Below, piece after piece: positions 1-64,000 of a DNA stretch of 64,000 nucleotides. Below the pieces are notes generated by a model. The model was not told the origin of the DNA. It did not search any database and saw only the letters and a list, made by a program, of their open reading frames with translations. The stretch lies in the NCBI GenBank assembly GCA_029834535.1, contig JAQMWT010000398.1:62001-126000 (forward strand). Direction: 5' to 3'. Both the position numbers and the translations under genes were made by a program. The stretch is from Chrysophaeum taylorii. Lineage: Eukaryota; Sar; Pelagophyceae; Pelagomonadales; Pelagomonadaceae. How positions within the stretch are numbered: position 1 is the first letter of the stretch; the number at the start of each line of letters is the position of its first letter.

Positions 1-897
1 GTAATGCGCGCCGCCGAGCTCCTTCAACCCGATACGTCGTAACGCGTCGAGCCACGCGGCGCGGGCGGCGACGAGACGAGCCGCGTTTGGTCGTCCGCGC
101 CGCGCGTCCTCGCGTCGTAGGACGTCGTGTTGGAGCAACGCAACACAGCGTTGCGCTACCCCAGCGCTCAAGAGTGCTTGTCTGAGCACAGCTGACTTTT
201 CGACCATTTTCCACGCGGCGAGCGCTGCCGCTCCCGTAACTTCGTCGGCGTAGTCGCGCGGCGCGAGCCCGCCGATGACAGCGGCAACGAGCACCACCTT
301 TGCCCGCTCGAGACCCGGGATGTTCGCGGGCTGCTCGAGCAGCTCGTACAGTTGCTCGTAACCTCTAATTCGCTTGCGTCCGGCGGCCGCGAGCGTCTCC
401 GCCGCCGAGGGTTCGAGCAAGGGGCCGCCCTCGGTGCGTTCCGCCGCCTCTCGCGCGAGCTGCTCGACTTTGTTGACAAGTCGTGCCGTCGCACCGGCAT
501 GCCAGTCTCGCAAACAAATTTCCCAGGCTTGGTCGTTCTGCAGCTCTCGCTCGCACTTCTCGTCGCGGCAGACGACGATGTCGCGCGTGTAGTTGAGCTT
601 TGCGGTCGCGGCCTGCTGGAGCGACCCGAAGGGTATTCGCGCGTCGACGGACAAGGACAAGCGTCGGGGGTTCGAGCCGCCGTTGTTGACCCATTCCTGG
701 TCAAGGAGCAAGATATCCTGGGAATGCGCCTCGTCGTCGTCGCTGCTGCTGCTGCTCGCGCTACTCGCACTACCGTCGTCCTCCCTCGAGTGCGACGACG
801 ACGACGACGACGACGACGAGATGTCCCCGTCGGCCGGGTTATGGAGGGCCATCATGGCCAGGCATTCGGACATGCTGCTCCAGTCTCGGGCCGCCAT
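1..897 (-). CDS. Unrecognised protein, 5' part only (runs off left edge)
   Basis: An ATG at 897-895 opens a frame that stays open for 299 codons to the window edge. The N-terminus holds a serine run followed by acidic Ser/Asp clusters (about residues 25-60), then a mixed alpha/beta stretch (about 75-130) with spaced cysteines, then Ala/Leu/Arg-rich helical sequence that could be armadillo- or HEAT-like. An alternative in-frame ATG lies at 936-934, but it would overlap the start of the opposite gene. I recognise no family. Overlapping ORFs on both strands at 170-915 are shadows: their translations are Arg/Ser-rich without domain character. This frame was chosen because it is the only one open throughout with a balanced composition. 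The 3' end is missing. Confidence 0.6.
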   Translation of the reverse strand, partial: MAARDWSSMSECLAMMALHNPADGDISSSSSSSSSHSREDDGSASSASSSSSDDDEAHSQDILLLDQEWVNNGGSNPRRLSLSVDARIPFGSLQQAATAKLNYTRDIVVCRDEKCERELQNDQAWEICLRDWHAGATARLVNKVEQLAREAAERTEGGPLLEPSAAETLAAAGRKRIRGYEQLYELLEQPANIPGLERAKVVLVAAVIGGLAPRDYADEVTGAAALAAWKMVEKSAVLRQALLSAGVAQRCVALLQHDVLRREDARRGRPNAARLVAARAAWLDALRRIGLKELGGAHY

Positions 898-929
898 CAG
901 CCGTCCGTATCTTAAGATACCTTCGCCAT
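898..929. promoter_or_regulatory. 32-bp divergent intergenic spacer with a 14-bp palindrome
   Basis: Only 32 bp separate the start codon of the minus-strand gene (897) from that of the PRPP synthetase gene (930). In the middle, at 907-920, lies the perfect palindrome GTATCTTAAGATAC. A shared bidirectional promoter, with a core partly inside transcribed sequence, is inferred. No TATA box is seen. Confidence 0.4.
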
Positions 930-2066
930 ATGGCATATCCGACGCCTCGGCGATTCGGCACAATAATCCTCGTGGTCTTGGCCGCCAGGGTGTGCGAAAG
1001 TTTGATCATCAGTTCCCCCCGGCGGACGCGGAGCGTCGCGGTGGAAAGCGTCAAGGAGGCCGAAGCGTACCGCGACTTGTACGAAAAATTAGAATGGCAG
1101 CGACAACAGCAGGAAACGACGCGGAAGCGATACCAGATCATCGCTGCTCCCGAGGCCGAGCGCATGGCGCGCGCCATCGAGGCGTCGTCGCCCGACCGCT
1201 TCCACTTCCACGAGACGAGCTGGGACAAGTTTCCCGACGGCACCGATAAAATTGTCGTCGGTGGGTATTCCCCTCGAAACATGATCTCCGGACAGCACGT
1301 GCTATTTCTCGCCTCCTTCCACAACAACGACGTCACCATGTCGCAGTTCCACGTGCTGGTGATGCTCCTGCAGTCCTTCGTCGCCTCGCTCACCATCGTC
1401 TTGCCCTACTACCCGACCGGCACGATGGAACGCGTCGTCCTCGAAGGCGAGGTCGCAACGGCAAACACCCACGCGCAGTTGTTCTCGTCGCTACCGTCTT
1501 GCGGACGCCCGACTAGGCTCATCATCTACGACCTCCACACCCTCCAGAACAGGTTCTACCTTCACGGTTCGACGATCGCTTCTCTCAAGTCGACGATTCC
1601 GGTCTTACTACCCGAGCTGCGAGAGGCTGGAATTCGGACTGTCGCCTTTCCCGACGACGGCGCTGCCAAGCGATTCAAGCACTTCTTCTCGCCAGATGAC
1701 TTCGACATCATCGTCTGTGGCAAGCTTCGGGACGGCGACGACCGCGTCGTCACCGTGCAGGACGGCGATCCAAAGGACAAGCGCGTCGTCATCGTTGACG
1801 ACCTCGTCCAGACCGGCGGCACCTTGTACGAGTGCGGCGTCGCTCTCAAGCGCCTTGGTGCTGCCGCCGTCAGTTCCTTTGTCGCGCACGCCGTCTTCCC
1901 CCAGGACGCGTGGATGCGTTTTCTTAGGGGGGGGGACAGAGACGTCTTTGAGACCTTCTACGTCACCAACTCCATCGGCACCACCACCTCCAAGCTCCCG
2001 TCCAACGACGTCTTCGAGGTTCTGGACATAACCCCCCAAATCCTCTATGACCTCGACGTTTTCTGA
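930..2066 (+). CDS. PRS: Ribose-phosphate pyrophosphokinase, plant PRS3/4-like (class II)
   Basis: The 378-residue protein should make 5-phosphoribosyl-1-pyrophosphate from ribose 5-phosphate and ATP, feeding nucleotide, histidine and tryptophan synthesis. The PRPP-binding loop is clear (VVIVDDLVQTGGT, about residues 288-300). Earlier blocks match the plant cytosolic PRS4 type: LPYYPTGTMER (about 158-168), a DLHTLQNRFY segment (about 199-208) and FPDDGAAKRFKHF (about 240-252). The first 25 residues are hydrophobic after a short basic start (FGTIILVVLAARVC), which looks like a signal or bipartite plastid leader, so the enzyme may be targeted. It shares a 32-bp spacer with the opposite gene. 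The ATG was taken because no in-frame start lies closer to the domain and the leader is coherent. Family assignment is firm; location is inferred. Confidence 0.9.
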   Translation: MAYPTPRRFGTIILVVLAARVCESLIISSPRRTRSVAVESVKEAEAYRDLYEKLEWQRQQQETTRKRYQIIAAPEAERMARAIEASSPDRFHFHETSWDKFPDGTDKIVVGGYSPRNMISGQHVLFLASFHNNDVTMSQFHVLVMLLQSFVASLTIVLPYYPTGTMERVVLEGEVATANTHAQLFSSLPSCGRPTRLIIYDLHTLQNRFYLHGSTIASLKSTIPVLLPELREAGIRTVAFPDDGAAKRFKHFFSPDDFDIIVCGKLRDGDDRVVTVQDGDPKDKRVVIVDDLVQTGGTLYECGVALKRLGAAAVSSFVAHAVFPQDAWMRFLRGGDRDVFETFYVTNSIGTTTSKLPSNDVFEVLDITPQILYDLDVF

Positions 2067-2560
2067 AAAAGACTTAGAAAGAATGAAGCAAAGAGAGAAA
2101 GAAAGAAAGCCTCCGGTCATATGCATACCTCCTGGGGTGGTCGAGAGCTTGCTGCGACACCCCCCCCCCGCCGCCGCCGCCGCCACAAAATATGGATGGT
2201 TGTCTCCGTGCGTGCGTCGCTACAGCACGATACACGCCGCTGATCGACTTCGCCGCGTTGTTGTTGTTGGATGAGAGCTCCTTCTTCTTCTTCTTCTTCT
2301 TTTTCTTCTTCTTCACATTCGTGAAGTATATTTTGTAAGCCGATCATTACCACCACCTAGCACTTTCCTGTCTTTCTTTCCTTCTCCGAGCCACACGCGC
2401 GCTGCTGATCCTGAATTTTTGATAATGTGCGGCGGGCGCTCGCTCGCTCACGGTTGGAGTGCAGAGCGATAACTGCCGGCCTCCGTATCGTCAACCGGCG
2501 CCATCACGCTGCGAGGCGATATTAGGTGTAGGTCTCTCGCTTATCCTTGTATTTTGTACT
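2067..2560. other. Intergenic stretch with C-run and (TTC)n microsatellite
   Basis: Between the PRPP synthetase stop and the glycosyltransferase ATG I see no gene. It holds a C-run with (CCG)n at about 2161-2182 and a (TTC)n tract at about 2280-2316. The glycosyltransferase frame is open back to 2459 without an ATG, so a short upstream exon could also lie here. Confidence 0.5.
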
Positions 2561-5500
2561 ATGTTTGGGACGTGCGTCTTGACCATCGCGTGTTGGAACA
2601 ACTTTGCCCACGTGCTAACTTTCGTCGAGAACGCTGCCCCCCAGAACCAGATGGAGTGGGTCTGGGCCGTCGCCGACAGGCCCGATTTTTCATTTTTCGA
2701 TGCAACTTCCAAGGAGCTTCTGGGGTCTATTGGAAAAGTCGCGCCACCGTGGCTCCGAATTGCTACGTTGAACGATTTGCAACCGTTCGCGACGTTTCCG
2801 CTGTTGGAATTAGCAATGAAGTACAACCTCGTCGAGTTCAACACGGCGATCAAACCAATAGCGATTTTGTACTGCTTCCAGTTTGGCTCGAAGGTGTTGT
2901 ACTTTGACAACGACGTCTGGATTCAGCAATCGTTGCGGGAAATCGAGATTCTGTTGGATAGATATTCCGTGGTCGTCACTCCACACATCACGTCCCCGAT
3001 GCCTTTGGATGGGCTGCGCCAAACGGACACTCAAATTTCGATGGCCGGGATATTTAACTTTGGTTTCGTCGCTTTTTGCAACACGGAGGCGACGCGAGCG
3101 TTCCTCGATTGGTGGACTTTGAGACTGCGCTTCTACGGTTTTGTGGACACGAAACGTGGCATGCACTTCGACCAGGGGTGGGGGGATTTCATTCCCGCGT
3201 TTTTTGACGATTTTTTTGTCCTGAGAGACGAGCGATTCAACGTCGCGTATTGGAATTTGCACTATACGGGACGTTCGTTGACTTTGCGAGGGGACGACGA
3301 GAACAAGGTGTACGTGAACGGGCGACCGGTCGTGTTTTTGCATTTTTCGGGCGTTTCGAATTTTCGGTTTTACCGCAGCCACGAGATCTCGAGACATCAG
3401 ACGAGGTACACGCTGTTCGATTTTCCGAATCTCAAACCTATCCTCTCCGAGTACACGTCGATGCTCCGTAGACGGAACGCGACGAGCTACCGGCGAATTC
3501 CGTATGGGTATCACTATTTGGATAATGGCATCAAGATTATACCCGTGATGCGAGAGTTGTTCGCGCAAGTTTTGGATCCGGAGTGCGACGAGCGACGCCA
3601 GAGGTACTTTCTGTCGCAAGTGAACGCGAATAATCCGTTCGACGGGACCATGCCGGCGGTCCGCGTAAAGCCCACCAAGAACATAAGTTTCCTGCAATGG
3701 CTGTTTGAAGGGCCCTACGAGTTGGGCGTAGACCTCGTGGGCGATTCCTACCTCCCAGAAATCCTGTGGCATGTCTCGGACCTCACGCCGAAAAACTGGT
3801 CGTCGCTCGGCCGCGCGCAGATCTGGCATTGGTTTCTCACCGATTACCTCGAGACGGAGGACGGCGCCGGCCGCGGTGTCAAGATGCTCGCAGCCAGCAT
3901 GTTCCTCCAGCACCGCGAGCGAAACGCGACGACGTGTGCCTTTGGTGTTAACCTCCTGGGCTGGCTCCACGGAAGCTGGGGCGTGGCGAAATCAGCCCAT
4001 CGTTTGGAGGCAATATTTTGTCGCGCGAGGACGCCCGTCTACCCGCTCGAATTCCCGTTTTTGGCGCCAAACTTTGAATTCGAGGACTCGACGCTCTGCC
4101 ACGTCTCGCCTCGCGTCGCGCCGTATGCTGTGAACTTGTTTGTGGCCAACGCCGACGTTACGACGAACGTGTTCAGACACTTCCCGAAATCGATGCGCGA
4201 CGACCACTACAATATTGGCTATTGGGCGTGGGAGCTCGGGAGGTTCCCGAGCCGGTGGATCCCGAATTTGGCAGCTTACGACGAGATCTGGGTCCCGTCG
4301 ACCTTTGTGCGCAACGCTCTCGTGACGCATCCAAAATTCAAGAACTACGAACGACCCGTCGTCGTCGTCCCGCCCGTTTCCGCGACTACGCGGCGGCGTC
4401 GTCGTCGTCCAAGGCTCTCGACGACGAAAAATACGACCGTGATGTCGATGTCGCCTTCGGACTACGTCTTTCTCGTCGTCTTCGACTACCAGTCGTGCTT
4501 CGAGCGCAAGAACGCGCTCGCAGCCGTCCGCGCCTTTGCGCTCGCGTTCCCTAGTTCGACGACTACGACGACCTCCTCGGCGCGCATGATATTGAAGTGT
4601 CGTCTCGGCACCGCCAAAAAACGGAGCATCCACAAGCTCCACGAGCTCGTGATGCGCGAGGTGGGGCGCGTCAGGAACGTCCACCTCATCGACCGCGTTT
4701 TGCCGGCCGCAGAATTGGAGTCCCTCGTGTCCCGAGCCGATTGCCTCGTCTCGCTGCACCGCGGCGAGGGGTTTGGCTTGGACGTCTGGGACACGCTCGT
4801 TCAGGGAAAGCCCGCAATAGTGACGAACTTCAGCGGCTGCGTCGACACGATACGCGATGCCTACGTGGCTGTGTGCGCTACGGATCCCGCCCGCTTCATT
4901 CTCCCCTGCGAGAGGCACCCGTGGCTCGTCTCGTACGACCTCGAACCCATCGCGCGCACTTGGGGCCCGTACCCCTCGGGTGCCCTCTGGGCGCGCCCAG
5001 ACGTCCGGGTCGCCGCGACCGTCATGCGGGACGTTGTCAGGCACAGTCGGACGCACGCGGAGTTTGCCCGGGCGCTCGCGGACGTCCTCCTCGCGCGCCA
5101 CGGCATTTCGAGAGCGGTGGACGTCGTCGAGGCGCGCTTGAGCTCCATTCGCGCCACCCTCGAGTCCAAGCGCCACAGATGCGCGGCGGTGGCGAATCCC
5201 CCCGGCGATGCGGTCTGCCGCGCGCGCTGCGCGGAGACCACCACATCCATACTTCGAAGTTTGCCTCCCGTGCCGCGCCTCTACCCGAACGCCAATTTGT
5301 CGTCATCTCCGCGCCGACCGCCCGGAAAAAGTGTCGACCCCTTGCCGCCTAAAAATTTTGTGACGCGCCGGAAAAACGCAGCTCTAGTGCTCTCCCCTGC
5401 CTCCCTCGAGGAGCACAATAAGAAAGACCGGGGCAACACCACGAGCGTCGATACCGTCTCGCACCAAGCGGATGTCAGAAAGCCTCGGGACTTGCCCGGG

Positions 5501-5617
5501 TGGGTCCTGATCCACCACACTCCCAACGTCCTCGGGTCCGCCGCCTTAGTCTTAACGCTCATTCTAGGCTTCTCGCCGACGGTGCTCCGGCGGCGCGTCC
5601 AGCGCGTCCTCCGATGA
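2561..5617 (+). CDS. Two-domain glycosyltransferase (DxD GT-A domain fused to GT4 domain), membrane-anchored
   Basis: From the first in-frame ATG (2561) the product is 1018 residues; the frame is open back to 2459 with no ATG. An N-terminal hydrophobic segment right after the start suggests a type II Golgi/ER membrane protein. The first domain carries a DxD-type metal site in LYFDNDVWI (near 2900) and a FNFGFVAF segment (near 3055), as in nucleotide-sugar transferases of the GT8/GT77 style. The second half resembles GT4 enzymes: an IGYWAWELGRFP block with PxxW and an EIWVPSTFV block (near 4210-4310), then the donor-binding signature HRGEGFGLDVWDTL (near 4757-4800). The C-terminus has a second hydrophobic segment (near 5530-5575). 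The two active sites suggest one protein adding two sugars, or making a disaccharide unit, on a cell-surface polysaccharide or glycoprotein. Donor and acceptor are unknown. Confidence 0.85.
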   Translation: MFGTCVLTIACWNNFAHVLTFVENAAPQNQMEWVWAVADRPDFSFFDATSKELLGSIGKVAPPWLRIATLNDLQPFATFPLLELAMKYNLVEFNTAIKPIAILYCFQFGSKVLYFDNDVWIQQSLREIEILLDRYSVVVTPHITSPMPLDGLRQTDTQISMAGIFNFGFVAFCNTEATRAFLDWWTLRLRFYGFVDTKRGMHFDQGWGDFIPAFFDDFFVLRDERFNVAYWNLHYTGRSLTLRGDDENKVYVNGRPVVFLHFSGVSNFRFYRSHEISRHQTRYTLFDFPNLKPILSEYTSMLRRRNATSYRRIPYGYHYLDNGIKIIPVMRELFAQVLDPECDERRQRYFLSQVNANNPFDGTMPAVRVKPTKNISFLQWLFEGPYELGVDLVGDSYLPEILWHVSDLTPKNWSSLGRAQIWHWFLTDYLETEDGAGRGVKMLAASMFLQHRERNATTCAFGVNLLGWLHGSWGVAKSAHRLEAIFCRARTPVYPLEFPFLAPNFEFEDSTLCHVSPRVAPYAVNLFVANADVTTNVFRHFPKSMRDDHYNIGYWAWELGRFPSRWIPNLAAYDEIWVPSTFVRNALVTHPKFKNYERPVVVVPPVSATTRRRRRRPRLSTTKNTTVMSMSPSDYVFLVVFDYQSCFERKNALAAVRAFALAFPSSTTTTTSSARMILKCRLGTAKKRSIHKLHELVMREVGRVRNVHLIDRVLPAAELESLVSRADCLVSLHRGEGFGLDVWDTLVQGKPAIVTNFSGCVDTIRDAYVAVCATDPARFILPCERHPWLVSYDLEPIARTWGPYPSGALWARPDVRVAATVMRDVVRHSRTHAEFARALADVLLARHGISRAVDVVEARLSSIRATLESKRHRCAAVANPPGDAVCRARCAETTTSILRSLPPVPRLYPNANLSSSPRRPPGKSVDPLPPKNFVTRRKNAALVLSPASLEEHNKKDRGNTTSVDTVSHQADVRKPRDLPGWVLIHHTPNVLGSAALVLTLILGFSPTVLRRRVQRVLR

Positions 5618-5659
5618 CCAAAATCCTATGCATTTTTTTTTTCAAGATTTTTTTATGAG

Positions 5660-5668
5660 TTAATAATA
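5660..5668. repeat. Left target-site duplication TTAATAATA
   Basis: The 9 bp TTAATAATA directly before the element start (GGGATCCGTCAAG) recurs exactly at 10711-10719, directly after the other end. A 9-bp duplication is the usual length for Mutator-like elements. Confidence 0.85.
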
Positions 5669-5673
5669 GGGAT

Positions 5674-5920
5674 CCGTCAAGTTTGGTCAAAAAGTTTGGT
5701 GAATTTCTCTCATGTTTGCTCGATTTTGATGTATGATTAAGGAAAAACTCACATGTGTGGTCACTTTCCATAGAAGTTAGGTCAGTTTAGTTTGGTCACT
5801 CCGAAGTTGCATTAAGTTTGATCAATCAACCCTTCAAGTTTGACTAATTTCCTTGTAAGTTTGGTCAACAAGTTTGGTCACTACTCCTCAAACTTCCACA
5901 GTATTCACCAAACTTCGGCC
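5674..5920 (+). repeat. Left subterminal array of AAGTTTGGTCA motifs
   Basis: About nine copies of AAGTTTGGTCA or close variants (AAGTTTGATCA, AGTTTGGTCACT) are spaced at roughly 10-40 bp in an AT-rich stretch; the last two (near 5888 and 5908) are inverted. Subterminal arrays like this commonly bind the transposase; that role is inferred. Confidence 0.75.
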
Positions 5921-6010
5921 TTTTAAATCAAACTAAAGGAGGCTTTTTAAGGGGGCGCGTGAGCGCTTTTGGTGCGAAAATGCTTTTAAAACGAAAGCTA
6001 GGTGCTGCAG

Positions 6011-6721
6011 CTACGCAGAATCTATCGTGGCGTTACACGCGCGGCATGGACACCCCCCCATGACCGCCTTAGAAGGAGATCCTAAGGCAGCGCGGCGATA
6101 CGCAAGGAGCTTCGCATATTGAGGGCTGCGACGCGCGGCCTCGCCAGCAGTTTCCCACGGCTTGACGCGGTTAAGCTGGGCCCATTCTCGCACCTTCCAT
6201 CGTAGGAGCATCCCATACCGCGACTCACCATGGTGCTGTTGCCGTGGTCGTCCGCCATTCTTCGGCAAGAGGCAGACGCCAAAAGACAAAGGTAAATGGT
6301 CAGCGTGACACGGATCACCCCATTCTGGATCCCAAAATCCGAGAGGGAGAGCGTCTATGCGAATCGATTCAGGGTCGAGAGCGCGCATCAGAGGTTCCAA
6401 GGAGGGTGCCTCTTGATAGTGTTGTGGAGGTTGTCGTCGGCGGTCTTGTCGAGGCAACCACACGGCTATGTCGAAGTGCCCCCCGGGCGTTAATGAACCA
6501 TGGATTTGAAGTCGACGCGGGAGCTTGGAAATAAACAAGTCACCTGTGAGCCTTGTTGAACGAGCGGAGAACATGGCGCACTGGGTCCTTTTCTTGGAGC
6601 GAGGCTTTCCGGCCGGTGGAGCACGCGTAGGCCGTCCTGATTGATTGGATTCCTGCACGAAGCCTGTTGTTTCCGTGTCGAGTGCGTTGGGTGTACATGC
6701 CCGATAGGACCGTGGGGTCAC
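6011..6721 (-). CDS. Uncertain ORF in the MULE, downstream of the transposase
   Basis: A frame of up to 236 codons with no recognised domain. An internal methionine near residue 49 gives a more natural-looking protein with clusters of Cys, Trp and Pro and a C-terminal CPCRAC. It may be a second element-encoded protein, a 3' exon of the transposase gene or chance. No ATG marks its start, so confidence is low. Confidence 0.25.
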   Translation of the reverse strand: MTPRSYRACTPNALDTETTGFVQESNQSGRPTRAPPAGKPRSKKRTQCAMFSARSTRLTGDLFISKLPRRLQIHGSLTPGGHFDIAVWLPRQDRRRQPPQHYQEAPSLEPLMRALDPESIRIDALPLGFWDPEWGDPCHADHLPLSFGVCLLPKNGGRPRQQHHGESRYGMLLRWKVREWAQLNRVKPWETAGEAARRSPQYAKLLAYRRAALGSPSKAVMGGCPCRACNATIDSA

Positions 6722-9700
6722 ACGAGCTCGCTGCTACAAACATTCTTGGACACTCCCATAAAAACACACATCATTGAACTCGGCTTCAAATATCGCACCG
6801 AATCGTTCTCGAAAGGTAAGAAGTACCCCATACTCAGCTCGGCAAGGATTCCCTTGTCTTCGTCGTTCGCATCATATCGCTCCGTATCGTCCCCGTTGTC
6901 GTACGTGACGGCGAACTTGTTTCTGGCGTAGGTGACTGTTCCAGGAACGTAGTGTTTAGGCTGCGCAGCGGGATATGGCACATCCGAAGCCATCACCCGG
7001 ACTGATTTGAAACTCCTTCCGCGCGCCGTAAGCATATTGAGGGTGGTGGTGAGCTCGGCGCGCGCACGGTCCCACGCTTCTTTGTCTGTTGGCCACCAGG
7101 GAGGAAACGAGCTTGTAGACGACTCTTTCTGCTGCTTGTTTGGGGGCTCGGTCGACGCGGGAGGCTCGGTAGACGCGGGAGGCTCGGTCGACGCGGGAGG
7201 CTCGGTATACGCGGGAGACGCGGGAGGCTCGGTAGGCTTGGTAGACGCGGGAGGCTCGGTAGACGCGGGAGGCTCGGTAGGCTCGGGAGGCTCGGTTGCT
7301 TTGCGGCCTCCTTTCCTCCGCTTTTTACTGGCGACCCGGGCTGCAGTTCCTTCTGGGTCCAACCCGGCGAACGTCTTGGCCATTTCTTTTCGTGCTCGCT
7401 TCCGGTCCTTCTTTGACCCCGACCCCGTATTCTTCCGCAGCGAGGATTCTTGGCGTTGGTCGGTCTTTGGCCTGCCTGTCCGTCGGGGCCCGATCGCGGA
7501 TGGCAGCCAAGGCTCAAACTCCTCACCAGCTTCTTTGCATTCGGCTTCAATTTCTCCTTGCGCCGACTCAATTTCCGTTGCGTTGAGAATCGGAAACACC
7601 CCCGACCCGATATTGATTTTCCCAACGCTGCGTCGTGGTCCAAAGTGGATAGAGATCCTCAGCATGCTCACCGCGAGCTATCTGAGCTCCAATCATGCAA
7701 ACGCACGGCAAGCGAGAGAACGCGTAGTTGCCACAGCTACAGGAAAGTACGTCGAGTTGCTCCGAATCTTCAAAATTCACGTATCCCTTCTGCCCGATAA
7801 CAACGACGGACGTAAGTTGCTGATTGTTGTCACCTTTGACATACACCAAGAACGTCCCCTTATTGGCCCCAGCGCCGCCGCCGTAAGGCTGAACTCTTGT
7901 TATCCGGGTCTTGCTTTTTGCAACCTTGACTTGGGCATCATTATTGTAGTTGGGCCTACGGTTCACGCTTAGATATCACATAGAACAACCCGACAAGTGT
8001 GAACATAACAACGGGAGTGTGATCTGAAAAGACAAAGGCCCGTAGGCCCGTACGTATTTGAGATGGTTGAGACCCTTGAGATTATTGGCCGAAAACACGC
8101 CATTTTGATCGAAGACAAGACGAAACTAATGACGCAACAATTTGCATCCGAACACGAGGAACACTCACGTGAGCCTCTCGCCGGTTTTTGCGCACCGGAT
8201 GGCCGCTGCGCTCGTATCCGCGTAGGTCGTTGCCTGCTCAGCGAACAAGGTCTGGAGGGACTTGGGTCCGTTGCATAACCTCGCGTTGATGTGCTTCTTG
8301 TTGAAAGCCTCCGCCGGGTTGTTCGTACTCGTGCCAAAGAGTGCCCTGGGCCCGTCTAACACTGTGACGGTGTCTGCTTCCTGATCGTTCAGATGCTTTC
8401 GCGCATATTCGCGCCGACTGGCAACCTGTAGTGCCAGAAAACTCAATGCCACGAGGAGATTATGACTCACCCAACGCTGGGCCTTGGGAGAAAGTTCGGC
8501 ATGAAAAGCGTCGCTGGCCGCCTTCGTAGGCGCCTCAACAAAGCGACGAAAGATAGCGGCATCCCCGGATTCCGCGATCTTTGCGATGTTCTCGCTGCCG
8601 TGGTTCACTGTGAATAGGACGTATTCACGAAGAGTAAACAGTTCATCAAAGACTTACTGCACGAGAAGGCGTCGGCCTCGGGCGTATGCTGCGCAGGAAT
8701 CGGAATTAGACGAGGAATCAAATGGTGCTAGCGAGGTCACTCACGGTGACGTGCGCTATGAGGCTTCCCTTTTGGAAGTCCTGTACTATGACGAATCCCT
8801 GACAGTTTCTGTGCGGGATGTTCTCGACGGTCAGTTTAATGACCTTGCCGATCGATTCCGCAGACTCGGTCATGTTCCACCACGAAGTGGATATCATCAC
8901 GAGGTGGTTGTTGGCATCACGGCCGGTCACAGAAATCATCACCTGGTTGTCGAGGCAGTGAACGCCGTCAATAAACGCCTGCCGGCGCAGGAGGCCCGCA
9001 TTCATCATGCGTATGGCGGGTTTCGACACGACGACATAACCTAAGAAGAACTTCCTATCAGCCAAGGCAGGTGACTGCAGCGTTTCAGGGATCTTGTAGT
9101 CGTTGAGGTCTAAGCTCTTGTACCGGCTCCTGTCGGAGCCATGCCTGAACTCTTGTTCCGACTTGTGCTCAGACTTGAGCCTCTTCATGAATACCTTCAG
9201 GAGATCTCCTTGTTTCGCGCCATACAACTTAACCGCATGACCGTGGGCTCGCAACGCGCGCTGGCAAGCGTGCAACTCCGCCTAAGAGAATGACAAGTGT
9301 GACTTTGATGCACACACGTGAATGTAGATGTGGCGAAGTATACTAACACACTAAGCTACGATTTTCAAGTGTGGTCACGAAACCAAAAGAGTTTGATCAG
9401 AAAGCTACAAGTTTAATCACAAAGTTTGATCACACGAACATAAGTTTGATCATTAAGTCACAAGTTTGGTCACCAAGTCAAAAGTTTGGTCATAAAGTCA
9501 CACGTTTGGTCATACAGTCACAAGTTTTGTCACAAAGTTTGGTCAGAACATTACAAGTTTGATCACACACATGCACCTCCTCGCAGGACAACAGCCACAA
9601 ACAAGACCTGCGCAAGACACCGCTGATACCGCGTTCCTCTCCTCGTTTCCCAAGAGCGCTAGGATGACTTGAGCTAGATGTTCTCGACGGATGAGAGTGT

Positions 9701-10531
9701 ATGCTCACGGTTCGTCATCTCATTGAGCCTTTCCTTGATGACGTTGTTGTGGACATCTACCAGACGCCTTTCCGAGTAGTGCCTCCTGACTTGCTCTCCA
9801 TAGAGCCCTTCTTGATGATGGTCGTCACGGCCTCTAAGAAGTGCTCTGCGCGGTAGTTCGACTTGGGCTGGGTTTTCGTCGGTGTAAAAACTCCTGTGTG
9901 AGGTTCATCATGCGTGACGACGAAGTCTATAAGCCCATCACGACGAGCAGCGCGCTTGAAGAAGCCGCAGCCCTCTACTTTACACTTGAACGACAACGCC
10001 GTCGCGGTATTGATCATGTTATGCACGCTGTCGTACCGCAATAACCCCGGATTCTCGCTCAAACTTCTTCGCTTTCTCCGATACTACATGCTACAAGGCT
10101 CTCGCCGCAGATGGCAAGAAGAGAACATTTTATAAATAGCAATGCTTTTGGCTCATACATTTAGCAAAGAACAGAAAGTAGGCCGCGGGTTGAAGTTTTG
10201 ACTTTACAATTTGCTTCCCCCCCGTGTCGACCATCTTCTGCTGCAACTCGGCCTCTTCCCGAACGCACATACTAAATTCGGATTTCGTCGGGTAGCGTGA
10301 AAGCAGCGAAACGTGGTGCTTGAACATTCTGAGCTGCGACAGCGTACGCGGCGATCTGTCACAGTCGTTAACCTTCGTCAGGCCACGCTTGCCGTTCTTG
10401 GTGTCGTCGTCGCCCGACGTCAGCGTGATACCAGCACGGTCCCGCTCGACCTGAGCGAAGCCCTCGTCGATATCGACCTCCTCGTCATCCGTGTCGAAGT
10501 CGAAGGACGCTCCGGAGTCACGACGCGACAT
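6718..10531 (-). CDS. MULE transposase, multi-exon (DDE domain, SWIM-like finger, PASTEPP repeats)
   Basis: Coding blocks run on the minus strand from an ATG at 10531 to a stop at 6718; exon edges are approximate. Block 1 (10531 to about 10215) is acidic. Block 2 (about 10060-9757) has KCKVEGCGFF followed by H-x-x-P-H, like the N-terminal zinc finger of MULE proteins. Block 3 (9281-8745, with TTCTCTTAG and GTGAGT edges) is the DDE core: FIDGVHC with the first Asp at 8969-8967, GRDANNHLVMIS, and the second Asp in VQDFQKGSL at 8780-8778. Block 4 (about 8607-8175, ending at GTGAGT) has TNNPAEAFNKKH, typical of the MULE post-catalytic region. Block 5 (about 7970-7640) has a SWIM-like CSCG...CVC in which the usual final His is Cys. 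After a one-base frame break near 7610 the last block has a basic GRPK segment, eight or so PASTEPP repeats and a Tudor-like tail. The gene cuts and pastes the element; present activity is unproven. Confidence 0.7.
9370..9577 (+). repeat. Internal array of AAGTTTGGTCA motifs, inside a transposase intron
   Basis: About ten copies of AAGTTT(G/A)(G/A)TCA at a regular spacing of about 18-20 bp, mostly joined by CA-rich linkers (GTCACAAGTTTGGTCA). It lies between coding blocks 2 and 3 of the transposase, so it is probably intronic. Confidence 0.75.
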
Positions 10532-10601
10532 GCAGAACCTCCAAATGCTTGATCACAGCGGGCCTTGTTTTGTCAGCGAGCCCTATCCTTGCTTTCCTCA
10601 A

Positions 10602-10700
10602 GCATAAGTTTAGTCAGCCAAGATACGGATTGACTAAACTTAAGTGACCAAACTTGTTGGGGATTTACGGTGACCAAACATACATGGTGGTTGGAAACTT
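10602..10700 (-). repeat. Right subterminal motif array of the MULE
   Basis: At least four copies of TGACCAAACTT and variants, mainly the inverse orientation to the left array, ending 10 bp inside the right terminus. Confidence 0.7.
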
Positions 10701-10710
10701 GACTTTTCCC

Positions 10711-10719
10711 TTAATAATA
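10711..10719. repeat. Right target-site duplication TTAATAATA
   Basis: Exact copy of 5660-5668, directly outside the right end of the element. Confidence 0.85.
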
Positions 10720-11571
10720 TTACAGTACGAGTAGGGACCGGCACATAGCGCGGCCAGCGGAGTCATCAGACTGAATCGGCCAAACGGAACCCGTCTGGCG
10801 GAGTCAAGAAGGCAGCCGGCGTGGCGCCGCGCGTCCGCAGGTTCCAAGAGCGGGGCGAAGCGAGGAGGGGGGAGCTGGGGTGGCGAGAAAAATGGGCAGG
10901 CAGCGCCCTTTGAAGGAAAGGTGTCGACGAGATCGGAGAAAGAGGAGGGGGAGTGAGACGCTCTGGCGCCAAGGCAAGCGTCCCGAAGCAAGCCGCACCC
11001 GGTCATGAATAAGAACGGGGGGTTGTTTGGCGACGCGACTGGGCTGCGCGTGCGCACTTCCGAGCAGCGCGATACGACGAGTTGCGAGCCACCATGTGGT
11101 GGTCCGTGTCGTAGACCGCCGCACCGTGGGCCGGCGCCGTCGACAAGCGTTCGAGGACACCCCAGCGTAGTCGGGCTCGCGGCCACGGGACTCAGCCTCG
11201 ACTGCACTTCGCGTGACCTCGTCTCGCAACCGCACGTTGTTGGTGGGGGTCAAATTCGGCGGCCGTCAGTCTCCCTTAGGCATTGATAGCCCGCATTGCC
11301 GCCTCCTTCTGCGCCTCTGGCACCGACCGGCCCATCGCCTCGGGGGGCCAACTTGTTGGCAGCAGCAATAGTCGTAACTTGTGGATCCCTGTGGTGGCAT
11401 AAATTCCTATGAAAGCTGCGTACCCGAGAATAAGTCGTCAAGTTGTTGTATATTAGCCAAATTATTGATACATACAGGAGTAGAGAGTCTTTTAGTAATA
11501 ATTCAAGCTGCCTGTTCTTTTCTCTACCATTAGGAGAGTGTTATTACCTTGTCCAAGGTAATAAGGCAAAG
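10720..11571. other. Intergenic, no gene seen
   Basis: Open frames here (for example minus 10665-11207) have skewed Arg/Pro/Ser composition and no motif. Purine-rich stretches lie at 10840-10990. The region should contain the promoter of the fumarylacetoacetase-family gene. Confidence 0.5.
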
Positions 11572-12792
11572 ATGCGGCTCCGACGGTGCGACGGCGGGCT
11601 CGCAGCTTGGGACGAGACGAGAGAGACGTGGGTGAAACTGAGGGACGCGTCGTCCCGGTCCGTGCACACCAAGGCAAATGAGTGCGAGGAGTTGGTGAGG
11701 TTCCTCGGCCTGCCGACGGCGACGCGTGCCGCGTGGGCAGGGGTGGTACCCAAGGGACCCAAGGCGGAATTGATCGAAGGGCTCGTGTTCCAGCCCCGGA
11801 GCTTTCGGGACGCCGCCCTCTTTGTGCGACACATGAAGCAGGCGGTGAAGGGTTTCGTGCCGTTGGCGATTTCGAACGGGCACGCGCTCCAGCTGCTGTT
11901 TGGCGAGATTTTTGGAAAGAGTCTCCGGCTCCCGCGGCTCGTGGGGCCCGCCCGGAAACCGCCGTATTACGTCGGGAACCCCCTTACTTTTGTGGGGAGC
12001 GGGAGTGCGAAGTGGCCGTCTCACTGCGCGTGGCTCGACTACGAATTAGAAGTCGCGCTCGTTATGGGCGCTCAAATTTCTGCGAATCCGACCGTCGAGG
12101 AGGTCGAGAGGGCGATTCTCGAGCACGGGGCCTTCGTGCTCATCAACGACTTTTCGGCGCGCGACACGCAGGCCGACGAGCTCTCGAGCGTCCACTTTGG
12201 CTTCGTCAAGTCCAAGTCGTTTTGCACTTCGATCGCGTCCGAGGTCGTCACCGCGGACGAGCTCTGGCAGCCCGGCGACAAGGGCTCGTTGTTTGGGGGC
12301 TTGAAGTGTTCGGTCACCGTCAACGGCGAATCCTGGGGCGTCGGCACGACGAGCGACCCGCGAGTCTGTTCGCTAGCCGAGTACGTGAAGTTCGCCGCGC
12401 TCGACGAGGGTCTCGAGCCCGGCGAGCTCCTCGGATTGGGGACCGTCCCCGACTGCTGCGGTCTCGAGTGCGGCAAGTGGCTCAAGCCGGGCGACACCAT
12501 CACGGTCGAGTGCGAGAATCTCGGCAGCATTACCAACACGGTCGAATCGCCGCCGGCCGACGCCGTTCTCTTCAAAGATATCGGCATCGAAAACCCCGTC
12601 TCCCGCCTCGCCACCTTCTTTCGTCTGGTGGCGATGGCCATTGTGGTGCCTCCGCTCACATTCGTCTTCCTGCTAGCCGGGGCCGTGGCGGCGCTCTTTT
12701 GGTCCGGGCCCAAAACGTCGCCCGGTTTCCAGGACGTGACCGAGCCCGGCGGTGCATCTTCTCGCGACGACGTCGTGAAAAAATATGATTGA
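11572..12792 (+). CDS. Fumarylacetoacetate hydrolase (FAH) family protein with C-terminal membrane anchor
   Basis: From the ATG at 11572 the protein has 406 residues; the frame is open further upstream but without an ATG. The FAH fold is recognisable from ELEVALVMG (metal-ligand acidic residues), LINDFSARDTQ, an FVKSKSF segment and GDTITVECENLGSITNTV near the end of the domain. Family members cleave C-C or C-O bonds in 2-oxo acids (acylpyruvases, oxaloacetate decarboxylases) using Mg or Mn. The unusual part is the tail: after the domain (about residue 345) come about 25 hydrophobic residues (AIVVPPLTFVFLLAGAVAA), then a short polar end, which suggests a tail-anchored protein. It converges on the HNH-like gene with 156 bp between stop codons. 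The substrate cannot be told. Confidence 0.85.
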   Translation: MRLRRCDGGLAAWDETRETWVKLRDASSRSVHTKANECEELVRFLGLPTATRAAWAGVVPKGPKAELIEGLVFQPRSFRDAALFVRHMKQAVKGFVPLAISNGHALQLLFGEIFGKSLRLPRLVGPARKPPYYVGNPLTFVGSGSAKWPSHCAWLDYELEVALVMGAQISANPTVEEVERAILEHGAFVLINDFSARDTQADELSSVHFGFVKSKSFCTSIASEVVTADELWQPGDKGSLFGGLKCSVTVNGESWGVGTTSDPRVCSLAEYVKFAALDEGLEPGELLGLGTVPDCCGLECGKWLKPGDTITVECENLGSITNTVESPPADAVLFKDIGIENPVSRLATFFRLVAMAIVVPPLTFVFLLAGAVAALFWSGPKTSPGFQDVTEPGGASSRDDVVKKYD

Positions 12793-12948
12793 CTCTCTGA
12801 CGACTGGCCTATCGCGTGCCCGCCATTACCTGCTGTGTTGTTTGCTTGTTTTTTTTTCTCTCTCTCCCTCCCTCCCTCCCTCCCTCCCCGCACTTTTGTC
12901 TATTTTGCGGCGCGCTCAACTCCGCCCGCGGTGAGACAGCAAGCAGCA
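12793..12948. other. Convergent intergenic spacer with (TCCC)n tract
   Basis: Short spacer between two convergent stop codons; a pyrimidine tract with (CCCT)n lies at about 12851-12890. It probably carries both polyadenylation regions. Confidence 0.5.
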
Positions 12949-13755
12949 TCATCTCCGCCGGCCCCGCGCATAGGCGAGCCAGCCTTGCAGGTCGGGGTTG
13001 TCCAGGAGCGCCTCGAGCGTGCAATATCTCGCCGCTAGAAGGGCGTTGGAGGCGGCGCGGTGGATCGCCGAGTGGCACGGCCGACACACTAGGATACCGT
13101 GCGCGCCCAACTCGGCCTTAGTGCAGGGCTGCGCACCACCGCGCTCCGCGGCGTAGAGAGGCGGCGGTGGTTTGCCGATGTAGCGCGGGTGCATCTCCTT
13201 TGGAATCAAGTGGTGGAAGGTGAGCCTCGTCACGCTGCGGCACAATTGGCAAGTCCCGGGGACGTCCACGTCGTCGTCGTCCTCGGCCGTCGCGCATAGT
13301 TCCTCGCGCGGCGCAACCTGCTGCTTGGGCCACTTGACAAAGGTGACTTCTTGTCGTCCGTCGGCCCCGAGTGGCGAGGAGACAACGGCATCGTGCCACT
13401 CCTCGTCCTCCTCTAACACCGCGAGCACGCGGGTGCCCACCGCGAACTGCCAGTCGAGGATCATATTGGCACGCAGTGCGTCGACCACCTCCGCAGCACA
13501 CGACTCGTCCAACGCATCAGCGTCGGCGTTCTCGAAGGCTTCCTCGATTTCATCGAAAACAGCGCTCACCATCCCTTCCCAGTCCGCAACGCTGCAAACC
13601 GGTGGCGCGTTGGCCGCGAGCGTCGCGCAGAACAACTCCACCACGTGCGCTCCGCGCTGCGACAGCGCTACGCCGACGCTTTCGCGCACCAGTGCCTTGA
13701 CGACGCGATCCGTAAGCTCGTCAAAGTCGTCATCATGGCTCCACACTAACTCCAT
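12949..13755 (-). CDS. HNH-like nuclease-fold protein with SH3/Tudor-like module
   Basis: A 268-residue protein starting at the ATG 13755-13753. Residues about 1-100 are acidic and helical. Residues about 103-150 (FAVGTRVLAVLEEDEEWHDA...) resemble a Tudor/chromo-barrel module. The C-terminal half has CQLC, then TFHHLIPKEMHPR, then CRPCHSAIH: two CxxC pairs around HH and H residues, the layout of the HNH/ββα-metal fold. A conserved-looking tail (YCTLEALLDNPDLQGWLAY) follows. Whether it cuts DNA or only binds zinc is unknown. It lies next to the repeat-rich left flank of the protease/Fanzor region but looks like an ordinary intact host gene. Confidence 0.75.
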   Translation of the reverse strand: MELVWSHDDDFDELTDRVVKALVRESVGVALSQRGAHVVELFCATLAANAPPVCSVADWEGMVSAVFDEIEEAFENADADALDESCAAEVVDALRANMILDWQFAVGTRVLAVLEEDEEWHDAVVSSPLGADGRQEVTFVKWPKQQVAPREELCATAEDDDDVDVPGTCQLCRSVTRLTFHHLIPKEMHPRYIGKPPPPLYAAERGGAQPCTKAELGAHGILVCRPCHSAIHRAASNALLAARYCTLEALLDNPDLQGWLAYARGRRR

Positions 13756-13833
13756 CGAGTAAACCTCGCGTCACACGGAGGTTGAAACTTAACCCTAAAC
13801 CCGTTTCGCTTACACCCACCCTCTCATTTTGCG

Positions 13834-13884
13834 TACTTATCTCCGTCCGTCAGGCACATCCCTCCTACCCCACAAACCCACCCT
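13834..13884 (+). repeat. Left arm of an inverted repeat (partner 14241-14296)
   Basis: TACTTATCTCCG(T/C)CCGTCAG starts both this arm and the reverse complement of 14241-14296; the match continues with few changes for about 50 bp. The arms lie about 360 bp apart, as in a foldback or MITE-type element. Confidence 0.75.
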
Positions 13885-13892
13885 CTCATTTC

Positions 13893-13999
13893 AGCTCGAC
13901 GCTCTCACCCTCGCCAACATCTAATAATAATAATAAGCTGCTTTGATCAACGCACAGAGAGCGCACGTTCTTCAACCTTTGAGTTTACTCCTAAACCCC
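13893..13999 (+). repeat. Dispersed repeat, second copy at 61619-61716
   Basis: Both copies share GAGCTCG/AGCTCGACGCTCTC, AAGCTGCTTTGATC and CAACCTTTGAGTTTACTC in the same order and orientation. The distant copy abuts the Helitron helicase relic. Confidence 0.7.
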
Positions 14000-14240
14000 G
14001 TTTCGCGAGTTAACGGCAAGTACCCTTTTCACCTGCGCCCCTTGGCGATGACCACCCGCCTTTCAGGCAGACGAACTCTCTTGAACCCTGTGTCCTTACT
14101 ACTAACCGGCAGATGTTTGTTTGTTTGTTTGTTTGTTTGTTCGTTTGTCTTTAAAGGTCGACTGCTAAGAGGGGGGTGTCTGTCTGTTTGTCTTTAAAGG
14201 TCGACTGCTAAGAGGGGTGTGGGGGGCGGGGGGCATGAAA

Positions 14241-14296
14241 GATGTGGGTGGTTTTGTGGGGGTAGGAGGGATGTGCCTGACGGGCGGAGATAAGTA
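14241..14296 (-). repeat. Right arm of an inverted repeat (partner 13834-13884)
   Basis: Reverse complement of the left arm; a related sequence occurs again at about 15193-15222 and, inverted and diverged, at about 42895-42955. Confidence 0.7.
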
Positions 14297-14374
14297 TGCG
14301 GGAACTAGTCGGGGTCATCGCCGAGTCGTGGGGCAGGCGAAGAGAGGACGGGCCCCGCCCGGAGGTCGTATAGC

Positions 14375-14440
14375 CGTATAAAAGTGTGTATGGGCGGCTT
14401 CTCCGGATTAGCGTACTTGGACCATATACCGCCACAGGCG
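14375..14440 (+). repeat. 66-bp direct repeat with TATA-like box (copy 1; copy 2 at 14715-14781)
   Basis: Copies begin GTATAAAAGTGTGTATGGGC and run through CTTCTCCGGATTA and TTGGACCATA(T/C)ACCGCC, nearly identical over 66 bp and 340 bp apart. TATAAAAG is a strong TATA-box match. The copies may be duplicated promoters or element ends. Confidence 0.65.
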
Positions 14441-14714
14441 CCCCCTTTTTTAAGAAAGGACGCCGACCTCGGCGGCATTCTCAGATTCGATCGCTCACCA
14501 CAGGTGCTACCATGGCGCCGCCTCGGCGTAAATTTGGAGGCTATTAATTTGGAGGCTATTTCGTCCCAGCCAGAAACGTATTCCTCGTGGACGTGTTCGT
14601 CAACGCTTGACGGTCTGGACACACGAGGGAAGAGTAAGAAGACATATAATATAAGTCAGGGGCAGGTTTGAACCAGGGACCATCAGTTCGGTCGCGAATC
14701 CTCCGCCATCTGTA

Positions 14715-14781
14715 GCGGTATAAAAGTGTGTATGGGCGGCTTCTCCGGATTATAGCCTATTTGGACCATACACCGCCACAG
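14715..14781 (+). repeat. 66-bp direct repeat with TATA-like box (copy 2)
   Basis: Second copy of 14375-14440, lying about 480 bp upstream of the ATG at 15197. Confidence 0.65.
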
Positions 14782-15196
14782 GTCGTACGCATGCTGCCGC
14801 CGGATGTGGCAGTAACGCCCATTCCCCCACTTGCCTGCCTGCCACATGACTTACCCTGGTTGTTGCCCTGGTACTGACCTTGCAATTATGGGGGGGGGTG
14901 TCGTCTTGACACCCTCACCTGCGCTTCCACTGAACCAAATGCGCCAGGTTTTTGTGTTGCTTTCTTGCTGTCTTCTTGCTATTACCCTCATTTTGATTGT
15001 CCGATTTCGTGATGGCGCGAGGTATTACGCTGAGATCGGGCGTGTGGTGGTTTCACCCGCGGTTCGGGTTGGGAGGAAGAGTTGTTGAGGCCCCCGGTCC
15101 GGCCAGGAGGGGCGGGTATCTGAGAAAACCACTACACGGACTGTGCGACTTTGTCTTTAAATGTCGACTGCTAAGAGGGGGGGGGGGGTGGGGCGC

Positions 15197-16672
15197 ATGA
15201 AGGATGTGGGTGGGTTTGTGGGGAATTGGAATGCAGCGGAGGTGGTGGTTCGGCGCGCCGCCGAACGCGAGCTCTTCGAGATCCGACGCAGGCGAGGGGC
15301 TCTGGCAGAAAATGAGATTCGCCTGAATCATACCAAGTTCAACATGACGAAGCGTCACTTCTGCCGAAAAAAAAAATATGTAACACCGGCGCTTCGAAAG
15401 CCGCTGGATAAATCTAAGCTCAGAGCGACCGATGACGCGCTAGGCACGGTGTGCGCAGAAGTTAAAGAGCTCGACGCACAGGAATGCGAACTCGAGTCTC
15501 GCGAGGGACTGCAGAAGCGCATCGCGGCCCATCTCAGACCGCGACTGTTGCGCCGGATCAAAATCGTCGAGTCCGCGCTCGACAGACGGCGTGCCTGTCG
15601 GAAAGCACCTGCTTCCGTCGACGAAGACCTCGACGCGGCTCGTGGTCGACCGAAGCAGGTGGGTTCGTCAGACCAGCCGCCGTCGTGCACGGTGTCCACC
15701 TTCCAAGAAAAATCTGCGCGATCTAGCAACGACACGTTGCATGTGTCGAGCGACGGGATGACGAGCAGTACCGACGTTCTGAGCGACGTCGCACGTGGCC
15801 GGAGTTCGCCGGCCAGGCCGCTTTTCAGCGCACTCGGGGACGAGCATGCCCCCAACCTTGCCGAGGCAACGTGCAGTGCGGGCGATGGCCGCGAGGCGTC
15901 ATCAAGCATGGGTCACGCGGATCGTGCGTCGTCGACGAGTGACTCGGTCCTCGACGGGAACGAGTCGGGTGGCGACGTTGTTCCGGGCGCCGATGACTTG
16001 GAAAGACAAGCCTCGTTCACCGCGGTAGGCAACGAGTCTGTCCACCAGGGCGAAGATGACCCGAACGACGACGACATGCATTTGCCAGACGGCGACGATG
16101 AAGCAAGAACCGTCATCGATGATGACGAGATTTTTAACGACCAGTGGCGGGAGATTGCCGTCCACTGGGGCACCGCATCGCCCGGGACGACCAAGCGCGG
16201 CGAGGCATGTGCGGGAGCCGCGAGTCTGATCTCAGACAACGACTCCGAAGTTGCTTCCCTCGTTGACGACACAGACAAGGACGAATTTGACCGCGAAAGT
16301 TTGGTGCGCCGGCGGGAGGCCCAGGGGTTGTGTGCCGACGGACGCGCGGGCGGGAACATCGAGCAGCGGCCACAGCCCGAAATCATCGAGGCCGGCGGCG
16401 TGCCAGACGAGCAAAAGCAGGAACTGAAATCCTCCCTAGTAAAATCGCTCATCGGTAGCCACGACGTGCTGGCTGCCGAGGGCCAGCGTGCGCTTGAGCA
16501 AGGGGATGACGTTACTGCCGGAAGGGTCATCCGGGAGCTTCGGGTGCTTGAGACACGGGTGAGCTCAGCGCTCACCCTGTGCAAAAAGCTGGTGCCGGAG
16601 AGGGGGGGGGGGAAGGGGTGCCACGATGGCCGTGCGCGGGGACGAGTCCGTCGTCGTCGTCGAGCCCGGTAG
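15197..16672 (+). CDS. Acidic, low-complexity protein or N-terminal part of the USP/Ulp1 reading frame
   Basis: The frame is open from 15161, but its first codons lie in a copy of the GTCGACTGCTAAGAGGGG repeat, so the ATG at 15197 is preferred. The product (about 491 residues) starts with charged helical sequence (residues about 15-150, Arg/Glu-rich, possible coiled coil), continues as a long Asp/Ser/Glu-rich disordered part, and ends with a helical segment containing LLDE-style charged heptads. At an 11-base G-run (16602-16612) this frame turns into Arg-rich junk while the +1-shifted frame becomes a good USP domain. It is therefore probably the N-terminus of the protein that continues downstream, interrupted by an indel or assembly error. 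No catalytic motif is seen in it. Confidence 0.5.
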   Translation: MKDVGGFVGNWNAAEVVVRRAAERELFEIRRRRGALAENEIRLNHTKFNMTKRHFCRKKKYVTPALRKPLDKSKLRATDDALGTVCAEVKELDAQECELESREGLQKRIAAHLRPRLLRRIKIVESALDRRRACRKAPASVDEDLDAARGRPKQVGSSDQPPSCTVSTFQEKSARSSNDTLHVSSDGMTSSTDVLSDVARGRSSPARPLFSALGDEHAPNLAEATCSAGDGREASSSMGHADRASSTSDSVLDGNESGGDVVPGADDLERQASFTAVGNESVHQGEDDPNDDDMHLPDGDDEARTVIDDDEIFNDQWREIAVHWGTASPGTTKRGEACAGAASLISDNDSEVASLVDDTDKDEFDRESLVRRREAQGLCADGRAGGNIEQRPQPEIIEAGGVPDEQKQELKSSLVKSLIGSHDVLAAEGQRALEQGDDVTAGRVIRELRVLETRVSSALTLCKKLVPERGGGKGCHDGRARGRVRRRRRAR

Positions 16673-19008
16673 CGCTGCCCAACGTCTCGGGCGAGGATTG
16701 CTTCCTCGTGACGACCCTCGAGCTTCTCGCATGCTCGACGCTCGTGCGCAATTTTTTCCGAGACGACGGCGCTTTCCTCTCCGATATACCGCGCAGTTGG
16801 GATGCCCAGCGCCCGACTGTCAGCGGCGTGCTCTATCACATCTTCGAGAAGATTGAATTGGCCGCTCGAGAGAACAATAAAATTTTCGACGACTCGAATG
16901 CGCGCTCGCTCGTTTCGACGCTCCGCGCCGTTGTGGTCGCCAAGCAGGGAGAGCTGCCACTGGCAGTGCGAGTGGACGAGCGCGACCAAGTACCCAAATC
17001 AGGGCCCGGGTGTTGCGGGCTACTGCTCCACACGCTTATCGCTCTCGTGCAGTGCGAGCTGTCTTGCAGAAAACCCAGCACTGCCTACGGGCTTGGTCGC
17101 CTCGTGACGCCTGCTTTGCTTATGCCGGAGGGCGAGGGCAACGATGCGACTACAGGTCTCACGTTCGCCGAATTGCCCAACAACATCCGCCTCGATGATG
17201 ACGGCGATGAAGTTTTCGAAAATGCCGAGGACGTCGAGGACGAGGTCGCGAAGTTCGCGTATGCGCTCGAACCCGACCAAGGACGAAGACGCAACGTGCT
17301 GCTCAGAGCCCTTCTTGCCAGGAAAAGCAACAACGGGAAGCTCGAGTACGAGCTCGTCACTCTTGCGAGGGATCGCTGCTACGTGGTCGAGATGCTCGAT
17401 GCGTGCTGGTATCATCACGCGTACGTGCTAAACAACAAGCGGGCGGACGACGATAACCAAGCGTCACCTGTGTGCGTGGCTGCGGACGAGGACGGCCACC
17501 TGCGCGTGCTGCGGGGTGCGTCGCTGATCGGCGAGCCGTCGACCCTTCGCATACGGTATACGATCAACCTCCCCGTGCGCAATGAATCGGGGCAGCTGGG
17601 ATCATTGGAAGAGTGCGTCAACATGGCGAGCGTCGTCAACGCTGGGGATGTCGCATTGCTCGTCCTCGAACGCCGATGTGCGGTTGGGCAATCACATTTT
17701 TTCGAGAGCACCAACCACGCAATAAGCGTGCCCCAGACTGTCGATTTTTGCGATGTGACATGTGCTACCCGTGGAGTCATCGTGCACTGCCCGACAGTCA
17801 CTGGCGCCCACAACGTAGCGTTATGCCGCGACCAAGACGGGTGGCGGGTGATCGACGGCAGAGGCGGGACATCCAGCGGTCCTAAGGCAACGCTGAGCGA
17901 CATATTCTTCAATGAAAACGCCGACGTGTGTGACGAATGTGCCTCGGGCGCCAATTCCGCCGAATGCCTCGTACACGCCGTGCTCGTTGAGGCCCAGGAA
18001 CCAAAGGGGACGCCGGGCTCGCGCTCTTGGCGGGGCCGCGACGAGGCACTTTCGCCAAACAACGTGCTCGACATCGCTCACCTCGAATACGTAGTCGCGC
18101 CAGAACCAAATACGCGCGCGAGCGATGAGCTTGTCGCCAAGCAAGACAGGCGATCCGCCCTCTTGCGTTTCCTGGGACTCCGCCCAGTGGCGCACCGGGT
18201 TTTCCAGGCTCAACTGACGAAGAGAGGCAATGGCCCAATAGGAAGGATGATCGAGGGCAAATTTCAGGCTCTCAGCATTGGGGGACTCGTGTCATCAAAA
18301 AGTGGCGAGCAACCAAAAAACATACCTGAGCGTGTGAAGGAACTTTTCGAGATGTTCATGCACCTATTTGAACGTGCCCATGCCGTCGAGTTGATTTGGA
18401 CTCTTTGTCAGGAAATCAAAACTACGAATATGGCAAAAAAGTCAATTGTCAAAAAAACCCGAGTTCAAAGAATGGAGCTCCAAGTTGACTGCGCCTCTCA
18501 TCTCGAACACGACATCGAGTCAAGAAGGGAACCGGAGAACGTCGTCGTGCTCCCGTGGACTGGGGCGATGGGCGATGATGAAGGTGAACTCAACGGAATG
18601 CTAAATGAAGATGCACGTACTGAACGTCGCGTCGAGACGTGCATCTTCCACACAGAAAAGATCGTTGGTCTCCGAAATTGCCCGACGCACCCACCCCCAT
18701 CCGACGGCCAACCTTGTCCCTACTGCGACAGCCAAAGCCTCCGCCCGACTGTTTACATCTCTGTTGAAACCTCCAAGTTTCCGACCATGGGCCTGATTCT
18801 TGAAATTGACGCGATGCAACCCTTGCCGCGCGCGTTCGTGTCTTTCGAAGGAAATAGACGAAAATTATGGTCCACAATTTCGGTGCTGCTTTGCGGAAAC
18901 GCGAACTGTGGAAACGCGAACTGGATCCTCCTCGACATTGACGAAGATGGCCATCGTGCAAATGTGCGGGTAGGTGGCGCCGCAGTCGCCACGGCGGTGA
19001 ACAACTGA
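16630..19008 (+). CDS. USP-like (peptidase C19-like) segment: modules a and b
   Basis: Module a opens with a Cys box EDCFLVTTLELLA (Cys codon 16699-16701) followed by LVRNFF, in the position of the GNTCYxN box of ubiquitin-specific proteases. A His-box-like GAHNVALCRDQDGWRVID follows near 17800-17850, where GHYxA...WYxFDD would be expected. Module b (about 18300-18990) keeps only the C-terminal half of a USP: two Cys pairs (LQVDC and CPYC), the strand LILEIDAMQPLP and a WILLDIDEDG tail. The segment ends at an in-frame TGA (19006-19008), and the same frame is open again at once. By analogy USPs remove ubiquitin; here several key residues are altered, so these may be non-catalytic folds. No start codon of its own is convincing. 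Confidence 0.55.
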   Translation, partial: PCAGTSPSSSSSPVALPNVSGEDCFLVTTLELLACSTLVRNFFRDDGAFLSDIPRSWDAQRPTVSGVLYHIFEKIELAARENNKIFDDSNARSLVSTLRAVVVAKQGELPLAVRVDERDQVPKSGPGCCGLLLHTLIALVQCELSCRKPSTAYGLGRLVTPALLMPEGEGNDATTGLTFAELPNNIRLDDDGDEVFENAEDVEDEVAKFAYALEPDQGRRRNVLLRALLARKSNNGKLEYELVTLARDRCYVVEMLDACWYHHAYVLNNKRADDDNQASPVCVAADEDGHLRVLRGASLIGEPSTLRIRYTINLPVRNESGQLGSLEECVNMASVVNAGDVALLVLERRCAVGQSHFFESTNHAISVPQTVDFCDVTCATRGVIVHCPTVTGAHNVALCRDQDGWRVIDGRGGTSSGPKATLSDIFFNENADVCDECASGANSAECLVHAVLVEAQEPKGTPGSRSWRGRDEALSPNNVLDIAHLEYVVAPEPNTRASDELVAKQDRRSALLRFLGLRPVAHRVFQAQLTKRGNGPIGRMIEGKFQALSIGGLVSSKSGEQPKNIPERVKELFEMFMHLFERAHAVELIWTLCQEIKTTNMAKKSIVKKTRVQRMELQVDCASHLEHDIESRREPENVVVLPWTGAMGDDEGELNGMLNEDARTERRVETCIFHTEKIVGLRNCPTHPPPSDGQPCPYCDSQSLRPTVYISVETSKFPTMGLILEIDAMQPLPRAFVSFEGNRRKLWSTISVLLCGNANCGNANWILLDIDEDGHRANVRVGGAAVATAVNN

Positions 19009-20995
19009 CGAACGTGCCGCTTTTTAGACAACGGGGAAGTTACCGACGACCCAGGCTTGGGTAACAGCGTCGACGAATACAAAAAACTCGTGCTAGCACC
19101 GATTCCGACGAACACGGGGCAGCCCCAGTGTCGACGTCGGGCTTTGACATACACGGCGTCGGGTTCGAATGCGCTGAGTCAACGGTTGTCTGATGTCGTG
19201 ACCACCATGCAAGAGGCCCGCGCGTGGGCAGACGTCGTCGGAATTTCCAGCGCGCTCGGCCGTGTGGAAAACGAAAGTGGTCTGAGTCCACTTGCTAAGG
19301 CACTGCTTGTGGATGTTCCTGCGACAAAAAAAAAGGAAGTGACGTGGCAGCCCATGCGCGAAATTTTGGGCGCTTCATCCCGGGGCGAAAATCCCTTTAA
19401 CGTTCTTCAAGACATCGCCAGCAACAACAGTGACGACGGGCACAGGGAGTTGTCGGCGACCCGCGATGCCCAAGACGCGGTTACAATCGCCAATTTTTGG
19501 CGCAACACCGAAGCAACCGAAACGATGCGGACCGTGATAAACGACGGTATAGATCACGAGTACCTCAGAAGTCATCGTGGTGAACTTCGGGACCGTCTCA
19601 GCAACCAGAACTTGCTCATCGACGTCATTATCGTCGAATGCGCCAAACTCATTCAAAGGCGCAACGAGCAACTCGATCTCGGGGAAGGGACCTACATCAT
19701 CGATATTCTCTACAATTGGGCCCTTGTGGAGAACGCGATTACAAATCCGGCCTTTTTCGGGAACGTGACAAACGAGCTCGATAAAGCCAACGGGCTGATC
19801 CGAAATGGCCATATGGACCACTTATGTGGCCTGCTTGATTTTCTTCGTACCGAAGACGGTCCAGTGAAAGTACTTGTGGCGAGATGTCGAGCTGAGCATT
19901 GGACCCTCCTGGAAATGGACATTCCTCCTCTCCCAACTAACCGAGGAGAGACGAGGCGATGGCACCTTGCGTGCTGGGACTCGGCGCGGCACCACAACGA
20001 GTCGCCAATAGACTCAGACGTGGTCAACACAGTCAAGGTCGTGGCCTTGGCCACCGGCCTTTGTCTCCGCAGGGATGCCTCGCCCGGTGGGAACCCAGCC
20101 CCGAAAAGAAGGAGACGGGAATCATTGTCGCCTGAACCAGAACTCAATGTAACCGTCGAGGATGGTGGATATAACCCACTATTGGGCAGCCATCCTCAAC
20201 ACGTGGTGCGTCAGGCTAATCAAGACTGTGGCGTCACGGTCATCAAAACGCTCGACGCTCGTTCGATTGGCGTCGAACCGTCGTGGACGACAGATAAGCT
20301 CACCAGCAAGGGGAGGTGGCAGGTTGCCTTCGAGCTAAAGAAAAAAATGACTCTGTACGAGTACATCATTCAGAACAGGGAGCATTCCCAAGCCCTGCCA
20401 CCACTCGCGATGTTGCATCTCGCGAGCCCACAGACCGTGATGATGACGTGCGCGTCGTGCGAGCAAGTGGAGCGCAGTGCGGCGACAATTCCACTGCTGC
20501 ACGACACACAACCCGAAGATGCAGAGGTCGCTGACCTCTTTACGGGGCGCGCTCTCGTCCGGCGGCAGTGTGCCGGGTGCAAGACCTCGGGACTCGCCTA
20601 CGTCCAGATGGTGTTGCCGAGCAGAATGAACGGGGGGTCTCCGCCACCGGCGCTGACCTTTGCCTTGGAGTGCAGTCGCGAGGAGGGGCAGGGTCTCGCA
20701 CCAAGCGAGCGCCTCGTGTTCTCCGACGAACAATGTAAGCGGGCATACGATCTCAAGGCCGTGCGAATGGTCACCAATAACAACGACGTTCGCGTCGCCG
20801 TGCGCGACGGGCGAGACGTTCGAGTCGATTGGATGAGGAGCAGTAGCGGGTCGACGCTCGAGAAAAAAGGGCCGGAGAGCTATGAAACGTGGGGCGACGT
20901 GCCCTGGCGTGGCGAAATGCGTTTCTATTACGCCCTTGCATCCGTCGAGGATGCGTGCGGCGGGCCGAGGGGTGCTCCGAGGGGTGATCCCCGCA
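19009..20995 (+). CDS. Ulp1-like (C48) SUMO-type peptidase followed by USP-like module c
   Basis: The frame continues from the segment upstream after one TGA; the first in-frame methionines are internal. At about 19570-20260 it shows the Ulp1 fold order: LLIDVIIVECAKLI, YIIDILYNWALV, then the catalytic His in AEHWTLLEMD (19897-19899), Asp in CWDSA (19978-19980), and RQANQDCGV with the oxyanion Gln and nucleophile Cys (20227-20229). All four catalytic positions are present, so deSUMOylase-like activity is plausible. A KRRRR patch (near 20100) could be a nuclear signal. From about 20350 a USP C-half follows (module c): TCASC, CAGC and LPSRMNG...LTFALEC, like the zinc finger and strand of USPs. 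Near 20995-21060 the coding character moves to the next frame. Confidence 0.6.
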
Positions 20996-20999
20996 CCGT

Positions 21000-21763
21000 T
21001 TCGGAAGCAGACGGCACTCCGACAACAAGACGACGCGACTCAGCGAGGAATAGAAGACGAGACAAGAACCCCGCCGCGCTCCCATCCCGAGCAGGGCTTA
21101 GTGGGCATCGCTTTGGCCTCGCAGGGTGACAGCGTACCATGTGCGGCGGCGGCGGTGCTGGCGCTCGCGCATTCCGAGATCTTCCAGTTCTACAGCCGGC
21201 GCATGAAATGGGGCTGCCATCTTGGGTCGCTGGTGACCTACTTTCGAGACGAACGTGGTCTCAACGCGCGGACCGTGACGGCCGTGGTCCTCGCGACCAT
21301 TCTCAACGCCATCGGTCGCTACAACGAGGCAAGCCCGATAGACGGGGGCCCTTTGTACGAAGCCTTCCGGGATCTCACAACTCCGAAGGACGTTCTGGAA
21401 ACGACAATCGCCTCCATGCAGACCGCCCTCAGTTTCGGGATGGGACCTCGAAAACCGCACGACGTGCTCTGTGGCTCGCGCGTGGGGAATTCATGTCAAT
21501 GCGGGCAGAGTGGCCAGCACGTGACCGGGCGGACACACGAGTACGTCCACCGGGTCACCGTCCCACTACCAGTGCCTGGCGAGAATCCGGGCGGAGACGA
21601 GGCCGCAAAAATCGCGGCCGCGCTCGTCGGGCAGTGCGCGAATTGTGAGACGAGGCGGATCCTGCTCGAGCCATCGGGCGGGGCGTTGTTTGTCGAATAC
21701 GAGCCGACGGTGCCCGGGCAGGCTGCCCAGAGCGTGCGTCTACCTCTCACCCTCACGCTCTAA
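21000..21763 (+). CDS. USP-like module d
   Basis: The clearest N-terminal USP box of the downstream part: GLVGIALASQGDSVPCAAAA with Cys at 21140-21142, then a helix LALAHSEIFQFY. A finger follows with CQCGQSG (near 21495) and GQCANCETRR (near 21635), separated by VHRVTVPLPVP. It ends at a TAA with no His box in this frame. The frame overlaps the end of the previous one, which becomes Arg-rich after about 20995. The shift to the following segment lies near 21750. Confidence 0.5.
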
Positions 21764-21765
21764 GC

Positions 21766-23775
21766 CCGCGGCGACATAACAGAACGAACGCCGGCGATAC
21801 GAACGCGCGGGAGCAGGCGACTGATGACATCGACGTAGAAGCGCGGAATGAGGCGCTTCGCCGTTTGGAAGGGGAACTCGGTGACGCTAAAACCAACGAC
21901 ATTTTTGGCCCGCGGAAGTACGCCGTCGTCGGGCGGGCCAGAGTGGGTGGCGAATGGGTGCGCTACGACATCGGCCTGCCGGCGTCCATCATCGACCCGG
22001 GCCCGTTGTCAGCGTGCGAGCAGCAGATTCGGTTGACGCCAACTGGCCACGGCGTCGTCCGCGTCTCCGCAGATGCTGTCGACGTCGATCGTCGCGACGC
22101 CCACCTCGTCGTATACGAGGCCCAGAGTCCCCGCAATCGCGACGCTCGAAATGCGCTCGCCCGCGTCGCTCCTGGGGCGACCTACGGCAATGTGCGCGAG
22201 GTCCGACAGGCCGCGGGATTCAAGATGGATCCCCTCGAGAGTCGGAAAACAAAGCGCAACTCGCGGCGCTTTCGGCTGCGACCTCGAAACAGTTCGGAGA
22301 GGTTTTTGAGCGAGCACGTCTATTTCAAGCCCCTGGGGCCTATCAACACGGGCATCACCAACAGGCGCGGCAATCATCGTGCCGATAACGTGCTTGTCGC
22401 TTTGGCGAGCGTCCCAGAATTTTTTGCCGCGGCGAACACTAACCAACTTTTGCTGCTCTTAAAGACAGGTTCTCACAACCCTAAACTGCCGTTCGAAGGC
22501 TCAAAAGCGACCTGCACGGGCGTGGCCGCGGCCTTCCTGACCAAGGTCATGTCAAGAATGGTAGCGCCTCTGCCCTTCGGACGACCGGTTTCCCCAGCAG
22601 ACGGCACGGACTTTGTCGATGCGCTCATCGCGCTATCGATGGGGTCGCAAAGGGGTGCTCGTTTCGTCGTGACGCCCAAAGGTTCCGCCCACGCCGGCGC
22701 GCTGTGCCAGCACGCGCTCACCCGCGTGATCAGAGACACGCGCTCGGTGAATTTCGAAAACGGGCGTCATTCGCCGCTCGCGCGCTTTTTCCACTCAACG
22801 GTGGAGATACGCGTCAATTGTCGTCGAAATTGCGCTTCAAGTGGCGGCAGGTGCGAGCTGTGTGAGAAAAGATCCGGATGCATTCAGCGCGTGGCGTGCT
22901 TCCCCGTAGTTTCTCCCCGCGATGGAGGCGCCGTGCAACTCTCGCAATTGATCATCCATCGAAGTGTAGCACATCGAGACGACGTGCCCTACGAGTTCGC
23001 CTTCTGCGGCGAGCGCGAGAGCACCACTGTTATGGAAGATCTCGAGATAAAAGAGTGGTCCGAAGGGAGGCTGTGTGTGAGCATCATACACAGCGCTGTG
23101 GGAGAGGAGGAAGACCAAGAAGACGCCGTCGACGAGAACGTGGAGCCCTCGGCGACTCCAAAATTGGTGATCGACGAGGAATTCACCACCGTCGGCAACG
23201 CACCGGCAAAAAAATTCAACCTTCGATCCGTGACGGTGGGAGGTCTATGGGGCTCCAAATGTTATTACAAAGGCAAAGACGGCGCGATATACATGCACGA
23301 CAACGGCGTGCTCTCGAAAACGGACGACGCTGGCTGGTCGGCCCAGCTCCTCGCATCACTTGCTCCCAACGTCGAGCTCGTCATTTACGATCGCGAGTAT
23401 GGTCTCAACCTCACGCAGATCATACGGGACGCGCAAAAAAGGTACGAGTTGCCGAAAGTGCCGGCCTCACCGCGCCGCTGGGAGAACAAGATCTACACGC
23501 TGCGCAAGCAGTGTGGATTGCGCGTGCCCAATTTATGGATAGACGAGAACGACGACGGGCAAATAAGCTCGTTCGAGGAGACCGACCTCGCCGACAGGGA
23601 GTACGACGAGGAGGAAGAGAGAGCTGAAGGACGGCGCGACGGCGAACAAGAAAGATTAGCGATCCTCGAGCAGAATCACAGCGACTTGAACGCCAGTGTG
23701 ATAGCCTTGCAGGACGAAAGCAATGAATTGAAAAACAAGCTCCTTGCGAATCAATCAGAGGCGCTTGTACAGTAG
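21766..23775 (+). CDS. USP-like module e with coiled-coil end
   Basis: Open from about 21766 without an ATG at the start. After a linker rich in Arg and Ser, GNHRADNVLVALASVPEFF (near 22370-22425) aligns with a USP Cys box, but the Cys is lacking. ARFFHSTVEIRVNC plus further cysteines (near 22780-22880) correspond to the F/LFxG and zinc-finger part. KFNLRSVTVGGLWG...YYKGKDG (near 23210-23290) corresponds to the YxLxAVxxHxG...GHY end, with the His changed. The C-terminus (about 23600-23760) is Glu-rich with leucine heptads. This module looks catalytically dead. Confidence 0.5.
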   Translation, partial: PRRHNRTNAGDTNAREQATDDIDVEARNEALRRLEGELGDAKTNDIFGPRKYAVVGRARVGGEWVRYDIGLPASIIDPGPLSACEQQIRLTPTGHGVVRVSADAVDVDRRDAHLVVYEAQSPRNRDARNALARVAPGATYGNVREVRQAAGFKMDPLESRKTKRNSRRFRLRPRNSSERFLSEHVYFKPLGPINTGITNRRGNHRADNVLVALASVPEFFAAANTNQLLLLLKTGSHNPKLPFEGSKATCTGVAAAFLTKVMSRMVAPLPFGRPVSPADGTDFVDALIALSMGSQRGARFVVTPKGSAHAGALCQHALTRVIRDTRSVNFENGRHSPLARFFHSTVEIRVNCRRNCASSGGRCELCEKRSGCIQRVACFPVVSPRDGGAVQLSQLIIHRSVAHRDDVPYEFAFCGERESTTVMEDLEIKEWSEGRLCVSIIHSAVGEEEDQEDAVDENVEPSATPKLVIDEEFTTVGNAPAKKFNLRSVTVGGLWGSKCYYKGKDGAIYMHDNGVLSKTDDAGWSAQLLASLAPNVELVIYDREYGLNLTQIIRDAQKRYELPKVPASPRRWENKIYTLRKQCGLRVPNLWIDENDDGQISSFEETDLADREYDEEEERAEGRRDGEQERLAILEQNHSDLNASVIALQDESNELKNKLLANQSEALVQ

Positions 23776-24001
23776 CTTATTGACCACGATCATACTCACC
23801 GTCTGTTCATTGCGCAGATCCTCGAGTGCCTCAAAACACTTACGTCGACGGGCGCAAATCGAGAAGAAGAAGTACCGATGCCGAGCGGGCGCCCGAGAAC
23901 CAAGGGGGCAACCTCACGGCAGGTTCGAGTCCAACGGTGTCGGAAGGAGAGGAGGACCCGCCAAAGCGAAAGGGTAGATTCGCATCATCGCGCGTCGTGT
24001 A
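23776..24001. other. Gap between the USP-like segments and the Fanzor relic
   Basis: 226 bp; one frame reads EGEEDPPKRKGRFASS near 23950-23990, so a short exon or the lost N-terminus of the Fanzor gene may lie here. No ATG is convincing. Confidence 0.35.
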
Positions 24002-26805
24002 GTGTGGTATGACACAGGAAATGCCCAGAGCAAGCGCTTCGCGGCATGGCACTCGGCGTACGAGGCCCGCACGCACATTGGCTACCTCTCGTCGTTTTAC
24101 AGCGAAAGCGGGCCCGTCTTCGAGGACAACCTGGGCAAATCGCACTCGGTGATCGGCATCTGGCGACGCGGGTTGAATTCGTTGGTCCACCTCTCACACA
24201 CTCGGCGAAACATCGCCATGCATGCCCTCGCGTACGACGTGCTGGCGGATGTCGACAACGCGGATTCGAAATATTCGACGCCACGTGCGTACGTCGGGGC
24301 ATGCAGGGCCCTCGATGCGGCGTTCGACGGTAACAGCGCGAGTACTTCACGCTGTCGCCCGTCTTTATCCCAAGGCACGGTCGAAGCCGTTATCTGTTCT
24401 AAACGCGAATCTGACGACGTTCGACGAGCTCAGGGTGTGCGCTGCCGAAGCGAAGATGGACTTTGCGCAAGTCGACGCCGAGATCGCTATAAACGCAGCG
24501 CAAAACCAAAAACAGACGGTGGTGGTGCACGACTACCAAGAGCGCGTCGCGCACTTTCGCTTCATGACGCAGCCGGAGATCATTAGGCAATAATGGAGCA
24601 CGGTGCAGGAAAACACGTCGGAAGGCGCAAGGCTGCGAGACGCATTAGACTTCGACGAGACGGGGTGGAGGCAGATCCGCTTCGCTATCCACCCCCCCCA
24701 AAAAAAAACGCAGGAGAGGGATCCTCCGAACCCCTACGACGTGCCGATGAAGCTTACTGGCAATAGGCCCGTGAGCCACCGTCAGGCAGCCCGAATGTTG
24801 GCCGAGGCCTACGGCCAGGCCTCGTGGGACCCCGACAAGCGCGACTACTCGCGTGTTGCCCTTTCGCCGCTCTACCAGTTCGTCGTCAAGCTCTACGCGA
24901 TCGAACATGCTACGAGGTTCGCGAGCCGCGAAGAGAAAAAAAAAATTCGGCAAAGTTGCTAGAGGCCGAAAAGAAGACCTCCAGCGGTTGCTGGAAATAC
25001 TGCGGCAAAAAATCAAGGCGACCCTCGAGATTCTCGAGTACAGTCGCGTGGCTGCGCGACAGCAATCTATAGGCGACGACGGCGCGGGCGACGATCCGGC
25101 CGACGATCCGTTGGTCATCGCCAAGGCGTACGACCCGGGCGCCCTGTTTCCGCTCATGCACAAAGACAGCTACATGCCCGTTACCGACGCCATCGTACAG
25201 GAGGGCTTACGGTTTATAGTGAGATGGTTGGGCATAGACGTGGACTTGGACTCGCTTCCGACCGTTGGCGTCGACGACCTGTACGACCTACGGAAGGCGT
25301 GCAAGTCCCCGAACCGTGCGCCGACTATGAAGAAGATTATCTTCACGGACGGCATCGGCGTCCGGATCCCCGTCGGTCGTCGGAGGGATCGTCGTCGTCG
25401 CGTTGGGCACGAGAGCGGCGACCAAGAGAGCGACGACGGGGTCGCCGTCGAAGAAGAGCCCGAGGAGGCAGCAGAGGCCTTGGACGACACGCACGCCGAC
25501 GCCGGCGAGTCCGAGAGTCCTCGAGCGGGCGTGAGAGCGCCGATGCACGAGCAACTCGCGCAACGCCAGTTGCTCACGGAGCGACTGTCAGCGCAACGCC
25601 CCCATTTGGGACGCCCACTGCTCCAGCCGCCCATGCGACCCCGGCCGCCCGAACAGCCACCGCCGGAAGCGGACGGCGATGGCGGCTTGAACCTCGACGA
25701 CTGCGACATCTTCGGGGCGATTGATCCAGGGATCAAGTACCCCGTCAGCATGCACGTGGTCGATCGCGGTAAGGCCGAGGGTGTTGGCCTGCGAGCCGAT
25801 TGCGAGCTCAGCTCGAAACGTGCGCGTCTGCACGAAAAGGCCCGAGCCGAAGGACGTCGATCGCGACGCATACGCTCGCACTTCCGCGACCCGCAGGACC
25901 AGAACGCGTTGTGGACGACGTTGCGGGTTTCTGCGAGGGACGTGCGCAACAAAGCCCGAATCGAGAATCACGTCAGGAGGCGCAACAGCCGCTGGGCAAG
26001 GGAGCAAGAAGCTCGGAAAGACGATATGCAAGGGCCGTTGGAAATTGACATCGACGACGAGCGGCGCCGTAACCCCCGGACGAAGGAGGATGTGCTCGAC
26101 GCGCTCAAGACGTACCTCAAAAACCACGACCGAGGCAACATCATCGAGAACAGCAACAGGTCCAAGCGCCAGCGCATGGCGCTGATCTAGCGCAAGCAGT
26201 CGTGGCGGGCGGGCGTGGCAAACCGCGTCGCGCCGCCGCGAATGCGGGTAAGCCTCGGGTACGGCGACCGTGCCGCGAAGTTTCTCGGGCCGAAGCAAGC
26301 AATCAAAGTCGGCGTTGACAGCGCGCCCGAGAAGCAGGTGGCCAAGGAGATCACCCAGCGCGACAACGTCTCGTCGGCATACACCGGCGAACACCGGTCC
26401 AACTGGACCTGAACTGGACCTGTTGTTTTTGTGGGGGGGTTGTGAAGCAGCACGTCCACGGGTCGGGGAAGGCACACGGCACTTCCTACTGCACATCGTG
26501 CCACGTGATGTATCGACGCGACGTGCTCGCGTCTCGGATCCTGGCGCAGACTGCTCTCGCGAACGCGACGGGCGTCCAACGACGCTGGTCGAACACCCAG
26601 CGACCACAATCCCACGACACCGACTACGCGCTTCGTGGTGACGGCGACGGAAGCGAAGCATACGTCGACGGGAATAAGGACAAGGGCCTCGGGAAATACT
26701 TATCGACCAAACGTCGCAATATTGCCAAAGAACGAAGAAAGTCTGTCGAGGAGGAGACCTTGGTTGCGAGAGCATCCCGCCGATCCACCACGGCCGACGC
26801 TTAAA
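24002..26805 (+). pseudogene. Fanzor (eukaryotic TnpB/IscB-type RuvC nuclease), broken
   Basis: Fanzor proteins are RNA-guided RuvC nucleases related to transposon TnpB. The order of Fanzor landmarks is present across changing frames. An N-terminal helical part (24002-24345, shifting frame near 24330-24345) runs on past an in-frame TAA (24591-24593) into an SHRQAARMLAEAYGQA segment, to a 10-base A-run at 24936-24945 where the frame shifts again. Then come IIFTDGIGVRIPV (25340-25380), the pre-RuvC strand typical of Fanzors, and RuvC-I in DIFGAIDPGIKYPVSMHVVD with Asp at 25723-25725. After an in-frame TAG (26188-26190) follows VSLGYGD (near 26250-26268), the usual xGxGD block. A last shift leads to CTSCHVMYRRDVLASRIL with a CxxC ribbon (26490-26501) and the RuvC-III Asp (26520-26522). 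Three frame changes and two in-frame stops suggest decay, unless some are introns or assembly errors. Confidence 0.72.
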
Positions 26806-27250
26806 CAAAAACCCACCTTGCCCGTGCTTCCTTCCTTCCTTCCTTCCTTCCTCAAGCCGCCGCTCTTCCACCATAAATTCACCACGCTCGCAGGTGCACG
26901 ACGACGACGTCAAGTCGACCAGCTCTGGAGCGCGACGCCCCCAATCGTCTGTCTTCAAGTCGACCCCAAGAACAACCACCCAATCCTAAACCCTCATCGG
27001 GTCACTTGCCAGCCACTAAATTTCCCGCAAAGAAAAGAGTCCTGAATGAAGCGTGAAGTGGTGGTTTGGGGTGTGTTATTAGGTATATAGGGGGGGGGTG
27101 CGAGACAGGAGCGTTTGGTTCAATCGGTCGTGTGCAGCATCGTTGCCGCGTCCGCGTCTGGAGCTGCCCTCGCACGGGAAAGAGAGAGAGGCGTCAGTGT
27201 CTCTTTGGAGACGAACGAACTAGAGCGAGAGAAATTATTAGTAACCATCA
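26806..27250. other. Intergenic with (TTCC)n tract
   Basis: No gene seen. (CCTT)n at about 26827-26852 and a G-run at 27090-27099. The right edge of any element carrying the Fanzor would lie here; I found no clear inverted repeat to the 13.8-15.2 kb block. Confidence 0.4.
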
Positions 27251-29029
27251 ATGGCGTGGCGCGTCGTGTCGGTGTTTGTGGTCGTCTTTCTCCGCGATGC
27301 GTTGGCACTGTGGTCGCCGCGGCCGCCTAGCCCCTCGGTTATTGTCGCTTGGGCGAGGAGCGGAGACGTCGATCGAGGGCTTCTTTTGGCTCGCCTCCGA
27401 CAGACAAGACGCCGCCGAGAGCTCGACAATATCCTCGACCAGATCCTGCCTTTACGAGGCGTAAAGGAGGCGACAATCGTCATCAGCGCGTACGGACGCA
27501 CCAAACAACCCTTCCAAGCGCTGGCGGTTCTAGATCAAATGCGACAAGTTGGCATCACGCCCAACGTGATCACGTACAGCGCGGCGATATCGGCGTGCGA
27601 GAAGGGCGGCCAGTGGGAGAAGGCCGTGGGGCTGCTCGACGACATGCGACAGCGCGGCCTCGAGCCGAACGAGATCTCGTACAACGCGGCGATCTCGGCG
27701 TGCGAGAAGGGCGGGCAGTGGATGAAAGCGCTCGAGTTGCTCGACGAAGTGCGACACGGGGGCCTCCTCGAGCCGAACGTGATCACGTACAGCGCGACGA
27801 TCTCGGCGTGCGAAAAGGGCGGGCAGTGGCAGAAGGCGCTCGAGCTGCTCGACGACATGCGACGAGATGGTGTCGAGCCGAACGTGATCACGTACAGTGC
27901 GGTGATATCGGCGTGCGAAAAGGGCGGACAGTGGGAGAAAGCGCTCGAGCTGCTCGACGAGCTGCGCCGAGGCGGCCTCGAGCCCAACGTTATCACGTAT
28001 AGTTCGGTCATCTCGGCGTGCGAGAAGGGCGGTCAGTGGGAGAAGGCGCTCGAGCTGCTCGAGGAAATGCGACAACATGGTCCCGAACCGAACGTGATCA
28101 CGTACAACGCGGCGATCTCGGCGTGCGAGAAGGGCGGCCGGTGGGAGAAGGCGCTCTCGCTGCTCGACGAGGTGCGACAGCGCGGCCTCAAGCCGAACGT
28201 GATCACGTACAGTGCTTCGATTTCCGCGTGCGAGAAGGGCGGTCAGTGGGAGAAGGCGCTCGAGCTGCTCGACGAAATGCGACAACATGGCGTCCACCCG
28301 AACGTGATCACCTACAACGCGCTGATCTCGGCGTTCGAGAAGGGCAAGCAGTGGGAAAAGGCGCTCTCGCTGCTGGACGAGATGCGACGAGGTGGGATTC
28401 AGCCGAGCGTGATCACGTATAGTGCGGCGATCTCGGCGTGCGAGAAGAGCGGCCCGTGGGAAAAAGCACTGGTACTTTTTAACGAGATGAGGCAAAACGG
28501 GCTCGCCCCCGACGTGATCGCGTATAGTGCGGCAATCGCGGCGTGCGAAAAGGGTGTCCAGTGGGAAACGGCGCTGGCGCTCATGCGCGAGATGCAGCAA
28601 CGCGGCCTCAAGCCAGACGTGATCGCGTGCAGCGCGACGATCTCGGCGTGCGAGAAGGGCGGACAGCTCGAAATGGCGCGAGCAGCCCTCGTGCGGTTTA
28701 TAAGCGCTGGATGTTACTCGAGCGTCTGGACCGAGCAAGGTCGCCTCGATTTACACGATCTTTCGGTGCCCGTCGCGCGCACGCTCGTCCGCCTCGCGAT
28801 TCACGACATGAAGCATCGGCCCGAAGATCGGTACTTTCACGACGCTGCCGTCGCGGGCCACTTGATCGTGATCACGGGCCGCGGCAAGCACAGCGAGGGT
28901 GGTGCGGCGCTCGTTCGCCCGGCTATTCTCGACATGCTGCGAGGGCCCGAGTTTGCGGGGCGGGTCGAGTGTCACGAAGTGCCCAACAATCCCGGGCGGC
29001 TCGAGATTCGGCGTGCCAATATGACGTAG
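27251..29029 (+). CDS. Pentatricopeptide-repeat protein with C-terminal SMR domain
   Basis: A 592-residue protein. The N-terminus (VSVFVVVFLRDALAL) is hydrophobic and may be an organelle-targeting leader. From about residue 70 to 455 there are eleven 35-residue PPR repeats with consensus VITYSAAISACEKGGQWEKA, several nearly identical in DNA as well, plus a degenerate last one. The C-terminal SMR domain (about 500-592) has LDLHDLS and ITGRGKHS, the motifs of the MutS2-related nuclease/RNA-binding fold. PPR-SMR proteins act on organelle RNA (plant pTAC2, SVR7 and GUN1 are examples). The residue pairs at positions 5 and 35 are regular enough to predict a binding site (see findings). The SACEKGGQW style is common in heterokont and dinoflagellate genomes. 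Confidence 0.9.
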   Translation: MAWRVVSVFVVVFLRDALALWSPRPPSPSVIVAWARSGDVDRGLLLARLRQTRRRRELDNILDQILPLRGVKEATIVISAYGRTKQPFQALAVLDQMRQVGITPNVITYSAAISACEKGGQWEKAVGLLDDMRQRGLEPNEISYNAAISACEKGGQWMKALELLDEVRHGGLLEPNVITYSATISACEKGGQWQKALELLDDMRRDGVEPNVITYSAVISACEKGGQWEKALELLDELRRGGLEPNVITYSSVISACEKGGQWEKALELLEEMRQHGPEPNVITYNAAISACEKGGRWEKALSLLDEVRQRGLKPNVITYSASISACEKGGQWEKALELLDEMRQHGVHPNVITYNALISAFEKGKQWEKALSLLDEMRRGGIQPSVITYSAAISACEKSGPWEKALVLFNEMRQNGLAPDVIAYSAAIAACEKGVQWETALALMREMQQRGLKPDVIACSATISACEKGGQLEMARAALVRFISAGCYSSVWTEQGRLDLHDLSVPVARTLVRLAIHDMKHRPEDRYFHDAAVAGHLIVITGRGKHSEGGAALVRPAILDMLRGPEFAGRVECHEVPNNPGRLEIRRANMT

Positions 29030-29434
29030 TAGTAAAGATGGAGGAGGCGGAGCGCTCTACTTTTTGGTGGTTGGTGTCTTTCTCGTGTGTGTGAATAGAG
29101 GAGGCAGCCGGCAGGAAGAAGATCATACAGCAGCCCGACGGTGTCGTCGAAATTGGGAACCAACAGGACGACGTTGGTGCAAATAAGAATACCCGGCATA
29201 GAAAGAAATCTCCCTCCCCGCAGCAACCACCTTCCGTCGGTCTCTGCGTCGGGGAGGCGGATAGGTAGATTAGATTACACGCGAACGAAAAGGCGGATGC
29301 TGCCGCAGATATTATTGTCTATTGGATTGATGATGGTGCGAGGACCAGCAGCACCAAACGGGGTATAGCTGGCAAACCAAGGGCGGCTCAGCTCAGATGG
29401 GGGGGCGCAGCGTCTTGGAGATGGGGGAGCGAGG
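29030..29434. other. Convergent intergenic region, no gene seen
   Basis: 405 bp between the PPR-SMR stop and the stop of the opposite gene. Nothing beyond likely 3' untranslated sequence is visible. Confidence 0.5.
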
Positions 29435-30385
29435 CTAGTTGCCCCAGGAGAGGATGTTCTTCATGGCATTGCCCGACATGGCGGTGGCTTTGGTGCCCGA
29501 GGCGGAGGTGGTTGGGCGCGTGGAGTTTATCTCGACCGAGGTCCGGCCGGCGACGCTGGAGTGGTCGGTCTGGGTGGTCGTTTTGGGGGCGTTGTTGCTG
29601 TTCTTCTTGCCGTCCTGTTTATTCTGCTTCAAAATGTCGTTGAGATGATCCTGATTGACGTCTTTGAAATGGCGGCGCGTTTTGACGTCGTCCGCCTTTT
29701 TGGAGGACGACGAGAACGACGTCGTCGCGGAGGTGCTTTGGAGGACGCGGTCCTGCTGATTGGCGACGCCGTCGAAGACTCTCTTGTTGTGGCGCACGAC
29801 TTGCGGCGTTGGTTTTGATTTGCCGGGGTAAATCGAGGCGCCAACCGTCGTCGCGCGGCGATGCTTCGAGCGCTTGGGTTGAGCCTTGACCTGTTCCTCC
29901 GTCTCGACGCCGCCGCTGTAGCCATCGAAGACGCGCTTGCCTGATTTGTCGGCGGCGCTGAGGTCGGTCGGGTCGACTTCGTGGGCGACGAGGTTCCCCG
30001 AGTCGGCCTCGCGCGGCACGAGATGGAGCGACGACTTGCGGACTTCTTCGGTTACCGAACCGAGACCTCCGGCGCCCGCCTCGAGTGTCGGCAGTGTCGC
30101 TTCCTCGTAGTGCCGCTTCTGCGGCACCTCGCTCGCCTCGGTCGTCGGTACCTCGGCGAAGTGTCGCTTTTGTGGCGGAGGCGCCTCGGCCTCGCCGCCT
30201 CCGACGAGCAGCGCATCGATGTTGTCGTTCGGCCGCTCGAAGTGCTGCGCGACGCCGCCGGTCAAACAACAAGGCCGTGCGACCCGTACCTTCTTCTGCG
30301 CCGCGAGCTCCGCCTCTGGGGCATTTTCGGTCTGCGCGATCACCTCCCCCATAGAGTCGCTCGGCTTGTCGCCCGCCTCAACCAT
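29435..30385 (-). CDS. Disordered protein with repeated KRHF/KRVFDG motifs
   Basis: A 316-residue protein with an ATG at 30385-30383. It lacks a globular domain: it is rich in Thr, Ser, Lys and Glu. Short motifs recur: QKRHFAEV and QKRHYEEA (about residues 72-95), KRVFDGYSGG and KRVFDGVANQ (about 150-210), RRHFKDV (about 238). The C-terminal end NAMKNILSWGN is amphipathic. Such short repeated basic-aromatic motifs suggest a docking or cytoskeleton-binding protein, but I recognise no family. Confidence 0.6.
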   Translation of the reverse strand: MVEAGDKPSDSMGEVIAQTENAPEAELAAQKKVRVARPCCLTGGVAQHFERPNDNIDALLVGGGEAEAPPPQKRHFAEVPTTEASEVPQKRHYEEATLPTLEAGAGGLGSVTEEVRKSSLHLVPREADSGNLVAHEVDPTDLSAADKSGKRVFDGYSGGVETEEQVKAQPKRSKHRRATTVGASIYPGKSKPTPQVVRHNKRVFDGVANQQDRVLQSTSATTSFSSSSKKADDVKTRRHFKDVNQDHLNDILKQNKQDGKKNSNNAPKTTTQTDHSSVAGRTSVEINSTRPTTSASGTKATAMSGNAMKNILSWGN

Positions 30386-30475
30386 TTCACCGTTGCAAAT
30401 TAACCAACTGATTTCTTTCTTTCTTTCTTCTGTGCATCATCAAACAAACAGTGGGGGGTTGGTTGGTGTTTTTTT

Positions 30476-31699
30476 TCAAGAGGGAGTGTCGACGACCAGA
30501 ACGTCGAAGCGGCCATCCGGGGCGGCGGCGAGGGCCGCTAGGATGGTGAGGTCCTCGACCGGGAGGTCTCGACGCGCTCGAAGTCCAAGGTGGCGGGGGT
30601 CGAGGCGCAGGCCCTTTGAGGCGCGGTACGCCTTAGCGAACTTGCGAAGAAGGGCGCTCGCCGGCTTGGGGGTCCAGGTCTCCCGGGGCACGTGGAACTG
30701 GAACACAGCGTCGGCAAAAACGAGGGTGAGGACGAGCTTGGTGCGAGCTGCGGCCTCGCGCCAAGCTCGATCGGCGAGCGCGGCGTCGGCATCGCTCCAC
30801 GCTCGATCGGCGAGCGCTTTGTCGGCATCGCTCCACGCTCGAGCGGCGAGCGCTTTGTCGGCATCGCTCCACGCTCGAGCGGCGAGCGCGGCGTCGGCAT
30901 CGCTCCACGCTCGAGCGGCGAGCGCTTTGTCGGCATCGCTCCACGCTCGAGCGGCGAGCGCTTTGTCGGCGGCGCGCGCAGCGAGCGTGCGGTCGCGGGC
31001 GAGCCGTGCTTTGCGCACTTTGGTCCAGGCCTTGTCGGCGCGGCGTCGCGAGAGATCGGCTTCGACGGCCGCGGTCGCCGCCGCGTCGGCGGCGTTGCGC
31101 GCGACGTCGAGCGCGGTCGTAGCAGCGGCCGCCAGGAGTTTCTGGTGGGCCTTGCGCTCGCGGGCGCGGGCGAGGGACGCCGCGCGCGCTTCGGCGGCTG
31201 CCGCGTCGCGCCGTCGCCGCTCGCGACTCGCCGCCTCCAGCCTCTCGCGCTCTTCCTCGCGCTCCTTGGTGCGCTTCAGCCACAGCTCGCGCGCCGCGGC
31301 CTGCGCCGCCGCCACCCGTTCCATCCGCACGGCGCGCTTCTCGGGGAGGACCTCTCGCGAACTTTTTTTTTTTGGCGCTCGCGAAGGCGGGAGTTTCGGC
31401 GGAATCTTCTTCGGGGGCGGGGGGGGTCGCTGCTGCCGTCTCGAAAGCGGCGGCGGCTTGTGGTGGTCGAGGGCTGCCAGCGCGGCCTCCGCCCGCGCGG
31501 CCGTCCGCTCGTGGGCCTCCGCGATCTCCTGGGCTGCCGCCAACTCTCGATCGACCGCCGCTTCCGCCGCTTCACTCAAAAGAACCGCGCGCTCCCTCTG
31601 AGCCGCCGTCGCCGCCGCGCAGGCTTCCTCGGCCCGCAAGGCTGTCGCGAGGCGGCGACGGCCCTCGCCGCGATCGACGACCCAGACTTCGGACTTCAT
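30476..31699 (-). CDS. Ala-rich coiled-coil protein with 12-residue repeats and a C-terminal ubiquitin-like-looking domain
   Basis: A 407-residue protein starting at the ATG 31699-31697. Residues about 20-75 and 115-300 are long Ala/Arg/Glu helices, separated by a proline-rich linker with runs of P and K. Six tandem copies of a 12-residue unit (ADKALAARAWSD) follow at about 235-310, encoded by 36-bp DNA repeats at about 30775-30980. The last 90 residues (LVLTLVFADAVFQFHVP ... DVLVVD) have a beta-strand pattern that could be a ubiquitin-like fold. No enzymatic motif is seen. The unit number may vary between strains. Confidence 0.6.
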   Translation of the reverse strand: MKSEVWVVDRGEGRRRLATALRAEEACAAATAAQRERAVLLSEAAEAAVDRELAAAQEIAEAHERTAARAEAALAALDHHKPPPLSRRQQRPPPPPKKIPPKLPPSRAPKKKSSREVLPEKRAVRMERVAAAQAAARELWLKRTKEREEERERLEAASRERRRRDAAAAEARAASLARARERKAHQKLLAAAATTALDVARNAADAAATAAVEADLSRRRADKAWTKVRKARLARDRTLAARAADKALAARAWSDADKALAARAWSDADAALAARAWSDADKALAARAWSDADKALADRAWSDADAALADRAWREAAARTKLVLTLVFADAVFQFHVPRETWTPKPASALLRKFAKAYRASKGLRLDPRHLGLRARRDLPVEDLTILAALAAAPDGRFDVLVVDTPS

Positions 31700-32294
31700 T
31701 TTTTCCGAGGCGGGTTCTTATGACAGCATTGGAAATTAAAGGAAGGCCCTTAACCTCTAACTGGACGTCTTATGACGACGACCCGTTTTAAAGGTTATTA
31801 TTATTAAAGCCAGAAAAAATTAAATCCTTTGGTTGAAAAGAAGCTCTTCGGGTGATTAATGCCGCGCCGTCGGCCCTAATTAGAATATATCTACAATTAA
31901 GAACCACCTAAGTGCGACGAAATTCAGGGGCCGGGGTGTGTGAGCAACAGGTGGTTTTTATGTGCGCAAACGACGCGTCTTGGGCCCCTCTACGCGCAGA
32001 AAAATCGTGAAGATCCAGTTCGACGATGTGTGAAAGTTTCTAGAGCACGACTAAATTCGCCTTGCAAGAAATTACTTAATTAATTATAGACTCGAATTAC
32101 GAACTCTCCTGAATAATGACTTCTAGAGGTGAGAAGACCATGGCAGACTCGTCCGTGAGGTCCCCATGCTACCGCCACACTGGCGGCAGGCAGCGCCCAG
32201 GGCGATCTTTTGGACCTTATTTTCATACCAACCTCTTACCCCCCTCCGGGACAGACGGTGGACGTTGTAATAATTTTGAATCACGTATGGGTAC
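31700..32294. other. AT-richer intergenic region, no gene seen
   Basis: About 600 bp with local AT-richness (31800-31900, 32040-32110). A weak frame at 32116-32337 has no motif. Confidence 0.45.
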
Positions 32295-32711
32295 ATGTCG
32301 TCTGCTCTGGACGTCGTCGCTGCGCGCGCAAGGCTGATGCCGGAAGTGCGGGACAATGACGGCGACGTTTGTGGATGCGCGCAGCGCTTTATTCGGCATT
32401 TCGAGCGGAGGTGCGCGGAGGAAAGCGCTGTGTGCGAACTAACAGACATGGAGAAGGCTGCTTTCGTGTTGCTCCAGCGCCCGATCCCGTCGGACGCTGA
32501 TCTCGTCGTCCAGGCCGCGCATATCGACGGGTCCAATCGCGCTGCGGCCGGCGACGACGACGAAGAGGTGATTAGAGGCGAGGAAGACACCAATAGCCTC
32601 GACGACGACTCAGACGACGACGACGACGACACGCTGGCCAAGGCGCGCAAAGTAGGCAAACCGTCGAAGAAGTGCAAAAGCGCGAGCGCCGCGAAGGCCT
32701 CTCTCTGGTAA
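32295..32711 (+). CDS. Small acidic protein, unrecognised
   Basis: 138 codons from an ATG. It has a cysteine cluster (CGCAQRFIRHFERRC, about residues 26-40), then a long Asp/Glu stretch and a basic end. A frame just downstream (32716-32904) starts ITSFFKPKIK followed by GRPS, a motif often seen in transposon-linked proteins, and may be its continuation after a frame break. It could be a transposon-derived fragment. Confidence 0.35.
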   Translation: MSSALDVVAARARLMPEVRDNDGDVCGCAQRFIRHFERRCAEESAVCELTDMEKAAFVLLQRPIPSDADLVVQAAHIDGSNRAAAGDDDEEVIRGEEDTNSLDDDSDDDDDDTLAKARKVGKPSKKCKSASAAKASLW

Positions 32712-33008
32712 CTCGTTGATTACGAGCTTTTTCAAGCCCAAGATCAAGCTGGGTCGTCCGTCCGAAGGGGTCGACGACGAACAAGTCGAAGCGCGGCAGG
32801 CCGCTTACAACCGCAGAAGCCGTCGCGAACGACGCGCTGCCGAACACCAAGGCCGCACCGCCGCCCACGACGCCCGCTCGGCCCGGACGCAAAAGCAGGT
32901 GTAAGGGTACTGGAAAAAAAAAGTGTCACAAGAGTAGGTGCTCGTTAGAAGTAAGGATCCGTTGGGAACGGAGCGATGATGGTGGTGACCACAAGGCGGT
33001 GAGGAGGA

Positions 33009-33575
33009 ATGGGCTGTTGCTCATGCCGGTGTCTGTTTCGCGGGTCGCGCGAGGCCCCCACGTTCGAGCTCGGGGTGCTGGACTCGCCTCTCGTGCGCCT
33101 CGACCGATACGGACCAGACGTGAAGATCGAGTCTTCGGCGACGGGCGACGCGATCAGTGGGCTCGGCGTGGCCTACACCTCGACGCCGATCGAGCAGGAC
33201 GCGGCGTACTGGGAGGTCCACGTGGAAACCGACGGTCGATTTCGAGTGGGCGTGTGCCGGAACCTCGACCAGGAGGCGATGCGAAAGGAGATTGGGGACG
33301 AAAACTCGAGTTGGGCGTTGAGGTCGGAGGACGCGGGTGCCGTCGAGGGCGACGTCATCGGCGTCGCCTTTGGCCAGGCCGAACTCCCGAACCTGTCCTT
33401 TTTTCTCAACGGCGAGCTCCTCGACCACGGCCAGGTCAACCGCATCCGAGGCGAGGTCTTTCCGGCCGCGTGCGTCGACTCGGCCAAGCTTCGCTGCGTC
33501 TTCGACGAGGCGAATTTTGAGCACGCCCCTCCGCGCACGCACACGGCCATCCGCGTCACCCAAAACATCATTTAG
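33009..33575 (+). CDS. SPRY-domain protein with possible N-terminal lipidation
   Basis: A 188-residue protein that is almost entirely one SPRY domain: YWEVHVETDGRFRVGVC (about 67-83), WALRSEDAG, GDVIGVAFGQ (about 113-122) and LSFFLNGELL (about 128-137). This order matches SPRYD7-like small SPRY proteins. The start MGCCSCRC has Gly2 with Cys at 3, 4 and 6, which fits N-myristoylation plus palmitoylation, so it may sit on a membrane. SPRY domains bind partner proteins. Stop codons are 42 bp from the convergent PGS1 stop. Confidence 0.85.
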   Translation: MGCCSCRCLFRGSREAPTFELGVLDSPLVRLDRYGPDVKIESSATGDAISGLGVAYTSTPIEQDAAYWEVHVETDGRFRVGVCRNLDQEAMRKEIGDENSSWALRSEDAGAVEGDVIGVAFGQAELPNLSFFLNGELLDHGQVNRIRGEVFPAACVDSAKLRCVFDEANFEHAPPRTHTAIRVTQNII

Positions 33576-33617
33576 AATATTATTATTATTATTATTATTA
33601 TACTGCCACCGCCGTCT

Positions 33618-34935
33618 TTAGAGGAAGGTGTTGATCCAGGGGCGGAGGAGGGTGACCCAGATAGGCACGCCTTCGGGCTTCGCGAGGAGGGTGCGGGGCG
33701 GCGCGGCGCGGCTCAGGTAGGCGCGCCACTCGGCCGCCAAGGCGCGTCGGAGGCGGCGGTTCGCGGTGAAGAGGAGGTAGGAGAGCTCGAGGTCCCGGGT
33801 GCGGGCACGGACATTCATGTTGGAGCTCCCGAGGAGCGTGGCGGCGAACCTCGGTTTATTTTTCTCGACGAAGAGCCACGCGCCCTTGGCGTGAAAGGTG
33901 CGTCGGTCGTCGTGCCACTCGCGCAGCGCGCTCCGGCCGATGGCCGCCGCGAGGTCGCGGGCGATGAGCTGGTAGGCCTTGGGGATGTTTTTTCGAATGT
34001 CCCGCGCGTTGGCGAAGCCGTGGGACGCGATCGAGGGCGCGAGGACGGAAACGCGAGCGCGCGACGCGACGAGGCGGTCGATCGCGTCGCGCGGCGGGTT
34101 GAGGTAGGCCTGCAAGAAGGAGGGCGTCTCGTCGTCGTCTCCGACGCTGGCAGGAGCTACGTACGGTGGCGATATTGAGCCGCGCGGTGCGCGGGTGGGC
34201 GTCGGCTCGGTCGACGAGCGCGTCCAAGGCTCGGCGCTCGCCGTCGACGAGATCCCCGAGCTGGGGGGCAGGAAATATCCACGCGTCGGATTTTTTTTTT
34301 TCCTGCGACCGAATCCGGCAGTGTTCGGCGAGGCGCTCGGGCAGGTCTCGAAGCGAGGTCTCGGCCAAGAGGTCGACGAGGTCGTGGCTGCGGGTTTTTT
34401 TTTTCGTCGTCGTCGTCTTCCCGTCTATCGACACGACGACTCACTGCCAGCGCGCTACCGTCTTGTCCCGGACGACGAGGTAACGGTCGAGGCGGTTGGT
34501 GAAGTAGGTTGTGCTCAAGTTGGCGCCGCTGATCACCGTTTGGTCGTCGATTGCGAAAATTTTGACGTGGAAGACGCCCAGAATCTCTCCGATAAAGGGA
34601 ATTCTCGCGAGCCACGCGGCGCGCCGCGGGAGCGCGTCCCACGTGGTCACGCGGACGCGGTCGGGGAATTCGCGCGCGAGGACCCCGAGCACCGAAGAGC
34701 CCTCGCGGCGCCGGGCGCGGGCGCCGTCGAGCACGACGCGCACGATCAGCCGCGGCGACGTGCGGCAGGCCTCGCGGAGCGCGGCGACCATCTCGGCCTC
34801 GGGGGCCCCCGTCCCCACGTAGAGCGCCGAGAGGCTGACGCGCCTCGTCGCCTCGCCGCACGCCCTGACGAGTTTCCGGTGGAACACGACGGGGTCCTGC
34901 AAGATTTTTAGGCGCGACGCTCGCACTGCGAACAT
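33618..34935 (-). CDS. PGS1: CDP-diacylglycerol--glycerol-3-phosphate 3-phosphatidyltransferase (PGS1), 3 exons
   Basis: Makes phosphatidylglycerophosphate, the first step to phosphatidylglycerol and cardiolipin, normally in mitochondria. Exons: 34935-34445, 34387-34165 and 34109-33618, with introns of 57 and 55 bp (GTGAGT...CCCGCAG and GTACGT...CTTGCAG). The joined frame has 401 residues. It carries two phospholipase D-type HKD motifs: FHVKIFAIDDQTVISGAN (about 131-148) and FHAKGAWLFVEKN with GSSNMN (about 313-345). The N-terminal VRLVRA...LSALYVG block is typical of PGS1. The splice choice removes all stops and joins LNIAT to AYLNPP, as expected for the family. It is somewhat shorter than animal and yeast PGS1; a presequence may be missing or short. 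It is divergent to the next gene with 67 bp between starts. Confidence 0.9.
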
Positions 34936-35002
34936 CGAGAGGAGAAAGAAATGTCAATGTGACGACGACGTCACGATATATTTCATTTCTTCCTAGTTGT
35001 TT
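34936..35002. promoter_or_regulatory. 67-bp divergent spacer with CRE-like element
   Basis: Lies between the ATGs of PGS1 and a coiled-coil protein gene. It contains GACGACGTCACG (near 34962-34974), overlapping the ATF/CREB half-site core ACGTCA. A shared promoter is inferred. Confidence 0.4.
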
Positions 35003-35692
35003 ATGGCCTTCGCGCTCACCTACGAGCAATGGGTCAAGCAGGCGACATCCTCCGAGTCGATCCCCCCCAACTCGGACGGCCTCCTGCACGTCGGAGAACG
35101 GGCGGCCCTCGTCGAGCAGCTGTCCTACCTGAAAAAGCGCAACGCCCAGCTCATGAAACAACAACGCGCCGTCCTCCTCGCCGCGTGCGAGGCGCAGGCC
35201 GCGCACGCCCAGTGCGCTGACTTCGCCGGCGAGCTGATGCGGGCGCAGATGAACGAGCCCAAGAGACCTATCGAGGAGGACAAAGAGTCTTACGAGGACG
35301 TCGTCGAGAAGCTCCAGCGCCTAGAGCACGAGAACGCCGAACTCCTTAGGAAAACCGCTGTCTTGGTCGATTACGTCCGCGCGACGGCACCCATGCCGCG
35401 CTTTGGCCGGGACGGCGACGACGACGACGACGACTACGATGACGACGACGACGACGACTACGACGAAGAGAAGGATCTCCCGCCGAGGGGGGGCGTCCGC
35501 ATCGTCGGATCGTGCCTCCCCCAGCCCGTCGCCTTTGACGAGTTCGCCAATCGCCACATGCGCCAGTGCAAGTGGGAACACTTCGTGAGTCACGCATACG
35601 CTCCGTCTCGTCCCATTCCGAAACGCCCGCAGGTCGCTGGCGTCGTCAGCGCGTTTGGCGCAGGACACGCCGGCGCCGTCGAGGACGAGTGA
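35003..35692 (+). CDS. Coiled-coil protein with long acidic run, unrecognised
   Basis: 229 residues from the ATG at 35003. Residues about 25-70 and 90-130 are leucine-heptad coiled coil (LVEQLSYLKKRNAQLMK; VEKLQRLEHENAELL). An Asp/Tyr/Glu run follows (about 138-158), then a C-terminal part with GGVRIVGSCLP. The acidic run is encoded by GAC repeats, which may vary in length. No domain is recognised. Confidence 0.6.
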   Translation: MAFALTYEQWVKQATSSESIPPNSDGLLHVGERAALVEQLSYLKKRNAQLMKQQRAVLLAACEAQAAHAQCADFAGELMRAQMNEPKRPIEEDKESYEDVVEKLQRLEHENAELLRKTAVLVDYVRATAPMPRFGRDGDDDDDDYDDDDDDDYDEEKDLPPRGGVRIVGSCLPQPVAFDEFANRHMRQCKWEHFVSHAYAPSRPIPKRPQVAGVVSAFGAGHAGAVEDE

Positions 35693-36870
35693 ATAACTAA
35701 TCCGCGTCTTCCTCCGACGCGGCGCCCTCATCATCATCATCATTCTCTTCTTCGTTTTCTTCGAGTAGTAAATGCGCACACTTTCTTGACGCCACTTTTT
35801 TCCTCTCGAACGAACTGCTGTAGAAAAATAAAGCTGCTGCTGCTGCTGCAGCTAAACATAAACGCCACCTGTCTACGTCGTAATGAAGTATCACGAGCTG
35901 ATTCTTGGTGGGTGGTGGGGCTCATCGCCGCGATTACGCGTAGTCCTTGGTAGATTATGAATATATTGACGAAGGGGTCGACGCGCGCGGAGAGCGGACG
36001 CGTGCTCGATAATATTCTCAAATCCAAGCAGAAGACCCCCGAGCTGAGGAGGACACCAAACGCGAAGAAGCGGGAGTTTTTTCAATACAAAACGATGGGA
36101 GCCCTTCCGCGCGCGCGCACACAACCACGAGGGGTGATAAGGATGCGAATCCGTCTCGGCGCCGCGGCTAATTAGCAATATCGATCAACCTGTCGACGTT
36201 AATAATAATAATAAGCCGTGAGTCGTTCGTAGCCTAATTGATGTTCGTGGCATGCTGGAGCAAATGGCGCACGACTACGACGTCAAGCTCCGTGTAGTCG
36301 GCCTGGCGGGCGCCGTTGTACTCGAGCAAAAGACGCGTGACCGCCGGTCTGGCTTGAGAAAAGAAGGGAGGTACTACATCGTCCGCGGCGCTCGAGCAAC
36401 ATAAAAGCAGGTGGTGGTGGCCTGTGATTATTATCGTTGCTTACCCTGAATCCAGCTCAAGCGCTAGCTATGTCTCGAGTGGGTCGAAAGTGGTCACCAT
36501 CAACGAAGATTACAGGGAGCAGCCATGACATCGGCTCCTCGCACGCACGCACGCACGCACGATGGGGCGGCCGGAGAAGAAGAATGCCCAGGGCTCGCGC
36601 ATGCTTGCTTTCTCCTGCAAGCAGGCAGGCAGGCAGGCAGACAGACACTAGCTTATTTATTCTTTCTTCTTTGCAGCAGCATGGTGGTAGGTACCACTGG
36701 CTCCTCCACGCCTGGTCCCGGCAGAGAGAGGCCGATGTCGACGAGATGGTCGAGACTCCGTGCGTACAAAAACAATTACAATAGGCGCCAGCAAAAGTCG
36801 ATGGAAGAAGGCAGCAGCAACGGAAGAAGGGAAGCTCTCGGAGGTAAAATGATTATCGTGTAGAGCCGCT
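35693..36870. other. Intergenic with an orphan exon-like frame at 36234-36355 (minus)
   Basis: About 1.2 kb without a complete gene. On the minus strand, 36355-36234 reads ARPAVTRLLLEYNGARQ and on to HLLQHATNIN before a TAG, with natural amino-acid balance and an upstream CTCAAG that could be a splice acceptor. No matching upstream exon is found. Also seen: (CTG)n near 35831-35850, (AGGC)n near 36623-36640 and (CGCA)n near 36542-36560. Confidence 0.35.
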
Positions 36871-37942
36871 TCAAGGGGGCCTCCTGTGGAGCGAGCGTTT
36901 GTGCTCCTTCTTCCTTTTTTGGTAGTCGGCGAGCCTCTGTTCGATCGCCACCCTGCGAGGCGAGTGAGGTGGTAGGACCGAGTCGAACTTACGCCTCGTC
37001 GGCGCGAGCGTGGGCAGCGTCATCGTCCTGCGTATTATACTTATCGACGAAGAACGGGAGGGTTCGTACGTGAAGTTTCTCGAGGCTCCGTGCGAGGTAC
37101 TTGAGGAGCTTGCACTTGAGAGCGTCGCGATCGGCGAGGACGCGGCTCGGGGGCGCGACGCCCGAGGGCGTCGGCATCTCGAGGTGCGTCGCGTGATCTC
37201 GGAGGGCCCGCTCGAAGCAGTCGCGCGCCGTCGCGTAGTCCTTGTTAAGGTAGGCCTCGGTGCCCTCGTTCTGGACGGTCCTGATCTTGTCGCGATGTCT
37301 TCGTTCGTGGTCCGCGTCCTCGTCGTCTTCGCTCCCGAGACCAGAGTCCTGTCGCGCGACCTTTGGCCGGGCCTCCTCGTCGACGGTCTCCGCGCTCGGG
37401 CGCTTTTGGAGTTCCTCGGGCGGCCGCGAGATGACCACGGGCGCGCTGCTTCGCGGAGGAGGTTCGTCTCGTCGCACGACCACGGGGCCGCGCTCCGGTT
37501 CGTCTCGTCGCACGACCACGGGGCCGCGCTCCGGTTCGTCTCGTCGCGCGACCGCGGGCGACCGGGGGGGCTCGTCTCGTCGCACGACCACCGGAACGCG
37601 CGGCGCTTCGTCGCGTCGCACCACGACCGGCGCGCGCGGCGACCGGGGCGGAGGCGCGAAAGACGGCGGTCCGCGCGGCGGCGGGACACTTATGCGGCCG
37701 CTGTCCCACGGCGGCGGCCGCGGACGCGGCGCGCCCCTCGAGTACTCGGCGCCGTCGCGGAAGACCTGCCGGTCGTAGTTCCACCGCTGCTGCTGCATCT
37801 GTTGTTGCCCGACCACGCTCTCCCTCGCGTCGGTCAAAAACGCGTTGATGTCCATGTCTTCGTGCCGCTTCGGGGCCTCGGCCTCCGAACGCGAGCTCAT
37901 CCACGCCGGGACTGGTCTGCCGCGCCCTCGCGGACCCGCCAT
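36871..37942 (-). CDS. Protein with RRDEP repeats and C-terminal TPR-like helices, 2 exons
   Basis: Exon 1 (37942-36993) starts at the ATG 37942-37940; exon 2 is 36952-36871. The 40-bp intron runs from GTAAGT to CTCGCAG and restores the frame from ADEA to VAIEQRLADYQKRKKEH. The 343-residue product starts basic, has a Pro/Arg-rich centre with about six 12-13-residue repeats (VVVRRDEPERGP and variants, about residues 105-165), an acidic linker, and a C-terminal helical part (about 215-330) with QNEGTEAYLNKDYATARDCF, which resembles a TPR helix pair. A basic tail ends the protein. It may be an RNA- or SH3-binding scaffold; the function is unknown. Confidence 0.7.
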
Positions 37943-38329
37943 CGTCCACAGTTTTCGCCTAACAGCGAGGGCCGTTGCAAAGGGGCCGGTGCTTTTCAAA
38001 AAAAAAGGCTCCTTTTATTATTATGACCCCATGGCGGGCTTTTTTTTCTCCGTCGTCAAGCTGCTGCTGCTGCTGCTGCTTAAAAAAGGCGCCGATTTTA
38101 TCTAAGAGCGAAGTCGGTAGCTGCTCGAGAATCTACTTGGGAGTGAAGTATTTTTGCCCCTTTGATCGATCGCAGGAGCCTAGGTGGCACTGCTCTCCAC
38201 GATGCTATCAGCTCCAAATACAACATCCGGCGGATCGGATAATGTCCGTAGGCGGCCCAATGAGGGCCGTGCGGGCGTTTAGACTGCTTTTCGCGCGCTG
38301 GGGCCTTTCTTCTAGACTCCTGGACTTTC

Positions 38330-40370
38330 CGCTCGGCGTCAGACCGGCGTCCAGACCCGCGAACGCGGCGACGCGAAGTCGTCGTCGTCGACGTCCATCG
38401 CGTCCTCCTCCTTCTCCCTCCTCGTGTTCGTTTTCCTCGGACACGAAGAAGCGCCGGGAAGCCGGTTTGGAGCTGTTGAATAAGGTAGGGTTCTTGGCGC
38501 CGCCGAAACCGTCGTCGCGGGAACCAAAGGTCCAAAGATCCAACCTAGCCCGACTTTCTTGCGACTGTCATTGGAGTTTTTTCGTCGGATACCGCCTTGA
38601 TGGTGTATCCAGTAGCAAACCGGGTGACTCCCAGAGAACCTCGACTCGCAACCCGACCAACGAAACGTAGATCGATCGTCGGGAGCCCGCCCCTAGCTGA
38701 AAATATTCGTCCGCGTCCGGTTCCTCGGGTGGCGAGAGGCGTGGCACTCCTGCTTGTCACGCGCAAGTGCCGCCCCGCGTCGAGTTCGACACGCTTGATC
38801 GTTGCGGTCCCGAGCACTTGCAGCTGCCGTCGGTGCTGCCCCCCTCCGCGACCAACTCGACGGAGTTGTGGTCTCGATCTGTCCGTAGATGTACTTGAGG
38901 TGCGCGGTGAGGAAATCGACGTTGGCCTTGAAACCGGCCTGGCTGATCGTCGGGTCCTTTTGTCCATAGTGTAGGACTTGGGTTTGAGGTAGCTCGTGCC
39001 GACAACTCGATATTCGCTTTCTGGACGACGTTCGACCGCGCGGCGTCGCTCGCTCGCTCGCTCGGGAGCTGCTTAAGTGCCGCGTCGCGTCGCCTCTTGA
39101 CCGTCGAGAGCTCGGTCCTCCCAAAGAGGGCATGCTCCTTGACGACAGCGTCGACTTTCATGGCCTCCAGGGACCTGGCGTAGGCGCTCGGGCGCATTCT
39201 CGACGGCCGCACGGGCGCGTGCTCCATCGCCGTCTCCCAGCGCGCAGCAGCCTTCGCCTTGTGGTTCTGCCGACTACATCGAACCGCCTTCATCAACGCT
39301 CATTGAATGTTGTCGCTGAGCGTGGCGAGGCGTTCTCCACCAACTCGATAAGGCGTTCTAGCCTTCGTCGTAGTTTGACCAGCGACGTCGTACGCGACGC
39401 GTCGCTGGTACTTGGCCGCAAAAATTGTGGCGGCGCGGTCGAGGATGTTGTTCCATTGACACGAGACGGACCCCTCGCAGCAGCTTTCGACGCTCATGTT
39501 GAAGAGGGCAGCGTGGTAATACTTCAAGGTGCCAAACTCGAGTTCCGCAGCGCGCGATCGAAGGGATCCGACGTCTGGTTGACCGCCGCGAGGTTGCCAT
39601 CGCCAACGTAGCGCATAGACTGCCACCCTCGAACGTGCAGAGCGGCCCCATGCCCGGAGCGCGTCTAGCATGGTCTTGGTCCCTGGATCATTGGCATCAG
39701 TCGGAGAGTTGAGTGGCGCCAAAACGGCCTCGACGTAGGATCGTCGACTGGCCGTCGATGGACAGCTTCGCCGAACCGGTCGGCATCTCGAGAAACTTGG
39801 TGTATGTGGCGATCTAGGTGTCGACGGCATCTTACTCGGCGGTCGCGACGATTTGTGGAATATCCTGGCAAACTCTGAATTTGACGCAACCTTGCGCAGT
39901 CGCGATCTCTTTGCCGCCGAGCGGGGCGACGCGCCCGCCGCCGCGTCGACGACGTCGCCGCAGCCCAACACGAGGGTGACGACGGCCTCGTGAAGGACGC
40001 CCAGGTCACGAATGAAGTGTTCGGAGAGGAGCTAGTCGTCGTGCCGCAGCGTCGCGCCGCGTCCACGTGCCGCAGCAGCGGATCCAAAAAAACCTTCGAT
40101 GTCGCCGTCCGCGCGCGAGTCGATGTCCCGCTGGTGTTGCCGAGCGAGGAGCACGTCTGACACGGTGTCCCAGTGACGTACGGTGGCCGTCGTGACGAAC
40201 GCGTAGGTTGTGGCGCCGGAGGCATAGAAGTACATGATCATCTTGCGACCAAAAACGCCGGTCGGGGGCTCGCGCTCGAACAGCTGGTGCGGATAGCTAT
40301 TGTTGTTGAGGGAGTTGATGACGTTCTCGGCCTCGTCCACGAAGAACCACCACTTCAAGAGACATGACCT
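38330..40370 (-). pseudogene. Helicase-like relic, heavily frameshifted
   Basis: Coding-like blocks follow each other on the minus strand in different frames. KWWFFVDEAENVI (near 40360-40320) resembles a Walker B/DExx box and YASGATTYAFVTTAT (near 40225-40180) resembles motif III (SAT) of superfamily 2 helicases, with some likeness to Z1-type proteins. LLSEHFIRDLGVLHEAVVTLVLGCGD follows after a stop (40035-39955), then YTKFLEMPTG and GQSTIL (near 39815-39740), and helical Arg/Ala-rich sequence to about 38700. An acidic EEDAMDVDDDDF (near 38405-38370) may be the C-terminus. No continuous gene can be built. It is probably the remains of a mobile-element or viral-type helicase. Confidence 0.35.
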
Positions 40371-41285
40371 GGAGGTAGAGCGAGTCTGTGCATGTAGGAC
40401 CGAAGTCGAAACGACGTTGAATCGTCGAAGGACGACACGGAAATCACATCCATGAGGCCTCGGCGACCTCCAAGAAGTCTGGACTGAGCCGTGCTACCGG
40501 GGCCGAGGCCGCTCATGAAAACGTGTTGTTGTTGTCAACAGCTGCAACAACGCGCATCGACGCAATGACCGCGCTTGAGGCTCAACAACATCGTTCCATA
40601 GCGACCCTGAGCCGGCCCAACGGATACTTAGGGTCAGCACCGACACGACCTAGGGTTTCACAAGTTCGGTCTGAGCAGAACGACACGGAGATCATCCTTA
40701 TCTGGTTTCGAACTGGTACATTCAATACCCCCTTAGTGAAAAGATTTCTTTCACACGGCAAAAGTGTCCATGCGAAACCCGTAACTAAATGTACGGGACG
40801 CACGACGACCATGTCCGCGCTTGGGTTTTTATACGAGAGCGACGTCGTTGCCCCAAGTGTCAGGACGGACGGACGGCTATAGATCCGGGCGCTAGGCGCG
40901 TTCGACAACAAGATACGTTAGATTCATGATGGTACGTAAGCAAGCATCTCCCCTGGGGGTTCAAAGAGGCAGCTCTAATGAATGAGCGCAGCAAAAGAAG
41001 TGAAACAATGGAGAAAAAAGCAGAGAGAAAGGCGAAGAAGAAGAAGCGAGAGAAAGCGCAAAGGGGGACGGTGGAAGTAGCAATTGGATGTACAGAGAGA
41101 TGAGGACAGCAACAAAGGAACTTGGGTGACAGGAAGGAAAAGAAGCAAAATGGTGATGCAGGAGAAAGAGGGTGAAGGAAGGTACAAGAAGGTGTGACTT
41201 ATTCTGTTCGCGCTAGGACTGGCTGTAAAGTCCATCGGTGGAATAGGACAACGCCGAATTCCGACACGACTCGAGCCAAGAATCT
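40371..41285. other. No gene seen
   Basis: About 0.9 kb. Frames at 40523-40882 lack motifs. 40975-41195 is strongly purine-rich on the plus strand (GAAGAAGAAGAAGCGAGAG type). Confidence 0.45.
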
Positions 41286-42211
41286 CTACATTCGAATGGG
41301 CGGCGGCACGCAGTGGCCGCTGGGGCCGAGGTCCAAGGTGAGAATGGCCTCCACTGAAGACTTTATCTTAGCGTACCGGCAGTTGGCTCGGTGGTAACGA
41401 CGACCCGTGCGAGTCACGTACGGCACGAATGCTGCCCGTTCAACCACGGAACGAGTTTCCTTGAGTTTTGAACCGTCGAAGGGGAGGCGAGCAGCGCCGA
41501 TCGGAGGCGGCACGCAGTGGCCGCAGGGGCCGAGGTCGCGCGCGCGAACGTCGTCCACGGACGACCTCAGCTTGGCATACCGACACGCTGCGCGATGGTA
41601 CCGGCGCCCGCCGCGGGACACGTAGGGCACGAACGTATCCTCCTCGAACTTTGGAATGTGATGGTCGAGTTTGATGGGTTCTTTCGCTTTAAGCTTCTCG
41701 CCAGGGAACACGGAGGGCACGACCGTATCTTCCTCGAGCTTGGGAGCGTGATCTTCGGTTTTGGTGGGTTCTTTCGGAACTTCGTCGACGGGCTCGATTT
41801 TGGTTGGCTCTTCAGGAGGAGGGTTCGCGTCAAGTTTTGTGGCTCTTCTGGTGGGTCACGGACGACTTTGGTGTCAGCATCTCCATCGTCGCTGCTCTTC
41901 TCTTCGGGCCAACCGACGTCGCCGACTTTTTTTTCTTCAGACGATGATTCTTCTTGATGGCTGGTGTTATCTTCGGGGTACGATGATTCTTCTTGATGGC
42001 TGGTGTTATCTTCGGGGTCCTCCGGCGCGGTGTCTTCGTGTGTGTCGAGGTGCTCTTCGGACTCGGGGCGACCGCGAGCGAGAAGGGTGCCGCCGGCAAC
42101 GGCCCCCACGGCAATGGCTGCGAGACACCACGTGGATACTTCTTCTGCAGGGGGCATCGATAGGGAGACGAGATCGCCCGAGGACCGCACGATGAGAGCG
42201 GTGGAGGTCAT
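41286..42211 (-). CDS. Single-pass membrane protein with two YHR...C zinc-binding-like modules (one frame break)
   Basis: The first part (ATG at 42211) has a hydrophobic segment CLAAIAVGAVAGGTLLA, an acidic linker with a duplicated EDNTSHQEESS (45-bp DNA duplication near 41945-42025) and ends in a run of EEP. At about 41830-41860, in a CACAAAACTTG stretch, the good frame shifts by one base. The second part has EEPTKIEP and EPTKTEDH repeats, then two modules of about 45 residues: YVSRGGRRYHRAACRYAK...GPCGHCVPPP and YVTRTGRRYHRANCRYAK...GPSGHCVPPP. The pattern YHxxxC...PCxxC is like small Ada-type metal-binding modules found at protein ends. The second module has lost one Cys. The break may be an assembly error. 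Confidence 0.55.
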
Positions 42212-42256
42212 GTCCACGAATGAGACGAGGTGTTCCGACAGCTCTTGATAGTACAA

Positions 42257-42760
42257 TCCCCGGAGAAGATGCTCTCTCACGTTTTGAAGGCACGGATAGA
42301 ATCTTTTTTTCGAACGTGAGGAATGCTACTTGTGGCAACAATCCCAAAATCTGTGACGAGGTCAGGACGATAGTGCCTACTTTGGCATCTCTTTAAAGTA
42401 ATATCCCAGAGATGTTGCTCTCTCGCTCTTCTCGAAGGTTTAGAAGAAAATCTATTTTTCGCACGTAAAGGATACTACTTTTGGCAAAACCGAGATTTGA
42501 GACGAGGTCAGGACAAGTGTGCCTACTCCGGCAGCTCTTTGATGATACCATATCCAAGGATATGATGCTCTCTCACTGTTTAAGAAGGCACAGAAGAAAT
42601 CGTTTTTTACGTACGTACTGTACGTACGAACGTACGTACGTGAAGGATTCTATCTGTGACGAAGCCGAGACCTGAGACGAGGTCAGGACAAGTGTGCAGC
42701 TACAATCTCCGGAGATGATGCCTCGCCTCATTGTTTGAGAAAAAGGCAGAGAAGGAATCC
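42257..42760 (+). repeat. Diverged tandem repeat, four units of about 145-175 bp
   Basis: Unit starts are near 42257, 42401, 42549 and 42704 (CCGGAGAAGATGCTCTCTCAC and variants). Each continues with a T-run, an ACGTGAAGGAT block and, in three units, GA(G)ACGAGGTCAGGAC (42351, 42499, 42674). The third unit contains a self-complementary ACGTACGTACTGTACGTACG. No coding capacity is seen. Confidence 0.7.
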
Positions 42761-42835
42761 TTTTAATATTGTGCGACACGAATACTAGTAGCAAAACCGA
42801 TTCGAAATCCACGTAACCATAATAATCCTTATACC

Positions 42836-42960
42836 CCCCCCCCCTCTCTTAGCAGTTGACCCTCAAAAACCCAGAATGAATGGGGTACTTATTCTGCCTT
42901 CCAGAGAGAGACCCCTCATCACGTCTCCACACAACCCACCAAAGCCCCTCAACGCGCCGC
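42836..42960 (-). repeat. Dispersed repeat related to the 13.8-15.2 kb block
   Basis: CTCTCTTAGCAGTTGAC is the inverse of GTCGACTGCTAAGAGGGG found at 14157, 14202 and 15163. Further on, GTACTTATTCTGCC and CCACACAACCCACC match the inverted-repeat arms of 13834/14241. A diverged copy of the same small element is inferred. Confidence 0.6.
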
Positions 42961-43129
42961 GTGCCCCCGCTCGCACCCCCGCTCTGAGCAGTCGACTTCC
43001 AAAACCCCCCTGTTACGCTGCATCGATTTTGCCAACCTTGACGCTAACCCAGTCGCAACGAGGGGAGGGGGCGGGGCAGCCAAAGAAGCATCCAGCGAGT
43101 CATGCGCAGCAAGCGCGGAGGACCCGAGC

Positions 43130-43771
43130 ATGGAGCTAAGAAACAACGAAGGCCCGTGGTTCTTCGACACGACCCTGGGAGTTGCTTGCAATTATATTAG
43201 GTATAATAATAAGACCAGCCCCTTCGCCTCACATAGCGTGGTATTGGCGCGCCGATACCGCCAACTCGGTCGCGCTCCCGGGCCTTCGGAGGAGCCGCAG
43301 CGACTTTTTTTGCCACGACAGCCGCAAAAACACTGCGTCTCTGGGTGTCAAGTAATCACTCGCTCACTATTCAGGCAGCCGAACGAACCAGATCCTGCAG
43401 GTGTGATACGAGGCGCCTATGACTGGTTGGCGACGACTCAACTCAAGAGTCGGCCTCTAAAGCTAGGACACAGCACGTTTGCTCGGGACACAGAATCATT
43501 CCTTCGAGATTTGTCAATGGCCAACAGGCGCAATGTCTGCCTTCGAGAGCGGAGTTCAGCGAACTACACCCGCTTGCGAGACGCTCACCCATCTTCGGGG
43601 GACGTGGCGCTGCGGCGCTGCGCCAAACACCTTAGCGGCTTGCGCTCCGGCGCATCCACCGCATCAACCGTCAACCATAAAATAGGCATCGCCTGCCAGC
43701 GCATCCGTTTTTCGTTTGCCGCCGTGTTGCCTCGTTTCGAGCCACGTGCCACGGCTTGGAAAAGGTCTTGA
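43130..43771 (+). other. ORF of uncertain value
   Basis: 213 codons from an ATG with no recognisable motif, in a repeat-rich neighbourhood. The Arg/Ser-rich composition is like that of shadow frames. Reported only because it starts with ATG and is the longest frame between 42.8 and 43.8 kb. Confidence 0.15.
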
Positions 43772-43869
43772 ACAGTGTGTGAAACGCCTCTTGTGCACGT
43801 CGCGACTCTCGATTTTCCATCATGGGTGTGTCAAAGTACTAGGGTAAAGATTAATTGATTCAGTTGAGG

Positions 43870-45810
43870 TGCTGGTTTTCGGAATGGATCGCGAGGGTCA
43901 AAACCGATCCTGTTGGTTCGAAGACCATGAGGCGCGAGACGACCGTCGGCGCGCCGATCGAGACCGACGCCGTTCGCGGTCACCCATTCGGCGAATCCCT
44001 GACCATGCAGACGACGAGTTTTGCCGGGAGGGGCACTACGTTCGAGACTTACACCGCTCCCGGTAGCCCAGGCGACGACTGTCTGGCGCGAACAATAACC
44101 AGCGGCGCGACGGTGAAGACGTGCGCCGATCTCAGTTGCCGGCGCGTGAAGAAGGTAACACGCAGCGACGCGGCGATGCCGACACTTGCTCAAGCTACAC
44201 GCGAGTTACCAGTGTCGAGGCGGCGCGATGGCAACAAATAGAATGGGGGAAGCAGATGACGGGCTGTCGTGTGACTACCGAGACGATTTTTTCACTCTTC
44301 GCGGCTCAAGGCGACGAATTCAACGCTCAGAAATTGTTGTCGACTGCCGCACACCGTGTTGCTAAGCTTGGTGGCGGAAGCAGCGACACGCGACGCGATT
44401 GCCGTATGATAGCCCTCGCAGACGCTTGTCGGCGCTGCATTCGAGAGTTCGGCGCGCAAGCGCTCGCCAACACGGCGTGGGCGTTCGCGACGGCGCGTAT
44501 CACGGCACCTCAGCTCTTCGCGGCGATCGCTGACGCGGCTATTTTGCGGCTAGACGAGTTCTATCCGGTGGCTCGCCAACGCGGCGTGGGCCTTTGCGAA
44601 GGAGGGCATCCAGGCACGTCAGCTCTTCGCAGCGATCGCCGGCGCGGCTCCTTCGCGGCTGGGCGGATTTTATCCTCAGGATCTTGCTAACATGGCGCGG
44701 GCCTTCGCGACGGTAGGCATCGAGGCACCTCAGCATTTCGCAGCGTTCGCTTTCGCGGCTAAATATTTCGCAGTTGGACGAGTTCGATTTGCAGGATCTC
44801 GCAAACACAGCGTGGGCCTTCGCGAAGGCGGGCATCCGGGCACCTCTGCTCTTCGATGCGATCGCCGGCGCACATCCTTCGCGGCTGGGCGAGTTTCATC
44901 CGTAGGCGCTCACCAACGCGGCGCGGGCGTTTGCGACGGTAGGTATCGAGGCACGAGAGCTGTTTGCAGCGATCGCCGGCTGGGCGAGTTTCATCCGCAG
45001 GATCTCGCCAACACGGCATGGGCCTTCGCGACGGCAGGCATCCAGGCACCTCAGCTTTTCGCGGCGATTGCTGTTGCGGCTCCTTCGCGGCTGGGCGAAT
45101 TCGAGCCGAAGAATCTCGCGGACACAGCGTGGGCGTTTGCGACGGCGGGCATCGAGGCGCCTCCGCTCTTGGCGGCAGTTGCCAATGCGGCTCCTTCGCG
45201 GTTCGGAGACTTTAATCCACAGGAGGTCGCAAACGCGGCATGCGTCTTCGCGACGGTAGGTATCGAGGCACCTCAGCTCTTCGAGGCGATCGCCGGTGCT
45301 GCTACTTGGCGGCTAGGAGAGTTCAATACGCAGGAGCTCGCAAACACGGCGTGGGCGTTTGCGTGCGTCGACTGGAAAGAAGACCCGAGAATTTTCCACC
45401 AGCTCACCCTTATCGCTCTAACCGATCTCGATACACTCGAGGATTGCGCCTTGTCGCAGCTCTACCTTGCCTGGTTACACTTTAGTCTTGAGTGGCCCGA
45501 CCGGAGCTCCCCGCTGTCATTCCATCAGCGTATGCTCCTGGCGGCGTATAAATGTCAGGACTCTTTGCCGTCCAAACTCCAGCGCGACAGTGCCACCGCG
45601 CTCGATCGAGTTGGCTAGACTCGCATCTTCGAGCACGTGACCGAAGAGGGATTGTCGCTCGACATGGCTCAACCTGACACCAAGCGTGCGGTCGAAGTCT
45701 TCGGGCCATCCCACTACCTCTTGAGGACGAGGGTTGAGAACGGCTCTTCGCGCTTCCCGACTTCTGCGGCGGCTTGGATTGGACGTTGCCCCCATTCCGT
45801 TTTTTGAGTG
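43870..45810 (+). pseudogene. OPR-repeat/RAP-domain protein, decayed
   Basis: Octotricopeptide-type proteins with a RAP domain bind organelle RNA. Here an Arg/Ser-rich start (DRDRRRSRSP, near 43945-43980) is followed by repeats of about 38 residues with consensus LANTAWAFATAGIEAPQLFAAIA. Parts of about eight repeats can be read between 44450 and 45370, but in several frames, with breaks near 44570, 44770, 44900 and 44980. After the last repeat the frame gives an LDTLEDCALSQLYLAWLHF region, a TAG at 45616-45618, and then SLDMAQPDTKRAVEVFGPSHY (45655-45720), the core of a RAP domain. The frame changes and the in-frame stop make an inactive gene likely; the repeats themselves may have caused the indels. 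Confidence 0.65.
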
Positions 45811-46129
45811 GAATGCTCTTGACGGCGAGCGAGAACAAGATTCTTACCTTCGGGCCAGGCTGCACATGTTCGCAACGGCGCCTGCGTAACAACGTCGCCC
45901 ACCCAAAAAAAAAGCCGACTTCAGTTCAAGAAACACGCAGCCAAAAAAACTGAATAAAGAACCGCGACTTCAGGACCACCACCACCGGTATCGCACGCAC
46001 GAAAGGAAGCGAGCGAGCAAGAAAGCTGTTTGTTGTACGCTTATGCATGGCATTCTCCCCTCTGGATGGAGAGGCCCATCCACAATATCCTGCACTAGTA
46101 ATAAGTTGTCGGTCGACGCTTGTCCGCGG

Positions 46130-46235
46130 GGGGAATTCACTCATTCCCGGGGGGAATCCACTCATTCCCGGGGGGAATTCACTCATTCCCGGGGGGAATT
46201 CGCTCATTCCCGGGGGGAATTCACTCATTCCAATC
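46130..46235 (+). repeat. 21-bp minisatellite, five copies
   Basis: Unit CCCGGGGGGAATTCACTCATT, five nearly exact copies (one with ATCCACT, one with ATTCGCT). Read on the minus strand it gives MSEFPPG repeats, but no gene around it supports coding. Confidence 0.8.
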
Positions 46236-46335
46236 CAAAAAAAAAAGCAAAGCGCGAGGAGGCACGTCGTGGAGAATGATGATGATGATGGAAGGTCGGA
46301 GAAGCATCCTAGTAGGTCCAGACGGCGGGCGTACG

Positions 46336-49300
46336 TCAGGCGGAGCTCTCGTGAAGGGTCGCGTGTTTGACGGCCGGCGTGGCGGGAGCAAGGCTCGCGT
46401 CGTCAGCGACTCTGTCGACGACCGTTTCGTCGAGGTTGACCGTCGCGTCGACGCTGTCGACAACCTACGCGGAGGAGGGAAAGGGAGGTGAATAAGCAGA
46501 AGGCTGGCGAAAAAAAAAAATTACCTGGATCAACTTTCGGCGGACGTTCTCGTCCTTAGTTTTGTAGACAATGGATCGGATCTCGGCGAGTCTCCTGGAT
46601 CGAACGACGTCGGCGACGCGGCTCACGCGTTTGACCCCCCTGCGGCGCTTAGAACGGAAGAAAGAGTCGCGAAGCTCGTCGATCGAGGGTCTCGGCTCTG
46701 GCATATCCAAGACAAAGTCGTCGGGGGAGATGGGTCCGCTCGGTCGCTCCTCGTCGGCCAGCGGCGGGTCGGTGTAGAGAAAGGCCGAGGCGAGGAAGGG
46801 TGGTCCGTCTTGGTCGAAATTCGAGAGTTCGAGGAAGACCAAGTCGTCCTCGAAGTCGTCGTCGCGCGTCAGCGAGCCGTCTTTGAGCATAGCCCGGAGC
46901 CACTGCTCGGCCCGAGGCGCGTCGAGGCCGGCGCCAAACTCGTCCGCCGTGATTGTCGAGTCGTCGTCCTCCTTGGTGTCGTCGTCGTCGGTGACGACGC
47001 CGGCCTTGGCCGCGCGTACGGCGCGGGCGAGGCGCGTCGACTCCTCCTTGCCCCCTCCAGACGACGACGACGACGACGACGACGATCGGAGGCGTTTTTG
47101 CGCTGGAAGATCCAGATCCTCCGCCGGCGCGGGGGCTTCGACAAGCTGCGCGCGCTTCGGAGTCCGCGCTCTCTTTGCGGGGATCGATTGAGCCTTTCCC
47201 GAGGACGAGAAGAAGCCGATGCAATTTTCGGCGCCGCAGTAGCACGGCCTGTTCTGGAGGGTCGTGTGCCAAAAGGCCTGCTTGAAGCGGTAGTCGAAGG
47301 TGATCTCGTCGCCCGGGTTGAGGTCGTAGCGCGCGAAGAAGCCGTAGCGCTCGGCGTCGCCGACGCGCCACTTGTTGAGCTCGCACGACGGATCGCACGA
47401 ATGGTTCGCGAATCGCGATTCGTTGCCCTTGTTGGTCGCGTCGATGACGAGGCCGCTCGACGTGTCGCAGCCAAACATGTAAAAGTTGTGCTCGCCCCGC
47501 TGCTCGGCGAGCCTGAGCCGCGTCGCCGCCTCGTCCTTGTCGACGAGTTCCCCGAGCGCCTCGATGATGAACTCGTCCTTGTATATTTTCTCGCCCGCTC
47601 GGAGTCCCCAGCCGCACCGGGGCGTCTTGGTCACGACGACCCGCTTGAATTGCCGCCGCTTGAATTGCCGATTCTGGCACCGCTCGCCGTGGGCGCACGA
47701 CGAGTCCACGCACTCCACGCAGAGCTGCCGGTTCAGGCAGTCCCGGTCGCACTCGACGCCGATCGTCTTTTCGTTCTCGAGACGCAGAGCGTAGGCGTGC
47801 TCCTCGTCGTTTTCGAACTCGAGCTCCACCGTCGGCTGGTCGACGCTGCACGACCTTCGCCTCTTGCGCCGGTCGTCGTCGTCGCTCGGTTCCTCCTCCT
47901 CGCCTTCGTCTTTTTTGCGCCGCCCAGCGCCGACGCGGCGCTCTTCGAGCTCGCGCGCTATCTGCGAGTTCCACGCCTCGCGCGAAATGCACTCGCAGGT
48001 CGGGGTCTCGTCGTCGGCGCAGATGCGGCGCTGCATGCCCGTCCGCTTGGCGCTGCGGTCTGTCAAGACCTTCTTCGCCGACGCGGTCAGGCACATGCGC
48101 GCGATGTGCCGGTAGGCCGGCGGCCTATCCTCCTCCGACTCCTTGACCTCCTCCTTCTGGTTGTTGTCGTCGTCGTCGTCGTCGTCGTCGGGGAGGTCGT
48201 GATCGAGAACCCGGAGTCGGTCGCGCCGTACGGTCACTTCGCCCGAACCCCCCTTGGAATTCTCGAGCACCACGCGGTGCCAGCCGGCCGTGCCGATCTC
48301 CACGACGATCCCGACGCCGTAGACGCCCTCCGACGACTTCCCGAGCCTTGGAAGGAACTCGGTCTTAATGCGAACGCGCGCGCCCACCTTGAACGCGTCA
48401 GAGTCGCTGGGCGGGAGCACGAAGGGGGTTTGCTCGAATCGCGGCCGCTCAGCCTCGACGACCGCTCGGTCGGGCTTTTTGTTGGCGGCGTCCGGGTCGT
48501 CGACCGTCATGAGCTGGATGGTGCGCATCGGGCGCGTTTTCCCGATGTCTTCGAACAAGACGTGGCGCCAGCAGCGCTGCTTGACTCGGGTAACGACGCC
48601 CACTCGGTCGTACATGCTGTCGTCCTCGACGCACACGCGAACCCTCCTTCCGACGCCAAACGGGTCATCGAACACCAGCGGCTGCTCGGGGGCGACCTTC
48701 GCATCGGGTGGTGGTGGTGGTTGTTGTTGTTGGACTTGTTGTTGTTGTTGGACCGGCCGCGCGTCGTCCTCCTCAAAGGCCTCGGCCGCGTGCACCTGGA
48801 AGATTCGATAGTTCTTGACCTCTCCCGTGTCCTCGCGCCGAATCTGTCGCCAGCCTTTGGTCGAGACGCGGGTCACGACGCCGATCTTGCCGACGGCTTC
48901 GGCGTTCTTGTCGTCGTCGATAATCGCGACGCGACTCCCGAGGGGAAACGGCCACTCGTGGGCCGCCGCCGACTTGTCCTCCGCCCGTGGCGGCGGATGC
49001 TCGTCGACCGGCGGCGACGGCGGAAGACGACCATCCGACGACGACAACGACGACGAGGAGGCTAACGCGAGTTGTCCCGGTCGAAAATTCCGCTCCACAG
49101 TCGAGCCCTCCAAGGTAACCTTTCTCCACCCGTTCTGGTCGAAGACTCGCGTCACGACGCCGCGCCTGCCCTCGCTCTCGGGATCGCCCGATACGATGAC
49201 GACGTTGGCGCCAGGGAAAAAATGGTCATTGCGCGGCCTCGAGCTATATCCTGGCGACGAGCTCGTGCTATGTCCCGGCCGCCTCTTCGCCGGGCGATAG

Positions 49301-51787
49301 CTCGAGGCCTCCTCGTCGAGCGCCTCGAGCATGTGCACGCGGAACGAGACGACCTCGGGCCGGGCGGCACCGTCGAGCTTGACGCGCCTCCACCCACCTT
49401 TGATGACTTCGGTAATCACGCCGACGCCCGCCGCGGGGACGGTCGGCTTGGGCAGCACGGCGACGTGCGTGCCAACGACAATCGTCCCTCTGCGACGAGA
49501 GGCGGCCGCGGGAACGTCTCTCGGGGGCTTGGGTCCTCCTCGGGTGGGTTTAAGAGCCTTTCGACGGCCCGAGCTGTCGGTCGGGGCAGAGCCATCCCCG
49601 ATTATCGCGAGCAAGCCCGGGCGCGCGGAGACCGCCTCGTCGGTGCCGTCCCAGAGCACCTTAGCCCAGCCGCCTTTCTTCACCTCGCCCGCGACAACGC
49701 CTTCTCTGCCGGTCTGGCCGTCGCGCACCCTCGCGCCCTTGATGATGTCGGGGAAATTATGAGCTTCGAGGGCCGCAGATTTTGGCGGTTCGGGAACCGG
49801 GGCGGGCCGAGCGTCGACGCCGTCTCCTACCGGCAAAAAGTCAGCTACCGGAACATGATCGTTTGCCGCCGCGAGGTACTCCAAGTCTGCCGTTTTCACG
49901 TCGGTGCTCGTACCGTCGTCGAGCTCGACGCGCCGCCACCCGTTGAAGATTTTTGAAGTGATGATACCCTCGGCCAACGAAGACAGGATTCGGACCTGCG
50001 AGAAAGGATATGGGCTGTCAGCGATAAAAAAATGTCACCTACCCGTTTGCCGCGTTCGACGTCCTCGTCGAGGGAATCCTCCGAAATGAGGTCGTCCTCC
50101 TCGTCGGGCATCGCCGACGCAGCCGACGCGTCGCGGGCAGCCGCCGCCGCCGCGGCCGCCGCTCCGCGGGCGGCCGCGGCCGCGGCCGCCGCCGCGGCCA
50201 CGTCGCGGTCAGCCGTCGCCGCGGCCGCCGCCGCGGCCGCGTCGCGGGCTGCTGCCGCCGCAGCCACCTCCGCGACGCCGCGAGCTTGAGCGGCGGTGGC
50301 GACGGCGCGGGCCGCGCGGTCGCACAGCAAAGCTTTGAAAGAGGCGGCTTCGACCGCGGCGGCCGCTCGAGCGCGCGACGAGGTCGCGGCCGCGAGGGAC
50401 GCTTCGGAGGCCGCGACCGCGGCTTCCACGACGGAGGCGGAGGTCGACTTCCAGGCCGCCAGCGTCGCCGCCTCGAGCATCTTGCGCGCGCGGTCGCGGG
50501 CGCTCCCGGCAGCCGCGATCGCCAAGTCGGCGAGAAACGCGGTCGCGCGACATCGCGCTCCGGCGACGCTCTCGAGCGCGATCGCGGCGACGCCGGCGGC
50601 GCGCGCGCTCGCGGCCCTAGCCGTCGACTCGGCAGCGATAGCGTACCAACGCCTCGCCGCGAGGGAGGTTGTCTCGACCGCCATAACCGCACCCCCAACG
50701 GTCAAAGCCGCGGCCCTCGAGGCTTCCTGGGCCGAGAGCTCGGCCGAGCCCATGACGGCGCCGTAGGTGAGCGCGACGACGTCGCGCGCCGTCGAGGCCG
50801 AATCTGCCGCCGACGCCGTCGCGGCCTCCGCGCACCCGAAAGCGGCTCCGACGAGGGCTCGGCGCGCCGACGCGATGGTAGCACGCGCCGTCCCCGCCTC
50901 GTCGCCGACCGTGGTCGCAGCGGACCGTCGAGCCGAGGTGGCGACGGCCCAATCCGGGCGCCGGGGCATCTCGCTCTTCCGGCGACGCGACCGGCCCCGC
51001 CTCGGCCGGGCCGAGAGGTCCTCGTCGTGGACGGACTGGAGGTCAGAGAGCGTCCTGCCATCCAGGCTTGCCGTCCCAAGCGTCGCGCCCGTCGAAGAGC
51101 ACGCCTCAAACTCCCGACGGGGAGCGGGGGGAGCCAAGGGCGGCGGCCTGGCGCGCAACACCTGCGCGGCGGCGTGTTTCCTCGCAGCAAAAAAAAAAAA
51201 TCGAGGCTCACGATCTCGGGGATGGTTTCCGCCGCGTGCTGCGGCGATCGCCTGCGGCGCGTCAACAACAACGCCCTCGCGCGTCCGCCGCACCCGCGGG
51301 ACGTCGAGCGCGACTTGGACGACGACCGGGCGCGCTTGCGCGAGCTCCTGGGCTCGAGCGGAACGAGTTCGAGGGGCGGGGTGATATCCGGAGGAGGAAG
51401 CCCGGCCTGGCGATTCGACCGCCGACGGTTGGGCTCGGGGGCCGTTTCGGAGTTGGCCTGGGCTACCAGAGCCTCGGCCGCTTCGAGGACGCTCATCGAC
51501 GGACACCGCGCGCGACCCTCTTCCGGAGCCGGAGCCGGAGCGGTGTAGTCGGAGAAGGCTCTCTCCTTGTCGCGCGGGGTTGGCGGCGCAACGGCCGCGT
51601 ACAACCCACGCTCGACCAACTCGGCCATCTGGTTCTTGAGCATGTCCGGCGTGATGGCGAAGCGACGGTCCCGCGTCGCGAGGCTCGGGAGCTCTTCGGG
51701 CGCCTCGGTCGCGTAGGTCGGCGACGTCATCGGGGCCGTAAACCGCGCGCTGCCCCGGGCTCGGGCCTTGAGGAAGCTCTCGTCCAT
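46336..51787 (-). CDS. H3K36-type SET histone methyltransferase with seven SH3/KOW-like modules, 4 exons
   Basis: Four exons join in phase 0: 51787-51212, 51161-50043, 49995-46525 and 46464-46336, with introns of 50, 47 and 60 bp (GTGAGC...GCGCAG, GTAGGT...TCGCAG, GTAATT...GCGTAG). The product is 1764 residues. Residues 1-565 are disordered, basic and then extremely Ala-rich helical sequence. Residues about 560-1155 hold seven modules with the pattern GVVTRV...GWRKVTLEG, like Tudor/KOW barrels. An AWS-type Cys cluster (CECIS, CDRDCLNRQLCVEC, about 1240-1345) precedes the SET domain (about 1355-1480: RCGWGLRAGE, HNFYMFG, NHSCDPSC, DEITFDYRF) and a post-SET CYCGAENCIG. This order (AWS-SET-postSET) marks SETD2/ASH1/NSD enzymes, which methylate H3K36. 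The tail is acidic. It is divergent to a glycosyltransferase with 31 bp between starts. Confidence 0.88.
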
Positions 51788-51818
51788 CGCTCTACTCGAT
51801 TCGGTCCGTTGACGGATT
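51788..51818. promoter_or_regulatory. 31-bp divergent spacer between SET and glycosyltransferase genes
   Basis: The two ATGs are only 31 bp apart with no TATA box. The promoter must overlap one or both 5' coding regions, or transcripts may start with almost no leader. Confidence 0.4.
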
Positions 51819-52827
51819 ATGATCACACCCTCAGTTGTTGTCGTCGTCGCCTGCTCGGCCCACTACACCGACTTCTTCGAGAACTGGCTCGCCTGGGTCT
51901 CGAGGCTCGACACCGACGAGATGGGTTTCGTCGCCATCGCGGAAGATGTCGAGGCGTGCGTCCTAGGGAGAAGAGACCCTCGTACCGTGATGACGGCCTC
52001 CACGCAGCTACGGCTATCTCCGACGCCGCTTTGAGGTGCCAGGCGGCTATCGCCGGGTCGTGCGCGCAGCTGCTGGCGGAGCCGCGTGAGTTCTCGTTGG
52101 TCCCCGCGCGACGCCCGCGCAGCCCGCCGCTCAAAGGCGCGCTGGGCTTCGAGTCCGCGGGCTTTGCGACTCTCATGAGCCGACGAGCGGCGCACCTGGC
52201 AGCCCAGCTTGCCCAACTCGCAGAGGCTTGGGAGTCCTCCCAAGACGCGCGCCTCATATTCTCCGACCTTGACGTCCTCTGGATACGCGACCCGCGACCT
52301 TGGCTCGAAAGAAGAACGACGTACTCCTCCGGGCGACCGTGCGACGCCTGGGCCCAGACCCAGCACCGCGAACGAGGCTTGCTGAACCCCGGCTTCCTCG
52401 CCCTCGCCCCGACCCCTGGCGCGGCCGCGCTGTGAGTCGCATCCAAAAAATATCGCGGGACCACCGAGCACCTCGCGTTTCAAAACGCAGGCTACGCGAG
52501 TGCGCTGCTTGACCCGCCGCCGCGGCCTTATTAATTATTCTTCTCGCCACATACAGATGGGAGCGCCGCCTGCGCGAACGCCCGCAGCGCAACTTGCCCG
52601 TCTTCAATGAGGCGATCCGAGCCTTGAAGGGCACGGTCCACGTCTGCGCGCTCGCGCCAGACCTCTTCCTCTCCGCGAAACGCTCCTTCCGCCGCGCGAA
52701 CTGGATGCCCCTCGCCGATCGCCGAGCGGCAAGAATGCGAATGCTCGCTTCGGCGGTGGGGAATCACGCGCGATCTACGCAGGTTGTCGCGCACGCCAAC
52801 TGGATCGACGGCCACGACGTGAGATGA
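51819..52827 (+). CDS. GT77-like glycosyltransferase (nucleotide-diphospho-sugar transferase), 4 exons
   Basis: Exons by GT-AG and frame continuity: 51819-51955, 52008-52085, 52123-52431 and 52557-52827, with introns of 52, 37 and 125 bp. The joined product has 264 residues. It starts with the strand VVVVVACSAHYTDFFENW, has the metal-binding DxD in IFSDLDVLWIRDP, then LLNPGFLALAP joined across intron 3 to WERRLRERPQRNLPVFNEAI, and ends HANWIDGHDVR. These blocks follow the order in the plant RGXT/GT77 family (FSDxDVVWL, NxGF, NE, HAN). No signal peptide or anchor is visible; it may be cytosolic or miss an upstream exon, though the 31-bp spacer leaves little room for one. Donor and acceptor unknown. 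Confidence 0.75.
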
Positions 52828-53391
52828 TGCGCGCAGCGTCCATTTTTTTGTGGTTCCCCCCCCCCCTCCCTCCCGAGAGCCCTCGGGCTCTCGATAAAGC
52901 CGCCCCGCCCCCTGAGGAGAGAGAGAGAGAGACAGAAAGAGAGAGCCCCGCAGGCAAAGTGCAGCGCGCCAGAGTCCCCCGTCGCACCCTCCCTCCTTCC
53001 CTCCTGTTGTCAGACGGTCGATGCCCGACCCCCCGCCCCAGGCGCGCGGCTTTCGAAGCCAAGGGGGCCTGGCTCGCCCCCAAAAATATCTCGGCGCTCC
53101 TTGTGCCCACGCCTCGATGATGGCTCGTGCTACTACTACAACCATCCTTCAAGCACACGTCTCACTTCTCTAGAAGACTTAGTGAGTGTTGTAGTATGTA
53201 GAGAAGACATCGTAGTGCTCCTGCGCACGATGTAGTGCGGTGTACCAATATTCAAAATCGCACTCGGGAGTTCAAGGTGGTGCCTGAACTTACCCGACAT
53301 CCATACAAAACAAAAATTCAACAGCACCTACTGAAGGTTTGGGGCTGAGTCGGAGTTGTTGCATGTTGGGTTCTCTTCCAAGGTAACAGCA
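52828..53391. other. Intergenic, no gene seen
   Basis: A C-run and (GA)n tract at about 52857-52945. The minus-strand ORFs here have skewed Arg/Gly/Ser composition. Confidence 0.5.
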
Positions 53392-54120
53392 ATGTCATCA
53401 TCACTCTCCCTCGACGAGCTGTCCCTCGAGGAGAAGCGGGTCGGGCTGTTTCGTCGCGTCGCTGGGTTCGTGCGGCTCCCACGACTTGGGACCGAGTCAT
53501 CAGAAGACGAAAAGTCGCTGCGGTCCTCCGAGAGCCTCAGCGAGGTCAAGGAGGACGTCAAGGTCGAGTCGCGGAAGCGCGCGCGCGACGACGAGGACGA
53601 CTGGGGCCAGTTCGAAGACTTTGGAGATGTCGCCAGTCCGCTGCGGACGGTCGTCAACGGCATCTTCAAGAGGCGGTCCGACGGCAGCATCAAAGTCTCG
53701 CGCAAGTGCCAACGCTTCGTCGAATTTTCTGTGACGCCGCAGCTCTTCGCGTCGGCCTACTACCTCGAACGCTTTGGCGTCTGGGGGGCGAGGCTCCACG
53801 TTTTTTGGGCTGTCACTCATTTTCTTCACGCGTACTTTGTGACCTTTGGCCCGACCAAGCGCCGCACGAGGATCTTCAGCTACGAGGCACACCGTATTCT
53901 CGATTACGCCTTTTTCATCACCCTCTCCCTGGCCCCTCTTGTCAATCCCACCTATTTTGGACCTCACGCGCTCAAGTTCAGCGTTTTCTTCGGCGTTCTC
54001 TTCTTTCCAATCTTCTGCTTTGGCTTCGATCCTCAAACCCCTGAGTTCGATCTCACCACCCGCCCTCGCCGAGCTAGGAAGCGTCGTCCCGACGCCCCGC
54101 CTGTTGCTTCCGCGCACTAG
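53392..54120 (+). CDS. Membrane protein, unrecognised
   Basis: 242 residues from the ATG at 53392 (frame open slightly further up without ATG). The first 110 residues are charged and disordered with ESSEDEKSLRSSESLSEVKED. Then come about four hydrophobic segments: near 130-160 (LHVFWAVTHFLHAYFVTF), 175-195 (ILDYAFFITLSLAPLV) and 205-225 (FSVFFGVLFFPIFCFGF). It ends with a basic tail. The layout suggests a small multi-pass membrane protein with a cytosolic N-terminus. Confidence 0.65.
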   Translation: MSSSLSLDELSLEEKRVGLFRRVAGFVRLPRLGTESSEDEKSLRSSESLSEVKEDVKVESRKRARDDEDDWGQFEDFGDVASPLRTVVNGIFKRRSDGSIKVSRKCQRFVEFSVTPQLFASAYYLERFGVWGARLHVFWAVTHFLHAYFVTFGPTKRRTRIFSYEAHRILDYAFFITLSLAPLVNPTYFGPHALKFSVFFGVLFFPIFCFGFDPQTPEFDLTTRPRRARKRRPDAPPVASAH

Positions 54121-56960
54121 ACTCTCCCGACCTAGAGGCTCCCCCCACCGACATTCGCACGACTCTGTCCCTACGGCACCCTGCACTTCCGGATTACTTC
54201 GAGGAGGTCTGCCGTCTGACTCGCGATCCTCATGCTGTGCTACTCCATGTCCCGCATACATATCGCACTCTGCGATACTCCGTGTATAGCCTAAAAAATC
54301 GATTGCATTTCACAATAATTCCATTCTGGTTCTTTGAGCCTGGGAGTTGCAAACAAACCATAATAATAATAATAATAATAATAATCTTCCATTATGAGTG
54401 AGTGATCTTCATTTTTTTTTTTATATAACATTTTGGAGCGCAGCTTTCCAAGACTGGCTGACGTTCCGTCGCCCCTATCTTTTCACCAGATTGCCAGTGT
54501 ACTCGGATCGATCATGGGTGCGATGTTCTTTGGACTCCCACTCGCGCATGATAGTTCTAATGTTTCATGTAACTTCGTACGCGGGTGGAGGCCGGCGGAG
54601 ATCTAACCTGTCGTTGATTGTGCCGTGGATGCTGATGGCATGTCACTGTTATTTACCTTGCGTTTTCGCCACCTTGCTTGGCCGCCTCGTTAAACGGCGG
54701 CCTATTTGGGATGTATGGCGTGGTTCTGCGACCGCTTCGTAGTATTACCCCGCCTCTCTTCATAGCGGAGTCGTTCGCACTCTGCCTCTCTGTGCTCCAG
54801 TTCTTCGTTAGCATCCTTATCTCCTGCTCATTCGTGGATCTGCTCCTTCCTCTTCCGTCGCCCTTTCTGCTTCCTTTGCTTCTACAGTTTCCTCTCCGTT
54901 ATTCTTCTGTTTCCGCTCATACCACCGTCTCCTGGGCTCCTGCTTGTTTCTTCGGCCTCTCTTTCTTACTCTTCCACTGCGATCCTCTATTCTGGCTCTC
55001 TGAGCATGGTGGGAATTGCTTGCCACAAATATATATTGACTGTCCCAGTATGTACCCCGAAGGATTGGGCCGCTGCCCAACCAGGTCGCCGCGAACGTCG
55101 GGGGTGTGCAGGCGCAATTTACCCGACACGAACGAAAACGATAAAATTTGCATCAGAGGATCTCAAAACAACGTCGAAACCGTCGATCATGGGAAAATCT
55201 AGAGTTCGCGAGGTTGGATGCAGAGTTCTCTCGTGGATACCGCAAGGAATGAGCGCGACAGTCTTATGGTAACAAGACCTTTGGTCTCATTCGAGGTGCG
55301 TGCCCTGTTGCCCTGTCGTCGTCAACGCAGCGTAGAAGGCAGTCGCTGCGTGGTTCAGGGCGTCACGCCCACGACTTCTTAAGAGGCGGGTGCGCGCAAC
55401 GCTACGACTGAACGAGGACTCGTCGCACGTTCGCATGGTCGCGATCGACGACGGGGTCGTGCCGACGGACTTCAAAAACGACGAAGGAAACTCACTATCG
55501 TCTTTCCTGTAACGTCACGAGTTTGAAATGGCAGCTCATTGGTGCGGTTTTCACCCGCAACCGACCCGCGGAGTTTGGCCGTTGTAACCGCGAGTATCTA
55601 CTGCAAGGTGGGTGGCTTGCAGACGCGGATAGTCTGCGCATGTAGGTATCGCTTGCGGTTGCGGATGGCCAGCGGTGGCGGATGACCAAGGCTGCAGGTC
55701 ATGAGCGGGTGTAGATAGATAGATAGCGATAGCCAGCCCATGCAAGCGACTCGAGGCTGCGGTTGACGCGCGGTCGCAGTTGGCCGTGGTCTTGGTCCGA
55801 AGACCGTCCGTGAGTAGCTTGACGCTTCCAGCAAGGTCTGGAACAGCGATTGCGCCTTTTGCTTACCTTTGAAACATAGAGCACGAATGTCAAAAATGCC
55901 CGAACCTTTTGGAGAAAGTAAGTGAATTCTGTACTCAAGAATGCAAATACGGGAGTGCCGCAGTTGCTGTTTCATTGAGCCCAATCGTGTTGGGAATGGC
56001 TTCGGGTGCGGACACAAAGTAGGCGTAGAAGTAAAGCGGCTGCAGAGCCTCGGCGGTCACAGATGACCAGGAGAAGCAGATTCCCATGGTGGAGAAGGTG
56101 CAGCAGATGCAGGTAGTCTGTGGTTGCGAGTAGCCAATGACTGCAGGTAGCGAGGAGCAGGTACGGGTTGCCTACGGCAGCGGATTGCCATCACAATCGC
56201 AGGTAGGACGACCGCGAGGTGCCTTAGCCGTTTGGACGTCGTCATTTGGCTTTTCAAACATAATGCACTTACGCTAGACCATCGCCAAAAAATGACGCGC
56301 ATTACACACTCGGCAGGCAAGAGAGTCTGCTGTTAAGATATTTCGAAAAGACAAGAGTATATGCGAAACTCAAAAAAGGTGATCCGTTGTGGTTTCATAT
56401 TCTCAGCAAAAGTGCTTCGTATTCACCAAAACCGGTGTGTCGTGACCAGCATCCTCCTCTTCTTCATCGCACGCGATTGGCTTCTCGAACCTGAAAAAAT
56501 GCGTCGCGACACGACCCATCCTGGCAGCGACGATGGATTCTACGCCGCTCTGGTATCGCCGCAGTATATCTATCGCAAATAAAAACCAGTCCAGTCGTCG
56601 ACAAGTGGGCGACACTAGCGAGGCGGCGGGATTCAGTTCTTGGAAAGGCGTGTCGCGCGCATGATGTGCAGCAGGGGTCAATAATCTTAACGACGTCGAA
56701 ATCGGGGGCCATTAAGGACGACCACAAAATCAAACTTTTTGGGAAGCTACGGTCCGATGATAATAAAACCTCAAGAGTATTTTGTTCGACGCATCGAACA
56801 AAAACAATTTTCTTGGAGATCGTTTCTTTCTTGATGCTGGAAGCACAGAAGCGTCGGGGGAACCCAGCGACACGTGTCCGAAGCCTCGGGATCTAGGGCT
56901 TCGACCGACGTGGCGAGTGCCGCCACACACTAACTACCCTAAATACCCTATTCCTAGACC
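54121..56960. other. About 2.8 kb without a convincing gene
   Basis: Frames of up to 174 codons (54678-55202) are hydrophobic but lack an orderly start or motif. Seen instead: (ATA)n at 54360-54384, a T/C-rich block at 54770-54990, (GATA)n at 55705-55722, and G/C-poor stretches near 56250-56800. It may be old transposon sequence. Confidence 0.4.
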
Positions 56961-57159
56961 CTTAGGGGGTATTCTGTCTGTCCGTCTGTTGATCCGTTGT
57001 CAAACCGTTGCAGAAGGAAGGGCTGGACCCCATTTTTGGGTAAGGGGTTGCTGCCTCTCGACGCCGACGGCCCCCGAGTCGATCATCGAGAATCCCGGCG
57101 AGACGGAGGCATGCACCTTTAATAGCTTGAAGAGTTTGGGTATGATGTCGAAGGAATAG

Positions 57160-58025
57160 GTGGCATATCAGGGCGAGACGGCGAGCCCCGAGAAGAAATC
57201 GTACTTTGTGAACAAGTCTGGGTCGTTTTGGGGCGGGGACTGCGTTGTGGAGGTGGAGAATTTCAAGCGCGGGGGTAACCAAGAAGAGCCGAAGCGAGGC
57301 GAGATCTTGTGGACGGCGAGCCTCGACTCGACGCCGTCGTTCGAGAAACATCTCGAGGCGAGATCTTGTGGACGGCGAGCTTCGACTCGACGCCGTCGTT
57401 CGAGAAACATCTCGAGTCTCGATAGAAACATCTCGAGTCTCGATCGTATCCCGCTCGTCTTTTTTGTCGCGCCCTCTGCGCGCGGGGTGGGCGATGACCC
57501 CGAAGATTGGAAGTACTTCGAGCGCGCGGGACGCGAGTTCAACGACGGCGGACCGCACGCGGTGATGAAGCGGCGGCCGCAGACGTCTGCGCGGATAAAA
57601 CCCGCGGCGGTCGGTCCGGATCTTTTTTTGTTGTTTTGCGAGCATTCGCGCGCGGGACGAGCATCTGCGACTACGATATGGAAGAGGGCAAAGAATGGTC
57701 GAAGAAGGTGGTCTTTGAGTACGTCGACCAGCTCTGCTAGAATCTCGTCCAGGAGGAGGCGACGGGCCAGGTATAGTTGCCGCGCGGTACGTCCCCGGAG
57801 ACGACCTCGAAGAAGAAAGGAGGGTAAAAAAATTGCCCAAAAGAACGAACTCTTCCAACTGATACTCGAGGGCGCGTGGATTACCAGCAAGACCGTCGTC
57901 GTGAAGACGGCGCCGAATTGGGACCAGCGCTCCTCGTCGCCTCCCTCGTCGGCGTCGAGTATTCCCCGAAGGAGGTCAACCTCGGACTCCTTCCCCGACG
58001 GGCCGCGGTAATACCACCACTCCAT
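57160..58025. other. Coding-like region on both strands, strand undecided
   Basis: Two frames overlap almost fully: plus 57160-58011 (283 codons, first codon GTG) and minus 58025-57168 (285 codons, ATG). The plus strand shows short natural-looking stretches in changing frames (DPEDWKYFERAGREFNDGG near 57500; DYDMEEGKEW near 57672; KKVVFEYVDQLC near 57700), which suggests a decayed plus-strand gene. A tandem duplication of about 58 bp lies at 57297-57412 (GCGAGATCTTGTGGACGGCG twice). No family recognised. Confidence 0.25.
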
Positions 58026-58070
58026 TCGACGATGAAAAAATAATAGGGAGGACAGAGGCGGGGGCTCAGC

Positions 58071-58973
58071 TCACATGATGTCGTAGGAGCCGGCGAGGTC
58101 TTTCTCGGGATTGGCGACGAATCTGCTCTTGAGGGCGGCGGTTTTGGGGTTAGCGGCGGCATCCCTGGCGACGAAGTAGGGTTCGATGAAGGCGTCGACC
58201 GAGAAGAGCGAGTCGCGGGGGGCCAGAAGGAGGACGATGAAAAAGTCGGCGACGAGCTCGGGGAGCTGGTAGTAGAACCAGGGGTAGAGGTCTCTTTCGA
58301 CGCCCGTCTTTCCGATTCCGGTGGTGGTCGAAGAAAAGTGGAAGAGGAGGACGAAGGCCCGGAGCGTGAAGAGGGCGGTCAAGAGGGCGGCGGCGGTGAC
58401 GATTTTTGATCGAAATACCGAGCGCCGCGCGAGGCGTTCTGCTTGGGCGCCGCTCGCCCGCTCGCGGTCGGCGAGGAGGGTGATCTCGACGGCGAGGCGT
58501 CTCGAGGCACCGAGGAGGCCCGCCGAGACGCAGCAGAAGGCGAGGGCGATCGCCGTCAAATTCAACTGGTACATCAAATTTGTGCTCGTGGCCGTCCCGA
58601 GGGTAAAACACCACAAAAAAACGTTCGCGACGAAGAAAAGAAGCGTCGCGCGCTTCTCGTCCCTCGCGGCAACGATACGGGAAATTTCGTCTGTGACGCG
58701 CTCGAACAAGGCGTTCCGCATGTTGTTGAACCAGCGGGCGACGAGACACACCCCGACAAACTGGACGAGCATCGCGCACCGGTTCAAGAGCCGCGGCAAG
58801 AGGGAATCCTTCGAGGTCATCGAGACGACTACGTACCAGACCCCGCGGAGGACTTGGGACCCCGCGAGGACCCCGAGGCGCTCGTCGTTTTGCCATTCGC
58901 GCGCGATCCACCCGAGCCAGAACGCAAACCCCAGGAAGACGAACCCCCAGACGGCCTCCCCCAGGTTTCCCAT
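58071..58973 (-). CDS. Multi-pass (about 7 TM) membrane protein, possibly THH1/TOM1-like
   Basis: 300 residues from the ATG at 58973-58971. About seven hydrophobic segments can be counted: WGFVFLGFAFWLGWI, VLRGVWYVVVSM, CAMLVQFVGVCLVA, ATLLFFVANVFLWCF, NLTAIALAFCCVSAGLL, VTAAALLTALFTLRAFVLLF and LPELVADFFIVLLLA. The layout and the last helix resemble the THH1/TOM1/TOM3 group of eukaryotic seven-helix proteins, but this is a weak match. It shares a 69-bp divergent spacer with an alpha/beta hydrolase. Confidence 0.6.
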   Translation of the reverse strand: MGNLGEAVWGFVFLGFAFWLGWIAREWQNDERLGVLAGSQVLRGVWYVVVSMTSKDSLLPRLLNRCAMLVQFVGVCLVARWFNNMRNALFERVTDEISRIVAARDEKRATLLFFVANVFLWCFTLGTATSTNLMYQLNLTAIALAFCCVSAGLLGASRRLAVEITLLADRERASGAQAERLARRSVFRSKIVTAAALLTALFTLRAFVLLFHFSSTTTGIGKTGVERDLYPWFYYQLPELVADFFIVLLLAPRDSLFSVDAFIEPYFVARDAAANPKTAALKSRFVANPEKDLAGSYDIM

Positions 58974-59042
58974 CGTCTGTCTGCCGTGTGTCCGGTACAC
59001 GGTGGTACGACACTCCCAGTTATTATTTCTTTCTTAATTATT
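58974..59042. promoter_or_regulatory. 69-bp divergent spacer
   Basis: Separates the ATGs of the membrane protein and the hydrolase. It holds GTCCGGTACACGG and an AT-rich end (TTATTATTTCTTTCTTAATTATT) next to the hydrolase ATG. A shared promoter is inferred. Confidence 0.35.
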
Positions 59043-60062
59043 ATGACGTCCCAAGCTCTCTTGTTTCTGCCGCAGGACATGGAAGAAGAGGCGGCCGTCG
59101 TCGAGCCCCCACGATTCCACTTCCGGGGGGGCTCGAGGCTGCGGGTGTTCCGGTTTGGTGACGGACGCCGCGGCGCTGTCGTCTTTCTCCACGGACTCCT
59201 GTCTTCTCATCGATTTTGGGAAGACATCGCGCGCGGGGTCGCGGCTCAGGGATTCGCGTGCTACGCGCCCGACTTGCTGGGCTTCGGGGAGTCCCCGTGG
59301 CCCCGCGGGGAGGCCTCGTACGCGATCTCCGAGCACGTCGGCGCCGTCGCCCGCGACGTCCTCGCGGCCGTCGAGAGAGACTTTGGCGGCGATCTTAAAC
59401 CCCCGGTCCACGTCGTCGGCCACTCCCTCGGGGCTGTGGTGGCCACCGAGCTCGCCGCTCGCGAGAAGGTCGTGGCCTCTTTAGTCACGGTATCGCTCCC
59501 CTACTACAGGTCGCAAAACGCCGCGCGACGCGACGCGCGCGACTCGTGCTGCTGCTGCGGCCGGAAACATAAATCCTGGCGCGGCGGCGCTGTCTGGTTG
59601 GTCCTCGCGTGCCCGCTTCTCGCCTACCTCCTGTGCTCCCTCATCTGCCAGCAACGCTGGTTCTACGTCATGCTCGGGCGCCTGGTCGACCGCGCGGCGC
59701 GCACTCTTCTCGGACGCCGGCCGTCTTTCGAAGCTCGATTTGCCGACGCCCTCAACCACTCCTACGATTCGGTCGTTGCCTCCTACCGCCAGTGCGTCGA
59801 GACCCATCGCCTCGATCCCGCGAACCTCGACCTTCCGGTGCTCGTCGCGCACGGCCGGGACGACGACGTCGTCGATCCCGCGTGCTCGCGCGACTTTCAC
59901 GCCGACCTCGTCGACGCCCGCGTCGACGCTACTCTCGTCCTGATAGACGGGGTCAACCACTCCTGCAACGACAACAACCTCGCGGCGCTCCTCGGCCGAT
60001 GGTTCGCGAAGGACAACATATCCTCCTCCTCCTCCTCCTCTACGACGACGACGCTCGTGTGA
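59043..60062 (+). CDS. Alpha/beta-fold hydrolase with internal membrane segment
   Basis: 339 residues from the ATG at 59043. The fold is clear: VVFLHGLLSSHRFWEDI (about 48-64, oxyanion region), YAPDLLGFGESPWP (about 76-89), the nucleophile elbow VVGHSLGAVVATELA (about 122-136), acid HGRDDDVVDP (about 275-284) and catalytic His in DGVNHSC (about 301-307). Between elbow and acid lies a Cys run (SCCCCGRKH) and a hydrophobic segment WLVLACPLLAYLLCSLIC (about 180-197), which could insert in a membrane or form a lid. Ser, Asp and His are all present, so it should be active as an esterase or lipase-type enzyme. Substrate unknown. Confidence 0.88.
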   Translation: MTSQALLFLPQDMEEEAAVVEPPRFHFRGGSRLRVFRFGDGRRGAVVFLHGLLSSHRFWEDIARGVAAQGFACYAPDLLGFGESPWPRGEASYAISEHVGAVARDVLAAVERDFGGDLKPPVHVVGHSLGAVVATELAAREKVVASLVTVSLPYYRSQNAARRDARDSCCCCGRKHKSWRGGAVWLVLACPLLAYLLCSLICQQRWFYVMLGRLVDRAARTLLGRRPSFEARFADALNHSYDSVVASYRQCVETHRLDPANLDLPVLVAHGRDDDVVDPACSRDFHADLVDARVDATLVLIDGVNHSCNDNNLAALLGRWFAKDNISSSSSSSTTTTLV

Positions 60063-60183
60063 AAGGGGTGGTGGTGGTCTCCTCGTCGTTTTCTTTTTTG
60101 ACATTATCATCATCATCATCATCATCATCATCATAATCGAGAAGTGAATGAATGAATGACTGAATGAATGAAAGAAAGAAGAG

Positions 60184-61224
60184 TCAGGACCATTGGAGGG
60201 AGTCGAAGAGGCAGGTGACCTCGTCCTGATTGAGGTCGTAGTCCTCGACGAAGTCCCCCGCGGGCGGGGAGAGCTTGCCGGCCGTCATGAAGAGGTTGAG
60301 GCAGTCGAATTCGTCGTCGGCCTGGCCCGAGTCGTCGGTCCAGAACTGGAGAAAGCCCTGGATCCCGGGCTGCTGGTTTGGCTCTCGAAAGGTCATGAAG
60401 GTACGCGTCGCGAGGGGCTGGGTCGAGAGCGCGTAGTCGAGGTCCTCGAGATCGACGCGCTCGACCGTGGTGAGCTTGGCGAGGAGACACATTTTCTCGT
60501 CGGCGGCGCGGACGGCAACGAGGGAAACCGAAACGTTGGCGAAGGCGGCGGCCTCGAGGCGACGGTCGACGACAAAGTCGGGAGCCGCGCCGAGCGAATG
60601 GCGGCGACCGTGCTGCTGTCGGAGGCCGAACAACTTGGCGAGGTGGGGCCACCGCGGCTTGGCCTCGCGCCACACGTCCCGAAGGTCGACAGCAATGTGA
60701 TCAACTTCGAAATTCCCCTTAGCGTCGCCCTCCCAGACGAGTCGACTTCCGTCGGTGATGCGCACGAAAAAAATCACGTCGGCGAGCGAGGCGACCACAG
60801 GCCGCCGCCAGGCCTCGACGTAGCCCGCACCCGCGCGCTCGGCCAAAACGCGGCGCCGCCTCTGGGACCGGTAGAACCGTTTTGCCGAGGCCTCGGTCGA
60901 CACGTCGACCGAGAGCCGCAGCTGGGCGTCGGGAAATACGCGACGTACGAGACCCGGCCACGCGCTTCGCGTGCCGCTCATGTACCCCGTCGACACGCAC
61001 GCGAGCCGACCCAGGGCGGCGCCGTCAAGGTACTCGAGGCACTGCTTCACGAGGTCTCGCGACATCGAGTCGAACATCGACGACACCATCACCCGCGCCC
61101 GCACGGGCCTTTCCTCCGAAATTTCCTCCGCGGGTCGTCGTCGTCTCGTGGGGGGCCGCTCCTCCCCCAGCAACAACCGCCGCCACGCCCGGAACAACAA
61201 CTCTCCGTACGGCACCACCACCAT
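60184..61224 (-). CDS. F-box-like protein
   Basis: 346 residues from the ATG at 61224-61222. Residues about 50-95 (RDLVKQCLEYLDGAALGRLACVSTGY) fit an F-box, which would dock to SKP1 in an SCF ubiquitin ligase. The rest alternates strands and helices with DVIFFVRITDG, RLVWEGDAKG and a C-terminal beta-rich part; it may recognise a substrate but resembles no repeat family I know. The end is acidic. Convergent to the hydrolase gene, 121 bp between stops. Confidence 0.65.
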   Translation of the reverse strand: MVVVPYGELLFRAWRRLLLGEERPPTRRRRPAEEISEERPVRARVMVSSMFDSMSRDLVKQCLEYLDGAALGRLACVSTGYMSGTRSAWPGLVRRVFPDAQLRLSVDVSTEASAKRFYRSQRRRRVLAERAGAGYVEAWRRPVVASLADVIFFVRITDGSRLVWEGDAKGNFEVDHIAVDLRDVWREAKPRWPHLAKLFGLRQQHGRRHSLGAAPDFVVDRRLEAAAFANVSVSLVAVRAADEKMCLLAKLTTVERVDLEDLDYALSTQPLATRTFMTFREPNQQPGIQGFLQFWTDDSGQADDEFDCLNLFMTAGKLSPPAGDFVEDYDLNQDEVTCLFDSLQWS

Positions 61225-61460
61225 AGTTGGTTGACCAGCGACTTCTTTTTTTTCACACCAGAGTGCAACATCAAATCGTTAGTAAGGGGGGGGGGGGGTG
61301 GATGGCAACGGCGATGGCCCCGCCGCCTTCCAGTCGCGTCTTCACACACCACAAGCTCCAAACACCCTGGCAGAGACCGGGCCGCCTTTTTTGAGGCATC
61401 CCTCACCCCTCACCTCTGTCTCTCCGCACACCACCCGGCTCCTCATCATCAATCAACCAC

Positions 61461-61495
<35 letters not shown>

Positions 61496-61502
61496 CAAGT
61501 GC
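61225..61502. other. Intergenic with G-run and (AATC)n tract
   Basis: A 12-base G-run at about 61287-61298 and (CAAT)n at about 61450-61495. No gene seen. Confidence 0.45.
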
Positions 61503-61505
61503 AGG

Positions 61506-61803
61506 CCAGTAAGTTCACCTACTCCCAATCTCTAACCCCAGTAAGTTCACCTGGTCCCAGTAAGTTTCATATAAGTTCACCTGGTCAGTAAGTTCACCTG
61601 GCTCACACCAACTCCTTTGAGCTCGTCGCTCTCGCCTCCGCCAATCTAAGCTGCTTTGATCCGCACGCGCCGCCAACCTTTGAGTTTACTCTAAAAGCCC
61701 TTTACTCTAAAAACCCCAGTATGTTCACCTGGTCCCAGTTTCACCTGGTCACTCAGTTCACCTAAACCCCAGTAAGTTCACCTGGTCCCAGTAAGTTCAC
61801 CTA
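61506..61803 (+). repeat. Array of AGTAAGTTCACCTGGTCCC motifs
   Basis: About nine copies of (A)GTAAGTTCACCTGG(TCCC), at irregular 15-60 bp spacing, in one orientation; the 61619-61716 copy of the dispersed repeat sits inside. It reads into the 3' end of the Helitron helicase relic. Confidence 0.7.
61619..61716 (+). repeat. Dispersed repeat, second copy of 13893-13999
   Basis: Shares CTCGTCGCTCTCGCC, AAGCTGCTTTGATC and CAACCTTTGAGTTTACTC with the copy at 13.9 kb. Confidence 0.7.
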
Positions 61804-61857
61804 CAGTGCGCGTGTAGACGCCGTGAGGGGGCTTATCGGTATTGCGCAGCACGTGTG

Positions 61858-62395
61858 GGGTAGGGTGGAGTCGTCGACTCAGAAGACGATATCCTCGGGG
61901 TTGCCGATCGACAGAGAGCCACGTAGAGCTGGACGTGGCAGAAGACGGGCTTGGGCAAGAGGACGCCGACCTCGCGGGGCGTCTGCCTCTGGCTCTTGTT
62001 GATCGTTTGGCGTCGGTGGGGCTTGAGGGATACAGGTTGGAGGAGCCTCGGTGACAACGACACGATCGATCATGTATCTGGTACCGTTGCAGTGGCCGTG
62101 CGACGGGTCGAGGTTGCGAAGACTTTAAGCTCGCGATCAAAGTCAGCATGCCGTTGGTTGTCAGGGAGTTCAAAACTCGACTGTAAAGAGCGAGGCGTCG
62201 GCTTCCGACCCAACCTAGTCGGCCGAAAAGAACTCCGACGCCTCGTCTTCGGGAAAAAAAGGCCGCGGTCATGCGCGCGTTGTCAGCATCGACAACATCG
62301 TTTCGACGGGGCGTGAGAATGGCGCGCTGAAAGAGCCGCCGCGGGTCGTGGAAATAGTCTGCGAGGTCGCCGTAGACGGCTTGGAGGATCACTGT
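61858..62395 (-). pseudogene. Helitron/PIF1-type helicase, C-terminal fragment, decayed
   Basis: On the minus strand the landmarks of Helitron helicases appear in order but in more than one frame: FHDPRRLFQRAILTPRRNDVV (62360-62290), LNSLTTNGM (near 62170), then TINKSQRQTPREVGVLLPKP and HVQLYVALCR (62000-61920, motif V/VI region, with SQGQT changed to SQRQT), then GNPEDIVF (near 61900). The catalytic walker motifs and the Rep domain are not in the window. It is probably a truncated, dead Helitron copy. Confidence 0.75.
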
Positions 62396-62457
62396 CTGGC
62401 TCTCGCTTCTACCTGATCCTTACTCTCGCGCCTACCTGATCCTTACCCTAAATCGAG

Positions 62458-62528
62458 GGACAAACAGACAGACAGACAAACAAACAGACAGACAGACAAA
62501 CATCTGTCGATTAGTAGTTAGGATAATC
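62458..62528 (-). repeat. (CAGA/CAAA)n tract related to 14094-14150
   Basis: The inverse reads CTAATCGACAGATGTTTGTCTG, similar to CTAACCGGCAGATGTTTGTTTG at 14102-14120. Both flank the same dispersed repeat families. Confidence 0.55.
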
Positions 62529-62569
62529 AGCCCCCCCACCGCTCCGATAACAAACGAATAATCGACGTT

Positions 62570-62955
62570 CGAAAACAGCGCGGTGGCTATATGTGTCATA
62601 TGAACTATATTATTTGTTATATGTGAAATTTTAGTATATTTAATTTTTAAAAGCGTCATTTCATGAACATAAAATGTTTTAAGTATCACTTTTTTTTTTT
62701 AATTGTATTTTGTGTCACAAATTTTGTTTTAATGTTATAAGTGTCACGTCCTAATTCAAGCAACATTTTTATATGTCACTCTTATATAGTTAATTGTTAT
62801 AAATGTCACAACTCTTGCATTTAAATTTAAGTAATGTCGCAACTTACTTGTAAACTCTTATCAGTGTCACTTTTTTTTGACCCTCTTCGTGTAAGTGTCG
62901 TATATCGTGTAATAATTGCTATCAGTGCTACACTATTGTCACGCGATAAGATGAC
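62570..62955 (+). repeat. AT-rich array of TTATAAGTGTCAC motifs
   Basis: About ten degenerate copies of (G)TTAT(A/C)A(G/A)TGTCAC at roughly 25-45 bp spacing in a stretch much AT-richer than its surroundings. It resembles the subterminal arrays of the MULE, but with a different motif. Confidence 0.6.
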
Positions 62956-62997
62956 TCTCAACACAGCGCGCCGCAGCAGGTGACGCACCTCAACGCA

Positions 62998-63038
62998 GCG
63001 CGCCGCAGCAGGCGGCGCGGGTGCCTGCTGCGGCGCGC
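62998..63038. repeat. GC hairpin, perfect 15-bp stem and 11-nt loop
   Basis: GCGCGCCGCAGCAGG (62998-63012) pairs perfectly with CCTGCTGCGGCGCGC (63024-63038). The left arm also occurs as a direct copy at 62966-62980. Confidence 0.8.
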
Positions 63039-63356
63039 GGGCACGCGCTCTTCCATCTTATCCTCTTCTCTCCAACGGCGTTGGCGTCATCACGTCACAA
63101 GACGGGACGACACGACACGGCATGGCTCGCCGCTCGGTTATTTTCTCGCGCGTCGCTTTACCAGCACTACGTGCCATTTTTTTGTTATCGACGAGTTGGT
63201 TGTCAGTCACATCGCGGTCTCCTCCTCGTCGCTTGGCGACAAGCTTGATGGTCACTCTACGCCGACCGACCTTTCGGCGCTCCTCGTCTACAGGCCCGTG
63301 ATTCCGGACTGGCTCCTGTCGGTGCGGCCTGGCTCCCATGCTCGGGAGAGGTCTGA

Positions 63357-63357
<1 letters not shown>

Positions 63358-63389
<32 letters not shown>

Positions 63390-63390
63390 T
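63358..63390 (+). repeat. (GTTA)n microsatellite
   Basis: About eight copies of GTTA. Confidence 0.8.
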
Positions 63391-63591
63391 TCAAACCAGC
63401 TCGCGGCCTCTTATTAAATTTTGCGCTTTACATCGTTTGTGTTGAGCGAAGAATCGTCAGTCTGAGATTCAGGTGACGATGGTGTTGTTGTGCGGACTTG
63501 TCTGGAGTCGCAAGGTGCGACACAGGAGGGAGGGACGTAGGGAGGTCGGAGGAGCCGAGCCGCTTCGGTGATGATAATCTTCTTAAGAAGA

Positions 63592-63990
63592 TTATGACGC
63601 TGACGAGTCCAAGTTGCCGATATTGAAATGACAGTGATGGTGGGAAGCGAGTGGAGCCAGTTTAGAGAACGGCGCTGTTACCCGGGAGCTGGCGAAAAGC
63701 CTCAGCGCTGGCATGGGCTGCCCGAGCGGCTGTCTGGCGAAGATGACGGTGGGTTCCTCTTCGCTCTCCTTCCTCTCCTCGTCGCCGTCACTGTCGTCCA
63801 TCCGTTGGTGATTCCGCTCCGCTCTCATCCTCTTCGCAGCGGCCTTGACGGCGTCGTTGCGGCCACCGCCGCGCTTCATTTTGGGCCTTCCGCGAGGCCG
63901 TGGGACGGCGAGCTGCTTGGTAAGGGCCGTATCGGCCGGGACCACCGAGCCAAAGTCCGCACAGGCAACTGGCCGGCGGCAAGGTACTGA
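63592..63990 (-). CDS. Possible C-terminal part of a basic/acidic protein, right edge
   Basis: The frame reads PRGRPKMKRGGGRNDAVKAA (AT-hook-like GRP), then an acidic DSDGDEERKESEEE and a stop at 63592. No ATG is seen before the window edge region; the start may lie outside. GRPK-type tails occur on MULE transposases, so it may belong to an element beyond the edge. Confidence 0.3.
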   Translation of the reverse strand, partial: SVPCRRPVACADFGSVVPADTALTKQLAVPRPRGRPKMKRGGGRNDAVKAAAKRMRAERNHQRMDDSDGDEERKESEEEPTVIFARQPLGQPMPALRLFASSRVTAPFSKLAPLASHHHCHFNIGNLDSSAS

Positions 63991-64000
63991 GACTCCATCA

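Follow-up and report, generated by a model that had tools for sequence, protein, structure and literature searches.

The locus and its copies in the genome

The window, the whole stretch of 64,000 nucleotides of Chrysophaeum taylorii DNA that was analysed, carries on its forward strand a mobile element that is repeated across the 70.8-Mb genome (Table 1). DNA matches between copies begin at 15226 in C317, C546, C46 and C481, and finish at 26995-27013 in C317, C546, C55, C538, C54 and C443 (C and a number denote contigs), setting the right edge at about 27003. In a genome search, 10 contigs were matched by the Ulp1-bearing frame of the window, and the 3' end (26500-27003) gave 29 matches versus 9 for the stretch at the 5' end. 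The flanking DNA is unlike between copies, the 5' ends vary from copy to copy, and the C546 copy extends ~1.54 kb farther upstream than that of the window. The locus is a repeat with a constant 3' end, and the window copy lacks its 5' part. An earlier, sequence-only reading had seen serial USP-like and Ulp1-like peptidase modules in one colinear stretch; a host gene was rejected because differently flanked copies sit on many contigs, and what stands in the window is a truncated and broken copy of a mobile element.

Table 1. Features of the element copy in the window (positions in the window)
Feature	Position	Strand	Basis
Mobile element, 5'-truncated copy	15226..27003	+	DNA matches to other copies
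Start of remaining polyprotein frame (+2), acidic, no domain recognised	15226..16672	+	ORF list, Pfam
USP-like module 1: Cys box 16681-16713, His box 17803-17859	16642..18111	+	Profile, tile P=0.011
In-frame stop between USP-like module 1 and Ulp1 module	19006..19008	+	C55 reads through in one frame
Ulp1/C48-like module: His 19897, Asp 19978, Cys 20227	19534..20355	+	Residues, profile
USP finger-like segment, two Cys pairs, without catalytic His by eye	20443..20811	+	Profile, tile
USP-like module 3, frame +2, Cys pairs 21488-21508 and 21629-21649	21104..21763	+	Profile, tile
Gap of ~65 bp in window copy	21778..21778	+	bp present in C317, C546, C55, C54, C443
USP-like module 4, without Cys at Cys-box place, without His by eye	22351..23307	+	Profile
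TnpB/Fanzor-like gene, broken frames	24611..26804	+	Matches of C546 681-aa ORF to C398, motifs, frames
Common 3' end of element, near CCTAAACCC..CGGGTC, with short hairpin	26805..27003	+	29 genome matches to 26500-27003, ends read

At its 5' terminus the element has a hairpin, for which the two copies read gave -18.2 and -13.1 kcal/mol, and a repeat that is common to 41 other genome matches. The predicted RNA fold of the 3' end did not rise above shuffles (z -0.64 and -0.56). Inverted repeats between the element ends were not significant, with 31 to 383 of 500 shuffles equally good in eight comparisons, and no target duplication was seen by eye at the element copies. When an empty site was sought for the C546 copy, its left flank was found again in C145, where the right flank does not follow, and therefore no clean pre-insertion site emerged.

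A LINE-like retrotransposon, in which target-primed reverse transcription yields 5' truncation and constant 3' ends, would also produce variable 5' ends and a surplus of 3' over 5' matches. We regard such an origin as improbable: Pfam matches taken up to E=1 or 5 included no reverse transcriptase, the 5' hairpin and the shared 5' terminal repeat are un-LINE-like, and Fanzor1/Helitron2 elements are described with the same surplus of 3' ends (PMC3627910).

Protease-like modules of a broken, putative polyprotein

The window copy contains stops and frame changes in addition to its 5' truncation. The acidic start of the remaining polyprotein frame matched only Striatin (E=0.11, under the Pfam cut-off), and none of its five tiles was USP-like at P<0.1. 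The part of the polyprotein upstream of the window copy has, by eye, two hydrophobic stretches in C55. Apart from one stop, frame +1 stays open over 16552-21129, so that the USP-like Cys box and His box, the Ulp1 module and the Cys-pair finger lie in a common frame. Between copies, dN/dS ranged from 0.30 to 1.47; of 31 comparisons, 29 were <1, though out-of-frame stretches may enter into some, and three of eight copies showed codon-position bias at p<0.05. Coding constraint among the copies is weak.

The predicted Ulp1-like module has its His, Asp and Cys in place, in the contexts RAEHWTLL, ACWDSA and RQANQDCGV, exactly where the sequence-only reading had located them. The Gln of that reading is also present, completing the His-Asp-Gln-Cys order of Ulp1, and stands 5 residues ahead of the Cys versus 6 in three host Ulp1 sequences. 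Scored on a host Ulp1 profile, the module gave P=0.0017 with none of 100 shuffles equally good (2/100 against the C48 protein of a sister element family, described below). When the same type of profile was run over 40 tiles, the two that contain the Cys scored P=0.0093 and 0.00098 and no other was at P<0.1; its reversed version gave P<0.1 at four of the 40, two being the same Cys-holding tiles, with a best value of 0.04. By blastp, the window Ulp1 frame matched the sister C48 protein at E=0.035 (5/200 shuffles equally good). The Pfam model Peptidase_C48 (PF02902) found no match among the window ORFs.

For the USP fold, a profile of seven host USPs was run over 40 half-overlapping tiles of up to 160 aa, unselected and with none dropped. 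Five tiles reached P<0.05 and seven P<0.1, versus none of 40 at either threshold with the reversed profile. The seven begin at 16642 (aligned to Cys-box columns), 17122 (C-terminal), 20242 and 20482 (one finger counted twice), 21350 (finger), 22261 (from the Cys box on) and 23461 (C-terminal), the last being possibly spurious because it lies on an acidic stretch. As a set, the putative USP-like segments stand above background; singly the signals are weak, with single-module P values of 0.02 to 0.16. Four regions are supported, fewer than the five or more USP pieces claimed before, and 18300-18990 was silent on the USP profile, with P=0.32 for tile 18322 and 0.41 for tile 18562.

Module 1 scored P=0.029 on the USP Cys-box columns, with 0/100 column shuffles equally good (4/100 for the His box), and was shuffle-like against a sister USP profile (17 and 94/100). 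The finger-like segment, with its Cys-pair finger at 20443-20583, gave P=0.041 on finger columns (0/100 shuffles; tile P=0.015), and module 3 gave P=0.076 on the same columns (4/100; tile P=0.057). Module 4 reached P=0.023 (0/100) on the USP profile, and its copy in a 1219-aa frame of C55 matched the sister UCH protein by blastp at E=0.001, with 0/200 shuffles equally good. Only module 1 keeps both Cys and His by eye; with respect to the order Cys box, finger, His box, it has both boxes and the other three are partial. The UCH model (PF00443) matched neither the window ORFs nor those of C55.

It is conceivable, if doubtful, that the Ulp1-like module is the only true peptidase relative, the USP-like pieces being unrelated Cys-rich segments with chance USP landmarks. 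Such a reading would fit the silence of Pfam on every USP-like module and the modest single-module P values, the shuffle-like scores of modules 1 and 3, finger and His box on the sister USP profile (14 to 94/100), and the lack of a match between a 1170-aa frame and the UCH protein of the sister family (E=1.8). It is countered by the contrast between true and reversed profiles, with tiles falling mostly on corresponding USP columns, and by the match of module 4 to a sister protein that itself exceeds the UCH cut-off.

The protease modules went unrecognised in Pfam, PHROGs, NCBIfam and PDB-sequence searches, and the window-family ORFs returned sub-threshold matches only, the best including PHROGs abc2 anti-RecBCD (E=0.012) and Thioredoxin_3 (E=0.037). 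None of the window modules passed a Pfam cut-off. Structure prediction yielded unusable single-sequence AlphaFold models for the Ulp1 module (mean pLDDT 38.3; no Foldseek match at E<=0.001, best 0.22) and for USP-like module 1 (mean pLDDT 34.3).

The TnpB/Fanzor-like gene

On its 3' side the element carries a predicted TnpB/Fanzor-like gene, in which the Asp of a DPG motif (25723), a Glu (26389), zinc-ribbon Cys pairs (26421 and 26487) and the Asp of RRD (26520) can be read; in the window, stops interrupt it at 26188-26190 and 26410-26412. The Fanzor motif given in PMC3627910 is D-X(125,275)-[TS]-[TS]-X-X-C4 zinc finger-X(5,50)-RD. The C546 protein has D371, 225 residues to SNWTCCFC, and CTSCHVMHRRD, the second [TS] being N; the sister protein of C409 has 212 residues to SSMTCPNC, and CTSCSMCWGRE, with RE in place of RD. 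The two families' proteins match each other at E=4e-9 (0/200 shuffles equally good). A Cas12f1-like zinc ribbon in the sister family scored 20.3 bits, below the Pfam cut-off of 26.3, and a sub-threshold PDB match to mS66 (E=0.0037) fell on the zinc-binding part of the Fanzor-like ORF. Neither this gene (~24.6-26.8 kb) nor the repeat nature of the locus had figured in the sequence-only reading.

A sister family with Pfam-recognised peptidase modules

In the C409 sister copy, consecutive ORFs pass the Pfam cut-offs for Peptidase_C48 (25.5 bits, cut-off 20.7) and UCH (24.6 bits, cut-off 23.9), and the Peptidase_C48 model also matched at C29 and C40. In the C586 sister copy, the matches to both C409 ORFs share one frame, with 4 stops within. 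The order of C48, UCH and Fanzor-like matches is identical in C409, C586, C29 and C40, and a TnpB/Fanzor-like protein is encoded downstream in both the window family and the sister family. The peptidase block of the sister family may lie between two halves of a Fanzor gene, a hint drawn from a 448-aa ORF of C409 tried as the N-terminal half (blastp E=0.66). The co-occurrence of C19-like and C48-like modules in one coding unit, as proposed before, is supported, most strongly by the Pfam calls in the sister family; the further notion of a working protein in the window is not supported, this copy being truncated and broken.

The window modules resemble members of Peptidase_C48 and UCH/USP in their predicted catalytic Ulp1 residues and USP landmark columns, and the sister family exceeds both cut-offs. 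Unlike those members, the window modules lie under Pfam detection, and by eye Cys, His or both are missing from three of the four that are USP-like. Such losses bear on the putative action on both ubiquitin-like tag systems that the sequence-only reading proposed.

Nature of the element and possible role of the peptidases

Taken as a whole, the data are best explained by a eukaryotic mobile element present in many copies, of which the window has a dead one that is truncated at its 5' end, a reading to which we assign a probability of about 0.6. In its favour speak the dispersed copies with common ends and a surplus of 3' matches, the Ulp1 residues and profile scores, the USP tiles as a set, the sister family and the parallels in the literature. 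Weighing against it are the lack of a recognised transposase, the distance between RepHel and the 5' repeat, non-significant inverted repeats, a 3' end that folds like shuffles, the sub-threshold zinc ribbon and the RE of C409, weak coding constraint, the modest match of the window Ulp1 frame to the sister C48 protein, and the unusable structure models. The complete element would encode one large polyprotein, followed by a Fanzor-like nuclease. The polyprotein would combine two hydrophobic segments with acidic linkers, a series of USP-like modules and a single Ulp1-like peptidase.

Bao and Jurka (2013, PMC3627910) describe Fanzor1 in non-autonomous Helitron2 elements with 5' truncation and 3' excess; the Chlamydomonas elements CRe-1/2/3 are of this kind (Fanzor1, non-autonomous Helitron2), and Mucor MCi-2 is unclassified. 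Like CRe-1/2/3 and MCi-2 as portrayed there, the present element has a Fanzor-like gene near its 3' end, a variable or truncated 5' part, 3' ends in excess and a 5' terminal hairpin. Unlike them, it measures ~12-13 kb and would encode a giant polyprotein with C48- and C19-like modules; that paper uses none of the words protease, peptidase, Ulp1, ubiquitin or OTU. The 5' hairpin and the 3' copy excess are traits of non-autonomous Helitron2 elements, in which the present element can be placed only putatively. Asymmetric terminal inverted repeats, and ends in common with a RepHel-coding Helitron, also characterise that group.

Peptidase domains of the ubiquitin/SUMO type also have precedents in DNA transposons. 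According to PMC2836005, Ulp1 or OTU domains occur in Ginger1 and Mutator transposons and a C19 domain in a Trichomonas transposase, and a role of such domains in transposition was suggested. In the systems presented there the peptidase domain is part of the transposase, whereas Pfam and further family searches of the ORFs of the present element recognised no transposase, and its C48- and C19-like modules occur together with a Fanzor-like gene adjoining. We found no report of C48 and C19 types together in a Fanzor element in the mainly open-access literature searched.

Fanzor genes and Ulp1-like proteases both occur in large DNA viruses and virus-like elements, and the locus could in principle be an integrated remnant of one. 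PMC3627910 reports Fanzor proteins from large DNA viruses, and the polyprotein is large and orphan. We nevertheless consider a viral remnant highly improbable, as scans of viral contigs with the window Ulp1 frame and the C546 Fanzor-like ORF confirmed no relative, viral hallmark genes were absent among the matches, and the many copies have common ends.

For the eukaryotic mobile element that we favour, mobility would be non-autonomous and probably Helitron-like, with a transposase supplied from elsewhere. Most likely, the Fanzor-like protein, with a guide RNA from the element 3' end, would cut the element-free chromosome, and repair would copy the element back. The ubiquitin/SUMO peptidase modules could strip tags off the nuclease or off the machinery of repair, which would either preserve the complex or direct the course of repair, and USP-like modules without Cys or His could act as a binding scaffold. 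In its general form, this proposal would define an element class in which an RNA-guided nuclease of the Fanzor type is paired with a polyprotein dedicated to removing ubiquitin/SUMO. C48/C19 modules would shield or license the nuclease along with its repair intermediates, and spread would depend on undoing host tagging; we judge this generalisation unlikely at present. With both peptidase types joined to a Fanzor-like gene in one element family, a role of the peptidases in transposition would become testable, and since the sister C48 and UCH ORFs are recognised by Pfam, activity on ubiquitin and SUMO is open to assay. A C48 + C19 element family would also broaden the set of genes known to travel with Fanzor. 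As to helitron-type genes in the genome, RepHel gave 40 matches, and the one contig that has both RepHel and the 5' terminal repeat (contig C48) carries them ~24 kb apart.

A multi-copy mobile element with peptidase-like modules and a Fanzor-like gene

The sequence-only reading had treated the serial USP-like and Ulp1-like modules as one protein that would act on both ubiquitin-like tag systems. Its motifs were correctly spotted and its biological frame was wrong: the locus is a mobile element, bearing a Fanzor-like gene and additionally carrying C48- and C19-type peptidase modules. The reading had overlooked the downstream TnpB/Fanzor-like protein, which is encoded both in this family (the window family) and in a related sister family of the same genome (reference copy on contig C409).

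The window covers positions 62001-126000 of contig C398 in a genome of 70.8 Mb and 697 contigs, whose host USP and Ulp1 genes mark it as eukaryotic. A genome search with the protein of 19009-21129 gave 25 matches across 10 contigs. Against fetched copies, the DNA matches of the window reach a left limit at 15226 (C317, C546, C46 and C481) and a right limit at 26995-27013 (C317, C546, C55, C538, C54 and C443), and the flanks differ between copies; the element is a repeat. Left of it, a short stretch repeats one found ~1 kb upstream (by eye), placing the window copy in or beside another repeat.

Frame +1 is open from before USP-like module 1 apart from a single stop, so that this module, the Ulp1-like module and the next finger share one frame, the remaining modules following in frame +2 and then frame +1. 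Damage in the window copy comprises the stop at 19008, a change of frame close to 21100 and the loss of ~65 bp at 21778, and its 3' gene carries stops at 26190 and 26412. The copies in C317, C546 and C55 are likewise broken, with longest open frames of 1170 and 1219 aa (C55) and 681 aa (C546). Coding constraint between copies was weak (p<0.05 in 3 of 8; dN/dS 0.30 to 1.47 in 31 comparisons).

Coordinates of features (window positions unless a contig, or L053, the fetched C409 locus, is named)
Feature	Position	Strand or frame
ORF with HNH match	12949-13770	-
Repeated flank stretches	14150-14300; 15150-15225	
Element	15226 to ~27003	
Open frame, stop at 19006-19008	16552-21129	+1
USP-like module 1	16642-18111	+1
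Ulp1-like module	19534-20355	+1
His, Asp, Cys codons	19897, 19978, 20227	+1
Finger	20443-20811	+1
Open frame	20837-21763	+2
USP-like module 3	21104-21763	
Open frame	21649-23775	+1
USP-like module 4	22351-23307	
ORF with ~12 repeats	27245-29029	+
Hairpin repeat	C317:447209-447330	
448-aa ORF (C409)	L053:3-1349	
Sister Fanzor-like gene (C409)	L053:6808-8034	

Peptidase-like modules

The catalytic residues named for the Ulp1-like module in the sequence-only reading were exact. An alignment of copies matched three host Ulp1 sequences at the Cys motif with P=0.0017 (0/100 column shuffles as good) and the sister C48 with P=0.014 (2/100). When 40 unselected half-overlapping tiles were scored, the two holding the Cys gave P=0.0093 and 0.00098 with the Ulp1 profile and no other tile fell below 0.1; the reversed profile placed 4 of 40 below 0.1 (best 0.04). 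The module matched the sister C48 ORF at E=0.035 (blastp; 5/200 shuffles as good). A Pfam search made no call for it, and structure prediction gave no usable model.

With a profile of seven host USPs, 7 of the 40 tiles scored P<0.1 and 5 P<0.05, against none for the reversed profile, counts that are not independent because the tiles half-overlap and one finger accounts for two of the seven. Outside the core, none of 12 tiles (five starting before 16642, seven from 24000 on) reached P<0.1 with the host profile. No shuffle in 100 did as well for module 1, the finger or module 4, and four did for both the His box and module 3. With the sister USP profile, module 4 alone stood out (0/100; 14, 17, 89 and 94 for the others), and the combined host and sister profile gave 0 for module 1, 12 for module 3, 3 for module 4, 1 for the finger and 2 for the His box. 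The 1219-aa frame of C55 matched the sister UCH protein across 260 columns (E=0.001; 0/200 shuffles as good); the 1170-aa frame, which holds module 1, did not (E=1.8). By eye, Cys and His are both kept in module 1 only. To judge from these comparisons, the modules are remnants resembling USPs, which rise above background when taken together and are individually weak.

In the C409 sister copy, consecutive ORFs match Pfam Peptidase_C48 (25.5 bits, cut-off 20.7) and UCH (24.6 bits, cut-off 23.9; profile positions 1-141 of 254), and score P=2.1e-6 and P=0.00041 against the host Ulp1 and USP profiles, respectively. C48, UCH and Fanzor ORF matches are arranged alike in C409, C586, C29 and C40; C314 keeps the tail of the C48 ORF alone, followed by UCH and Fanzor, the matches in C671 and C9 are to UCH and Fanzor, and in C350 a match of 37 residues to the C48 ORF start adjoins Fanzor. 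By match coordinates, the C48 and UCH ORFs of C586, C29, C40 and C314 join in a single frame, which those of C409 do not; in C586 this frame takes in the catalytic C48 part as well (four stops inside), but that part is shifted in C29 and C40. Since no frame break is common to all sister copies, we infer that the family once had a single C48-C19 frame, of which no copy seen is an intact example.

The Fanzor-like protein

The Fanzor-like proteins of the two families match each other at E=4e-9 (0/200 shuffles as good), and a search with the sister protein reaches window-family copies in C393, C546, C563 and C267. The ORF following the C48/UCH pair in C409 has a Cas12f1-like zinc-ribbon match below cut-off (20.3 bits against 26.3). 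Spacing fits the motif given in a passage of Bao and Jurka (PMC3627910), with the second [TS] replaced by N in C546. We use the term Fanzor-like for this resemblance and do not claim proven membership. The RD of the RuvC motif is kept in the window family and is RE in C409, so that the sister nuclease may be inactive. Upstream of the C409 C48 ORF, the end of a 448-aa ORF looks like the first half of the Fanzor-like protein of the window family (blastp E=0.66, with a TDG motif); if this likeness is real, the sister peptidase block would lie inside the Fanzor gene.

Mobility

Chlamydomonas Fanzor1 elements are described in part of the same paper (PMC3627910) as non-autonomous Helitron2 elements, 5'-truncated with an intact 3' end, hairpins and 5' ends in common with Helitrons. 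The element resembles what is described there in its 3' excess (at least 29 genomic matches to its last 504 bp, at least 9 to a 441-bp 5' end stretch), variable 5' ends and 5' hairpin. Copies in C546 (by ~1.54 kb), C55 and C317 extend upstream of the window copy's start, and a further ~130 bp common to C317 and C460 ends in a hairpin. A query over the 5' terminal stretch had 42 matches, itself among them; of the 41 others, 32 start at query positions 387-393, and one, in C245, lies upstream of a diverged window-family copy. Together with these 41 matches on other contigs, the C317 stretch makes up a repeat of ~120-130 bp that starts sharply and carries a strong hairpin. In C317, C460 and C245 this repeat forms the element's 5' end; it is found elsewhere too, and a larger family of non-autonomous elements may share it as their 5' end.

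No transposase was recognised in the element, inverted repeats between its ends were not significant, and its 3' end gave no RNA structure signal. The genome has a source of rolling-circle transposase in its many Helitron RepHel genes (40 matches, several with long open frames); contig C48 alone has both a RepHel match and the 5' repeat, ~24 kb apart. The Nature 2023 Fanzor paper (PMC10432273) discusses how such elements could be helped to spread by RNA-guided cutting at the sister chromosome, and the Ginger paper (PMC2836005) notes transposons with Ulp1, OTU and C19 domains, for which it suggests a possible role in activating repair factors. Combining the two, as we do here, RNA-guided cutting would promote spread and the peptidase domains would activate repair factors. 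Against this stand the lack of a recognised transposase and of a 3' RNA structure signal, the weak coding constraint between copies and the absence of a usable structure model.

Beside the element, one ORF has a weak HNH endonuclease match below cut-off (Pfam, E=0.082). Another contains ~12 repeats of the form VITYSAAISACEKGGQWEKALELLDEM, seen by eye, and has the look of a PPR protein.
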